Assembly: GCA_902569465.1 (NCBI GenBank)
Contig: CACFUE010000002.1
Location: forward strand, 1 to 58,226
Direction: 5' to 3'
From: an uncultured Pelagibacteraceae bacterium
Lineage (GTDB): Bacteria; Pseudomonadota; Alphaproteobacteria; Pelagibacterales; Pelagibacteraceae
DNA: 58,226 nt
Below are positions 1 through 58,226 of the stretch, one piece after another. Under the pieces are notes generated by a model. That model did not search any database, was not told the origin of the DNA, and worked only from the letters and a program-made list of their open reading frames with translations. The position numbers and the translations under genes are program-made. Position 1 is the first letter of the stretch. The number at the start of each line of letters is the position of its first letter.

Positions 1-1
1 T

Positions 2-1330
2 AAATTAATTGAAAACCTTAACAAGGAACAGAAAGATGCTGTGCTAAGCACTGAGGGGCCTAATCTTATTGTCGCTGGCGCGGGTTCAGGTAAAACTAGA
101 GTTTTAACAACTAGATTAATTCATATAATCGCCCAAAAAAAAGCTTTTCCAAATCAGATTTTATGCGTAACTTTCACTAATAAGGCAGCAAAGGAAATGC
201 AGAATAGAGTAATGTTGCATGTTAAAGGAAGTTCTAATGCGATTCCTTGGCTTGGTACCTTTCACTCTATAAGCGTAAAAATTTTAAGAAGACACGCTGA
301 AGCCCTAGGTTATAAAAGTAATTTCACAATTTTAGATACCGATGATCAAAAGAAACTAATTAGAAACATTGTAAAAGCTGAAGACTTAGATGCTAAAAAG
401 TTTTCTCCTCAGCTCATTTTGTATCACATCGATCAATGGAAAAATAAAGGTCTTCTTCCTAAAAACGTTGAACTTAAAAAATCAAATTCAATAATAAAAT
501 CGATTTTAAAAGTTTATGAAATTTATCAAAACAAAACTAAAGATTTAAATGCTTTTGATTTTGGAGATTTAATTTTATTTTGTGTTAAGCTTTTTGAGGA
601 GCACAAAGATATAAAAGAAATTTATCATAACAATTTTAAATATATACTAGTAGATGAATTTCAGGACACTAATTTTATTCAAAATAAGTGGTTAAATTTG
701 CTTGTAAATGAAAAACAAAATATTTGTTGTGTTGGTGACGACGATCAGTCAATTTACAGTTGGAGAGGAGCTGAAATTAAAAATTTTTTAACATTCGACC
801 AAATATATAAAAATTGTAGAGTATTTAAGCTTGAGCAGAATTATAGATCGACTAAAAATATTTTAGAGACTGCATCTTATTTGATATCCAATAATACTAA
901 CAGGGTCGGAAAAAAATTATGGTCTTCAGCTGATCAAGGTGAGTTAGTAAAACTAAATTGTTATAGATCTGGTAAAGAAGAGGCTCAAGGCATAAGTGAT
1001 ATTATAGAAAAAAAAATTAAAAAAAAGTACTCTTTGAATAATGTTTCTATATTAGTTAGAGCGATCTACCAAACTAGGGAGTTCGAAGAAAGATTTCTAC
1101 AAGTTGGAATCGGTTATCGAGTTCTTGGAGGTATAAAGTTTTATGAAAGAGCTGAAATAAAAGATGCAGTATCGTACCTCAGGATCATTAATCAAAAATT
1201 TGACGATCTCGCATTAGAGAGAGTAATTGGTTCACCTAAAAGAGGAATAGGTGAAAGCACTCTGAATCAAATATTTATTTTTGGTAAAAAAATAAGCTAT
1301 GTTTGGAAGATTCAGTTATTAAAATTTTAG
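2..1330 (+). CDS. uvrD: UvrD/PcrA-type DNA helicase, N-terminal part (5' end outside window; open frame runs from the window edge)
   Basis: Frame is open upstream of the listed GTG (KLIENLNKEQKDAVLSTEGPNLIVAGAGSGKTR); Walker A AGAGSGKT, DEFQDTN, GDDDQSIYSWRGA, QNYRST motifs. Confidence 0.9.
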   Translation, partial: KLIENLNKEQKDAVLSTEGPNLIVAGAGSGKTRVLTTRLIHIIAQKKAFPNQILCVTFTNKAAKEMQNRVMLHVKGSSNAIPWLGTFHSISVKILRRHAEALGYKSNFTILDTDDQKKLIRNIVKAEDLDAKKFSPQLILYHIDQWKNKGLLPKNVELKKSNSIIKSILKVYEIYQNKTKDLNAFDFGDLILFCVKLFEEHKDIKEIYHNNFKYILVDEFQDTNFIQNKWLNLLVNEKQNICCVGDDDQSIYSWRGAEIKNFLTFDQIYKNCRVFKLEQNYRSTKNILETASYLISNNTNRVGKKLWSSADQGELVKLNCYRSGKEEAQGISDIIEKKIKKKYSLNNVSILVRAIYQTREFEERFLQVGIGYRVLGGIKFYERAEIKDAVSYLRIINQKFDDLALERVIGSPKRGIGESTLNQIFIFGKKISYVWKIQLLKF

Positions 1331-2015
1331 AGCAAGGGAAATTTAAACCAAAAATAAAAGTTTCTCTTAATCAATTAATAAACATGATTCATAAATGGAG
1401 AAAAGACTCACTAAAGATGAAACATTATGATTTATTAAAATTAGTATTAGATGAGTCAGGATATTCTGCGATGTTGAAAAATAAAAAGGATTTAGAAAAT
1501 GAAAATAGACTAGAAAATTTAAAAGAGCTTTTGAGAGCTATGCAAGATTATGATAATTTACAAAATTTTTTAGAACATGTTGCGCTGGCTACTTCAGTAG
1601 ATCAAGAATGGGAGGGAGCAAAAATAAATCTTATGACTATGCATGCTGCTAAAGGTTTAGAATTTGATGTAGTATTTCTTCCAGGTTGGGAGGAGGGATT
1701 GTTCCCTCATCAAAAATCTTTAGAAGAAAAAGGAGATTTTGCTTTAGAGGAAGAAAGAAGATTAGCTTACGTCGGTATAACTAGGGCAAAAAAAGAGGCT
1801 TACTTATCTTTTGCAATGAAAAGGGCTTTTCATGGTGATTGGATGGATGCTTTACCTTCCAGATTCATAAGTGAGATACCTGATGACAGTATTGAGAAAA
1901 ACGAATTAGATTTCAATCAAACTGAGGATTTCGATTTTAATCAAGATAACTCTATTGATTTTAGTGATGAATACAGAAGCCCTGGTTGGGATAGATATAA
2001 AAAAAAGTTACTAAA

Positions 2016-2028
<13 letters not shown>
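1303..2028 (+). CDS. uvrD: UvrD/PcrA-type DNA helicase, C-terminal part (-1 frame relative to upstream fragment)
   Basis: INLMTMHAAKGLEFDVVFLPGWEEGLFPH and EEERRLAYVGITRAKK motifs (helicase motifs V/VI); continues the upstream ORF if one A is added to the A7 run at 1286-1292. Confidence 0.88.
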
Positions 2029-6594
<4,566 letters not shown>

Positions 6595-6638
6595 ATTAAT
6601 ATCAGATAATTTTTAAAATTATATGTAAAATTTAATTA

Positions 6639-7565
6639 TTAGGCGCTAACTGCAAGTTTAATTGATTGATTTGTGCTAATTTTTTTTGAAATTATTATAT
6701 CTTTTAACTCTAAACTTGTAAAAACAGAACTTGTGGCAAACATTTTTCTTAAAAATGTGTTAGTTAACTGATGGCCACCTTGATGGCAGGTTACTTTTCC
6801 TAAAACTCTTGATCCAGATAACAAAAAGTCTCCAGCTAGATCTAAAATTTTATGATTAACAAATTCTTTGTCGTTTCTTAGGCCATCCTTATTTATTACT
6901 TTCTCATCGTCAACTACTAAAGCATTGTCAAGTGAACCACCTTTAGCAAGTCCATTCTGTTTAATTTTTTCAATATCTTCATATAAACAAAATGTTCTTG
7001 ACTCGATAATTTCTTCCAAATCGTCTTTTTGAAAATTAATCTTATTTTTTTGATTTCCAATAATTTTATTATTATAATTTAATTGAAAACCTACTTCAAA
7101 AGTTAAATCATTGGGTTCAATTGAGATTTTTCTCGAGCCATCTACAAATTCAAAACTATCTACAATTTTTAGATATTTCCTTTTTTTTGTAAGTTCTTTA
7201 ATTTCTACTTTATTTAATTTTGATAAAAAATCTTTAGCTGATCCATCCATTATTGGAATTTCTTCACTATTTATTTCTATAATAGCATTATCAATTTCTG
7301 AGATATAAAGTGCAGCTAGCAAATGTTCTACAGTTGATACCTTAACCCCATTCTCATTTTTTAGAGTAGTACAAAGCTTTGCGGAAGAAACATTTTTGTA
7401 ATTTGCATGCACTAAATTGTTTTCTTTTAGATCGACCCTTTTAAAAACTATTCCAGAGTCAGCTTTTCCCGGTAATATTTTAATTTTACACTCTTTTCCT
7501 GAGTGTAGACCTACTCCCTCAAAACTGATTGGTTTATTTAGTGTTTGTTGGTAAATTTTTAACAT
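6639..7565 (-). CDS. lpxC: UDP-3-O-acyl-N-acetylglucosamine deacetylase LpxC
   Basis: QQTLNKPISFEGVGLHSG, STVEHLLAALY, NHKILDLAGD, CHQGGHQLTN. Confidence 0.95.
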   Translation of the reverse strand: MLKIYQQTLNKPISFEGVGLHSGKECKIKILPGKADSGIVFKRVDLKENNLVHANYKNVSSAKLCTTLKNENGVKVSTVEHLLAALYISEIDNAIIEINSEEIPIMDGSAKDFLSKLNKVEIKELTKKRKYLKIVDSFEFVDGSRKISIEPNDLTFEVGFQLNYNNKIIGNQKNKINFQKDDLEEIIESRTFCLYEDIEKIKQNGLAKGGSLDNALVVDDEKVINKDGLRNDKEFVNHKILDLAGDFLLSGSRVLGKVTCHQGGHQLTNTFLRKMFATSSVFTSLELKDIIISKKISTNQSIKLAVSA

Positions 7566-7631
7566 CCGTAGTTTTATACATAAAAAATAATGAGTTACTA
7601 AAACAACTAATGTTTCTAAAAATAACAGTTT

Positions 7632-8828
7632 TTAATTGAATAGAAGATTGAATAATCTTGAAATTATTGACTTTTTTTCTTGAATTACAGGAATGGCCTC
7701 TTTTTTCCACCCATATTGAACTACCTTGTTTACTTGTTCAAAATTTTTACCAATTTCGTTTTCATCCTCAATATTTAATTCAAATTCACTTTTATTAGAA
7801 AAAAAAATTTTAAAAACCTCAAAAAAAGATTTTTTGCTTAATTTGTCATCAATAAATAAAAAAATTGGGTTTTTTTGTTTTTTAAAAGTAGATACATTTA
7901 TATTTTTCATTAATAATATTTCAGATAATTCCTCAATTCTAGCGCTGGCAATATCTAAAATCAATTTTTTTTCAATTTTTCTGAAATTATTTTCTTCAAA
8001 AAATTCCTTTTCAAGTATTTCATTCGTGAATTGTTTTTCAGAAAAATTTAAATTATGAATAATTTTTTCAATTATTTCTACTTTTAAAGCAGTCACTTTT
8101 GCAATATCATTTATAATTATATTTGTTCCAAAATTAAAATTTTGAATAAATTTTATTGCAGATTTTTCGAAAAATAATACCTGTGAAAAATTTTTGTTTA
8201 TCTGGATTTTAAAAAAACTCTCTAAACTAGGATTTTTGTCTATGAGTTCAACTCCTTCAATAAAATTTTTAGATACAATTTTTTTAATTTTTAAATTACA
8301 TTCTTTAATTGTATTTTCTAAATTTTTTAAGTTATTTCTGTTTATTAAGAAAAAAGATAGTTCATGAGAGTAGAAATTTCCAAATAATCCAATAGGAAGG
8401 TTGTCGATTTGTTTATTATCTAATAAGAATTTTGTATTGAAAATATGAAGTATAGTTTTTTCATTTTCGAATTCATTAATTTTAGACTTAAGAACATTTA
8501 ATATGTAAGTAATATTATCTTTTACTAGCTGGGTACCATTCAATTTCTTAAAACCAGAATAATTATTTATTGAGCAATCAAAATTATCAATGATAATTAT
8601 TACATCTTTAAAAACAGTTTGAAACTTTTGCTCAATATCATAAATATTTTTTTTAAAAATTTTACAAATTAAATCATAATCAGAAATTCGGTTATCCGTT
8701 ATTCCTTGAATTGGAACTGAATTAACATGTAATAATTGAAACTTATTATCTTCCTCGTTAAGACCAACTGCAAAAATAAAATTAGAATTATTAATTTCAA
8801 TAAATAAGATAGTAGATTTAGATTTCAT
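7632..8828 (-). CDS. ftsA: Highly divergent FtsA-like cell division protein
   Basis: Position directly after ftsQ; SHS2-like segment GLFGNFYSHELSFFLINRNNLKNLENTIKEC; segment IQINKNFSQVLFFEKSAIKFIQNFNFGTNIIINDIA matches the layout of FtsA DIGGGTTDIAVF...GGDHVTNDIA; C-terminal amphipathic helix KKSIISRLFNLLFN. Confidence 0.72.
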   Translation of the reverse strand: MKSKSTILFIEINNSNFIFAVGLNEEDNKFQLLHVNSVPIQGITDNRISDYDLICKIFKKNIYDIEQKFQTVFKDVIIIIDNFDCSINNYSGFKKLNGTQLVKDNITYILNVLKSKINEFENEKTILHIFNTKFLLDNKQIDNLPIGLFGNFYSHELSFFLINRNNLKNLENTIKECNLKIKKIVSKNFIEGVELIDKNPSLESFFKIQINKNFSQVLFFEKSAIKFIQNFNFGTNIIINDIAKVTALKVEIIEKIIHNLNFSEKQFTNEILEKEFFEENNFRKIEKKLILDIASARIEELSEILLMKNINVSTFKKQKNPIFLFIDDKLSKKSFFEVFKIFFSNKSEFELNIEDENEIGKNFEQVNKVVQYGWKKEAIPVIQEKKSIISRLFNLLFN

Positions 8829-8831
8829 AAC

Positions 8832-9491
8832 TTACTTTAAAATAAGTTGATCACTAATTCTATAATCAAAAATTTTATATTTTTCAAAATTACCGTCATC
8901 TTTAATTTTAATGAAGTTAATTAGACTTTGCACATAGTTTTTAATAGGTAATTTAATTACTTGATCTTTTTCGGTAATTAAATCCCACCTTTTTGACTCA
9001 AATAAATAGAACGTTTTTATTTGATTAGTAGGAAAATTAGCAGCTTTTAAATAATATAAAAATTCTTTAAAACTCTCCTTGTCTCCAAAAACTAATGGTA
9101 AATTATCGAATTCTTTTTTATTAATAAAATTTATCAACTCACCTTTATTTGTGTAAAATTTTTTCTCCTTTTTATTTTGAATTATAGCTATAGGTTTTTT
9201 TTCAAAAATTTTAACTTTGATTTTATTCGGATAAATTTTCTTAATTTCATAACTATCAATAAAATTTATTTTTTTTAATTTTTCTTCAACTTCTATTTTT
9301 TTAAGGAAGAAAAGATTACGCTCATAAAGGAAAGCTAATTCTCTCTTTATTCTTTCCTCTTTAAGAATTTGGTTATTCTCTATAACTATTTCTTTGATAT
9401 TAAGTTTAAAAATAATATTCAAATCTTTATGAAAATTATATGTACTTAAAAATATTAAAAGTATAAAGGCTACTAAGATTTTTTTATTCAT
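8832..9491 (-). CDS. ftsQ: Cell division protein FtsQ (POTRA domain)
   Basis: Single N-terminal TM, POTRA-like IKEIVIENNQILKEERIKREL...YEIKKIYPNKIKVKIFEKKPIAII; position ddl-ftsQ-ftsA. Confidence 0.8.
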   Translation of the reverse strand: MNKKILVAFILLIFLSTYNFHKDLNIIFKLNIKEIVIENNQILKEERIKRELAFLYERNLFFLKKIEVEEKLKKINFIDSYEIKKIYPNKIKVKIFEKKPIAIIQNKKEKKFYTNKGELINFINKKEFDNLPLVFGDKESFKEFLYYLKAANFPTNQIKTFYLFESKRWDLITEKDQVIKLPIKNYVQSLINFIKIKDDGNFEKYKIFDYRISDQLILK

Positions 9492-10426
9492 CTATTAATG
9501 CTAGCATCTAACAAAATTTTTTCGACTAAGTTTGAAAAATCTATACCATAATAATTTGCAATTTCAGGCACCAAAGAAAGATCTGTCATTCCAGGTTGAG
9601 TATTAATTTCTAGAAGATAAAATCTATTTTTATATAATTTAAAATCAGTTCTAGAAACACCTTTACACCCCAAAGCAATATGTGCCTTTTTTGCAATTTT
9701 AAGAACCTCAATATATTTATTTTTTTTAATATTGGCTGGCATGATATGTTGTGTTTTCGCCTCTTTTGTATATTTAGCCTTGTAATCATAAAATGATCTT
9801 CTGGGAACTAACTCAATTGCTCCAAGAGATTTATTGTTTATTACTGCAACTTGAATTTCTTGTCCTCCAATAAACTGTTCGATTATTAAATCATCATATC
9901 TTTTAAATAATTGTCTTGAAGATCTATTTAACTCTTTAAAGCTCTTACAGATTTTGACACCTAGACTTGATCCCTCACTGACTGGTTTAATAACTACCGG
10001 AAAATTAATATTCTTTTTTTTTAAAAGTTTTTGAATGATATTGTTTGTTCTATCTTTTTTTTTTAAAGAAAAAAATTTAGGCGTTAATATCTTATTACGA
10101 ATAAAAATATTTTTTGAAATTACCTTATTCATACAATTAAAAGAGCTAATTACTCCAGAGTGTGTGTATGGGATCCTCAAATACTCAAAAAAACTCTGAG
10201 CAATGCCATCTTCACCATCTTTCCCGTGTAAAGCATTAAAGATTACTTCAGTTTTATTCCTATTTATTAAGTTAAGATTTTTAAATTTTGGATCAAAAGT
10301 AGAAACTAGATATTTTTTTTTTTTTAAAGCTTTTATACAAGCCTTACCACTATTTAGACTCACTTTTCTCTCACCTGATGTTCCGCCTAAAACTACTAAA
10401 ACTCTTTTAAATTTTTTTTTATTCAC
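9488..10426 (-). CDS. ddl: D-alanine--D-alanine ligase
   Basis: LGGTSGERKVSLNSG, HGKDGEDG, KPVSEGSSLGV, EINTQPGMT. Confidence 0.95.
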   Translation of the reverse strand: MNKKKFKRVLVVLGGTSGERKVSLNSGKACIKALKKKKYLVSTFDPKFKNLNLINRNKTEVIFNALHGKDGEDGIAQSFFEYLRIPYTHSGVISSFNCMNKVISKNIFIRNKILTPKFFSLKKKDRTNNIIQKLLKKKNINFPVVIKPVSEGSSLGVKICKSFKELNRSSRQLFKRYDDLIIEQFIGGQEIQVAVINNKSLGAIELVPRRSFYDYKAKYTKEAKTQHIMPANIKKNKYIEVLKIAKKAHIALGCKGVSRTDFKLYKNRFYLLEINTQPGMTDLSLVPEIANYYGIDFSNLVEKILLDASINR

Positions 10427-11324
10427 CTATAATTTTAATCTCAAGTTCGAGATTGATTCCTGTTTTGTCATTAATTGTTTTTTTTACCTTATTTATCAGC
10501 TTTTCAATATCGGATGAGTTTGCATTTCCGTTATTTACAAAAAAATTGCAGTGTTTTTCTGAAATAAAAGCATCTCCCTCTTTAAATTTATCACATCCAG
10601 TTTCCTTAATAAGCTGCCATGCTTTTTTTTCATTGGTAAAATTTTTAAATGTACTACCGCATGTTTTAATTTGACTTGGTTGAGATTTTTTTTTTTTACT
10701 AATAAAAATATTTAATTTTTTTTCAATATTCTGTTTAAGTTCTTTGACACCTCTTAGCTTTGCTGATGTAATAATAAAATTTGTTGGTAAATTAGTGCCC
10801 CTGTAAAAAAAATCAATTTCCTTTAATTTAATGGTTTTTTCTTTGCATTCACTTATATCTATCACATTTATTGAAACTAATATTTTAGAAACATCGTAAC
10901 CATAACATCCACTATTCATAATCACAGCTCCACCTATAGACCCAGGTATACATGAGAGAAATTCAAAATTTCCAATTTCATTTTCTTTTGCAAAAGTAGA
11001 AATTTTTCGATCTAGAACTGCTGCTCCAGCCTCAATAGTTTGATTATCTATTAGGTTGATTTTAGAAAAATTAGAACCCAACTTTATCACCACTCCTTTT
11101 ACTCCTTTATCTCTTATGAGTGTATTTGAGCCTGCCCCAAGAATTGTAATTTTTAGTTTATCTTTTTTAATTTCTTTTAAAAATTCTATTAATTGTTCTT
11201 TGTTCTTAGGTTTATAAAAATATTCAGCTGGCCCGCCAAGATTAAACCAACTATAATTTGAAAGTCTGGTATTAAAAGAAATATCATCACTAAATTTTTT
11301 GATAAATTTTTCATTTAAATTCAT
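10419..11324 (-). CDS. murB: UDP-N-acetylmuramate dehydrogenase MurB
   Basis: NYSWFNLGGPAEYF, LGAGSNTLIRD, IPGSIGGAVIMNSGCYG. Confidence 0.95.
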   Translation of the reverse strand: MNLNEKFIKKFSDDISFNTRLSNYSWFNLGGPAEYFYKPKNKEQLIEFLKEIKKDKLKITILGAGSNTLIRDKGVKGVVIKLGSNFSKINLIDNQTIEAGAAVLDRKISTFAKENEIGNFEFLSCIPGSIGGAVIMNSGCYGYDVSKILVSINVIDISECKEKTIKLKEIDFFYRGTNLPTNFIITSAKLRGVKELKQNIEKKLNIFISKKKKSQPSQIKTCGSTFKNFTNEKKAWQLIKETGCDKFKEGDAFISEKHCNFFVNNGNANSSDIEKLINKVKKTINDKTGINLELEIKIIGE

Positions 11325-12718
11325 AAAATAGCTTTTAACTCCCGCATATATTTAGAAATAGATCCAGCACCCATACCTATAATAATTTCATTATCAAACA
11401 AGTTTTTTTTAAAAAAATATTTTAATTCAGAAAAATCTTTAATTATTATTACTCGTGTTTTAGATAATTTAGATATCAATTTTGCGAATTCAAATTTATT
11501 AAATCTATGATCTTTTTTTTCACCTGCTGCATACATAGGGCATAGAAGAACAATATCAGAATTAATAAATGATTTTGCGAATTCTTTCTTTAAAGACAGA
11601 ACTCTTGAAAAACGATGTGGCTCAAAAACTGAAACAATTTTCCTGTTTTTATTTACATTTTTTACAGCATCTAATATCGAACTTATTTCTGTTGGATGAT
11701 GAGCATAATCATCGTAAAAATCATTTTGATTTTTCGTAAAAATTTTTGTCATTCGCCTTTGAACTCCTGAAAATTTTTTTAATGACTTTTTAATGACATT
11801 TTGATTCACTCCTAAATTTAAACATACCGTAACTGCAGCAGCCGCATTTAAAACATTGTGCTTTCCTAATAATTTTAATTGAATATTTTTTATCTTTTTG
11901 CTCTTATTATTAAAATCTTTAAAACTTAAATCAAAAAATGAATAATCAATTTTATACTTAATGTTTGAAATTTTATAATTTGAGTCTTTATTTTCACCAT
12001 ATGTTAAAATATTTTTATTTTTAATTTTACTAAATATTTTTTTTATATTTTTACTATCTAAACAAATTATTGACTTTCCTGTAGGTGGTGTTTTTTCGAT
12101 GAATTTTATAAATGATTTTTGAAGATTTTTAAAATTTTTATAAAAGTCAATATGTTCGTAATCTAAGTTAGTAACTATTGAATAATTAATTGGTAGTTTT
12201 AAAAAACTCCCATCTGACTCATCAGCCTCTAAAATAGCCCATTCTCCTTTTCCAAGTTTTGCATTACTGTTAAGTGAGTTTATAACACCGCCGTTTATAA
12301 TTGTTGGATCAAGTTTTTGATCAGATAATATTTTTGAAACTAAAGATGTTGTTGTTGTTTTGCCATGTGAGCCAGTAATTATTATATTTTTTTTCAATGA
12401 AACAACATCTGCTAAAACCTCCGCTCTTGAATAAATTGGTATTTTTTTTTCTTTTCCTGCTTTAATTTCATTATTACTATTTTTGATTGCTGAAGATCTT
12501 ACTAAGATAGTGGAATTTTTAATATTTTTTTTTGAATGGCCTATGAAAACTTTAATTCCTAGTTTTGAACAGCTAATTGTATTTTTATTTTTACTTTGAT
12601 CGCTTCCTTGAATTTTAAAGCCCATGTTTTTCATTATTTGAGCTAAGCCACTCATTCCTATTCCGCCTATACCTATAAAGTGTATAACTTCTTTCTGGCC
12701 TAAATTAATTTTTTTCAT
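11321..12718 (-). CDS. murC: UDP-N-acetylmuramate--L-alanine ligase MurC
   Basis: HFIGIGGIGMSGLAQ, TGSHGKTTTTSL, YDDYAHHPTEI. Confidence 0.96.
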   Translation of the reverse strand: MKKINLGQKEVIHFIGIGGIGMSGLAQIMKNMGFKIQGSDQSKNKNTISCSKLGIKVFIGHSKKNIKNSTILVRSSAIKNSNNEIKAGKEKKIPIYSRAEVLADVVSLKKNIIITGSHGKTTTTSLVSKILSDQKLDPTIINGGVINSLNSNAKLGKGEWAILEADESDGSFLKLPINYSIVTNLDYEHIDFYKNFKNLQKSFIKFIEKTPPTGKSIICLDSKNIKKIFSKIKNKNILTYGENKDSNYKISNIKYKIDYSFFDLSFKDFNNKSKKIKNIQLKLLGKHNVLNAAAAVTVCLNLGVNQNVIKKSLKKFSGVQRRMTKIFTKNQNDFYDDYAHHPTEISSILDAVKNVNKNRKIVSVFEPHRFSRVLSLKKEFAKSFINSDIVLLCPMYAAGEKKDHRFNKFEFAKLISKLSKTRVIIIKDFSELKYFFKKNLFDNEIIIGMGAGSISKYMRELKAIL

Positions 12719-13802
12719 TTAATACCTGTTTTAATATTAAATTAATATTGTTGTAGACATTTTTGTCAGAATATTGTCTTTGAACTTGTATAATTTCATT
12801 TAATATTGAGTTATCTTTGTAAATATTTTCTATTAATTTTAACAGTTTTTGATGCAAGTCCTTTTCCTCAATTAAAAAAGAAATTTTTTTTTGCTCATAA
12901 TGAAGTGCATTTTTCAATTGATGATTATCTGCTGAGGATGGTAAAGGTATTGAAATAAATGGAACTGAAGCATTTGTTAATTCTGCCAACATTGATGAGC
13001 CTGATCTTGTTATAGCTATATCAGCCTTTGAGAAATATTCCTCCAAATTATAACTAAAATTAAAGATTTCACAATCAATGTTATTTTCCCTGTAGAATAA
13101 ATTAAGACTATCATTTTGAATTGATAAGCATTGTTGGTAAATTTTGAGAGATATGCCTTTATTTGAACAGTTACGAAAAATTATTGGGAGTTTCTCAGCA
13201 AAAATTTTAGCTGCTTGACTGCCTCCTAAAACAAGAATTTTAATCAATTGTTTTTTTTCATTTTTTGTATCTAGATGTGGCAAATTTAAAATTTCTTTCT
13301 TTATAATATTTCCTATTTCGAAAATTTTGCTTTCATATCTTTTTGGAATCCCCTCTAGTTCTCTAAAAGAAACAAGGATTTTTTTGGCAAAAGGAAGTAA
13401 ATATCTGTTAGCTTTTCCAATAATTAAATTATTTTCGTAAATTACAAGTTTTATTTTCAAAATAGTTGCAGCTATGCAAATCGGAAAAGATGCATAACCG
13501 CCCATGCCAAAAATAATTTTTGGCCTGTTAAATAATAAAAAAAGCACCGATCTAAAGATGAAAAAAAAAATTAAAATTAAAGAGGAAAATATTGTAAAAA
13601 TATTTTTTTTGTTCAGAGGTACGGAAGGTAAAATTGAAATGTTGAATTTTTGTAAGTTTTTTAAATATTTATTACCTCTCTTATCTGTTACGAGATCAAC
13701 GTCAAACCCTTTTTCAATTAGATGGTTTGCTAAATTATAGCCTGGAAAAACATGTCCACCTGTTCCTCCCACTGCTATTAACGCTTTTATTTTTTTACTC
13801 AT
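12705..13802 (-). CDS. murG: UDP-GlcNAc:lipid I GlcNAc transferase MurG
   Basis: AVGGTGGHVFPG, GMGGYASFP, GGSQAA, ITRSGSSMLAEL. Confidence 0.95.
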   Translation of the reverse strand: MSKKIKALIAVGGTGGHVFPGYNLANHLIEKGFDVDLVTDKRGNKYLKNLQKFNISILPSVPLNKKNIFTIFSSLILIFFFIFRSVLFLLFNRPKIIFGMGGYASFPICIAATILKIKLVIYENNLIIGKANRYLLPFAKKILVSFRELEGIPKRYESKIFEIGNIIKKEILNLPHLDTKNEKKQLIKILVLGGSQAAKIFAEKLPIIFRNCSNKGISLKIYQQCLSIQNDSLNLFYRENNIDCEIFNFSYNLEEYFSKADIAITRSGSSMLAELTNASVPFISIPLPSSADNHQLKNALHYEQKKISFLIEEKDLHQKLLKLIENIYKDNSILNEIIQVQRQYSDKNVYNNINLILKQVLNEKN

Positions 13803-14922
13803 AAAGATAAGTTCTATTTTTTGTGAAATTTAAGATTACACCTGCAAGTATAGCGCTACCAATTAACGAAGATCCCCCATAACTTAGAAATGGTAATGTC
13901 ATACCAGTAGTTGGTATTAAACTAGTGTTCACACCTACATGAATAAAGGTTTGGAATATTAATAAAGAGGAAAGACCACAAAGGGAAACTTTGATCAGTT
14001 GATCTTCCTGGTTAATAGAATTTTTTATTATTCTGAATGAAATATATAAAAATATTAGGATTATAAATATTGAGATTACTGAACCATATTCCTCAGAAAT
14101 AATAGCTATAATATAGTCTGTGTGGGCCTCAGGCACACTGTCCTTCAAAATGCCCTCGCCCATACCTTGACCTGTTAACCCTCCAAGTTTAATAGCGTCA
14201 AGAGCAGATGTTGACTGAAATTTATCACCTTTATTTGGATCAATGAAAGAAACTAGACGATTGATTATATAACCAAATTTTTCAGGCATTAAAAATAATA
14301 AAGAAGTTATCGAGACAAAAAAAACTGAAAAAAATCCAATTATATAAAATAAACTAACACCTGAGATGAATACTGTTGCAATCCAGGTTCCAATCAACAA
14401 TATCGATTGGCCAAGATCCGGTTGATCTATTAAAAGTATAATAACTGAAGTAAGTAGTAAAAAACTAAAAATATATTTTAGTTGAGATTTTTGTAAATCC
14501 TCAAATGTTAAAATTTTTACAGTAACCAAGATGAAAAAAGGTTTAAGAACTTCAATCGGCTGTAACCTAAAAAAATAAAAATCTAACCATCGTCTTGCGC
14601 CCTTAACCTCAACTCCAATTAATGGGACTAAAGATAAACAAATAAAAGAAAGTATGAATAACGGTATTATTAATTTTTTTAAAAGTTTCGTATCGATTGT
14701 TGATATTAAAATCATTAAAATTAATGAGAAAATAGTAAAGATTAAATGTTTTGAGAAGAAGAAATAATAATCTTTATTTAATCGTTCACCTGCTAGTGAT
14801 GATGTGGATGCAAATGAAAAAAACAAACCTAAAAAAAATAAAATTATGAAACAAAAAAATATTTTTTTATCAATGTTGCGCCAATAACTTGAAAGTTTTA
14901 TTTTATAAATATTTTCTTGCAT
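13795..14922 (-). CDS. ftsW: SEDS-family peptidoglycan polymerase FtsW
   Basis: Polytopic SEDS protein; GARRWLDF, QPDLGQSILL, MTLPFLSYGGSSL. Confidence 0.93.
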   Translation of the reverse strand: MQENIYKIKLSSYWRNIDKKIFFCFIILFFLGLFFSFASTSSLAGERLNKDYYFFFSKHLIFTIFSLILMILISTIDTKLLKKLIIPLFILSFICLSLVPLIGVEVKGARRWLDFYFFRLQPIEVLKPFFILVTVKILTFEDLQKSQLKYIFSFLLLTSVIILLIDQPDLGQSILLIGTWIATVFISGVSLFYIIGFFSVFFVSITSLLFLMPEKFGYIINRLVSFIDPNKGDKFQSTSALDAIKLGGLTGQGMGEGILKDSVPEAHTDYIIAIISEEYGSVISIFIILIFLYISFRIIKNSINQEDQLIKVSLCGLSSLLIFQTFIHVGVNTSLIPTTGMTLPFLSYGGSSLIGSAILAGVILNFTKNRTYLYE

Positions 14923-16189
14923 AAAATTTACTTAATCTTTTAAACTCATTTCCACGTTTTTCAAAATTTTGATATTGGTCAAATGAAGCAGATGCTGGGC
15001 TTAGTAAAACGATATTATCTTTTTTTTTAAATAATCTTATATCTTTGCAAATCTGAAAAATTGATCCCTTTAAATTTGTACATACCTCATATTGGACTTG
15101 GTTCCTCAATTGATTTTTAAAAAAGATTGTATTCTTTCCAATTATATAAGATTTAATAATATTTTTTTTTAGATTTTTTAAATTTATTTTATCATTTAAC
15201 TTTGGTAAACCTCCAACAATCCAAAAAATATTTTTTGAGTTTTTTAAAGCATATTTTGTTGACTCAAATGTTGTGGCTTTTGAGTCATTTATAAAAACAC
15301 AATTTTTTTTTTTTAAAAAAATTTCATATCTGTGAGGTAAACCTTTAAATGTATTTGCTGATCTTAAGAAAGATTTTTCCTTAATTCGAAGTAATTTTTG
15401 AAGTGTGTAAACAAAGGACATATTTTCGTCATTAATACTAGATCTTAAATATGAGTTTTTAATTTTATGTTTAATTGCTCTATAGCCTAATAAATCTGGA
15501 AAAATTAATTTTCCAGATAATTTTTTTTCAAGAAATTTTGATCTCAATTTTCTATTTACCAAAGAAAATTGATTTTTATTTTGAAATTTAAACACCTTGA
15601 ATTTAGAATTTATATAATCCGTCATGTTTCTGTGCCAATCTAAGTGGTCATTCGTAATATTTAACAATAAAGCATAGTCAGGTTTAATAAATTTTGAATG
15701 CGAAAGTTGAAAAGATGACGCTTCGATTACTAGAAAATTATTTCTTTTAATATTAAGACTTAGGATTGGTGTACCAATATTACCTCCTAAAAGAGATTTA
15801 TATTTGTTTTTGTTTAATATGTGATTAATTATTTTACAGGTAGTTGACTTCCCATTTGTTCCGGTAACTACAATAGACTTATAAAATTTTTTAGTTAAAA
15901 AAATCAAATCAATATCAGTTATAATTTTATTTTTAAATTTTTTTAGTTTTTTATTATTTTTTGAATTATTTAAACTTACACCTGGGCTCAAAACAATAAA
16001 ATCAACAACGCTCAATACCTTTGTTAAATTTTCTGGTCTTTTATCTCGATATAACCCTTTTTCCTTATCATCCCAAACTTGATAATGCTTAATATTATTT
16101 TTTCTAAAAAAATTAACAACTGATTTGCCTGTTGTTCCTAAACCGTAAACTAAGAAAGAAAGTCTTCTAAAATTTTCAATTTGAGACAT
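14903..16189 (-). CDS. murD: UDP-N-acetylmuramoyl-L-alanine--D-glutamate ligase MurD
   Basis: VVTGTNGKSTTCKI, NDHLDWH, INDSKATTFEST. Confidence 0.94.
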   Translation of the reverse strand: MSQIENFRRLSFLVYGLGTTGKSVVNFFRKNNIKHYQVWDDKEKGLYRDKRPENLTKVLSVVDFIVLSPGVSLNNSKNNKKLKKFKNKIITDIDLIFLTKKFYKSIVVTGTNGKSTTCKIINHILNKNKYKSLLGGNIGTPILSLNIKRNNFLVIEASSFQLSHSKFIKPDYALLLNITNDHLDWHRNMTDYINSKFKVFKFQNKNQFSLVNRKLRSKFLEKKLSGKLIFPDLLGYRAIKHKIKNSYLRSSINDENMSFVYTLQKLLRIKEKSFLRSANTFKGLPHRYEIFLKKKNCVFINDSKATTFESTKYALKNSKNIFWIVGGLPKLNDKINLKNLKKNIIKSYIIGKNTIFFKNQLRNQVQYEVCTNLKGSIFQICKDIRLFKKKDNIVLLSPASASFDQYQNFEKRGNEFKRLSKFYARKYL

Positions 16190-16192
16190 TTT

Positions 16193-17278
16193 TTACCTTA
16201 GTTTTAAAGTCGCTAATCCAACTAAAGCTAAAATAATAGCTATTATCCAGAAACGAATAACTATGGTAGATTCAGCCCAGCCTTTTTTTTCAAAATGATG
16301 GTGAATAGGTGCCATTTTAAATATTCTTTTTCCAGTTAACTTGAAAGATATTACTTGGATGATCACCGAAACAGTTTCAAGAACAAACAGCCCCCCAATT
16401 ATTGCTAAAACTATTTCATGTTTAACAATTATTGCTATCGCTGCTAATGATCCGCCAAGGGAAAGAGAGCCGGTATCGCCCATAAAAATTTTTGCAGGAG
16501 GAGCATTATACCAAAGAAAACCTAAACAAGCTCCTACCACTGCACCACAAAAAATTGATAGTTCTCCAACATCTGGAATATATTGGATTTGCAAATATTC
16601 AGAGAAAATTGTATTTCCAACAACATAAGAAATTAAGGTAAATGAAAGTGCAACCAACATAACCGGAACTGTAGCTAAACCATCAAGACCGTCTGTCAAA
16701 TTGACAGCGTTAGACGCACCTATAATCACAAATAAACCGAATGGGATAAAGAAAAGTCCCATGTTAAATATTAAATTTTTAAAAAAAGGAAAGTAAAGAT
16801 CATAAAGATATTGGTGATTAGAATATTTAATTAATATAAATAAAGCTAAAGACCCAATAATTAACTGACCTGTCAATTTATATCGAGATTGTAATCCTCT
16901 TGAGTTTTTATATCTAATTTTTAATACATCATCTATAAGACCTAGGGCTCCTAGACTTAATGAGACAAAGATTAGCGTCCAAACATATATATTTGTTAAG
17001 TCTGACCATAATAATGTACTAGAAATAATACCGATTATGATTATCACGCCACCCATTGTAGGTGTTCCAGATTTTTTAACTATATGATCAATAGGTCCAT
17101 CTTGCCGAATTGGACCTGTTATCATTTTTTCTGAAAATATTTTTATCAAAGGTGCCCCAATTACAAAGACTACAGTAAGAGAAGTCATGACAGAAAGGCC
17201 TGTTCTAAAAGTTAAATATTTAAAAACATTTAAAAATGAATATTGATCTATTAAAGAAGTGAAAAAATGAAATAGCAT
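16193..17278 (-). CDS. mraY: Phospho-N-acetylmuramoyl-pentapeptide-transferase MraY
   Basis: GTPTMGG, LGLIDD, NAVNLTDGLDGLA, MGDTGSLSLGG, PIHHHFEKKGW. Confidence 0.97.
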   Translation of the reverse strand: MLFHFFTSLIDQYSFLNVFKYLTFRTGLSVMTSLTVVFVIGAPLIKIFSEKMITGPIRQDGPIDHIVKKSGTPTMGGVIIIIGIISSTLLWSDLTNIYVWTLIFVSLSLGALGLIDDVLKIRYKNSRGLQSRYKLTGQLIIGSLALFILIKYSNHQYLYDLYFPFFKNLIFNMGLFFIPFGLFVIIGASNAVNLTDGLDGLATVPVMLVALSFTLISYVVGNTIFSEYLQIQYIPDVGELSIFCGAVVGACLGFLWYNAPPAKIFMGDTGSLSLGGSLAAIAIIVKHEIVLAIIGGLFVLETVSVIIQVISFKLTGKRIFKMAPIHHHFEKKGWAESTIVIRFWIIAIILALVGLATLKLR

Positions 17279-20041
17279 TTATTGGCCTTTAATTATTCTT
17301 TTACTTAAATTGTTTAATCCAGTTGCATTAGATCCTTTAATCATTAGATAATCATTATTAGATATAATATTATTTAAAGTAAAATCTATATCTTCCTCTT
17401 GTTGAAAAATATTGCCACGTTTGTCCTTATCAATATTTTTGTAAGTAATAAGAGTTTTACTGCCCTTAATGAATACTTTATCTATGTCGGAGTTGTTAAT
17501 AACTTTTGATAGATTTTTATGTAGTGACTCGGATTTTCTTCCCAATTCAAGCATGTCCCCAAGTAATAAGTATTTTTTGAATTTTTTTTTTTTGATTGCA
17601 TTAAAATTTATGATTGCGTTTTTGACTGAAAGCGGGTTCGCATTATAACTCTCATCAATTAATTTAAAATTTTTTTTATATCTTTTAATCTTGTGTATCT
17701 TACCCCTGCCCTCTGAAGGTTCGTAATCTTTATAGTATTGGTATATCTTTTTAAGTGATAAATTTAATTCACTTAATATTGCTACAGATGCTAAAACGTT
17801 ATAAATATTTAAATCACCTATTTCTAATTTTAAAACTTTTTTATTAATTTTTAAGATTATTTTTTTGTTTTTAATCTTATTTGATATCGATAAAGGATAA
17901 ATATCGGATTTTTTAGTTTTTCCAAACGTAATTATATTTAGATTTTTAGACTTACCTTTTTTTTTTAAAAAGTTAAAATATTGGTCATCACGATTTAAAA
18001 TGAGGGTGCCTCCCTTCTGTATATTATCTATCATTTCACTTTTAGCATTTGCTATACCTTGCAAATTTTTGAAGTTTTCAATATGAGCCTCAGCTATATT
18101 TGTTATGATCCCTATATTAGGTTTTATAAGTTTTGTAAGTTTGTTTATTTCACCTGCTTTACTCATTCCAACTTCAAAGACGCCAAATTTATGACTAGTG
18201 TTTAACTGCGAAAGACTTAAAGGAACGCCAAAGTGATTATTATAAGATTTTGGGGAACTAAAAGTATTTCCAAAATTTTGTAAAACTACCCCCATTAAAT
18301 TTTTTAAAGAAGTTTTTCCTGCACTTCCAGTGATTGCGATTATTTTTGCTTTTGTATATTTTCTTTTTTTTAAGGCAAACTGATTTAAGAATTTTATTTC
18401 ATTATTAACTTTTAAAGTTTTATGTCTTAATTTTTTCGTATTTTTAGAGGAAACTATATACTGAGCTCCATTATTAAGAGCGTCAGACATAAAATTTACT
18501 CCATCTTTATTCTTTCCTTTAATTGTTAAAAATAAATTATTTTTTTTTATTGTTCTTGAGTCAATAGATAATCCATGAAAATTTTTAAGAGTAGAGGTTT
18601 TGCAAATTTCTCTCAAAATTTTTTTATTTTCTCGAAATGTTTGCTCTTTGTGTGAGATCTTATTTAAATTTAACCTTAACTTATGAATTGTCTCCTTGTC
18701 AGAGATATGTATTACTTTATTTTTGTAAATTTGTTCAGATTCATGTCCTTTTCCAGCAACCAGTATGATTTCATTAGGTTCAGCACTTAAAATAGCTGAT
18801 TTAATTGCAAGGGATCTTTTAGAAATATTAAAACAAGGAGTACTTTTTATATGTTTAAGAATCTCTTTTCTTATACTTTCGGGCCTTTCATTTCTTGGAT
18901 TATCATCTGTAACATAAATTTTTTTACAATTTGAATTTGCTATTTTAGCCATTAAAGGTCTTTTTTTTAAATCTCTGTCGCCACCGCAGCCAAAGACTAA
19001 AGAAATATTTTCACCATATTGATTTTTTAATTCACTTAATACTTCTTTGAGAGCATCAGGTGTATGCGCAAAATCTACAAAAACCCTTATATTATTAGGA
19101 AAAGTTTTTACAAGTTCAAGTCTTCCATCAATATCTTTTATTTCATCTAATTTATTAAATATACTTCTCTCACTTAAATTGCATAATCTAGCAGCTTGCA
19201 CAGCCATGGCAATATTCTTTAATTGAAATTTATTAAATCTATAATTTGATTTTTTATCTATTTTATTTTTAATATCATTAATTTCTAAAAGTTTTAAACT
19301 TTTTTTTTTTGAAATTGATTTCAAAAAATTAAATTCTTTAATATTTTTATCTGAAATAACAAAATTATTTTTGGGTATAATCTTCTTGAATAATATTAAT
19401 TTAGCATTAAGATAGGCCTTCATGGATTTGTGGTAATCAAGATGGTCTTGGCTAAAATTGGTAAAAATTCCAGCTTTAATATTCAAATGATTTAATCTTT
19501 GTTGATGTAAACCATGGCTTGAAGCCTCAATAATAACATTATCTACTTTATTTTTATTAATTTTTTCTAAAGCTTGATGAAGAAAAATAGTATCAGGTGA
19601 AGTGAGATCGGATTTTAATATTTTACCTTTAATTTTAATGCCTAAAGTACCGATGGATGCAACGGATATATTGTTTAGACGTAATATTTGATAAAATAGA
19701 TCAGCCACGGATGTTTTACCATTTGTTCCTGTAACCGCAATTATATTTTTTGGTTTAAATTTATAAAATTTTGAACAAACTTTACTTAAATAATTTCTTA
19801 TATTTGAAGTTTTTACAATGACTATATTTTTATTTACATACTTACAATTTTTAGAACATATAACTGCAATTGCTCCCCTGCGAATGGCTTCCGAAATATA
19901 TTTTTCTCCATTCGTTTTATAACCTTTGATTGCAAAAAAAATAAAACCTTCCTTAACATTTTTACTATTAGAAGCTAGCCCCTTAACTTCAATTTTTTTT
20001 TTATCTTTTGATAGTTTATTTATTAGTTTTTTCAGCAACAT
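17279..20041 (-). CDS. murEF: MurE-MurF fusion: UDP-MurNAc-tripeptide synthetase + UDP-MurNAc-pentapeptide ligase
   Basis: 920 aa single ORF with two Mur ligase units: N-half TGTNGKTSVADL and meso-DAP signature DDNPRNERP; C-half TGSAGKTSLKNLM and ESYNANPLSVKNAI. Confidence 0.94.
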   Translation of the reverse strand: MLLKKLINKLSKDKKKIEVKGLASNSKNVKEGFIFFAIKGYKTNGEKYISEAIRRGAIAVICSKNCKYVNKNIVIVKTSNIRNYLSKVCSKFYKFKPKNIIAVTGTNGKTSVADLFYQILRLNNISVASIGTLGIKIKGKILKSDLTSPDTIFLHQALEKINKNKVDNVIIEASSHGLHQQRLNHLNIKAGIFTNFSQDHLDYHKSMKAYLNAKLILFKKIIPKNNFVISDKNIKEFNFLKSISKKKSLKLLEINDIKNKIDKKSNYRFNKFQLKNIAMAVQAARLCNLSERSIFNKLDEIKDIDGRLELVKTFPNNIRVFVDFAHTPDALKEVLSELKNQYGENISLVFGCGGDRDLKKRPLMAKIANSNCKKIYVTDDNPRNERPESIRKEILKHIKSTPCFNISKRSLAIKSAILSAEPNEIILVAGKGHESEQIYKNKVIHISDKETIHKLRLNLNKISHKEQTFRENKKILREICKTSTLKNFHGLSIDSRTIKKNNLFLTIKGKNKDGVNFMSDALNNGAQYIVSSKNTKKLRHKTLKVNNEIKFLNQFALKKRKYTKAKIIAITGSAGKTSLKNLMGVVLQNFGNTFSSPKSYNNHFGVPLSLSQLNTSHKFGVFEVGMSKAGEINKLTKLIKPNIGIITNIAEAHIENFKNLQGIANAKSEMIDNIQKGGTLILNRDDQYFNFLKKKGKSKNLNIITFGKTKKSDIYPLSISNKIKNKKIILKINKKVLKLEIGDLNIYNVLASVAILSELNLSLKKIYQYYKDYEPSEGRGKIHKIKRYKKNFKLIDESYNANPLSVKNAIINFNAIKKKKFKKYLLLGDMLELGRKSESLHKNLSKVINNSDIDKVFIKGSKTLITYKNIDKDKRGNIFQQEEDIDFTLNNIISNNDYLMIKGSNATGLNNLSKRIIKGQ

Positions 20042-21758
20042 ATTGATAATTAAAGTCTTTATTTTTTATGGCTAAAATTGGTCCAATTTTTTCTATTATT
20101 TTGCCCGCCACATAAACTGAGTTCCATCCTGCCTCATTTCGGGTGCCTTTAATCATCATTCCTCTATAATCATAGATTAAATCTTTTGCTACTTGCGGAT
20201 TTTCTAACATTATCAATAGTGCATACTTTGGCTTTTGAGATGGAAAAATTGATATAAAAGTGTTTAAATTTTTATTATGATCTTTATAGTTTTGTGAAGT
20301 TCCAGTTTTTCCCCCGACATAATAACCATTTATGTCTGCGAGGCTAGCGGTACCGTTTTTATTAGTAACTACTTTTCTGAGCATACTATTAATACTATTA
20401 CTAGTTTCTTGAGAAATTATTCTACCGTATTTTGTTTTTTTTGAATTTTTTATTAAGATTGGCTTTATAAGTTCGCCTCCATTTACCAAAGAAGCATAAA
20501 TAGCTGTTGCTTGTATTGGAGTTGTGGTGATTCCATGACCAAAAGAAACTGTTTCAAGTTTACATTTATTCCAATCAAAATTAATTGGATTGCCAACTTC
20601 TTCCAATTGCAAATCTGGGCTTTTTAGTAAATTAGTCTTGTTGATAAATCTTTTATATTTTTCCTCTCCTATTTTTCTTGCAATAAGTAAGGTTCCAATA
20701 TTCGATGATCTTATAAGAATATCCTCTACTGATAAGTTTTCAGGGAATTTTTTTATATCAGAAATTTCATATTTTGAACATCTAACTGACCTTGGTATAT
20801 TTTTTACAATAGTAGTTGGTTCAACCAAGTTATTGTCTAAAGCCAAAGCAATTGTAAAGGTTTTAAAAATTGATCCTAACTCATATACTCCTTTAGTAAT
20901 TTTATTTAGGTATTTTTGATCTTCTACTTTAACTCTTTTATTTATATCAAAGTTTGGCAGTGAGACTAAAGATAGAATTTCTCCATTATTAACATCCATG
21001 AGTAATGCTCCGCCCCCAGTTGCGCTGAAAGTCTTAAGAGAATTATCCAGCTCTTTGCTTATAAGGTGTTGTATATTTGTATCTAAAGTCAATACCAAAG
21101 GTTTGTTTAGCAAATCTCTATTCTTAAGATCTTTATCAAAAAATTTTTCTACGCCTGAAATTCCGAAATTATCATAATCAACTTGACCAATTATATGACT
21201 AAATAAATTACCGTGAGTGTAAATTCTTGATTGGAACGGCTCAAATATAATTCCTTTTTCTCCTAAGCTCCAAAGTGTCTCTTTTTCTTGTTGGGTAATT
21301 CTTTTTTTTAGGTAAAAATATTTTTTCGAATTTATTTTTTTTTCTATATTTTTTATATTTAATTTAGGAAAATTTATTCTTAAATTAATAAGAAGATTTT
21401 CTTTATTTTTTATTAGTTTTGGATTTATTGCGGCATGATAAGATTTAATATTTCTTGAAATAAGAACACCATTTCTATCGACTATATCCCTTCTTAATAA
21501 AGTAAATTTTTTTACTTCATTTTTTTGATTTAAAACTTCTATTTTGTTAAGGGATATATGAATAATTTTAATACTAAATATTGAAATTAGAGAAAAGAAT
21601 AAGAAAAAGAGTATAAAAATTCTATCTTGTATTGAATTGATTTTTTTTGAAATTTTTCTTTTTTTGTTTGTCTCAAAATAATCTTCAAAATAAAAACTTG
21701 TTTGATTTATATTTTTATTTCTACTTTTTCTGTATTTTTTTACCATTCTCATTTCCAT
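20016..21758 (-). CDS. ftsI: Penicillin-binding protein, FtsI/PBP3-type transpeptidase
   Basis: Active-site motifs GSIFKTFT (SxxK), SSNIGT (SxN), GGKTGTSQ (KTG); position after ftsL. Confidence 0.94.
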   Translation of the reverse strand: MEMRMVKKYRKSRNKNINQTSFYFEDYFETNKKRKISKKINSIQDRIFILFFLFFSLISIFSIKIIHISLNKIEVLNQKNEVKKFTLLRRDIVDRNGVLISRNIKSYHAAINPKLIKNKENLLINLRINFPKLNIKNIEKKINSKKYFYLKKRITQQEKETLWSLGEKGIIFEPFQSRIYTHGNLFSHIIGQVDYDNFGISGVEKFFDKDLKNRDLLNKPLVLTLDTNIQHLISKELDNSLKTFSATGGGALLMDVNNGEILSLVSLPNFDINKRVKVEDQKYLNKITKGVYELGSIFKTFTIALALDNNLVEPTTIVKNIPRSVRCSKYEISDIKKFPENLSVEDILIRSSNIGTLLIARKIGEEKYKRFINKTNLLKSPDLQLEEVGNPINFDWNKCKLETVSFGHGITTTPIQATAIYASLVNGGELIKPILIKNSKKTKYGRIISQETSNSINSMLRKVVTNKNGTASLADINGYYVGGKTGTSQNYKDHNKNLNTFISIFPSQKPKYALLIMLENPQVAKDLIYDYRGMMIKGTRNEAGWNSVYVAGKIIEKIGPILAIKNKDFNYQYVAEKTNK

Positions 21759-22059
21759 GAGTTACTAACTTATTTTTAAGATCTATAAAATTTGATAAAC
21801 TCAAAAAAATCTTAGAGTATTCTATAGGCACATATTTAACTTGATCCAGAAGTTCTACTTTTTTCTCAATAATATCTGGTGAACTTAAATAAGAAAAATC
21901 TAATTGAGACTCATTTAGATCAATTTCTTTCAAGGTAATTTCTTTATTAATACTGTAAATTCTTTTTTCTAATACTCTAGTTTGATTTTTTATAAATGAG
22001 GTTCCAATTAGAAAAGATGAAAATATTATTATTGAAATCAAAATTTTTATTTTAATCAC
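21721..22059 (-). CDS. ftsL: Small single-TM division protein, FtsL-like
   Basis: 112 aa, N-terminal TM then coiled-coil-prone region; position rsmH-?-ftsI. Confidence 0.65.
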   Translation of the reverse strand: MIKIKILISIIIFSSFLIGTSFIKNQTRVLEKRIYSINKEITLKEIDLNESQLDFSYLSSPDIIEKKVELLDQVKYVPIEYSKIFLSLSNFIDLKNKLVTHGNENGKKIQKK

Positions 22060-23062
22060 TCATAGCCTCCAGTTCTAAGTATTTTTTAAACCTTTTAAGC
22101 AATTCATCAGGGTAAAAAAATTTGTTTTTACTTCTTGTTGCAAACCTTAATTTTGCAGATCTAGAGGGATTATTTTTAGCTAATTCAATTTGCGAAGGCT
22201 TGATTATAGTATTTTTATATTTCTCAAAAAGATAATTAAAGTTGGTAATGTTATAAGGTAGGTATCTTGAAGGATTAGATCTATTTTTTGAAAAATTTGA
22301 AAAAAAATACTTAACAATTTTATCTTCAATGGAATGAAATGTTACAATTAGCAGTTTACCTCCAGGCTTCAATATTTTAGTAGCATTTATAATACCATTA
22401 ACTAATTCTGTTATTTCCTTATTAACAAATATCCTGATTGCCTGAAAAGTTTTTGTACATGGATTAATCTTGTAGGCAAATTTTTTTTTTTTGCTTTTTT
22501 CGATGATATTTACTAATTCGTGCACTTTAGTAATTTTCTTTTTTTTTCTTGCCATGACGATATTTTTAGCAATTACATATGCCTCTTTTTCTTCTCCTAA
22601 AATTTTAATGATGGATCTTAATTGATCTTCACTCATATTATTAATTACCTCTTTAGCAGAAATGTCAGTTAGTCCCATTTTCATATCTAAATCATCTCTT
22701 GATTTAAATGAAAAACCCCTCTTAAAATTGTTTAATTGAATAGAGGATAATCCAAGATCAAAAATTATTACATCAACACAGTTCTTAAAAATTGTATCTA
22801 CTTGGCTAAATTTTATTTGATGAAATTGAAATCTATTTTTAAATTTTTTTTTTAGTTTTTTTGCTAATGAGCTTACGGTTCCATCTCTATCTAGTCCTAT
22901 TACTTTTGTTTTAGGGAATTTAAGCAAGGCCTCTGAGTAAGCTCCGCCGCCGAATGTACAATCTATATAAAGCCCGCCTTTTGAAGGAGTTGAGAATTCA
23001 ATTATTTCACTCAACATCACTGGAAAATGATGAGTATCCAGCGATGGTATTTGAGATTTCAT
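22052..23062 (-). CDS. rsmH: 16S rRNA m4C1402 methyltransferase RsmH (MraW)
   Basis: HFPVMLSEIIEF, DCTFGGGAYSEALL, DLGLSSIQL, FHSIEDKIVK. Confidence 0.95.
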   Translation of the reverse strand: MKSQIPSLDTHHFPVMLSEIIEFSTPSKGGLYIDCTFGGGAYSEALLKFPKTKVIGLDRDGTVSSLAKKLKKKFKNRFQFHQIKFSQVDTIFKNCVDVIIFDLGLSSIQLNNFKRGFSFKSRDDLDMKMGLTDISAKEVINNMSEDQLRSIIKILGEEKEAYVIAKNIVMARKKKKITKVHELVNIIEKSKKKKFAYKINPCTKTFQAIRIFVNKEITELVNGIINATKILKPGGKLLIVTFHSIEDKIVKYFFSNFSKNRSNPSRYLPYNITNFNYLFEKYKNTIIKPSQIELAKNNPSRSAKLRFATRSKNKFFYPDELLKRFKKYLELEAMSD

Positions 23063-23080
23063 TTATAATTAATTTAATCA

Positions 23081-24583
23081 TTAAAATTTTTGCCTTCTCA
23101 AGAAAGCAGGAATTTCAAAATCATCTTCTTCGGAATTTTCATGATCGAATAATTGATCAGATTCTTTTTGATCTTCTAAAGATTGATCAAAATTTTCTTC
23201 ATTTTTTTCTTCTGAGAAAAGTTTTGGTGTATATTCCTCTTCAATATTCTCTTGAGAATGATAATCATCTTGAAAACTGTCTTCCTGATCAGCTTTAATA
23301 TCCTCATTTTTTTCAATATAAGATGCACTTTCTATAGAAACACCCTCCGGAATCTGGTTATCAATTTCGTGTTTAAAGGTACTAGATGACATATTGTTTT
23401 CTTCTTTATTCTCATAATTATCAATTAAAGTGTTCTGTTGCTCAGCATTTTTAATTTCGAAACTTTCATCAAGCTTTAAAGCAGTTGCCCCATCAATTGA
23501 GCTAAAAATATTCTGATCTATATTATTTTGAGAAAATAGATTATCAGAAGAACTATTATTCTTATTGTTGGAACCATTTACAACGTTAAAAATTGGTTTG
23601 AGTTCAGATCTAATAATTGATCCTTTAAGTGATGTAGCAACAATAGAAACTCTTATTTTTCCATTCATATTTTCGTCTTTGATTGCTCCAAATATTAATT
23701 CTGCTTCGGGATCTACCTCTGCTCTTATTTTGTTGACTGCTGCATCAACTTCAAAAAGTTTAATATCACTTCCACCTGTAATATTTACAAGCAATCCTTT
23801 AGCACCTTGTAATGTGTATTCATCTATTAATGGATTGTTTAAAGCTAACTCGGTTGCAGCCATTGCCCTATTTTCACCATCAGACTCTCCCGTTCCCATC
23901 ATAGCTTTACCACTAGAACTCATAACTGTTTCAACATCAGCGAAATCTAAATTAATCATTCCTGGTCTAACCATCAAATCAGTAATGCTTTGGACACCAT
24001 GCTTAAGTACGTCGTTTGACAATGAAAATGACTCTTCAAATCCAGTTGCTTCATTCGCAATTTTAAAAAGATTTTGATTTGGCACTACAATAGTCGTATC
24101 TAAATGTTTTTTTAACTCCTCTAAGCCTGCTATTGCTCTTCTCATCCTTTTCGGTCCCTCATAAGAAAATGGTAATGTAGTTACTCCAACTGTTAAAATA
24201 TTCATTTCTCTAGCAGCTCTTGCTATTACATGTGAAGCGCCTGTTCCGGTCCCTCCTCCCATACCTGAAGCAATAAATACCATATTGCTTCCTTGAATAT
24301 AATTTATGATTTCGTTAAGTGACTCATCTGCAGCTGCTTGGCCAATATCATGTTTTGCACCAGCACCAAGACCTTTTGTTAAGTTCATTCCAATTTGTAT
24401 TTTAGCGTCCGCTTTACTCATTTTTAGATCTTGTGCATCAGTGTTTACGGCTACAAACTCAACGCCTTGCATGCCTGCATCTATCATTGCATTAATAGCA
24501 TTCCCTCCTGCTCCTCCAACACCTATCACTAAAATCCTTGGTTTTAATTCTCTTAACTCTCCGCCTCCAACATTTATACTCAT
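23081..24583 (-). CDS. ftsZ: Cell division GTPase FtsZ (start placed at MSINVGGG, not at the longer ORF start)
   Basis: Tubulin signature GGGTGTGA, long acidic linker, C-terminal peptide DDFEIPAFLRRQKF; start gives 4-nt ATGA overlap with the upstream mraZ stop. Confidence 0.97.
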   Translation of the reverse strand: MSINVGGGELRELKPRILVIGVGGAGGNAINAMIDAGMQGVEFVAVNTDAQDLKMSKADAKIQIGMNLTKGLGAGAKHDIGQAAADESLNEIINYIQGSNMVFIASGMGGGTGTGASHVIARAAREMNILTVGVTTLPFSYEGPKRMRRAIAGLEELKKHLDTTIVVPNQNLFKIANEATGFEESFSLSNDVLKHGVQSITDLMVRPGMINLDFADVETVMSSSGKAMMGTGESDGENRAMAATELALNNPLIDEYTLQGAKGLLVNITGGSDIKLFEVDAAVNKIRAEVDPEAELIFGAIKDENMNGKIRVSIVATSLKGSIIRSELKPIFNVVNGSNNKNNSSSDNLFSQNNIDQNIFSSIDGATALKLDESFEIKNAEQQNTLIDNYENKEENNMSSSTFKHEIDNQIPEGVSIESASYIEKNEDIKADQEDSFQDDYHSQENIEEEYTPKLFSEEKNEENFDQSLEDQKESDQLFDHENSEEDDFEIPAFLRRQKF

Positions 24584-25044
24584 GATAACTCCCCTTTCTG
24601 TTTGTTTTCCCATTTAAGGTTTGATCTGTTCTGATATGCTTTTTTTCTCGCCAAAGACTTAAATTTTTCAAAATTTCTTGGTTCCCAAATTTGAAAAGTT
24701 TTTCCTAAACCAACAAATAATAAGTTATTTTTAATTTTTGCATGATTTAAATGTTTTTCTGATAAGGAAACTCTTCCTTCAGTATCAAATTGTAAACTTT
24801 CACTTTCTGACAAAATAGATGTTGCAAAATAATCTCTTTTTTCTTCAAAAGGATTCAACGAGTCGATAGAATTAGTGATTTTCTCAATTCTATCTTGAGA
24901 ACAAGCTTCCAAAGCTTGATGATTAAATGATGGGTAGCTTATAAAACCATTGTAACCCATGGAGTTTAGATAAGATCTAAAAGTGGCTGGCACAGAAACT
25001 CTCCCTTTTTTGTCTAATTTGTTCTCGAAACTTGATAAAAACAT
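24580..25044 (-). CDS. mraZ: Transcriptional regulator MraZ
   Basis: 154 aa AbrB-like double domain: NKLDKKGRVSVPATFR and DTEGRVSLSEKHLNHAKI. Confidence 0.93.
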   Translation of the reverse strand: MFLSSFENKLDKKGRVSVPATFRSYLNSMGYNGFISYPSFNHQALEACSQDRIEKITNSIDSLNPFEEKRDYFATSILSESESLQFDTEGRVSLSEKHLNHAKIKNNLLFVGLGKTFQIWEPRNFEKFKSLARKKAYQNRSNLKWENKQKGELS

Positions 25045-25095
25045 TTAAGTAAAAAATCCTTCTTAATTTATAAATTTTCAAATCACCCTCCGTTA

Positions 25096-25120
25096 TGGGA
25101 TTATTTGGGATAGTATGGGT
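25096..25120. promoter_or_regulatory. Candidate MraZ operator: TGGGA-N5-TGGGA-N5-TGGGT, exact 10-bp period
   Basis: Plus strand tgggattatttgggatagtatgggt; 52-76 nt upstream of mraZ start. Confidence 0.75.
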
Positions 25121-25137
25121 TTTTATAAAATAGTCAA
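25110..25137 (-). promoter_or_regulatory. Candidate sigma70 promoter of mraZ: TTGACT-N16-TACTAT
   Basis: Minus strand -35 at 25137-25132, -10 at 25115-25110, overlapping the TGGG repeats. Confidence 0.55.
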
Positions 25138-25183
25138 TAAGTTTGTATTTATTATTAGTACAAAAGTAGAACGATAAAGCTAG

Positions 25184-25541
25184 GGCCAGATAATTTATAA
25201 GCCGGGTTCTGTCATTGAAGATGTTATTTATCTAGGCTTAAGTTTACACTTTAGCTCAAGCGGTTAACCCAGAAGACTAACTAAAGACGGTTTTTAGCTA
25301 TTATAGCAGTGTCTCCTCTATTTAACCTTGCTCCCAGTGGGGTTTGCCTTGCGTTTTTTGTTACCAAAAAACCGGTGAGCTCTTACCTCACCGTTTCACC
25401 CTTGCCTTGATAAGGCGGTTTATTTTCTGTGGCACTATCCCTAAGGTCACCCTTGCCAGTCGTTAACTGGCACTGTGTCTTTATGGAGCCCGGACTTTCC
25501 TCTGTAGAAAAATACTACAGCAACAATCCAATTATCTGGCC
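25184..25541 (-). ncRNA. rnpB: RNase P RNA (class A)
   Basis: Minus strand contains GAGGAAAGTCCGGGCTCC and AAGGGTGACCTTAGGGATAGTGCCACAGAAA; ends form a 12-bp P1 helix GGCCAGATAATT/AATTATCTGGCC. Confidence 0.93.
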
Positions 25542-25549
25542 ATAGCCTT

Positions 25550-25576
25550 TCTATAAAATAATACTAAATTTATCAA
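25550..25576 (-). promoter_or_regulatory. Candidate rnpB promoter TTGATA-N15-TATAGA
   Basis: Located in the 39-bp gap after the amidase stop; predicted start close to 5' end of P1. Confidence 0.4.
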
Positions 25577-25580
25577 GCTT

Positions 25581-26318
25581 TTATGCATAATAAGCTAAAA
25601 AATGGCTTATTTGCAGAGTTTTAGAGTCTAGCCTTCCAGTAACTTGTTTTTGTAAAAATCTTCTTTGAAAAGCTTTTATAACTAATCGATCTTGGCGATT
25701 TTTTTTTTTTAAATTGAAGTATCTATAACCAATTTTATATAAATTATGGAAGAAGAGTTTTCTTAAATTTTTCTTAGCTATCTTTTTTAATCGCACTTCT
25801 TTTATCTCATAATAAATTCCAATATTCATTTTATTTAATTTCATCCAAGGAAATTTTTCTCCAGGGTCCATTTTTCTTAACGGGGCAATGTCAGAGTGAC
25901 CTAAAAAGCAGTGTTTTTTTATTGAGTATTTTTTTTTTAATTTTTTACATAAGTTAATTAAACTTAAAATTTGAGATTTTGGAAAAGATTCATATCCAAA
26001 CCTATGACCTTTGTTTACCAATTCAATACCTATAGAATTATGATTAAGGTTTTTGAAATTTTTCCATTTTGACTTTCCAGCATGCCATGCAATTTGTCTA
26101 TCCTTCACTAATTGATAAATTCTCCCTTTTCTATTTATTAAATAATGGCTACTTACTTTGGATGCTGGATTTTTGAGCCTTCTAAGAGATTCAATTTCTG
26201 ATTGCATTCCTGTATAATGAATAATTACAAATTTAATATCTTTCTTGTTTCGTGTTTTTTTTGAAAAATTAGGTGATAATTCGTTAAATCTTCTCATATT
26301 TCTTAAAAATTTAGTCAA
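25581..26318 (-). CDS. N-acetylmuramoyl-L-alanine amidase (Amidase_2, AmpD/AmiD-like)
   Basis: VIHYTGMQSEIESL, VSSHYLINRKGRIYQLV, AWHAGKSKW, SIGIELVN, GHSDIAPLRKMDPGEKFPW. Confidence 0.9.
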   Translation of the reverse strand: MTKFLRNMRRFNELSPNFSKKTRNKKDIKFVIIHYTGMQSEIESLRRLKNPASKVSSHYLINRKGRIYQLVKDRQIAWHAGKSKWKNFKNLNHNSIGIELVNKGHRFGYESFPKSQILSLINLCKKLKKKYSIKKHCFLGHSDIAPLRKMDPGEKFPWMKLNKMNIGIYYEIKEVRLKKIAKKNLRKLFFHNLYKIGYRYFNLKKKNRQDRLVIKAFQRRFLQKQVTGRLDSKTLQISHFLAYYA

Positions 26319-26397
26319 AATCTAAACAAAATAAAAACTTTTTTGGGTTAAATTTTATATAGCATATAAGGCAAAATTATATATATAGCTAAAGATA

Positions 26398-27138
26398 ATG
26401 ATATCAAAAAAAATTTCAATTTTTGCCTTTTGTGCGCTTTTCATAACAAATATATGCTCGAATGCTTATGCTACTGAAGAGTGTTTTGAAAATTTAAGTA
26501 GGCCAGTGTTTAAGTTTAATATGGCTTTTGATGATATTGTTTTGGAGCCAATAGCAAAAGGTTACAACAAACTACCTAAGCCAATTAAAATTGGAACAAG
26601 TAACTTTACATCAAATATATCAACTTTGCTTTCTATACCTAATAATTTGCTTCAGGGAAATTTCAATCAGTTAGGACAATCAGTTGGTAGTTTCCTTATA
26701 AATACATCTGTTGGTATTTTTGGAATTTTCAATCCAGCCGAAAAAATAGGTTTAACTCCCCATAAAGAAGATGTGGGTCAGACATTAGGTTCCTACGGAA
26801 TAGGCTCTGGATGTTATTTTGTGCTACCGATTCTAGGTCCAACAACCGTGAGGGACTCATTTGGTTTGTTGGCAGATAGCTTTGTAGATCCATTCGCACA
26901 CATTACAATTAGAGAGAAAGAATTATTTAGTATTTCTGGTAATGATCTTGATTATTTTTCTGTAAAAGGAACAACAGCAATCGATTTTAGAGCTGATAAT
27001 ATTGTGAATTTTGATAGTTTAGAAAAAAACTCTTTAGACTTGTATTCCTCAATAAAAAGTGTGTATTTACAAGACAGGGAAAATAAAATAAATAATTCCA
27101 GTGGTGATCAAGATGACTGGGGCAATCTTGATAATTAA
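26398..27138 (+). CDS. mlaA: MlaA/VacJ family phospholipid-trafficking protein
   Basis: FKFNMAFDDIVLEPIAKGYNKLPKPIK, GLTPHKEDVGQTLGSYGIGSGCYFVLPILGPTTVRD. Confidence 0.92.
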   Translation: MISKKISIFAFCALFITNICSNAYATEECFENLSRPVFKFNMAFDDIVLEPIAKGYNKLPKPIKIGTSNFTSNISTLLSIPNNLLQGNFNQLGQSVGSFLINTSVGIFGIFNPAEKIGLTPHKEDVGQTLGSYGIGSGCYFVLPILGPTTVRDSFGLLADSFVDPFAHITIREKELFSISGNDLDYFSVKGTTAIDFRADNIVNFDSLEKNSLDLYSSIKSVYLQDRENKINNSSGDQDDWGNLDN

Positions 27139-27150
27139 ATCCTTTCTCAA

Positions 27151-27756
27151 ATGAAAAAATTAAGCATTTTTTTTGTTACTTTTATAATTTCGTTTACTTC
27201 TTCTTTTTCTTTGCAAGCTTACAGTTCAGATCCAAAAGAATTTGTAAGAGAATTGGTTAATGATGCTATTGAAAAATTATCAGATAAAGGTATATCAAAA
27301 GAAGAAAAAGCAATATTTATTGAAAATATTGCGATTGAAAATGTCGATATCAAAGCTTTGGGCCTTTATACTTTGGGAGAATTAAGAAAATCTTCTGATA
27401 AACAAGATTTAATTAAATATCAAGAGACTTTTGAAAAGTACTTTTTAAAAAGCTTAACTTCAAGGCTAACAGATTACTCATCAAGCCAATTTGAGGTGTT
27501 AAACTCTGACCAAAAGAGTTCAAACTATACTATTGTAAGTACAGTAATTAAACCTGAAGATGGGAGTCCAGATATAAAAATAGATTGGAGGATTTATACA
27601 AAAAATCCTGATAAACCTCTAATTAGAGATTTAATTGTTGAAGGGTTAAGTTTAGCAAGAACACAAAAAGAGGAATTCGCCTCAATCTTAAGTTCTAATA
27701 ATAATGATATTAAAATATTATTAATTAAGTTAGAAGAGTTCATTCAAACCAATTAG
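27151..27756 (+). CDS. mlaC: MlaC/Ttg2D family periplasmic phospholipid-binding protein
   Basis: Signal peptide; FEKYFLKSLTSRLTDYSSSQFEV, VSTVIKPEDGSPDIKIDWRIY, IRDLIVEGLSLARTQKEEFASIL. Confidence 0.88.
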   Translation: MKKLSIFFVTFIISFTSSFSLQAYSSDPKEFVRELVNDAIEKLSDKGISKEEKAIFIENIAIENVDIKALGLYTLGELRKSSDKQDLIKYQETFEKYFLKSLTSRLTDYSSSQFEVLNSDQKSSNYTIVSTVIKPEDGSPDIKIDWRIYTKNPDKPLIRDLIVEGLSLARTQKEEFASILSSNNNDIKILLIKLEEFIQTN

Positions 27757-27833
27757 TGGTGGGCCCGCCAGGACTCGAACCTGGGACCAATACATTATGA
27801 GTGTACTGCTCTAACCAACTGAGCTACAGGCCC
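27757..27833 (-). tRNA. tRNA with CAU anticodon (tRNA-Ile2 with lysidine, or elongator tRNA-Met); CCA encoded
   Basis: Minus strand GGGCCTGTAGCTCAGTTGGTTAGAGCAGTACACTCATAATGTATTGGTCCCAGGTTCGAGTCCTGGCGGGCCCACCA; folds as a cloverleaf with loop CTCATAA. Confidence 0.95.
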
Positions 27834-27860
27834 TTTGTATAATGGTTTATATCACAAAAA

Positions 27861-29720
27861 TTATTTTTCTAGGAAGCTTTTTAATTGTTTTGATCTACTT
27901 GGATGTTTTAACTTCCTAAGAGCTTTTGCTTCAATTTGCCTTATCCTTTCTCTCGTTACAGAAAATTGAAGACCAACTTCCTCTAAAGTGTGATCTGTAT
28001 TCATGCCGATACCGAAACGCATCCTTAAAACTCTTTCTTCCCTTGGTGTTAAAGATGCTAGAATTTTAGTTGTAGACTCGCTTAAATTTGACTGAATAGC
28101 CGTATCTAATGGTTGAAGAGCATTTTTATCCTCAATGAAATCACCTAGACTACTGTCTTCTTCATCTCCGACTGGTGTTTCTAAAGAAACTGGTTCTTTT
28201 GCTATTTTTAAAACTTTTCTTACTTTCTCAAGAGGCATCGCTAATTTTTTTGATAACTCTTCAGGTGTTGGTTCTCTTCCAAATTCGCTCATAATTTGTC
28301 TTTGAGTTCTTACAATTTTATTAATTGTTTCAATCATATGGACAGGTATCCTAATTGTTCTAGCTTGGTCTGCAATAGATCTTGTAATAGCCTGTCTAAT
28401 CCACCAAGTAGCGTAGGTTGAGAACTTATATCCTCTTCTATATTCGAATTTATCAACTGCCTTCATTAAACCTATGTTTCCTTCTTGGATTAAATCTAAA
28501 AATTGTAAGCCTCTATTTGTATATTTTTTGGCTATCGAAATAACCAATCTTAAATTTGCCTCAACCATTTCTTTTTTTGCTATTCTTGACTCTCTTTCAC
28601 CTTTTTGAATTCTACTTACCAATTTTTTGAATTCACCAACTGATAAACCAATTTTTTTACTAAATTCAACCAATCTATCTCTTATTTCTGAAAAATCTTT
28701 TTTGTATTTTTTAAAAAAAGCTTTCCATGATGGATTTTCTTTTAAAAATGACTCAAATTTTGGATTTATTTCATTTCCTATATAATATTTAAGAAATTCC
28801 TCTCGACTAATCTTATTATCTATTGCTAGCCTTAAAAGCACACCCTCTAAAGATACTATTTTTTTGTTTTCCTTATAGTGCGCTTGAACTAAATCTTCCA
28901 CAACATGTTGGGCTAATTGTAAATTTTTAAAATTATCTACTAGAATTTCTTGAATTTTTTTAAAATTTTTATTTTTTGAAACTGAAAGTTCTTTTGAGTT
29001 AAGCAAACATTCTAATTTTTCAACTTGGTATTTCTGTAATTTAGAATAATTCTTATTCAATGAATCTAAAATTTTTATAATTTTTGGCTTTATCTCCTCT
29101 TCCATTTTAGCCAAAGAGACATTAAATTCGTCATCATCACTTTGTTGATTTTCTTCCTCTTGTTTCTTAGTTTCATCTTCTTTTTCTTTGCTTTGTTTAG
29201 TTTTTTTATCAGTTTTTAGTTCTTCATCATCTAGACCTTCAAAATCTTCGTAAGTAGAGTCGATATCAATGATATCTCTGACTAGTAGTTGTTGATTTTC
29301 GATTTGTTCTTTCCATTCAAATATTTTTTTTCCAACTATTGGGCTTTGTGTTAATGCATTTATCATTACATCTTTTCCAGCCTCAATCCTTTTTGCTATC
29401 GCAATTTCTCCCTCTCTAGAAAGTAGTTCGACTCCTCCCATTTCTCGTAAATACATCCTAATAGGATCATCACTTTTGTCCGAGGTTTTCTCTTCATTCT
29501 GAGAAGTAGTTTCTTTTTTCTTATTTGACTGATATTGTGATTTTTTTTCTACTAAAGTGATTTTTTCGTCTACAAGAATTAGAAAAGCTTTTTCAATATT
29601 TTCGTTCGTCCCGTTTCTTTTTCCTAAAGACTTTCCAAGTTCTTCATAGGTAATAAACCCTCTATGCTTACCTTTGTCTAATAGTCTTTCAAAAGATTTT
29701 GTAATTAATTTTTCAGCCAT
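27861..29720 (-). CDS. rpoD: RNA polymerase primary sigma factor RpoD
   Basis: [93 protein letters not shown]. Confidence 0.97.
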
Positions 29721-29773
29721 AATTGAAAATGAGAGATATATATAATGACTAACTAAAAAAAATCTAGACTTTT

Positions 29774-31561
29774 TTACTCCCTATTTAGCTGGCTTTTGAG
29801 CTTAATTAGTTCCGAGTACGAATTTTCATCCAAGTTATTTATTAATTTTTTTTCAAGAGATTCTATTTTTCTTAAATTATTTTGTTCTTTAAATTCCATA
29901 ATCAATTCGTCAACAATTTCTGAGATTTCTTGCTCTTTTTTATCTTTAATAATTAATTGAATATTTGAATTTTCTTTTATCTCCTCAATTAAGTTCTTAT
30001 AGCTGGAATTTATTTTTGAATGTAATTCAAATTCATCTATACCTTCAGAGTGTAATTTAATAATCTCATTTTTAAGACTTTCATTTTTTTCAGAAATGAA
30101 CTCCAAATTTGAAAAATCTTCAATTTTTTTTGAAACAATTGAAAAATAGTTCAAAATAATAAATAGTAACGAAGATTCTACTATTTGTGTTTTAGATAGA
30201 TCCTTTCTTTTTTGATATAAAACCTTTGTCTCATTTAATATTTTAAAACTTTGTTTTTTTTTAAATTGAGAATAATTCAGAATATTTCTTGAAGATTGAT
30301 TAGGTGTCAATTTTTTTATTTTTTCTAAGAAATCTTCCAGAACATACTTCTTTAATGTTTCGTCTTTGATTAAGTAACTAATTTTTTTTATTTTCTTTTC
30401 AAAATTAGAGACTTCAAAGGGATTATTTAAATCAGTATTGTTCAAATGATAATTCCAAATAAATGTTTGGATAATTTCTTTTTTTTTAATTAAATTTAAC
30501 AAAGAGTCTTTTCCATTTTTTTTTATATAATCATCAGGATCTTGACCTTCGGGCATAATTGAGAAATAAATTTTATTTTTTTCATTTATAAATGGAAATA
30601 ATTTTTCTGCGATTCTGTATGCAGCTTTTTGACCACTCTCATCTCCATCTAAACAAATTATCGGGTTTGAAAAAAATTTCCAAACTAAATTGATTTGTCT
30701 ATCCGTAAGCGCAGTGCCAGAATTAGCAATTACATTTTTAATTCCCGAAGAATAAACACTCACCACATCCATGTAGCCCTCTACAATAATTACTTCTTCA
30801 GTCTCGGACCTTAAATTTTTTGCTTTATCTAAGTTGAAAATCATATTACCTTTTTTGTAAAACTCCGTCTCAGGGGAATTAATGTATTTAGCTAGTTTGC
30901 TTTCTCTTATTATCCTTCCACCAAAAGCAATGGTATCTCCTGAGATATTATTTACTGGAAAAATTACTCTAGAGTTGAAACGGTCAATGTTTTTTCCAGT
31001 TTTTTCATTTTTGTAATATAAACCTGTTAAGTTAATTTCTTCTTCTGAATATTTTTTTAGTAAGTCTTGATAAAAATTATTTTTCCAGGGAACAAAACCT
31101 AATTTAAATTCCTCAATTACATTTTTTTTTAAGCCCCTCCTTGAAAGATATTCTAATGCTTCTTGGTTGTTATTATTTAGTAATTGCTCGTTAAAAAAAC
31201 TTGAGTAATCTTTATAAATATTCTTGTAGGTTTGAAATCTTGAGTCTTTTTCTTTGTCAAAATTTGAAAATCTATAAGGCTGCATTCCAGCCTCAGCAGC
31301 TAAAATTTTTACAGCTTCTCCAAATCCAACCGATTTTGTTTTCATCAAAAAATCAAATATATTTCCGTGTTCCCCAGTGCTAAAGCAGTGGTAAAATTCT
31401 TTCTCATCATTAATGGTAAAGGATGCAGTTTTTTCATTTTTAAAAGGAGATAAACCTATAAATTCTTTACCTCTTTTTTTAAGTTGAACAGTTTTTCCAA
31501 CTACTTGGGATACTTTTAGTCTTAATTTAATTTCATCTAAATATTCTTTAGGGTATTTCAT
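29774..31561 (-). CDS. dnaG: DNA primase DnaG
   Basis: [46 protein letters not shown] motif. Confidence 0.95.
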
Positions 31562-31563
31562 TA

Positions 31564-32019
31564 TCAGTTTAATAATCCTTTTAAAATTGAACTCACTTTT
31601 GAAAAATCTAAAGTGTCTGCGTATTTAGATTTAAGAACTCCCATGATTTTGCCCATATCCTTCATTGATGAGGCCCCCACAGATTTAATTGTATCTTGAC
31701 ATATTTTTTTTGTTTCCTCTTCACTGAGCTGCTTTGGTAAAAAAACATTTATGACCTCTATTTCTTTTTTTTCATTTTCTAAGAGCTCATTTCGTCCAGC
31801 CTTTTGATATACTTCGCAAGACTCATTTCGTTGTTTTATCATTTTTTTAAGCAGTGAGATAATTTCACTATCTTTTATTTCTTTTTGACCTTTTGAACGA
31901 CCTGCAATTTCTGCGTCTTTAATAGCTGAAACTATAAGTCTTAGAGTCGGATAAGTATTTTTATCTTTGGCTTTTAATGCCTGGTTAAGTTTATCATCTA
32001 TTTGTTTTTTTAGAGACAT
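31564..32019 (-). CDS. GatB/YqeY domain protein
   Basis: MSLKKQIDDKLNQALKAKDKNTYPTLRLIVSAIKDAEI...LLKKMIKQRNESCEVYQKAGR. Confidence 0.9.
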   Translation of the reverse strand: MSLKKQIDDKLNQALKAKDKNTYPTLRLIVSAIKDAEIAGRSKGQKEIKDSEIISLLKKMIKQRNESCEVYQKAGRNELLENEKKEIEVINVFLPKQLSEEETKKICQDTIKSVGASSMKDMGKIMGVLKSKYADTLDFSKVSSILKGLLN

Positions 32020-32069
32020 ATGGAGTTTTATTTTAATCACAATTCTAATACAAAATAAAAAGAACTTTC

Positions 32070-32098
32070 TTGACGATTTTGTTTCTATTTCATATGTT
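32070..32098 (+). promoter_or_regulatory. Candidate carA promoter TTGACG-N17-TATGTT
   Basis: Divergent yqeY/carA intergenic region. Confidence 0.5.
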
Positions 32099-32146
32099 GC
32101 CCAAAATCATGTTTATAAGTTTTTTACTTTAACTTATGAGTTGTAT

Positions 32147-33349
32147 TTGAAGAAGATTGGTCAAAATATAAGCTCAAAAAAAAATCTTAAAAAGATCGAT
32201 TCCACTGCTATTTTAGTTCTTCAAAACGGTAAATTTTTTAAAGGTGTAGGTTTAGGTTACAAGGGCACTGCAACTGGTGAAGTATGTTTTAATACTTCAA
32301 TTACTGGTTACCAAGAAATAATTTCTGATCCTTCTTACGCAGATCAAATTATTAACTTTACTTTTCCTCACGTTGGTAATGTAGGAACAAATAAAGAGGA
32401 TCATGAGTCTGACAAAATTTGGACCAAAGGGGTAATTATAAACACTGAAATAACCAATCCATCAAATTACAGATCTTTAAAACATTTGGATCAATGGTTA
32501 CAAAAAAATAAGATAGTTGGGATTACTGGAATTGATACTAGAAATTTAACAAATTTCATTAGAGATAAAGGCGCTCCTAAGGGGACAATATCTTTTTACA
32601 ACAAAAATAAGATAAATATAAAAAAACTCATCAGAATAACTAATAAATGGAGTGGTCTCAAAAACTTAGACTTGGCAAAACAGGTTACTACAAAGAAGAA
32701 TTATTTGTGGCAAGATTATAAAACCTGGAAAAAAGAAAGTGGATATTTAAAAAATAAAAAAAAGTTACTGCATGTAGTTGCAATAGACTATGGAATTAAG
32801 AAAAATATTTTAAGATATTTCTCAGATTTTAATTGTAAAGTAACAATTGTACCGTGTGAGACTTCTGCTAAAGATATTCTAAAACTAAGTCCTAATGGGA
32901 TATTCTTGTCAAACGGGCCTGGAGATCCTGCTGCTACTGGGAAATACGCTATACCGATAATTCAAGACTTAATTAAAAAAAAATTACCATTATTTGGAAT
33001 CTGTTTAGGTCATCAAATGCTGGCATTAGCACTTGGTGCTAAAACAGAAAAAATGAAATTAGGTCATAGAGGGGCTAATCATCCTGTCAAAAATTTAGTT
33101 GCGGGCAATGTTGAAATTACAAGTCAAAATCATGGGTTTGAAGTAGTGAAAAAAAGTTTACCGAAAAATATAAGAATTACTCACGAGTCTTTATTTGACA
33201 ATAGTATTGAAGGTATTGAATTAAAAAATACACCTGTTTTTTCAGTACAGTATCATCCAGAGTCTAATCCTGGTCCACAAGATAGTATTTATTTATTTGA
33301 TAAATTTGTAAAGAGTATGAAAAAAAATGCCAAAAAGAAAAGATATTAA
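32147..33349 (+). CDS. carA: Carbamoyl-phosphate synthase small subunit CarA (probable TTG start, 32141 or 32147)
   Basis: [50 protein letters not shown]-terminal extension in the ORF track is non-conserved-looking. Confidence 0.94.
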
Positions 33350-36300
33350 AAAAATTTTAGTTGTTGGTGCGGGACCAATTATTATCGGGCAAGCCTGTGA
33401 GTTTGATTATTCAGGTACTCAAGCTTGCAAAGCTTTAAAAGATGAAGGATACAAAGTAATTCTCATTAATTCAAACCCTGCAACGATTATGACGGATCCA
33501 AATGTTGCTGATAAAACTTATATTGAGCCTATAACAATAGAAGTTCTTGAAAAAATTCTTATCAAAGAAAAACCTGATGCGATTTTGCCAACAATGGGTG
33601 GTCAAACTGCATTAAATTTAGCAATGGAGGCAGAAAAAAAAGGAATTCTAAAAAAATATGAAATAGAACTTATAGGCGCTAATTCTAAAGCTATATCAAA
33701 TGCTGAAGATAGAAAAAAGTTTAGAAAAAATATGTTAGAGATTGGTTTAGATCTTCCCAAATCAAAAATAGTGAATAATTTTAAACAATCTTTAAAAGTG
33801 CTAAAACAAATCGGACTACCGGCAATTATAAGACCGGCTTTTACACTAGGTGGTTTAGGGGGTGGTATAGCAAAGAATAAAAAAGATTTTTATAAGATTA
33901 TAAAAAATGGACTTCACGAGTCACCTGTTAATCAAGTCTTAGTTGAAGAGTGTTTAGAGGGTTGGAAAGAATTTGAAATGGAAGTTGTCAGAGATAAAAA
34001 TGACAATTGCATTATCATTTGCTCAATAGAAAATTTAGATCCAATGGGAATTCATACTGGGGACTCGGTTACTATTGCTCCAGCACTTACTTTGACAGAC
34101 AAAGAATATCAAGTTATGAGGAATGCTTCTATAGCTTGCTTAAGAAAAATTGGTGTAGAGACCGGGGGATCAAATGTTCAATTTGCAATAAATCCGAAAA
34201 ACGGAAGAATGGTAATTATTGAAATGAACCCTAGGGTTTCAAGATCATCAGCACTAGCTTCTAAGGCCACTGGGTTTCCAATAGCAAAAGTAGCAGCAAA
34301 GTTAGCTGTTGGTTACACTTTAGACGAATTAAAAAATGAAATTACGAAAGTAACTCCCGCATCTTTTGAGCCTACGATAGACTATGTTGTCACCAAAATC
34401 CCAAGATTTACTTTTGAAAAATTCTCCTCTTCAGCTGCAGTTTTAGGAACTTCAATGAAATCAGTGGGCGAGGCAATGGCAATTGGAAGAAATTTTAAAG
34501 AGTCTCTTCAAAAAGCTTTGGTATCTCTAGAGACGGGTTTCTCAGGATTAGACCAAATATTTAATTTAAACACGAAACAAATTAAAAGAAAACTTAAAGA
34601 AAATATTCCGAATAAGATTTTACTTATTGGAGAAGCTATAAGAAAAAAAATAGATTTAAAGGATATAAATAAACTTTCAAAAATTGACCCTTGGTTTTTA
34701 AATCAAATAAAAGAAATCATAGAGAACGAAACTCAAATAAAGAAAAAAGGTCTTCCTAATAATTTCAATGAATTTAATTTTATTAAGTCGATAGGGTTTT
34801 CTGATAAAAAATTATCTGAACTTACGAATACTTCAGAGTCATTAATTAGAAAGAAAAGAAATGCCTTAAAAGTTTTGCCAGTTTATAAAAAAGTCGATAC
34901 TTGTGCTGCAGAGTTTAAATCTTTCACTCCATATATGTATTCTACTTATCAAAGAAATTTCTCCTCTAATTCAGAATGTGAGGCTGATCCCTCTAAAAGA
35001 GATAAAATTATAATTCTGGGTGGGGGACCTAATAGAATTGGGCAAGGAATAGAGTTTGATTATTGCTGTTGCCAAGCTAGTTTTGCTCTTAAGGAAGCTA
35101 AATATGAAACTATCATGGTGAATTGTAATCCAGAAACCGTCTCAACAGATTATGATACAAGTGACAGATTATATTTTGAGCCTTTAATAGATGAATATGT
35201 TTTTAATATTATAAAAAAAGAGAACTCAAAAGGTAATTTAAAAGGTGTAATTACACAATTTGGCGGTCAAACTCCGATAAAACTCGCAAAATTTTTACAT
35301 GAAAATAAACTTCCGATTTTAGGAACGCAATATACTTCAATTGATCTAGCAGAAGACAGAGATAGATTTAGAAATCTTTTGAATAAACTTAATTTAAAGC
35401 AAGCTGAAAGTGGTATAGCTAGAACTTTTCCTCAAGCAATTAAAATTGCTGATAAGATTGGTTTACCTCTAATGGTGAGGCCATCTTACGTATTAGGTGG
35501 AAGAGCAATGGAAATTGTTTATGAAAAAAGTCAGCTGAAAGATTTTGTAAAGGAAGCGTTTAAAGTTGCAGAGAAAAATCCTATCCTAATCGATAAATTT
35601 ATTGATAACGCAATGGAAGTAGATGTTGATGCAATATCGGACGGTACAAATGTTTTTGTGGCTGGTATTATGCAGCACATTGAAGAGGCTGGAGTGCATT
35701 CTGGTGACTCAGCATGTAGTTTGCCTCCAGTATCGATAAAACCTTTTTTGATTAAAGAAATTGAAAATCAAACAAAAAAATTAGCTTTAGCTCTAAAGGT
35801 GAAAGGTTTCATGAATGTTCAATATGCAATTAAAAAAGATCAGATTTATGTAATAGAGGTTAATCCAAGAGCTAGTAGAACTGTACCATTTGTCTCTAAA
35901 GCAAAAAATTTGCCTCTTGCTAAGATAGCCTCAAGAGTGATGGCAGGGGAGAAATTGTCTAAATTCAACTTAAAAAGTAAGACAAAAGATATGTTTGCAG
36001 TAAAAGAGGCGGTCTTTCCATTTAATAAATTTCCAAATAGCGATCTTTTACTTGGACCAGAAATGAAATCAACAGGTGAAGTTATGGGTTTTGATAAAAA
36101 TTTTGGGATGGCCTTTGCTAAAAGTCAAATCGCAGCATCTAACTCTCTTCCAAAAAACGGTTTAGCTTTTATTTCTCTCAAAAATAGTCATAAGGCAGAG
36201 GGAGTACAGCTGGCTAAGCAATTAGTTAAATTAAATTTCAAACTTTGTGGTACTGGAGGTACTGCTGATTATATTAATAAGCATGGTATTAAATGTAAAA

Positions 36301-36551
36301 AAATTAACAAAGTAAATCAGGGTTCCCCGCATATCGTTGATGTTCTTAATGCTAAAAAAATTGCTTTAGTCATCAATACTGGAGGGGGGAATAGCGAAAC
36401 ACAATTGAGTGATGCTGTGGCTTTGAGAAGAGCAACATTAGCTAATAAAGTTCCTTATTGTACAAATATGTCAACGGCCAAGGTTTGTTTAGAGGGGATT
36501 AAATCTCTGAAACTTAAGGATATAAGTGTAACTTCTTTACAGGATATTTAG
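33327..36551 (+). CDS. carB: Carbamoyl-phosphate synthase large subunit CarB
   Basis: Two ATP-grasp halves: [17 protein letters not shown] and [18 protein letters not shown]-terminal MGS-like domain. Confidence 0.97.
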
Positions 36552-37213
36552 CTTTTAACTTTCCAATCAGTCTGAAAAGTTACATAATTTATCTGAATAC
36601 ATCTTCTTTCTTTCTTAATCTCTTTTTTCTCCATACCATGCCAAGTATTTGGTCCACTTGTAAAGAAGTATCCATAATTGTGTTTGTATGGAACAGTTTT
36701 AACTTTTTTAAGATTAGAGTCATAAAAATCTGTTCCTAGGTTTTCTGACTCTTTATGTAAATTGACAAAAACTATCGAAGACATTAATTTTTCTTCAATA
36801 TCACAATGTGGTTTAAGCCAAAAACCTTCTCGATCACAAATCACCTCTAGTCTTACATAAGAATTACTTAAATCTTTTCCAATTAATGATCCAATTTTTT
36901 TATAAACTTCAGGTGATCTTAATTCTTCAATAAATTTTGTTAAATTTGGAAATTGATTTGAGTTTTCTTTAGTTACATAACATCTAAGTTTTTTTGCTTT
37001 TCCACCATCTTTTATTCCAGCTCGAAAAGTTCCTTCACCTCCGTCTAAAGCTCTAGTGCCATCATAGTTTAAATTTTGCTTTCGAGGATCAGCGATTTCA
37101 GCATTACAAATTTCGTCTATAGCATTTTTAGTTAATGGCTCGTTGATTTCAAAGTGTTTAAAAGGATCACTAAATAATTTAGTCCTTTTTTCTAAAGATT
37201 TAAATAATTCCAT
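36548..37213 (-). CDS. 2-oxoglutarate/Fe(II)-dependent oxygenase-like protein
   Basis: HxD...H triad candidates [19 protein letters not shown] and [23 protein letters not shown]. Confidence 0.65.
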
Positions 37214-38153
37214 TTTTTTTCATTTTTGTTTTTACAATTGGAGCTATTCTGTTTACTTCATTTAAACTTTTATAGCTCCAACTTTCAACTCTATCCTCTA
37301 ATTCTCTTGTTATACCTAAATCCCTTAATTGTGAATAAAATTTTTTAAACCTTCCTGTAGGCTTAAAAGACTTCATCATGGCAATATAAACAGGTTTTCC
37401 GGTTGTAGCAGCCTCTGAAATCATTGACGTGGAGTCGCACGTTACAACTATATAATTTGAGATTGCAAGTGCAGAAAGATAAGCTTTTTTATCAATATTT
37501 TTTACAACGTGATGATTAATACTAAAGGTATTAAAAGCTATTTTTAAAATATTTTCAGGTGTTCTGTAAGAGGGGATTACAATAATTTTAAATTTATCTG
37601 GAGTAAATAGTGTCTTTACTTTGTTAAAAAGTTCATGAATATGTTTTTCTGAATAATTATAATATTTGTTTGGACCTCCGATAATAAATGCTACTAATTC
37701 TTTTCTTTTGTCTTTTTCTATTCCTAGATAATTTGAATTATCATTAATCTCTTTTTTTGTTAAGTAGTGAATAGCGCCAGTTGTATTAATTATATTTTCG
37801 CCTTTTAAACGATCATGCTCAGGACTTATTATAAGGTCAAAGTGTTCAAAAGAAACTTTAGGATCTTGTATGTGAATATTGAAAATTTGGTTACCAAGTC
37901 TTTTTTTTAAAGCTATTGATGGTATTACACTTTTTCTTCCACAAGATATAATGATTTTACAATCACACACAAATTTATTTTTTACCAAATTTTCTGATAT
38001 TGGGCTTATTTTGGGAGGAATTAAATTCCAGAAAGATTTTAATTCAATTTTTTGGTGTTTATAACTTAAGCCCAAAGCTTTAGCTAATCCCTCTACTTGA
38101 CTAACCATGCCATGCATACCTTGCGTTAAAAGAAGTGCTTTTAATTCTAACAT
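37200..38153 (-). CDS. ELM1/GtrOC1-family protein (DUF1022)
   Basis: LLTQGMHGMVSQVEGLAKALG, IISCGRKSVIPSIALKK, HIQDPKVSFEHFDLIISPEHD, TGAIH, GGPNKYYNY, TCDSTSMISEAATTGKPVYI. Confidence 0.8.
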   Translation of the reverse strand: MLELKALLLTQGMHGMVSQVEGLAKALGLSYKHQKIELKSFWNLIPPKISPISENLVKNKFVCDCKIIISCGRKSVIPSIALKKRLGNQIFNIHIQDPKVSFEHFDLIISPEHDRLKGENIINTTGAIHYLTKKEINDNSNYLGIEKDKRKELVAFIIGGPNKYYNYSEKHIHELFNKVKTLFTPDKFKIIVIPSYRTPENILKIAFNTFSINHHVVKNIDKKAYLSALAISNYIVVTCDSTSMISEAATTGKPVYIAMMKSFKPTGRFKKFYSQLRDLGITRELEDRVESWSYKSLNEVNRIAPIVKTKMKKNGII

Positions 38154-38160
38154 TAGTTAC

Positions 38161-38166
38161 TATATA
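38161..38166. promoter_or_regulatory. Palindromic TATATA, candidate shared -10 for the divergent ELM1 and trxB genes
   Basis: 7 nt from the minus-strand ATG and 10 nt from the plus-strand ATG in a 23-bp divergent gap. Confidence 0.4.
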
Positions 38167-38176
38167 CCTCTAAATA

Positions 38177-39127
38177 ATGAATAATAAGTCAACAAAACAT
38201 ACAAAAGTGTTAATTCTTGGATCTGGTCCTGCTGGCTATACAGCAGCTATTTATGCGGCCAGAGCAATGCTTAAACCAATACTTGTTCATGGTTCTCAAC
38301 CGGGAGGACAGTTAACAACCACTACAGATGTAGAAAATTACCCTGGATACTCAAAAGTGATTCAGGGACCATGGCTCATGGACGAAATGAAAGGCCAAGC
38401 AGAAGCTGTGGGTACAGAGATGATACAGGATCATATAAGTAAAGTTGACTTAACAAAAAAACCTTTTACAGCAACAGGTGATAGTGGTCAGGTTTACACT
38501 GCAGATAGTTTTATAATCTCAACAGGAGCGCAAGCAAGATGGTTAAATCTAAAATCTGAACAAGAGTTTAGAGGATTTGGAGTTTCGGCATGCGCTACTT
38601 GTGATGGATTTTTCTTTAAAGAAAAAGAAGTAGCTGTAGTTGGTGGAGGAAATGCTGCTGTTGAAGAAGCAATGTTCCTTACTAAATTTGCTTCAAAGGT
38701 TTATTTAATACATAGGAGAAACGAACTGAGGGCAGAAAAAATGCTTCAAGCAAAATTAAAATCTAACAAGAAAGTAAAAATTATTTGGGATACAGTAGTT
38801 GCCGATGTTATTGGTACTAAAGAGCCAAAATCTGTTAATGCGTTAAAAATAAAAAACGTCAAAGATAATAAAGTTAGAGATCTTAAAGTTGATGGTTTGT
38901 TTATTGCAATCGGACATGATCCGGCAACATCTTTATTTAAAGATCAACTTAAAATGGATAAAGAAGGATATTTAATTACAAAACCTGACTCAACTGAAAC
39001 GAATATTCCAGGTGTTTTTGCTGCGGGAGATGTGAAGGATAAAATTTTTAGACAAGCTGTTACTGCTGCTGGAATGGGTTGCATGTCAGCACTTGAAGCA
39101 GAAAAATATCTATCTGAGTCTAATTGA
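38177..39127 (+). CDS. trxB: Thioredoxin-disulfide reductase
   Basis: LGSGPAGYTAAIYAARA, CATCDGFFF redox motif, VVGGGNAAVEEA. Confidence 0.96.
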   Translation: MNNKSTKHTKVLILGSGPAGYTAAIYAARAMLKPILVHGSQPGGQLTTTTDVENYPGYSKVIQGPWLMDEMKGQAEAVGTEMIQDHISKVDLTKKPFTATGDSGQVYTADSFIISTGAQARWLNLKSEQEFRGFGVSACATCDGFFFKEKEVAVVGGGNAAVEEAMFLTKFASKVYLIHRRNELRAEKMLQAKLKSNKKVKIIWDTVVADVIGTKEPKSVNALKIKNVKDNKVRDLKVDGLFIAIGHDPATSLFKDQLKMDKEGYLITKPDSTETNIPGVFAAGDVKDKIFRQAVTAAGMGCMSALEAEKYLSESN

Positions 39128-40307
39128 GGTTATCACAAAAAGATTTGATTCTTTCCATTGCTTTTTTTAAATTTTCCATAGAGGTTGCATAAGAAATTCT
39201 AAAATATCCATCTAAACCAAAAGCTGAACCCTGCACCACCGCTACCTCAGCTTTTTCTAATAATTTTTCTACAAAGTCTTTATCTGTTTTAAGTTTTGTT
39301 TTTTTGTTAAGTAATTTTTTACAATTTGGAAAAACATAAAACGCTCCTTCTGGACTTAAACAACTTATACCCTTAATGTTATTTAAACTCTCAACAACAA
39401 AATTCCTTCTTTCTTTGAAAGAATTCGATCTCTCCAATATAAATTCTTGTGTTCCATTTAGTGCTTCCACAGCAGCTGCCTGACTAATTGATGTAGGGTT
39501 GCTTGTTGACTGGGATTGAATTTTAGCCATCGCTTTAATAATTTCTTTTGGGCCCGCAGCATACCCTATCCTCCAGCCAGTCATTGAGTAAGATTTGCTC
39601 ACACCATTCATGGTTAAAGTTCTGTTTTTTAATTTTTCAATTTGCGCAATTGTGAAAAATTTAAAACCATCATAAGTAATATGTTCGTAAATATCATCAC
39701 TTAAAATATATAAATTTTTATATTTTATTAAAATCTTCGATAAAGCTATTATCTCATCTTTGGTATAACCAGAGCCCGTAGGGTTAGATGGAGAGTTTAG
39801 AATTATCCACTTTGTTTTCTTAGAAATTGCTTTTGTTAATTTTTCCGGTGTTAATTTAAAATTATTTTTTTCATCACACTTAATTATTTTAGGTTTTCCC
39901 CCGGCTAACAAAACAATATCAGGATAAGAAACCCAATAAGGGGCTGGAATAATTACTTCGTCACCCTTGTTTACAGTTGCCATGAAAGCATTATATAAGA
40001 CTTGCTTTCCACCAGTGCCGACTGAAATTTGATCAAGATCGTATGATAAATCATTTTCTCTTGAAAATTTCGCTTGTATAGCTTTTTTTAGCGCTGGGGT
40101 TCCATCTACTGCAGTATATTTTGTATCGCCTTTTCTTATCGCTTCTATTGCTGCCTCTTTAATATTATCTGGAGTATCAAAATCAGGCTCTCCAGCCCCT
40201 AAACCTATAACATCCTTTCCAGCAGCTCTCATTTCCCTAGCTTTTGAAGTAACTGCTATTGTAGGCGACGGTTTTATACGTTTTAAACTATTGGAAACTA
40301 TGCTCAT
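39120..40307 (-). CDS. PLP-dependent aspartate aminotransferase (class I/II)
   Basis: GLGAGEPDFDTPDNIKEAA, NSPSNPTGSGY, NGVSKSYSMTGWRIGYAAGP. Confidence 0.92.
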   Translation of the reverse strand: MSIVSNSLKRIKPSPTIAVTSKAREMRAAGKDVIGLGAGEPDFDTPDNIKEAAIEAIRKGDTKYTAVDGTPALKKAIQAKFSRENDLSYDLDQISVGTGGKQVLYNAFMATVNKGDEVIIPAPYWVSYPDIVLLAGGKPKIIKCDEKNNFKLTPEKLTKAISKKTKWIILNSPSNPTGSGYTKDEIIALSKILIKYKNLYILSDDIYEHITYDGFKFFTIAQIEKLKNRTLTMNGVSKSYSMTGWRIGYAAGPKEIIKAMAKIQSQSTSNPTSISQAAAVEALNGTQEFILERSNSFKERRNFVVESLNNIKGISCLSPEGAFYVFPNCKKLLNKKTKLKTDKDFVEKLLEKAEVAVVQGSAFGLDGYFRISYATSMENLKKAMERIKSFCDNLN

Positions 40308-40345
40308 TGAAATTTATAATATAATTAATTTATTATTAACACAAA

Positions 40346-42517
40346 ATGCAAAATACTTATCAAGAAAAATTAGCTGATCTAGAAGTTAATAACTCAAAAA
40401 AAATTAAGAAGTTAGAGGGAGGTATTAACTTTAAAATCAAAAGTAATTTTCAACCTAGCGGTGACCAACCAGAGGCTATAAGGCAAATATTAAAAAACTT
40501 AAAAGATAACAAACAAGAACAAGTACTTTTGGGGGTTACAGGATCGGGTAAAACTTTTACAATGGCAAAAGTCATAGAAAAGGCTAATAGGCCAGCTCTA
40601 ATTCTAGCACCAAACAAAACTTTAGCTGCTCAATTATACGGAGAGTTTAAAAGTTTTTTCCCAGATAATGCTGTGGAATATTTTGTATCATATTATGATT
40701 ACTACACTCCAGAAGCATACGTTCCTAGATCTGATACTTATATAGAAAAAGAAGCTTCAATAAATGAGCAAATTGATCGTATGAGACACTCGGCAACAAG
40801 ATCTCTGTTGGAAAGGGATGATGTAATTATTGTTGCGAGTGTATCATGCATTTATGGTTTAGGTTCTGTAGAGGCATACTCTAAAATGACAATTACTTTA
40901 AAAAAAAATTACGAGTATGAACGAGACGATTTAATTAGGGCATTTATAAACTTGCAGTATAAAAGAAATGATCAAAATTTTTTTAGAGGGACATTTAGGG
41001 TAAGAGGAGAAAATTTAGAGATCTTTCCATCTCACTTAGAAGATAGAGCTTGGAGAATAAGTTTTAATTTAAATAAATTAGAAAAAATTGAAGAATTTGA
41101 CCCGCTCACTGGAGATAAGACAAACGATTACTCAATTATAAAAATTTACGCCAATAGCCATTACATAACTCCAAAGCCTACTATCGAGCAGGCAATCAGA
41201 CAAATAAAATCTGAATTAGCTGAGACTTTAAAAAAACATAGAGAAAATAATAAACTTTTAGAAGAACAGCGATTAAGAGAAAGAACTAAGTTTGATTTAG
41301 AAATGATTGAAGCTACTGGAACTTGCGCAGGTATAGAGAATTATTCAAGATTTTTATCAGGAAGAAAAGCTGGCGAACCGCCTCCTACTCTATTTGAGTA
41401 TTTTCCAGATAATGCAATTATATTTGTAGATGAAAGTCACGTAACAGTCCCTCAATTAAATGGAATGTATAAAGGTGATCGGACAAGAAAGAGCACATTA
41501 GCCGAATATGGGTTTAGACTTCCGTCATGTATGGATAACAGGCCATTAAAATTTGAGGAATGGGATTTAATGAGAACACAAACTGTTTTCGTCTCTGCTA
41601 CTCCAGGTCCATGGGAGCTGAAACAGACTAAAAACAAATATATAGATCAAATTATAAGACCAACTGGATTAATTGATCCTCCTGTTGAAATACGGCCGGC
41701 TAAAACTCAAGTAGATGATCTCATGCATGAGGCTAAGGAAATTGTAAAAAAAGGATATAGAATTCTTGCTACAACACTTACCAAAAAAATGGCTGAAGAT
41801 CTTACCGAGTACCTTCATGAAAACGGTCTTAAAGTAAGATATATGCACTCAGACATCGATACTCTTGAAAGAATTGAAATTATTAGAGATTTAAGAATGG
41901 GAGTGTTTGATATTCTTGTAGGAATTAACTTGTTAAGGGAGGGGTTAGATATTCCTGAGTGCGCTTTAGTAGCAATATTAGATGCTGATAAGGAAGGGTT
42001 TTTGAGATCAGAGACATCTTTGATCCAAACGATTGGAAGAGCTGCTAGAAATGTTGATGGAAAAGTAATTTTATATGCTGATAAAGTTACCAAGAGTATT
42101 GAGAAAGCTATTAAAGAAACAGAGAGAAGAAGAAATAAACAATTACAGTACAACAAAAAAAATGGGATAACCGCTGAGTCGGTTAAAAAAGAAATAAGCG
42201 ATATATTAGAGTCAGTTTATGAAAAAGATTATGTTAAAATTAGCGAAGGGTCGAACATTGGTGGAAATCTAAAAAAACATCTTAAAGCTTTAAACAGGAA
42301 GATGAAAGAGGCTGCATCTAATTTAGAATTTGAAGAGGCAGCTAAATTAAGAGATGAGATGAGGAAGCTAGAGGCTAGTGAACTTGAAATAACTTTAAAT
42401 CCTAAAATTTCTCAATATAATTTGAAAAGTAAGGTTTATCCAAAAGGTAGATCTACTATGGGTATGCCAGGAACTAAACCAAGAAAAGCTATAAAAAAAT
42501 GGAAGCCAAAAAAATAA
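40346..42517 (+). CDS. uvrB: Excinuclease ABC subunit B
   Basis: [45 protein letters not shown]-terminal UVR motif. Confidence 0.98.
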
Positions 42518-43254
42518 TTATCACTGGTGGGGCCACTAGAATAGGATCTGCAATCGCCAAAAGTTTGGTTGGCTTTCAAACAAAAATTGGTATTCACTTC
42601 AACAAATCTAAAAGTAGCGCTTTAAAATTAAAAAAAGAATTAGAGGAACTTGGGGCTGAAGCTTATTTATTTAAAGCTGATTTGAATAATTCAAAACAAA
42701 CTCAAAATTTGATAAAAAAAGCCTATAAAACTATGAAAGGATTAGATTGTTTAATTAATAATGCCTCAATTTTTGAGAATGATAATCTTGAAAATTTTTC
42801 TGAAAAATCATTTACAAAACATATGAATATCAACTTAAAAGCACCAGCAATTTTAGCACAAAATTTTAAAAGATTAATTAAAAACAAAGAGGGGTGTATC
42901 ATTAATATTATTGATCAAAGAGTTGAAAAATTAACTCCTTTTTTTTTCTCTTACACTTTAAGTAAATCCACATTGGCTACTTTTACAAAAACTACAGCCA
43001 TGAAATTAGCTCCTTTTATAAGAGTGAATGGTATTTCACCTGGTCCAACTTTAAAAAATAAAAGACAATCTGAGGCACATTTTAGAAAACAATGGAAATC
43101 TACACTCTTAAAAACAAAAGTAGAATTAGATAACATATGTAATGGAGTAAAGTTTCTAATTGAAAACAAAAGTATAACAGGAGAAATAATCAATATTGAT
43201 AGTGGTCAAAGACTTGCTTGGCAAACACCAGATATTATTAATACAAAAGAATGA
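42499..43254 (+). CDS. folM: SDR-family oxidoreductase, pteridine reductase (FolM/PTR1-like)
   Basis: Cofactor motif TGGATRIG (TGxxxRxG, typical of pteridine reductases rather than TGxxxGxG); catalytic YTLSK. Confidence 0.75.
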
Positions 43255-43646
43255 AAATAATTAAATTCAAGAAAAAAGAAAAATTTAAATATAAAAGGAA
43301 AGTAATTATAAAAGATTTGATTTTAAATATTTCAATAGGGATACATAATTTTGAAAAAAAAAAGAAACAGAGGGTAAAATTTAATATTGAAATTTTAACA
43401 AATCCGTATGTTGTCCCAACCAACAATGATTTAAGTTCTATACTTAATTATGAGGAAATTGTTAGTAAAATTGAGAAAATTACTAATCTTAAACATCACG
43501 AGTTACTTGAAGATTTAGCTGAAAATATTTTTAATATGATATTTAAAAATAAACTTGTTAAAAAGATAAATCTTAAAATAGAAAAGTTAGATATCTTAAA
43601 GAAAACCAAATCAGTTGGTATCGAGGTATCAAAATCAAAAGTATGA
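43251..43646 (+). CDS. folB: Dihydroneopterin aldolase-like protein FolB
   Basis: [64 protein letters not shown]. Confidence 0.8.
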
Positions 43647-45481
43647 TGAATAGTTTAGAGCTAGGAAAAAAAGTAATTAAAGAAAAAATACCACTTATAT
43701 CAAAAAACCCTGGTGTATACAAAATGATCAGCTCTACAGGTGAAATACTGTATATTGGAAAAGCTAAAAATATTCCAAACAGACTTAAAAGTTATGTCAC
43801 TGACTCTAATCTTCCTATTAGAACTGAGAGAATGTTATCACTCACACATAACCTCGAAACTACTACTACAAATAATGAGAGCGAAGCTTTATTATTGGAA
43901 GCGAATTTAATAAAAAAACATAAACCTCGTTACAACATCCTTTTACGTGATGACAAATCTTTTCCTTACATTTATATTGGCAATAAAGATAAATGGCCAC
44001 AACTTACCAAGTTAAGGGGAAAAAAATCAAAAACTGGATACTATTTTGGTCCATTTGCATCAATTGGATCTGCTAACTGGACAATAAAAATTTTACAAAA
44101 AATTTTTCTTTTGAGAGTTTGTGATGACACTGTTTTCAGAAATAGAGAGAGGCCATGTATCTTATATCAAATTAAAAGATGTTCAGCTCCATGTGTTGGT
44201 CATATAAGTGAAAAAGATTACGAGACTACTGTAGCTGACGCTATTGATTTTATATCTGGTAAATCTAGAAGAATTCAGAAAAATTTATCCAAAGAAATGG
44301 AAAAAGCTAGCAAAGAACTTGATTATGAAAAAGCTGCAGTCGCAAGAGACAGAATAAAAGCTTTAACTCAGATACAAACATCTCAAAAAATAAATCAAAC
44401 AAATTTATCAGAAGCTGACGTAATTAGTATTTACAAAGAAACAGGGAAAACATGTGTGCAGGTATTTTTTTTTAGATCTAAACAAAACTGGGGTAATCAA
44501 GCTTTTTATCCTAAACACGACCCTGATGATAAATTAGAAGATATTTTAAGTTCATTTATACCTCAATTCTATGAGAATAAAACTATTCCAAGGTTAATTT
44601 TAACTAATTGTGAAGTTAATGATAAAATACTAATTGAAAAAACATTTTCAGAAAAAGATAAAAAAAATATAATTATTAAAGTTGCTAAAAGTAAAAATGA
44701 AAAAAGTATTTCTAATCTTGCAGAAAAAAATGCTAAACAATCACTGAAGCAAAAGCTTATTCAATCCGATACTAATAATAATCTCATCGAAGAATTGGCA
44801 TTAAAATTCAATCTTAATAATAATATCGATTTAATAGAAGTTTATGATAATAGCCATATTCAAGGAACGGATTCAGTAGGTTCATTAATTTGTTTTAGTA
44901 ATGAAGGTTTTATTAAGAAAAGGTACAGAAAATTTAATATTAAGAATGAAAAAATAAAAAATGATGATTATGGGATGATGAAAGAAGTTCTTTTTAGAAG
45001 ATTTTCAAAAGCTATTAAAGAAAAGTCTGGTTCATTATCTTTACCAGACCTAATAATAATTGACGGCGGAAAGGGACAATACTCGGTTTCTAGAGAAGTG
45101 CTTAATGAATTGGGTTTACATGACTTACCAATTTTATCAGTAGCAAAGGGTAAAAAAAGAAATGCTGGCGAGGAAAAAATTTATCATAAAGCAAAAGAAT
45201 ATATTTTAGATAAAAACAACCCTTTATTATTTTTTATACAAAGGTTAAGAGATGAGGCGCATAGATTTGCTATAAGTACACACAGAGCTAAAAGAAAGAA
45301 AAATTTAAGTAAATCTTTACTAGATCAGATCCAAGGTATTGGTAAACAAAGAAAAAGAGCTTTACTAAATCATTTTGGGTCTGCAAGAGCCGTAGAGTCT
45401 GCAAGTTTTGATGATTTAAAATCCGTTGAAGGAATAGAAGACAATATTGCAAAGAAAATATATGATTATTTTCACGAATAA
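43643..45481 (+). CDS. uvrC: Excinuclease ABC subunit C
   Basis: GIY-YIG-type [23 protein letters not shown] domain, [16 protein letters not shown], HhH C-terminus. Confidence 0.96.
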
Positions 45482-46066
45482 ATGAAATTAAAAATACCAA
45501 ATATATTGACAATTGGAAGAATTATAATAGTTCCAATTTTTGTCGTAACTTTTTTCATTCCTGGCCTATTTGGCGAACTTATACCATTTTTTTTATTTGT
45601 TCTTGCAAGTTTTACTGATTATCTTGACGGTTTATTAGCTAGACTCTTTAGAGAAGAGTCAAAATTAGGTGAGCTTCTAGATCCAATAGCTGACAAAATT
45701 CTTGTTGCTGCTGCTCTTATCCTGCTTGTAATGAATGGAACAATAAAAAATTATGAAGTTATAGCCGCAGTAATTATTCTGACGAGAGAAATTTTAGTAT
45801 CTGGTCTTAGAGAGTTTTTAGCAAAAGGAAAAATAACAATGCAAGTAACAAGTCTATCAAAACTAAAGACTGTGATTCAAATGACCTCGATTGCTATTTT
45901 ATTAACTGGAGACATAGGGAATAAGATAATCAATTTTCAAGATTATAATGCTCAAACGATTGGAATTATTCTTTTGTGGTTATCTGCATTTTTAACTTTA
46001 TATACAGGTTATGACTATCTAAGAAAAGGTATTGATCATGCAATTAATGAAGATAATAAAGATTAA
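45482..46066 (+). CDS. pgsA: CDP-diacylglycerol--glycerol-3-phosphate 3-phosphatidyltransferase
   Basis: DYLDGLLARLFREESKLGELLDPIADK CDP-alcohol phosphotransferase motif. Confidence 0.93.
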   Translation: MKLKIPNILTIGRIIIVPIFVVTFFIPGLFGELIPFFLFVLASFTDYLDGLLARLFREESKLGELLDPIADKILVAAALILLVMNGTIKNYEVIAAVIILTREILVSGLREFLAKGKITMQVTSLSKLKTVIQMTSIAILLTGDIGNKIINFQDYNAQTIGIILLWLSAFLTLYTGYDYLRKGIDHAINEDNKD

Positions 46067-46950
46067 GCTGCAGATTCCTTTCTAACTAAATTTTGATAAG
46101 ACTCATTTAAATTAGAAATTAAATCGCAAACCTTGAATTTGTAATCATTAATTTGAGATACTGGAGTTACTTCCGCTGCAGTGCCTGTTAAAAAACAACC
46201 AACAAATTCTTTCATTTCCTCTGGTCGAATTTTTCGCTCAATGACTTTTATACCCTTAGATTTTGCAATTTTAATAACTTCACGTCTTGTAATTCCATCC
46301 AAAAATGAGTCAGGTATTGGTGTGTGTAATTCGTTCACATTATTTTTAAAAAAAACATTTGCGCCAGTGGCTTCTGCTATATTTCCCTCGTGATCAAGCA
46401 TTAAAGAGTCTGTAAATCCTTGAGCCTCAGCCTCGTGTTTAGATAAAGTGCAAATCATATATAAACCTGCAGCTTTTGTATCCCATGGAATAGTATTAGG
46501 GGCTGGTCTTCTCCAACTTGAAATATTAAGTTTGATACCATTTAATTTTAACTTAGGGTCAAAATAAGATCCCCACTCCCATGTTGCAATTGCAACGTGA
46601 ATTTTATTTTTTTGTGCAGAGATGGCCATCATCTCACTCCCTCTCCAAATAAGAGGTCTTACATACCCATTTTTAACTTTTTGAATATTAACTATACTTT
46701 TACAAGCTTCATTTATTTCTACTTGACTGTATGGAACTTCAATTCCCATTCTTTTTGCTGAGTAAAATAATCTTTCTGTATGTTCTGCTAATTTGAATAT
46801 TTCACCATCGTAAACTCTTTCACCTTCAAAAACGCAGCTAGCGTAGTGAAGACCATGATTAAGAATATGAATATTTGCATCTTTCCAATCAACAGTTTTA
46901 CCGTTGAACCAAATTTTTCCTGATCTTTTGTCGTAAGGTATACTTTCCAT
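46063..46950 (-). CDS. ilvE: Branched-chain amino acid aminotransferase
   Basis: GLHYASCVFEGERVYDG, YVRPLIWRG, DGITRREVIKIA, GTAAEVTPV. Confidence 0.92.
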   Translation of the reverse strand: MESIPYDKRSGKIWFNGKTVDWKDANIHILNHGLHYASCVFEGERVYDGEIFKLAEHTERLFYSAKRMGIEVPYSQVEINEACKSIVNIQKVKNGYVRPLIWRGSEMMAISAQKNKIHVAIATWEWGSYFDPKLKLNGIKLNISSWRRPAPNTIPWDTKAAGLYMICTLSKHEAEAQGFTDSLMLDHEGNIAEATGANVFFKNNVNELHTPIPDSFLDGITRREVIKIAKSKGIKVIERKIRPEEMKEFVGCFLTGTAAEVTPVSQINDYKFKVCDLISNLNESYQNLVRKESAA

Positions 46951-47004
46951 TTGATGTAAATATATAGATTTTTTAATTTTAAAAAAGTATATTCCAAATT
47001 AGGA

Positions 47005-47021
47005 TAAGTCAATATAACTTA
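47005..47021. promoter_or_regulatory. Inverted repeat TAAGT-N7-ACTTA upstream of marR-type gene, candidate operator
   Basis: taagtcaatataactta, ends 5 nt before the ATG at 47027. Confidence 0.4.
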
Positions 47022-47026
47022 CCATT

Positions 47027-47467
47027 ATGAAAGATTTGCTTTATTTAAAAGATGATCAAATTAAAGAGTTTATTCAGTTACTTTACTATGCTTATAGAGA
47101 AACTTTCGCAGATCCTCGTGAAATTCTCTCAAAAAAGTTTTTTGGTCCTGCACATTTAAGAGCATTACATTTAATTGAAAGAAATCCTGGAATTAATTTA
47201 GGGGAATTAATTTTTAAACTTAAAGTTACAAAACAAAGCCTTAATAGGGTTTTAAGAGATTTAATTAAGTCTAAAATGATTAAACAAATTCAAGATGAAA
47301 ATGATACAAGAAAAAAAAATTTATTTCTTGATAAAGAGGGTAAAGTTTTTTTTGAAATCGTATATAATTCTCAAAAAAAAAGAATTTTTAATGCTTTAAA
47401 AAATTCTAGTTCTGACTCAGTCATAAAATTTAAAAACGTATTGAAAAAGATAATAGATGGAAAATAG
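47027..47467 (+). CDS. MarR-family transcriptional regulator
   Basis: 146 aa winged-helix; LGELIFKLKVTKQSLNRVLRDLIKSKMIKQIQDENDTRKKNLFLDKEGK. Confidence 0.88.
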   Translation: MKDLLYLKDDQIKEFIQLLYYAYRETFADPREILSKKFFGPAHLRALHLIERNPGINLGELIFKLKVTKQSLNRVLRDLIKSKMIKQIQDENDTRKKNLFLDKEGKVFFEIVYNSQKKRIFNALKNSSSDSVIKFKNVLKKIIDGK

Positions 47468-48134
47468 TAAACAACATATACTGATCGTCGATGATGATAA
47501 TAGGATTAGAAGTCTGTTAAAAGATTACCTATCAGAAAATCATTATATCGTCTCTACAGCTGAAGATGCTGAGGAAGCAAAAACTAAATTAAAATATATA
47601 AAATTTGATATTTTGATTTTAGACGTAATGATGCCAGGTCAGAATGGATATGATCTTACAAAAGAAATTAAAAAAGAAATTCAAATTCCTATAATTTTAC
47701 TGACTGCAAAAGGAGAAGTTGAAAATAGAATTAAAGGATTAGAGATCGGAGCTGACGATTATATTAGTAAACCTTTTGAACCAAAGGAATTATTGTTGAG
47801 AATTAAAAATGTTGTAAAAAATAATAATAAAATAGATTTAACCAACAAGCACTTTGTCGGAGATGCCGAAATAGATTTAAATAAAATGATAATTAACTTT
47901 AACCAAAAAAATAGGAAAATAAATAATTCTGAAAAAAAAATTCTTATTGAAATGCTTTCTAATCCAGGAAAAACTTTTTCCCGAGAAGAAATAGGTAAAA
48001 TATCTGGTATAACTCAAGAAAGATCAATAGATGTCATGATCACTAGGCTTAGACAAAAGCTAGAGAGGAGTCCCAAAAACCCAAAGTTTTTACAAACAAT
48101 TAGAGGGTCAGGTTATGTTCTTTGGATTGAATAA
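47457..48134 (+). CDS. OmpR-type response regulator
   Basis: Receiver domain DDDNR...LILDVMMPGQNGYDL...LLTAKGE...YISKPFEPKEL; C-terminal winged helix ending TIRGSGYVLW. Confidence 0.93.
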   Translation: MENSKQHILIVDDDNRIRSLLKDYLSENHYIVSTAEDAEEAKTKLKYIKFDILILDVMMPGQNGYDLTKEIKKEIQIPIILLTAKGEVENRIKGLEIGADDYISKPFEPKELLLRIKNVVKNNNKIDLTNKHFVGDAEIDLNKMIINFNQKNRKINNSEKKILIEMLSNPGKTFSREEIGKISGITQERSIDVMITRLRQKLERSPKNPKFLQTIRGSGYVLWIE

Positions 48135-49431
48135 ATTTATCAAAGTTGTTTTACCGAAAAGACTTTTTTATAGAGCGTTAATTATAGTAGCAGCGCCTAC
48201 TATTATTTTACAATTAATTATTACAATAGTTTTTTACGATAGTATTTGGATAAAAGCTAATAAAAATTCTACAAGAGCTTTGGTCGCGCAGCTAAAGACA
48301 GTTCAAGAAGTTTATCAAAATGATAAAAAAAATTTGGATTTTTTAACAGACAGTTACAAAAATAATTTTAATTTTGAGATAGGAATCTATCAAGAAAAGT
48401 TTCCTGATGTTTCGGGTGAAAGAAGGTACAGTCCAATGGATAGGTCTTTGCGTAGAGAATTGAAATCCGCTTTTGGTAATAAAAATTACTGGTTTAGCAC
48501 ATCAAAATATAAAAATGCTGTAGAAATCAAAATAAAGTCAGAAAATGATGTTATTGAATTTTTGGTGCCTAAAGAAATGGTTGCTGCTTCTTCGGTACGT
48601 TTATTTGTTTTATGGACAACTCTACCTTCGATAGTTTTAATCATTATAGCTTTAATATTTCTTAAAAATCAAACTAGACCTTTAGTTAAACTTGCAAAAG
48701 CTGCTGAAAGGTTTGGTAAAGGTGATTACGTAAACGACTTCAGACCCTCTGGTGCCCAAGAAATAAGAAAAGCAGCTTACGAATTTGATAGGATGGCAAA
48801 AAGGATTAATAGACATCTTAACCAAAGATCAGAGATGCTTTCAGGAATAAGTCATGATCTAAGAACTCCTTTGACTCGACTAAAACTTCAACTCGCAATG
48901 TTAAAACAAAAAGACTTATCTGAAAAAATGTCAAAAGATATTGATGAAATGGAAAAAATGCTTAATGATTATTTGCAGTATGCTAAAACTCAAACCCAAG
49001 AACAAACTTCTGATATACAATTACAAAAGTTGTTTGAGGAGATATATTCCAACTTAAATACAAAAAATTTATCTATTAATCTCAGTGAGAATATAATTCT
49101 TAAAGGTAGGCCTGTTGCCCTTAGAAGGTCTTTTGAAAATGTCATTCAAAATGGACTAGCTTATGGAAAAAGGGTTTTTGTCGAGATACAGAAATCTTCG
49201 AATAGAGTTTTAGTAATTGTTGAGGATGATGGCCCGGGTATACCTGAGGATCAATACAAAAATGTTTTTAAGCCATTTTTCAGATTAGACAAAAGTAGAA
49301 GTTTGAATAATTCTGGCGTAGGATTAGGGCTTGCGATAGTTGAAGATATAATTAATTCTCATGGAGGAAGTATCCAATTAGGAAAAAGTAAATATAAAGG
49401 TTTGCAAGTTAAGATTTCTTTACCTTTCTAG
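48115..49431 (+). CDS. EnvZ-type sensor histidine kinase
   Basis: Two TMs, HAMP, SGISHDLRTPLTRLKL H-box, VIQNGLAYG N-box, EDDGPGIP, GVGLGLAIVEDI. Confidence 0.94.
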   Translation: MFFGLNKFIKVVLPKRLFYRALIIVAAPTIILQLIITIVFYDSIWIKANKNSTRALVAQLKTVQEVYQNDKKNLDFLTDSYKNNFNFEIGIYQEKFPDVSGERRYSPMDRSLRRELKSAFGNKNYWFSTSKYKNAVEIKIKSENDVIEFLVPKEMVAASSVRLFVLWTTLPSIVLIIIALIFLKNQTRPLVKLAKAAERFGKGDYVNDFRPSGAQEIRKAAYEFDRMAKRINRHLNQRSEMLSGISHDLRTPLTRLKLQLAMLKQKDLSEKMSKDIDEMEKMLNDYLQYAKTQTQEQTSDIQLQKLFEEIYSNLNTKNLSINLSENIILKGRPVALRRSFENVIQNGLAYGKRVFVEIQKSSNRVLVIVEDDGPGIPEDQYKNVFKPFFRLDKSRSLNNSGVGLGLAIVEDIINSHGGSIQLGKSKYKGLQVKISLPF

Positions 49432-49654
49432 TTTTTTTAATTTTTTGTAATTTTTTTATTATGGTATCCTGTTTTTGAACTAATTTTTTAAGAACTTCAA
49501 ATTCTGCTCTAGAAACTAAATTTAGCTTACCTATAATTTTATCTTTTTTAAATTTTAAATCGGTTGAAATTTCTTTTTGTAAATCTTTAGATGATAAAAT
49601 ACCATTTTCAATTAAATTTGATAAGGTTTTTAAAAATTTTTCTGAATTGGACAT
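49409..49654 (-). CDS. ubiK: UbiK/BMFP-domain accessory factor
   Basis: 81 aa; LVSRAEFEVLKKLVQKQDTIIKKLQKI C-terminal coiled coil typical of the family. Confidence 0.75.
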   Translation of the reverse strand: MSNSEKFLKTLSNLIENGILSSKDLQKEISTDLKFKKDKIIGKLNLVSRAEFEVLKKLVQKQDTIIKKLQKIKKTRKVKKS

Positions 49655-49694
49655 AATATATCTTATTTGATAGGCATGTTAATTTCAAATGTGA

Positions 49695-49700
49695 TATAAT
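49695..49700 (+). promoter_or_regulatory. Extended -10 TGATATAAT of lgt, 5 nt from the ATG
   Basis: gTGaTATAATgttttATG. Confidence 0.5.
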
Positions 49701-49705
49701 GTTTT

Positions 49706-50500
49706 ATGTTTACTCACAATCTTAATCCTATTCTTCTTGATTTAGGTTTTATTGCAATTAGATGGTATTCTTTGGCCTATATTTTCGGCATTTTGTTTGG
49801 ATGGTGGTATGGAAAAAAATTAATTATAAAGAAATTTAAAGTCTCACAAAGTAAACCAGATACGAATGATTTTGATGATCTAATTACTTATTTAATTATC
49901 TCAATAATAATTGGCGGTAGACTTGGTTATGTATTTTTTTATAACTTAAGTTATTTCTTCAACAATCCGATAGAAATATTAAAAATTTGGGAAGGAGGAA
50001 TGTCATTTCATGGTGCTTTGATAGGAGTCATAACTGGAACTTATATTTTTGCAAAAAAAAGGTCGATAAACCCTTTATTTTTTTTAGATATAATCGCATG
50101 TGTATCGCCTGTAGGAATATTTCTAGGTAGAATGGCAAATTTTATTAATGGTGAACTTATCGGAAAAATAAGTAATGTCCCTTGGAGTGTAATTTTTCCA
50201 GCTATCGATATGATGCCTAGACATCCATCTCAAATATATGAAGCGTTATTGGAAGGTGTAATTTTATTTTTTATTTTAAATAAAATGATGTTTAGAAAAA
50301 GTTACTCTATTGGAACATGCGCATATTTTTTTTTAATTTTTTACGGAATTTTTAGAGTTATAGCAGAATTTTTTAGAGAACCTGACGAGCAAATTGGATA
50401 TCTGTTAAACACTTTGAGTATGGGAAGTTTATTGAGCATAATTATGATTTTAATAGGGGTTTTTATGTACTTCACAAAAAAAAATGAAAACTTTAGATAA
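49706..50500 (+). CDS. lgt: Prolipoprotein diacylglyceryl transferase
   Basis: IRWYSLAYIFGILFGWWYGKK, GGRLGYVFFYNL, GGMSFHGALIG, GRMANFINGELIGK, RHPSQIYEALLEG. Confidence 0.96.
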   Translation: MFTHNLNPILLDLGFIAIRWYSLAYIFGILFGWWYGKKLIIKKFKVSQSKPDTNDFDDLITYLIISIIIGGRLGYVFFYNLSYFFNNPIEILKIWEGGMSFHGALIGVITGTYIFAKKRSINPLFFLDIIACVSPVGIFLGRMANFINGELIGKISNVPWSVIFPAIDMMPRHPSQIYEALLEGVILFFILNKMMFRKSYSIGTCAYFFLIFYGIFRVIAEFFREPDEQIGYLLNTLSMGSLLSIIMILIGVFMYFTKKNENFR

Positions 50501-51560
50501 AAAAATAGATTTAAAAATAAATAAAGCAATTCCTGTAGATAAATTTGTTGAGAAGGCGCTCTACAATCATAAAGTTGGGTATTACACAAATAGATTTCCA
50601 TTTGGAAATAAAGGTGATTTTATTACAGCGCCAACTATATCAAATTTATTTTCAGAAATTATTGCTATCTGGATTATTTCATCTTGGGAGAAATTCGATA
50701 AACCAAAAACATTTAATTTTGTTGAACTTGGACCTGGAGATGGTAGCCTTTCTAAAGTTTTAGTAAATACTTTTAAAAAATTCCCAAAATTTAATAAAGC
50801 TGTAAAAATTTATTTATATGAAAAGAGCAATTTTTTAATCAAAATACAAAAAGAAAAACTCAAAAATGAAAAAGTAAAATGGGTAAAACACTTCAATATG
50901 ATTAAAGATGGTCCAGTAATATTTTTTGGAAATGAATTCTTTGATGCAATCCCGATAAAACAATTTAGAAAGTCCGGAAAAATATTTAAAGAAAAATACT
51001 TTAAACTCGATGGAAAATATATAAATGAAATTTATAAAAAAGCATCAGAAAAGGATACTTATAAAATAAATACTTTTAAGACATTAAATAAATTGAAATT
51101 TATCGAATATCCTAAGTTAGGTTTTCTTGAATTAGACAAAGTTACAAAGAAAATTTTTAATTTAAATGGGGGGATCTTATTAATTGATTATGGCTATTTG
51201 AATAAATTAGAAAAAAACACGTTACAAGTTATTATGAAAAATAGAAAAATAAAAATCAAAAGTTTGATTAAAAATTTTGGTAAGGCTGATATAACTTCTC
51301 TCGTGAACTTTGGTCTTTTAAAAGAATATTTTAATAAATGTAATTTAAAAGTTATGGAAGTTGTTACTCAAAAGTATTTTCTTGAGAGAATGGGAATAAT
51401 AAAAAGAGCAGAGATTTTAGAGAAAAATATGACATCATCACAAAAAAATTATATTTCAAGCACTTTGAATAGACTGTTAAACAAGCAATTAATGGGAGAG
51501 CTTTTTAAAGTCATTTTTGCTTTTAAACATTATAAAAACAATTTTTTTGGCTTCAAATAA
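50484..51560 (+). CDS. SAM-dependent methyltransferase, MidA/NDUFAF7 family
   Basis: KVGYYTNRFPFGNKGDFITAPTISNLFSEIIAIW, ELGPGDGSL, FFGNEFFDAIPIKQF. Confidence 0.88.
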   Translation: MKTLDKKIDLKINKAIPVDKFVEKALYNHKVGYYTNRFPFGNKGDFITAPTISNLFSEIIAIWIISSWEKFDKPKTFNFVELGPGDGSLSKVLVNTFKKFPKFNKAVKIYLYEKSNFLIKIQKEKLKNEKVKWVKHFNMIKDGPVIFFGNEFFDAIPIKQFRKSGKIFKEKYFKLDGKYINEIYKKASEKDTYKINTFKTLNKLKFIEYPKLGFLELDKVTKKIFNLNGGILLIDYGYLNKLEKNTLQVIMKNRKIKIKSLIKNFGKADITSLVNFGLLKEYFNKCNLKVMEVVTQKYFLERMGIIKRAEILEKNMTSSQKNYISSTLNRLLNKQLMGELFKVIFAFKHYKNNFFGFK

Positions 51561-52312
51561 TGTTCTACTCTAAGAATTTAAAAAAATTTAAAAAGATTAA
51601 ACATTGCTTTTTCTCAAGAAAAGGAGGTTTTTCCAGTGGGCTTTATAAAGGATTAAACTGTGGAAGAGGATCTAATGATAAAAAAAAAAATATCAATAAA
51701 AATCTTAGTTTTGTAAAAAAAAAAATTAAAGTAACTAAAAATAATTTAATTCTAATGTATCAAATGCATACAAATAAAGTGGTCGAAATAAAAAAAGATA
51801 ATTTCAAAAAAAAAATGGTTTGTGACGCAATAATAACCAAACTTAATGGATTTGCATTAGGTGTGGTCACTGCGGATTGTGTTCCAATTTTGTTATACGA
51901 TAAAAGAAATCAGGTAATAGCATGCATTCATGCAGGTTGGAAAGGAGCGTTTAAGGGAGTAATAGAAAATACAATTAAAAAAATAAAAAAAAAGAACTCA
52001 AATAATAAATTTTATGCCTCGATAGGCCCATGTATAGGACAAAAAAATTATGAGGTAGATATTAAATTTTTTAGAAAATTTCTTATAAAATCAAGAAAAA
52101 ATAAAAAGTATTTTATAAAAAAAAATGATTCTAAATGGCTGTTTAATTTAAGGAATTTTGTAACTGATAAACTTTCAAAATTTAACGTTAAAATAGACCA
52201 GATTAATCGTGATACTTTCAGCGAAAGACAGAACTTTTTCAGTTATAGAAGATCAACAATACTTAAACAGAGGGATTATGGTAGATGCATTTCAGTGATA
52301 TCATTACTTTAG
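51560..52312 (+). CDS. pgeF: Multicopper polyphenol oxidase/PgeF (YfiH) family protein
   Basis: HCFFSRKGGFSSGLYKGLNCG, ADCVPILLYD, HAGWKGAFKGV, SIGPCIGQKNYEV. Confidence 0.92.
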   Translation: MFYSKNLKKFKKIKHCFFSRKGGFSSGLYKGLNCGRGSNDKKKNINKNLSFVKKKIKVTKNNLILMYQMHTNKVVEIKKDNFKKKMVCDAIITKLNGFALGVVTADCVPILLYDKRNQVIACIHAGWKGAFKGVIENTIKKIKKKNSNNKFYASIGPCIGQKNYEVDIKFFRKFLIKSRKNKKYFIKKNDSKWLFNLRNFVTDKLSKFNVKIDQINRDTFSERQNFFSYRRSTILKQRDYGRCISVISLL

Positions 52313-52319
52313 ATTAAAA

Positions 52320-52348
52320 TTGAAAAGATTGAAAAATAATTGTATAAA
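52320..52348 (+). promoter_or_regulatory. Candidate prs promoter TTGAAA-N17-TATAAA
   Basis: -10 ends 12 nt before the prs ATG at 52361. Confidence 0.55.
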
Positions 52349-52360
52349 TAAATACTTTTC

Positions 52361-53293
52361 ATGAAAATCTTATCTGGAACAAGTAATTTAAAACTCAGTA
52401 AGAGTATTGCTAAAAATCTAAAACTTAAATTGATTAACACAAATATAAGAAGATTCGCAGATGGTGAAATTTATATTGAAATAAATGAAAACATCAGGGG
52501 TAATAGTGTTTTTGTGATTCAGTCAACATCTCATCCAGCAAATGATAACATTATGGAATTGCTGTTGGTAATAGATGCTTTAAAAAGATCTTCAGCGAAA
52601 ACAATTACTGCTGTAATACCTTATTTCGGATACGCAAGACAAGATAGAAAAGTTGCGCCAAGGACGTCTATATCAGCAAAAGTGATGGCTAATTTAATAA
52701 CTAACGCAGGTGCCACAAGAGTAGTAACAGTAGATTTGCATGCTGGTCAAATACAAGGTTTCTTCGATATGCCGGTTGATAATTTATATACTGCACCCTT
52801 ATTCGCAAAATACATCAAAAAAAAACTTGGTAACAAAAAATTAATTTGTGTTTCTCCAGATGTAGGTGGTGTGGCAAGAACAAGAGATTTAGCAAACAGA
52901 ATAAAAGCTGATATTGCAATAATTGATAAAAGAAGACCCGCACCAGGAAAATCGGAAGTTATGAATATACTTGGAGATGTAAAAAACAAAACATGTATAA
53001 TAGTTGACGATATTATTGATAGTGGTGGTACAATAGTAAATGCTGTTGATGCATTAAAGAAAAACGGTGCTAACGAAGTATATGTTTTTATTTCTCACGG
53101 TGTGCTCAGTGGAGATGCGGCAAAAAAAATCAAGAATTCAAAAATTAAGAAACTTATAGTCACAGACACAATTGATAATACTAAAAAAATTAATAATAAC
53201 AGTAAAATCGAGGTATTATCTATATCTTCATTAATGTCAGAGGCTATTAAAAGAATAGCTAATTCAAATTCAGTATCAGATTTATTTAATTAA
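52361..53293 (+). CDS. prs: Ribose-phosphate pyrophosphokinase
   Basis: RRFADGEIYIEINENIRG, PYFGYARQDRK, DLHAGQIQGFFDMPVDN, IVDDIIDSGGTI. Confidence 0.97.
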   Translation: MKILSGTSNLKLSKSIAKNLKLKLINTNIRRFADGEIYIEINENIRGNSVFVIQSTSHPANDNIMELLLVIDALKRSSAKTITAVIPYFGYARQDRKVAPRTSISAKVMANLITNAGATRVVTVDLHAGQIQGFFDMPVDNLYTAPLFAKYIKKKLGNKKLICVSPDVGGVARTRDLANRIKADIAIIDKRRPAPGKSEVMNILGDVKNKTCIIVDDIIDSGGTIVNAVDALKKNGANEVYVFISHGVLSGDAAKKIKNSKIKKLIVTDTIDNTKKINNNSKIEVLSISSLMSEAIKRIANSNSVSDLFN

Positions 53294-53296
53294 TAC

Positions 53297-53325
53297 TTGT
53301 TTTGATGTACATCATGGGTTATATA
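53297..53325 (+). promoter_or_regulatory. Candidate rplY promoter TTGTTT-N17-TATATA with embedded dyads
   Basis: Spacer holds perfect 12-bp palindrome TGATGTACATCA; GGGT-N5-ACCC flanks the -10. Confidence 0.5.
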
Positions 53326-53341
53326 CCCTTTTCACTATTTT

Positions 53342-54094
53342 ATGAGTAACTTAAAAGCTACAAAAAGAGAAAATTCTACGTCAGGCTCTAATAATAAATT
53401 GCGAGCAGACGGATTTATACCAGCAGTTTTATATGGAGGAAAAGACCCAAACCAAAATATATCTATTAGTAAAAAAGATATTTCAACAATTATCAACTCA
53501 GACACATTTTTATCGAAAGTTTTAGAGATTGATATTGATGGAAAAAAAGAAAAAGTCTTACCAAGAGATGTAGCTTTTCATGTAGTCTCAGAAGAACCAA
53601 TCCACATTGATTTCATGAGGATTATATCCGGTAAAAAAATAATATTAGAAATTCCAGTAAAATTTATAAATCATCCTGACTCTCCTGGTTTAAAAAGAGG
53701 TGGTGTATTAAATATTGTAAGACGAAAAGTTGAACTAAGATGTCCGGGTGAAAATATTCCAAATGAAATAATTGTAGATTTAACAGGAACTGACATTGGC
53801 ACGAGTATAAAAATTTCTTCTGTTAAACTTCCAGAAAATGTAGTTCCAACAATTACGGACAGGGATTTCGTAGTTGCTACAGTTGCAGCTCCAACTATTA
53901 TTAAAGAGCCAGAAAAACCAGCTGAAGAAGCAGCTGCCGAGGGAGCTGAAGGAGAGCCACCTGCTGAAGGTGCAGAATCGGCTCCTAAAGAGGGAGAAGC
54001 AGCAAAAAAAGACGATAAAACGAAAGAAGCAACAGCGGACAAAAAAACCGAAGACAAAAAATCTGCTGAAAAAAAACCTGCTGAAAAGAAATAA
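53342..54094 (+). CDS. rplY: 50S ribosomal protein L25/general stress protein Ctc with Ala/Glu/Lys-rich C-terminal tail
   Basis: RENSTSGSNNKLRADGFIPAVLYGG, HVVSEEPIHIDFMRI, RGGVLNIVRRKVELRCPGENIP. Confidence 0.94.
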   Translation: MSNLKATKRENSTSGSNNKLRADGFIPAVLYGGKDPNQNISISKKDISTIINSDTFLSKVLEIDIDGKKEKVLPRDVAFHVVSEEPIHIDFMRIISGKKIILEIPVKFINHPDSPGLKRGGVLNIVRRKVELRCPGENIPNEIIVDLTGTDIGTSIKISSVKLPENVVPTITDRDFVVATVAAPTIIKEPEKPAEEAAAEGAEGEPPAEGAESAPKEGEAAKKDDKTKEATADKKTEDKKSAEKKPAEKK

Positions 54095-54099
54095 TTTAT

Positions 54100-54672
54100 A
54101 TGCTTTTACTTGTTGGATTAGGAAATCCAGGCTCAAATTATACTAATACAAGACATAACATCGGTTTCAAAATTATCGATGCTATCAATGCGCATTTTAA
54201 ATTATCAAAACAAAAACCAAAGTTCAAAGGGTTACTTACTACAGGAAATATTGATGAAAAAAAAATTTACGCAATAAAACCTCTTACTTTTATGAACAAT
54301 TCAGGGACAGCGATTAAAGAATTGATCGATTATTTTAAAATTGAAGCAAAAGATGTAATAGTATTTCATGATGATATGGATATTGATTTTGGAAAAATTA
54401 AAGCTAAATTTGGCGGAACGAGCGCTGGACATAATGGAATCGAGTCCATAGATAAATTTATAGGAAAAGACTATTCAAGAGTTCGAATTGGTATAGGCCA
54501 TCCAAAACATAAGAAAAAAGTTAATAATCATGTTTTAGAAGATTTTAAAGAAGACGAAGAAGAAAAAATAAAAGAGATTACTGAAAATATTGTAAAACAA
54601 ATTCCTACTTTGATTGATAAAAAGATAGACCTATTTTCCAGCAAAGTTAATCAAAATCTAAATGGGATTTAA
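54100..54672 (+). CDS. pth: Peptidyl-tRNA hydrolase
   Basis: LLVGLGNPGSNYTNTRHNIGFKIID, KPLTFMNNSG, HDDMDIDFG, GGTSAGHNGIESI. Confidence 0.96.
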   Translation: MLLLVGLGNPGSNYTNTRHNIGFKIIDAINAHFKLSKQKPKFKGLLTTGNIDEKKIYAIKPLTFMNNSGTAIKELIDYFKIEAKDVIVFHDDMDIDFGKIKAKFGGTSAGHNGIESIDKFIGKDYSRVRIGIGHPKHKKKVNNHVLEDFKEDEEEKIKEITENIVKQIPTLIDKKIDLFSSKVNQNLNGI

Positions 54673-55732
54673 ATGTGGAATAGTAGGACTTCCAAATGTT
54701 GGTAAGTCAACTTTATTTAACGCTTTAACAGCTTCAAAAAATGCCGAAGCCGCTAATTTTCCTTTTTGTACAATAGATCCAAATATCGGGATAGTTGATG
54801 TTGTAGATGAAAGATTAGATCAACTAACTAGATTATCTAATTCAAAAAAAAAGATTTATACTAATATAACATTTGTAGACATCGCTGGTTTAGTAAAGGG
54901 TGCCTCCAAAGGTGAAGGGCTTGGTAATAAGTTTCTTTCTCACATAAGAGAAGTTGATTCAATACTTCATTTGGTAAGATGTTTTGAATCGGAAAAAATT
55001 ACTCATGTAAATTCAAAAATTAATCCTGCTGATGACCTTGAAACAATTAAGACTGAAATTATTCTTTCAGATTTAGACATAATTCAGAAAAAGTTGGAAA
55101 AAAGTAAAAAAAAACTTCTTGATATGAAAGAGGTCAAAATTTTAGAGGAAAAATTAGAAGATCTTAACAAAGGACAGGAAGCAATAATCAATAACAAGGA
55201 AGAAGAAAAGTTATTGTCAAATATAGGCCTATTAAGCATAAAACCCAAAATTATTGTATGTAATGTTGATGAGGAAAGCCTAAAAGAAGGTAACAATTTT
55301 ACTGAATCAGTTAAAAAAAAATATCCTAATGAAAAGATAATTTATATTTGTGCTGATATCGAAGATCAACTTTCAAGCCTTGAAAAAAATGAGAAGGAGA
55401 CATTTATGAAAGATATCGGTCTTTATAAAACTGGTCTAAATAAACTTATCAAGGAAGGGTATGATCTTTTAGAATTAGATACTTTTTTTACTTCTGGGCC
55501 TGAAGAAAGTAGAGCATGGACTGTAAAAAAAAATACTACTGCACCTAAAGCTGCAAGTGTTATACATACAGATTTTGAAAAAAATTTTATTAGAGCTGAA
55601 GCTGTAACTTGTGAAGACTTTATTAAGTTTGGTAGTGTAGAAAAATGTAAGGAAAACGGAAAATTGAGGATTGAAGGAAAAGATTATGTTGTTAAAGATG
55701 GAGATGTACTATTCTTCCGTGTCAATCCTTGA
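54662..55732 (+). CDS. ychF: Redox-regulated/ribosome-binding GTPase YchF
   Basis: GIVGLPNVGKSTLFNALT, FVDIAGLVKGASKGEGLGNKFLSHIREVD, TFFTSGPEESRAWTV. Confidence 0.96.
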   Translation: MGFKCGIVGLPNVGKSTLFNALTASKNAEAANFPFCTIDPNIGIVDVVDERLDQLTRLSNSKKKIYTNITFVDIAGLVKGASKGEGLGNKFLSHIREVDSILHLVRCFESEKITHVNSKINPADDLETIKTEIILSDLDIIQKKLEKSKKKLLDMKEVKILEEKLEDLNKGQEAIINNKEEEKLLSNIGLLSIKPKIIVCNVDEESLKEGNNFTESVKKKYPNEKIIYICADIEDQLSSLEKNEKETFMKDIGLYKTGLNKLIKEGYDLLELDTFFTSGPEESRAWTVKKNTTAPKAASVIHTDFEKNFIRAEAVTCEDFIKFGSVEKCKENGKLRIEGKDYVVKDGDVLFFRVNP

Positions 55733-56491
55733 CCATATTCTCTTCATGCTTAAGTAAACTAATATTGTTAAAAGTATTAAATAAATAATTACTTTTACTC
55801 CAGTCCTGTGCCTTTCTTCAAGTTCAGGTTCAGCTGCCCAAGCTAAAAAAGTTGTTACATCTTTTGCCATTTGATTTACAGTTGATACTGTACCGTCTGC
55901 GTATTCAACCAATCCATCGCTTAGATTATTTGGCATCTTAATTTTATTACCTATCATGTATTTGTTATAGTAAACACCTTCGTCTAAAGTAACACCTGGC
56001 GGTGGGTCTTCATACCCAACTAAAACTGAATAAATATAGTTTGCTCCTCCTTTTCTTGCTTTTACTAATACGGACATATCGGGAGGATAAGCTCCACCAT
56101 TTGCTGCAGTAGCGGCTTGAACATTTGGATATGGGCTTTTAAATTTATCTGATGGTCTGCCAGGTCTGGTAAACATTTCTCCTTGGGAGTCTGGTCCATC
56201 TTCAATCTCAAAACTAGCAGCTATAGCTTTTACTTCCAATTCTGAGAATTCTGGGCCACCAGGTTCACCTAAATTTCTATAACTCAGATATTGCATTGAA
56301 TGGCAAGAAGCACAAACTTCTTTATACACTTGAAAACCTCTTTGCAGTGAAGCTCTATCAAAAGTTCCAGTTAAACCTTTAAAACTCCAGTCCACCTTTA
56401 TCGGCTCAACCATTTCTGCGCCTTGTAAGGGTTTAAATGAGATAATTAAAAAAAAAGATAAAACTAATATTTTTAGATTAGATTTTATCAT
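55709..56491 (-). CDS. petC: Cytochrome bc1 complex, cytochrome c1 subunit
   Basis: Signal peptide, haem motif CASCH in [17 protein letters not shown]-terminal TM. Confidence 0.95.
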
Positions 56492-57737
56492 TAACCTTCC
56501 TGGCTATAGATGGTTCTGCGCCCCCAGATAATACTGGCTCAGAAATGCTCAAAGGAATTGGATCTGTTTTTTCTAAGTATCCTACCACCGGCATGACTAC
56601 TATAAAATGTAGAAAATAATAAATAGTGCCTACTCTAGCTAAAACTAAGTAAATTCCTTCAGCTGGCATTGCTCCGACATAACCAAGCATTAAAACATCT
56701 ATAACAAGTATCCAAAAGAACTGTCTATAAATTGGTCTAAAGACTGCAGATCTAACCTTTGAGGTATCTAGCCAAGGAAGAACAAATAAAATGAAAATGG
56801 CACTAAACATTAAGATTACACCGCCTAATTTATCAGGTACAGATCTCAAGATTGCATAAAATGGTAAAAGGTACCATTCAGGTACAATATGTGCAGGAGT
56901 AACTAACGGATTGGCAGGTATGTAATTGTCCGAGTGACCTAAAACGTTGGGTGTGAAGAACACGAATCCAGCAAATATAATCATAAAAACTAAAAGGGCA
57001 AAAGCATCTTTAATAGTTATGTAAGGATGAAATGGAACTGTATCCTTAGATGGTTTTTTTATATCAATTCCTACAGGATTATTATTTCCTGGTACATGTA
57101 ACGCCCATATGTGTAATACAACTAAACCTAATATCAAAAATGGGATTAAATAATGTAAGCTAAAAAATCTATTAAGAGTTGGGTTGTCAACTGAATAAGC
57201 TCCCCATAACCATGTTGTGATACTGTCTCCCACCAAAGGAATAGCACTAAAAAGATTAGTTATCACAGTTGCCCCCCAAAAACTCATTTGACCCCATGGC
57301 AATACGTAACCCATGAAAGCCGCAGCCATCATTAATAAATAAATCATTAAACCAATAATCCATATTACCTCTCTCGGTGATTTGTAAGATCCATAAAACA
57401 AAGATCTAAAAATGTGAATATAGACTGCCAAGAAAAACATTGAGGCACCGTTACTGTGTATGTATCTAATTAACCAGCCATAATTAACATCTCTCATTAT
57501 ATGTTCCACACTCGCGAAAGCTAAATCTGCGTGAGCTACGTAATGCATTGCTAAAACAATTCCTGTAACAATTTGGGTGATCAAACAAAAAGTTAAAATT
57601 CCTCCAAATGTCCACCAGTAATTTAAATTTTTCGGAGTTGGGTAATCTGTTAAGTGTGCTCCCAGTGTGAGCAATGGCAAACGGTCATTAAACCATTTTC
57701 CTGCTTTAGATTTAGGCGTATATTCTTGCTCACTCAT
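56478..57737 (-). CDS. petB: Cytochrome bc1 complex, cytochrome b subunit
   Basis: [56 protein letters not shown]. Confidence 0.97.
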
Positions 57738-57742
57738 AATTT

Positions 57743-58226
57743 TTAACCAATTTTAATTGTATTGTTATCAACAAATTCAAACTTTGGTATTTCCATGTTT
57801 GTTGGTGCTGGTCCTTTTCTTATTCTGCCTGATACATCATAATGTGATCCATGACAAGGACAGAACCAACCGTTAAAGTCACCTTTATCTTTTAAAGGCA
57901 CACATCCAAGATGTGTGCAGACTCCTAACATAACTAACCATTCGTCTTTACCTTCTTTTACTCTTTCTTCATCCTTTTGAGGATCAGGCAAATCGTCCAT
58001 ATTTACGGCCCTAGCCTCTGCTATTTCATCTGGAGTTCTTCTTTTTAGGAAAACTGGCTTACCTCTCCATAATACCGTTATGGATTTTCCAGGTTCAATA
58101 TTGCTTATATCAACTTCAGTAGTGGCTAATGCTTGCTGTGCTTTATCAGGATTCATTTGGTCTATCATAGGCCAAATTACTGCTCCCACCCCTACTGCAC
58201 CTACTGTGTAACTAGCTGTAAATAAA
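57743..58226 (-). CDS. petA: Cytochrome bc1 Rieske iron-sulfur subunit (5' end beyond window)
   Basis: CTHLGCVPL and CPCHGSHYD 2Fe-2S motifs; frame stays open to the window edge ([27 protein letters not shown]). Confidence 0.95.

Follow-up and report, generated by a model that had tools for sequence, protein, structure and literature searches.

A reversed, promoter-embedded candidate operator for MraZ in front of the division gene cluster of a Pelagibacteraceae bacterium

The mraZ promoter of an uncultured Pelagibacteraceae bacterium carries three TGGG boxes set at an exact 10-bp period, and their reading as the operator of the neighbouring gene's product, MraZ, is well supported by comparison, since the boxes are conserved in relatives and in all 80 SAR11 loci. 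They lie on the template strand of mraZ and enclose the -10 element. This inverted, promoter-embedded arrangement is a lineage-wide alphaproteobacterial variant; the element itself is of a known kind, and the example here is strongly confirmed. The window, meaning the whole stretch of 58,226 nucleotides that was analysed, also holds an upstream open reading frame (uORF) that overlaps the start of mraZ and whose frame is very likely under selection in Pelagibacteraceae.

Probable operator and promoter at mraZ

The triplet spans positions 25,096 to 25,119 and reads TGGG-N6-TGGG-N6-TGGG on the + strand, with box starts at 25,096, 25,106 and 25,116. The first-pass annotation had described a 10-bp-phased TGGG triplet over the mraZ promoter, overlapping the -10 TACTAT downstream of TTGACT and spaced as known MraZ sites are. 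The phasing is indeed exact, the -10 precisely occupies the first gap, and the period is that of the Escherichia coli site. The position over the promoter thus stands, but the orientation had gone unmentioned: mraZ, the -35 and the -10 are all on the minus strand, so the TGGG boxes are on the mraZ template strand. The coding strand reads CCCA-TACTAT-CCCA-AATAAT-CCCA, and the annotated TGGG boxes are the complement of these three CCCA. Along that strand, the -35 element TTGACT (25,132-25,137) is followed by 12 nt, box 1 (25,116-25,119), the -10 element TACTAT (25,110-25,115), box 2 (25,106-25,109), AATAAT, box 3 (25,096-25,099), and then, directly after the operator, a Shine-Dalgarno-like GGAGG (25,087-25,091). 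The -35/-10 spacer is 16 nt, and the mraZ ATG lies 51 nt past the last box. The gene upstream of the promoter, also on the minus strand, is rnpB (RNase P RNA class A, 25,182-25,539; Rfam RF00010, 310 bits), and the rnpB-mraZ interval holding operator and promoter measures 137 bp. A terminator scan found no rho-independent terminator of rnpB overlapping the triplet. A structured leader or riboswitch was also rejected: the leader has no Rfam match and is less structured than shuffled sequences.

The mraZ gene (24,580-25,044, minus strand) encodes 154 amino acids matching Pfam PF02381 (E 6e-18), and its start corresponds to Met1 of E. coli MraZ. The product also matches MraZ structures and keeps both DxxGR motifs, with D11, K13, R15, D87, G90 and R91 invariant in the MraZ of eleven relatives. 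The locus therefore combines TGGG/GTGG boxes of 10-bp period, a position at the mraZ/dcw promoter and a genome encoding a DxxGR MraZ, which are the marks of an MraZ operator. Coding-strand boxes downstream of the -10, a trait of known examples such as that of E. coli, are not seen here, and this trait is not a defining one. In these respects the operator reading of the first-pass annotation is supported: a genuine MraZ is encoded alongside, the period is E. coli-like and the repeats persist in relatives.

In all near relatives the -10 fills a gap between boxes, which makes promoter occlusion the natural reading. MraZ would bind the three boxes, which the 10-bp period places on one face of the helix, and would then cover both the -10 and the start region of the sigma-70 promoter that drives its own gene. 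RNA polymerase would be kept off, which would restrain the transcription of mraZ, of ftsZ and of the cell-wall genes that follow. We infer binding by SAR11 MraZ and repression from these comparisons, and regard an MraZ operator with negative autoregulation as highly probable. MraZ might instead bind at the triplet and activate, for example by positioning the polymerase, and a passage of PMC7761207 does cite an activator role for mycoplasma MraZ. Such an outcome is improbable here, as the boxes flank or abut the -10 and extend past the start, a position typical of occlusion, and in Mycoplasma genitalium the cluster is derepressed when mraZ is mutated (PMC8475190). Still less credible is the suggestion that the boxes serve another regulator or are a structural feature of the promoter, with MraZ uninvolved. 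It draws on the fact that MraZ binding at SAR11 boxes is argued from sequence comparison, but it has to face the strict association of the boxes with mraZ at one site per genome, and a motif and period identical to those of the E. coli MraZ site.

The E. coli mraZ operator, the subject of work by Eraso et al. in 2014, is reportedly made of TGGGN repeats. On the coding strand its sequence is GTGGGAAATTGTGGGGCAAAGTGGG, which follows the -10. It shares with the SAR11 triplet TGGG boxes of 10-bp period directly upstream of mraZ, at an autoregulated dcw promoter. The difference is one of placement: in E. coli the coding strand carries the boxes and they follow the -10, whereas the SAR11 boxes are on the template strand, around the -10 and further upstream. 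The PmraBc promoter of Burkholderia cenocepacia has four repeats with a 10-nt period, and MraZ shifts a fragment carrying them in gels; unlike in SAR11, these boxes lie downstream of the -10 and overlap the start site (PMC7761207). In Mollicutes the MraZ site consists of direct repeats of AAAGTG[T/G] (PMC8475190). Here too there are direct repeats at the mraZ promoter in a reduced genome, and the site is the sole one in the M. genitalium chromosome (PMC8475190), but the box sequence is another one; the comparison took in the repeats, their place at the promoter and their number in the chromosome.

Conservation and orientation of the boxes

At the TGGG density of the window, one would expect about 0.004 such triples on both strands of the 585-kb genome, and about 1e-6 in the 150-bp upstream region. 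The triple occurs once in the genome. It is present in 53 of 61 relatives, including all 16 with at least 90% completeness, always at mraZ and nowhere else; the eight relatives lacking it include six genomes where no mraZ was found. A reversed control pattern gave no match across the 61 relatives. With this low expectation, the single genomic site and the empty control, a chance origin of the triplet is ruled out. A larger MraZ regulon was likewise rejected, as no second triplet exists and only scattered single pairs occur elsewhere in the genome.

The first-pass annotation had called for an alignment of mraZ upstream regions from relatives, and in near relatives the repeats prove fully conserved. 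In the alignment of 32 relatives the columns of all three boxes are invariant while the flanking columns drift. Since the flanks vary and the boxes do not, conservation through a short or recently shared region is rejected. TTGACT stands 18-19 nt upstream of box 1 in all 32 of these loci, and the hexamer in the first gap has the consensus TANNAT. The 80 named SAR11 mraZ loci, among them that of Candidatus Pelagibacter ubique HTCC9565, have without exception exactly three boxes and a TANNNT hexamer in the first gap; TTGAC stands 18-19 nt upstream of box 1 in 79 of them, the remaining locus being truncated. A second family of the order has, at the corresponding position, a longer array with three to five boxes. 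SAR11 genomes are very streamlined; that every member retains this operator base for base suggests that even there the benefit of feedback on division genes outweighs its cost.

The survey of orientation took in mraZ upstream regions from 86 alphaproteobacterial loci, with most families represented once, and 29 from other classes of the phylum. The alphaproteobacterial boxes are on the template strand in 75 regions and on the coding strand in none, with 11 undecided; in the other Proteobacteria, including E. coli, they are on the coding strand in 22 and on the template strand in none, with seven undecided. Shuffling leads one to expect about one template-strand locus among the 86, and of the shuffled sequences only about 1.5 of 86 and 0.3 of 29 are assigned at all. 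Alphaproteobacterial boxes are interleaved with the -35 and -10: a T[AG]N[TA]AT hexamer, resembling TGNTAT, fills a box gap in 58 of 76 loci, and TTGAC begins 6-7 nt before a box (modulo 10) in 53 of 57. With 75 of 86 regions in template-strand orientation, the window represents the normal alphaproteobacterial case of the reversed, promoter-embedded layout. The orientation is opposite to that of E. coli and other non-alphaproteobacterial sites, so the geometry of the contact between MraZ and DNA must differ. No description of operator orientation in Alphaproteobacteria was found in the literature searched, which left out most subscription papers, Eraso et al. 2014 among them, and the reversed arrangement appears undescribed. 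Operator polarity strictly separates Alphaproteobacteria from other Proteobacteria, which gives comparative work a clean way into the question of how the MraZ ring contacts DNA in front of a promoter.

The overlapping upstream reading frame

Immediately past box 3 comes GGAGG with a start codon, which is TTG in the window and GTG or ATG in some other loci; the reading frame that opens there is offset by 1 mod 3 from the mraZ ATG. In the window this uORF covers 24,977-25,081 on the minus strand and has 34 codons in the +1 frame relative to mraZ, from a TTG at 25,081 to a TAG ending at 24,977. Throughout Pelagibacteraceae the frame is kept open. Among loci with a recognisable start, the 1-mod-3 relation holds at spacings of 7, 13, 16, 22, 28, 34, 37, 40, 73, 76 and 79 nt (13 coming from locus L084), and an unconditional search returned 49 loci at 1 mod 3, two at 0 mod 3 and none at 2 mod 3. 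In 24 leaders of equal length the uORF frame is free of stops in every case, against 21-24 with stops in each of the other two frames. Constraint also extends into mraZ itself. Within codons 1-19, wherever a T would create a stop in the uORF frame, 315 codons end in C and two in T, compared with 424 and 1632 later in mraZ and with 29 and 378 for the other contexts within codons 1-19. The p-value of about 1e-180 for this avoidance is nominal, because the test treats related genomes as independent, and tree counts are the safer measure. Both T-ending exceptions belong to L179, the sole Pelagibacteraceae genome seen in which leader ORF and mraZ are joined in one frame, and the C-ending codons at positions 8 and 11 are lost there alone; the constraint is thus absent precisely where the overlap has been lost. 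In the second family of the order, where the leader ORF is in frame with mraZ, early stops interrupt the 1-mod-3 frame, by +29 in 17 of 17 loci. In these loci (L049 and others, for example L045-L052) the upstream TTG would add a hydrophobic N-terminal extension (LLIILITNFFLKM...) to MraZ, conserved at the protein level.

What is kept in the uORF is its openness alone. Leader residues and length vary, so a conserved peptide was rejected; a programmed +1 frameshift from the uORF into mraZ was also discarded, the leaders inspected having no conserved slippery sequence before the ATG. The mraZ leader of Rhodobacter sphaeroides, another alphaproteobacterium, carries an upstream ORF as well (PMC5089854). 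It is a 268-nt leader with a terminator and an sRNA, and its small ORF is confined to that species (PMC5089854), whereas the SAR11 leader is about 50 nt long and its uORF overlaps mraZ across the family.

The uORF stop lies at +59 or +65 in 105 of 106 loci, and the +59 stop is present in every one of the nine genomes that lack the one at +65. Codon 18 of mraZ, at 24,991-24,993 on the minus strand, is GTG in 106 of 106. This GTG is a candidate internal start; it precedes the uORF stop by 14 nt in the window and by 8 or 14 nt in 105 of 106 loci. On a tree of 14.9 substitutions per site its third base never changes, whereas the valine two codons before it accumulates 40 changes; GTG makes up 7% of later mraZ valine codons in Pelagibacteraceae. 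Codon 18 is preceded in 106 of 106 cases by a Shine-Dalgarno-like sequence matching at 4 or more of 6 positions, against a background of 16%, part of this signal being due to the KGR codons. For termination-reinitiation, the stop codon of the upstream ORF should fall no more than about 10-20 nt from the downstream start codon (PMC3711429), and the uORF stop and the codon-18 GTG have this geometry.

From these patterns the function of the uORF would be either a shortened MraZ isoform or a plain damping of MraZ synthesis. To yield the isoform, the strong upstream start would open the ORF out of frame with mraZ, and ribosomes on it would bypass the mraZ ATG, reach their stop 59-65 nt into mraZ and reinitiate at the codon-18 GTG. 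Their product would be an N-terminally shortened MraZ lacking the first DNA-binding motif. Reinitiation at codon 18 is, in our view, possible though on the doubtful side. Equally tentative is the fuller scheme, in which the MraZ operator would be coupled to translational control and a single short mRNA leader would set the ratio of full-length to truncated MraZ. In the damping reading, ribosomes from the upstream start would pass the mraZ start out of frame without reinitiating there, the codon-18 GTG being incidental; this is plausible and comes close to being an even prospect. Selection does hold the frame open through the mraZ start, and the leader is unstructured (z +1.9 against shuffles), which makes attenuation by a hairpin unlikely. 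Yet damping leaves unexplained both the unchanging GTG and the fact that every genome without the +65 stop carries the one at +59. The overlapping uORF and the invariant internal GTG point to an additional regulatory layer on MraZ, of which no earlier description was found in the literature searched, again one that left out most subscription papers.

The gene cluster behind the promoter

Directly downstream of mraZ lies ftsZ (23,081-24,595, minus strand, with an alternative start at 24,613), identified by the Pfam Tubulin and FtsZ_C domains and found in the same order in relatives, which places the operator immediately in front of ftsZ. The rest of the dcw run (6,639-23,062, minus strand) consists of co-directional, nearly gapless ORFs: mraW, an ORF in the ftsL position, ftsI, a murE-murF fusion, mraY, murD, ftsW, murG, murC, murB, ddl, ORFs in the ftsQ and ftsA positions, and lpxC. 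Pfam matches identify mraW, ftsI, the mur ligases, mraY, ftsW, murG, ddl and lpxC; ftsL, ftsA, ftsQ and murB are assigned by position or by reading of the sequence alone. The order mraZ-ftsZ-mraW is found in this bacterial order and in one further family (L066, L080), while mraW comes next after mraZ in nearly all other Alphaproteobacteria and in all other proteobacterial loci examined. In these two groups ftsZ has moved next to mraZ (23,081-25,044 in the window). The murE-murF fusion, seen in this genome, is a single ORF of 920 amino acids with two sets of Mur ligase domains, at 17,279-20,041.
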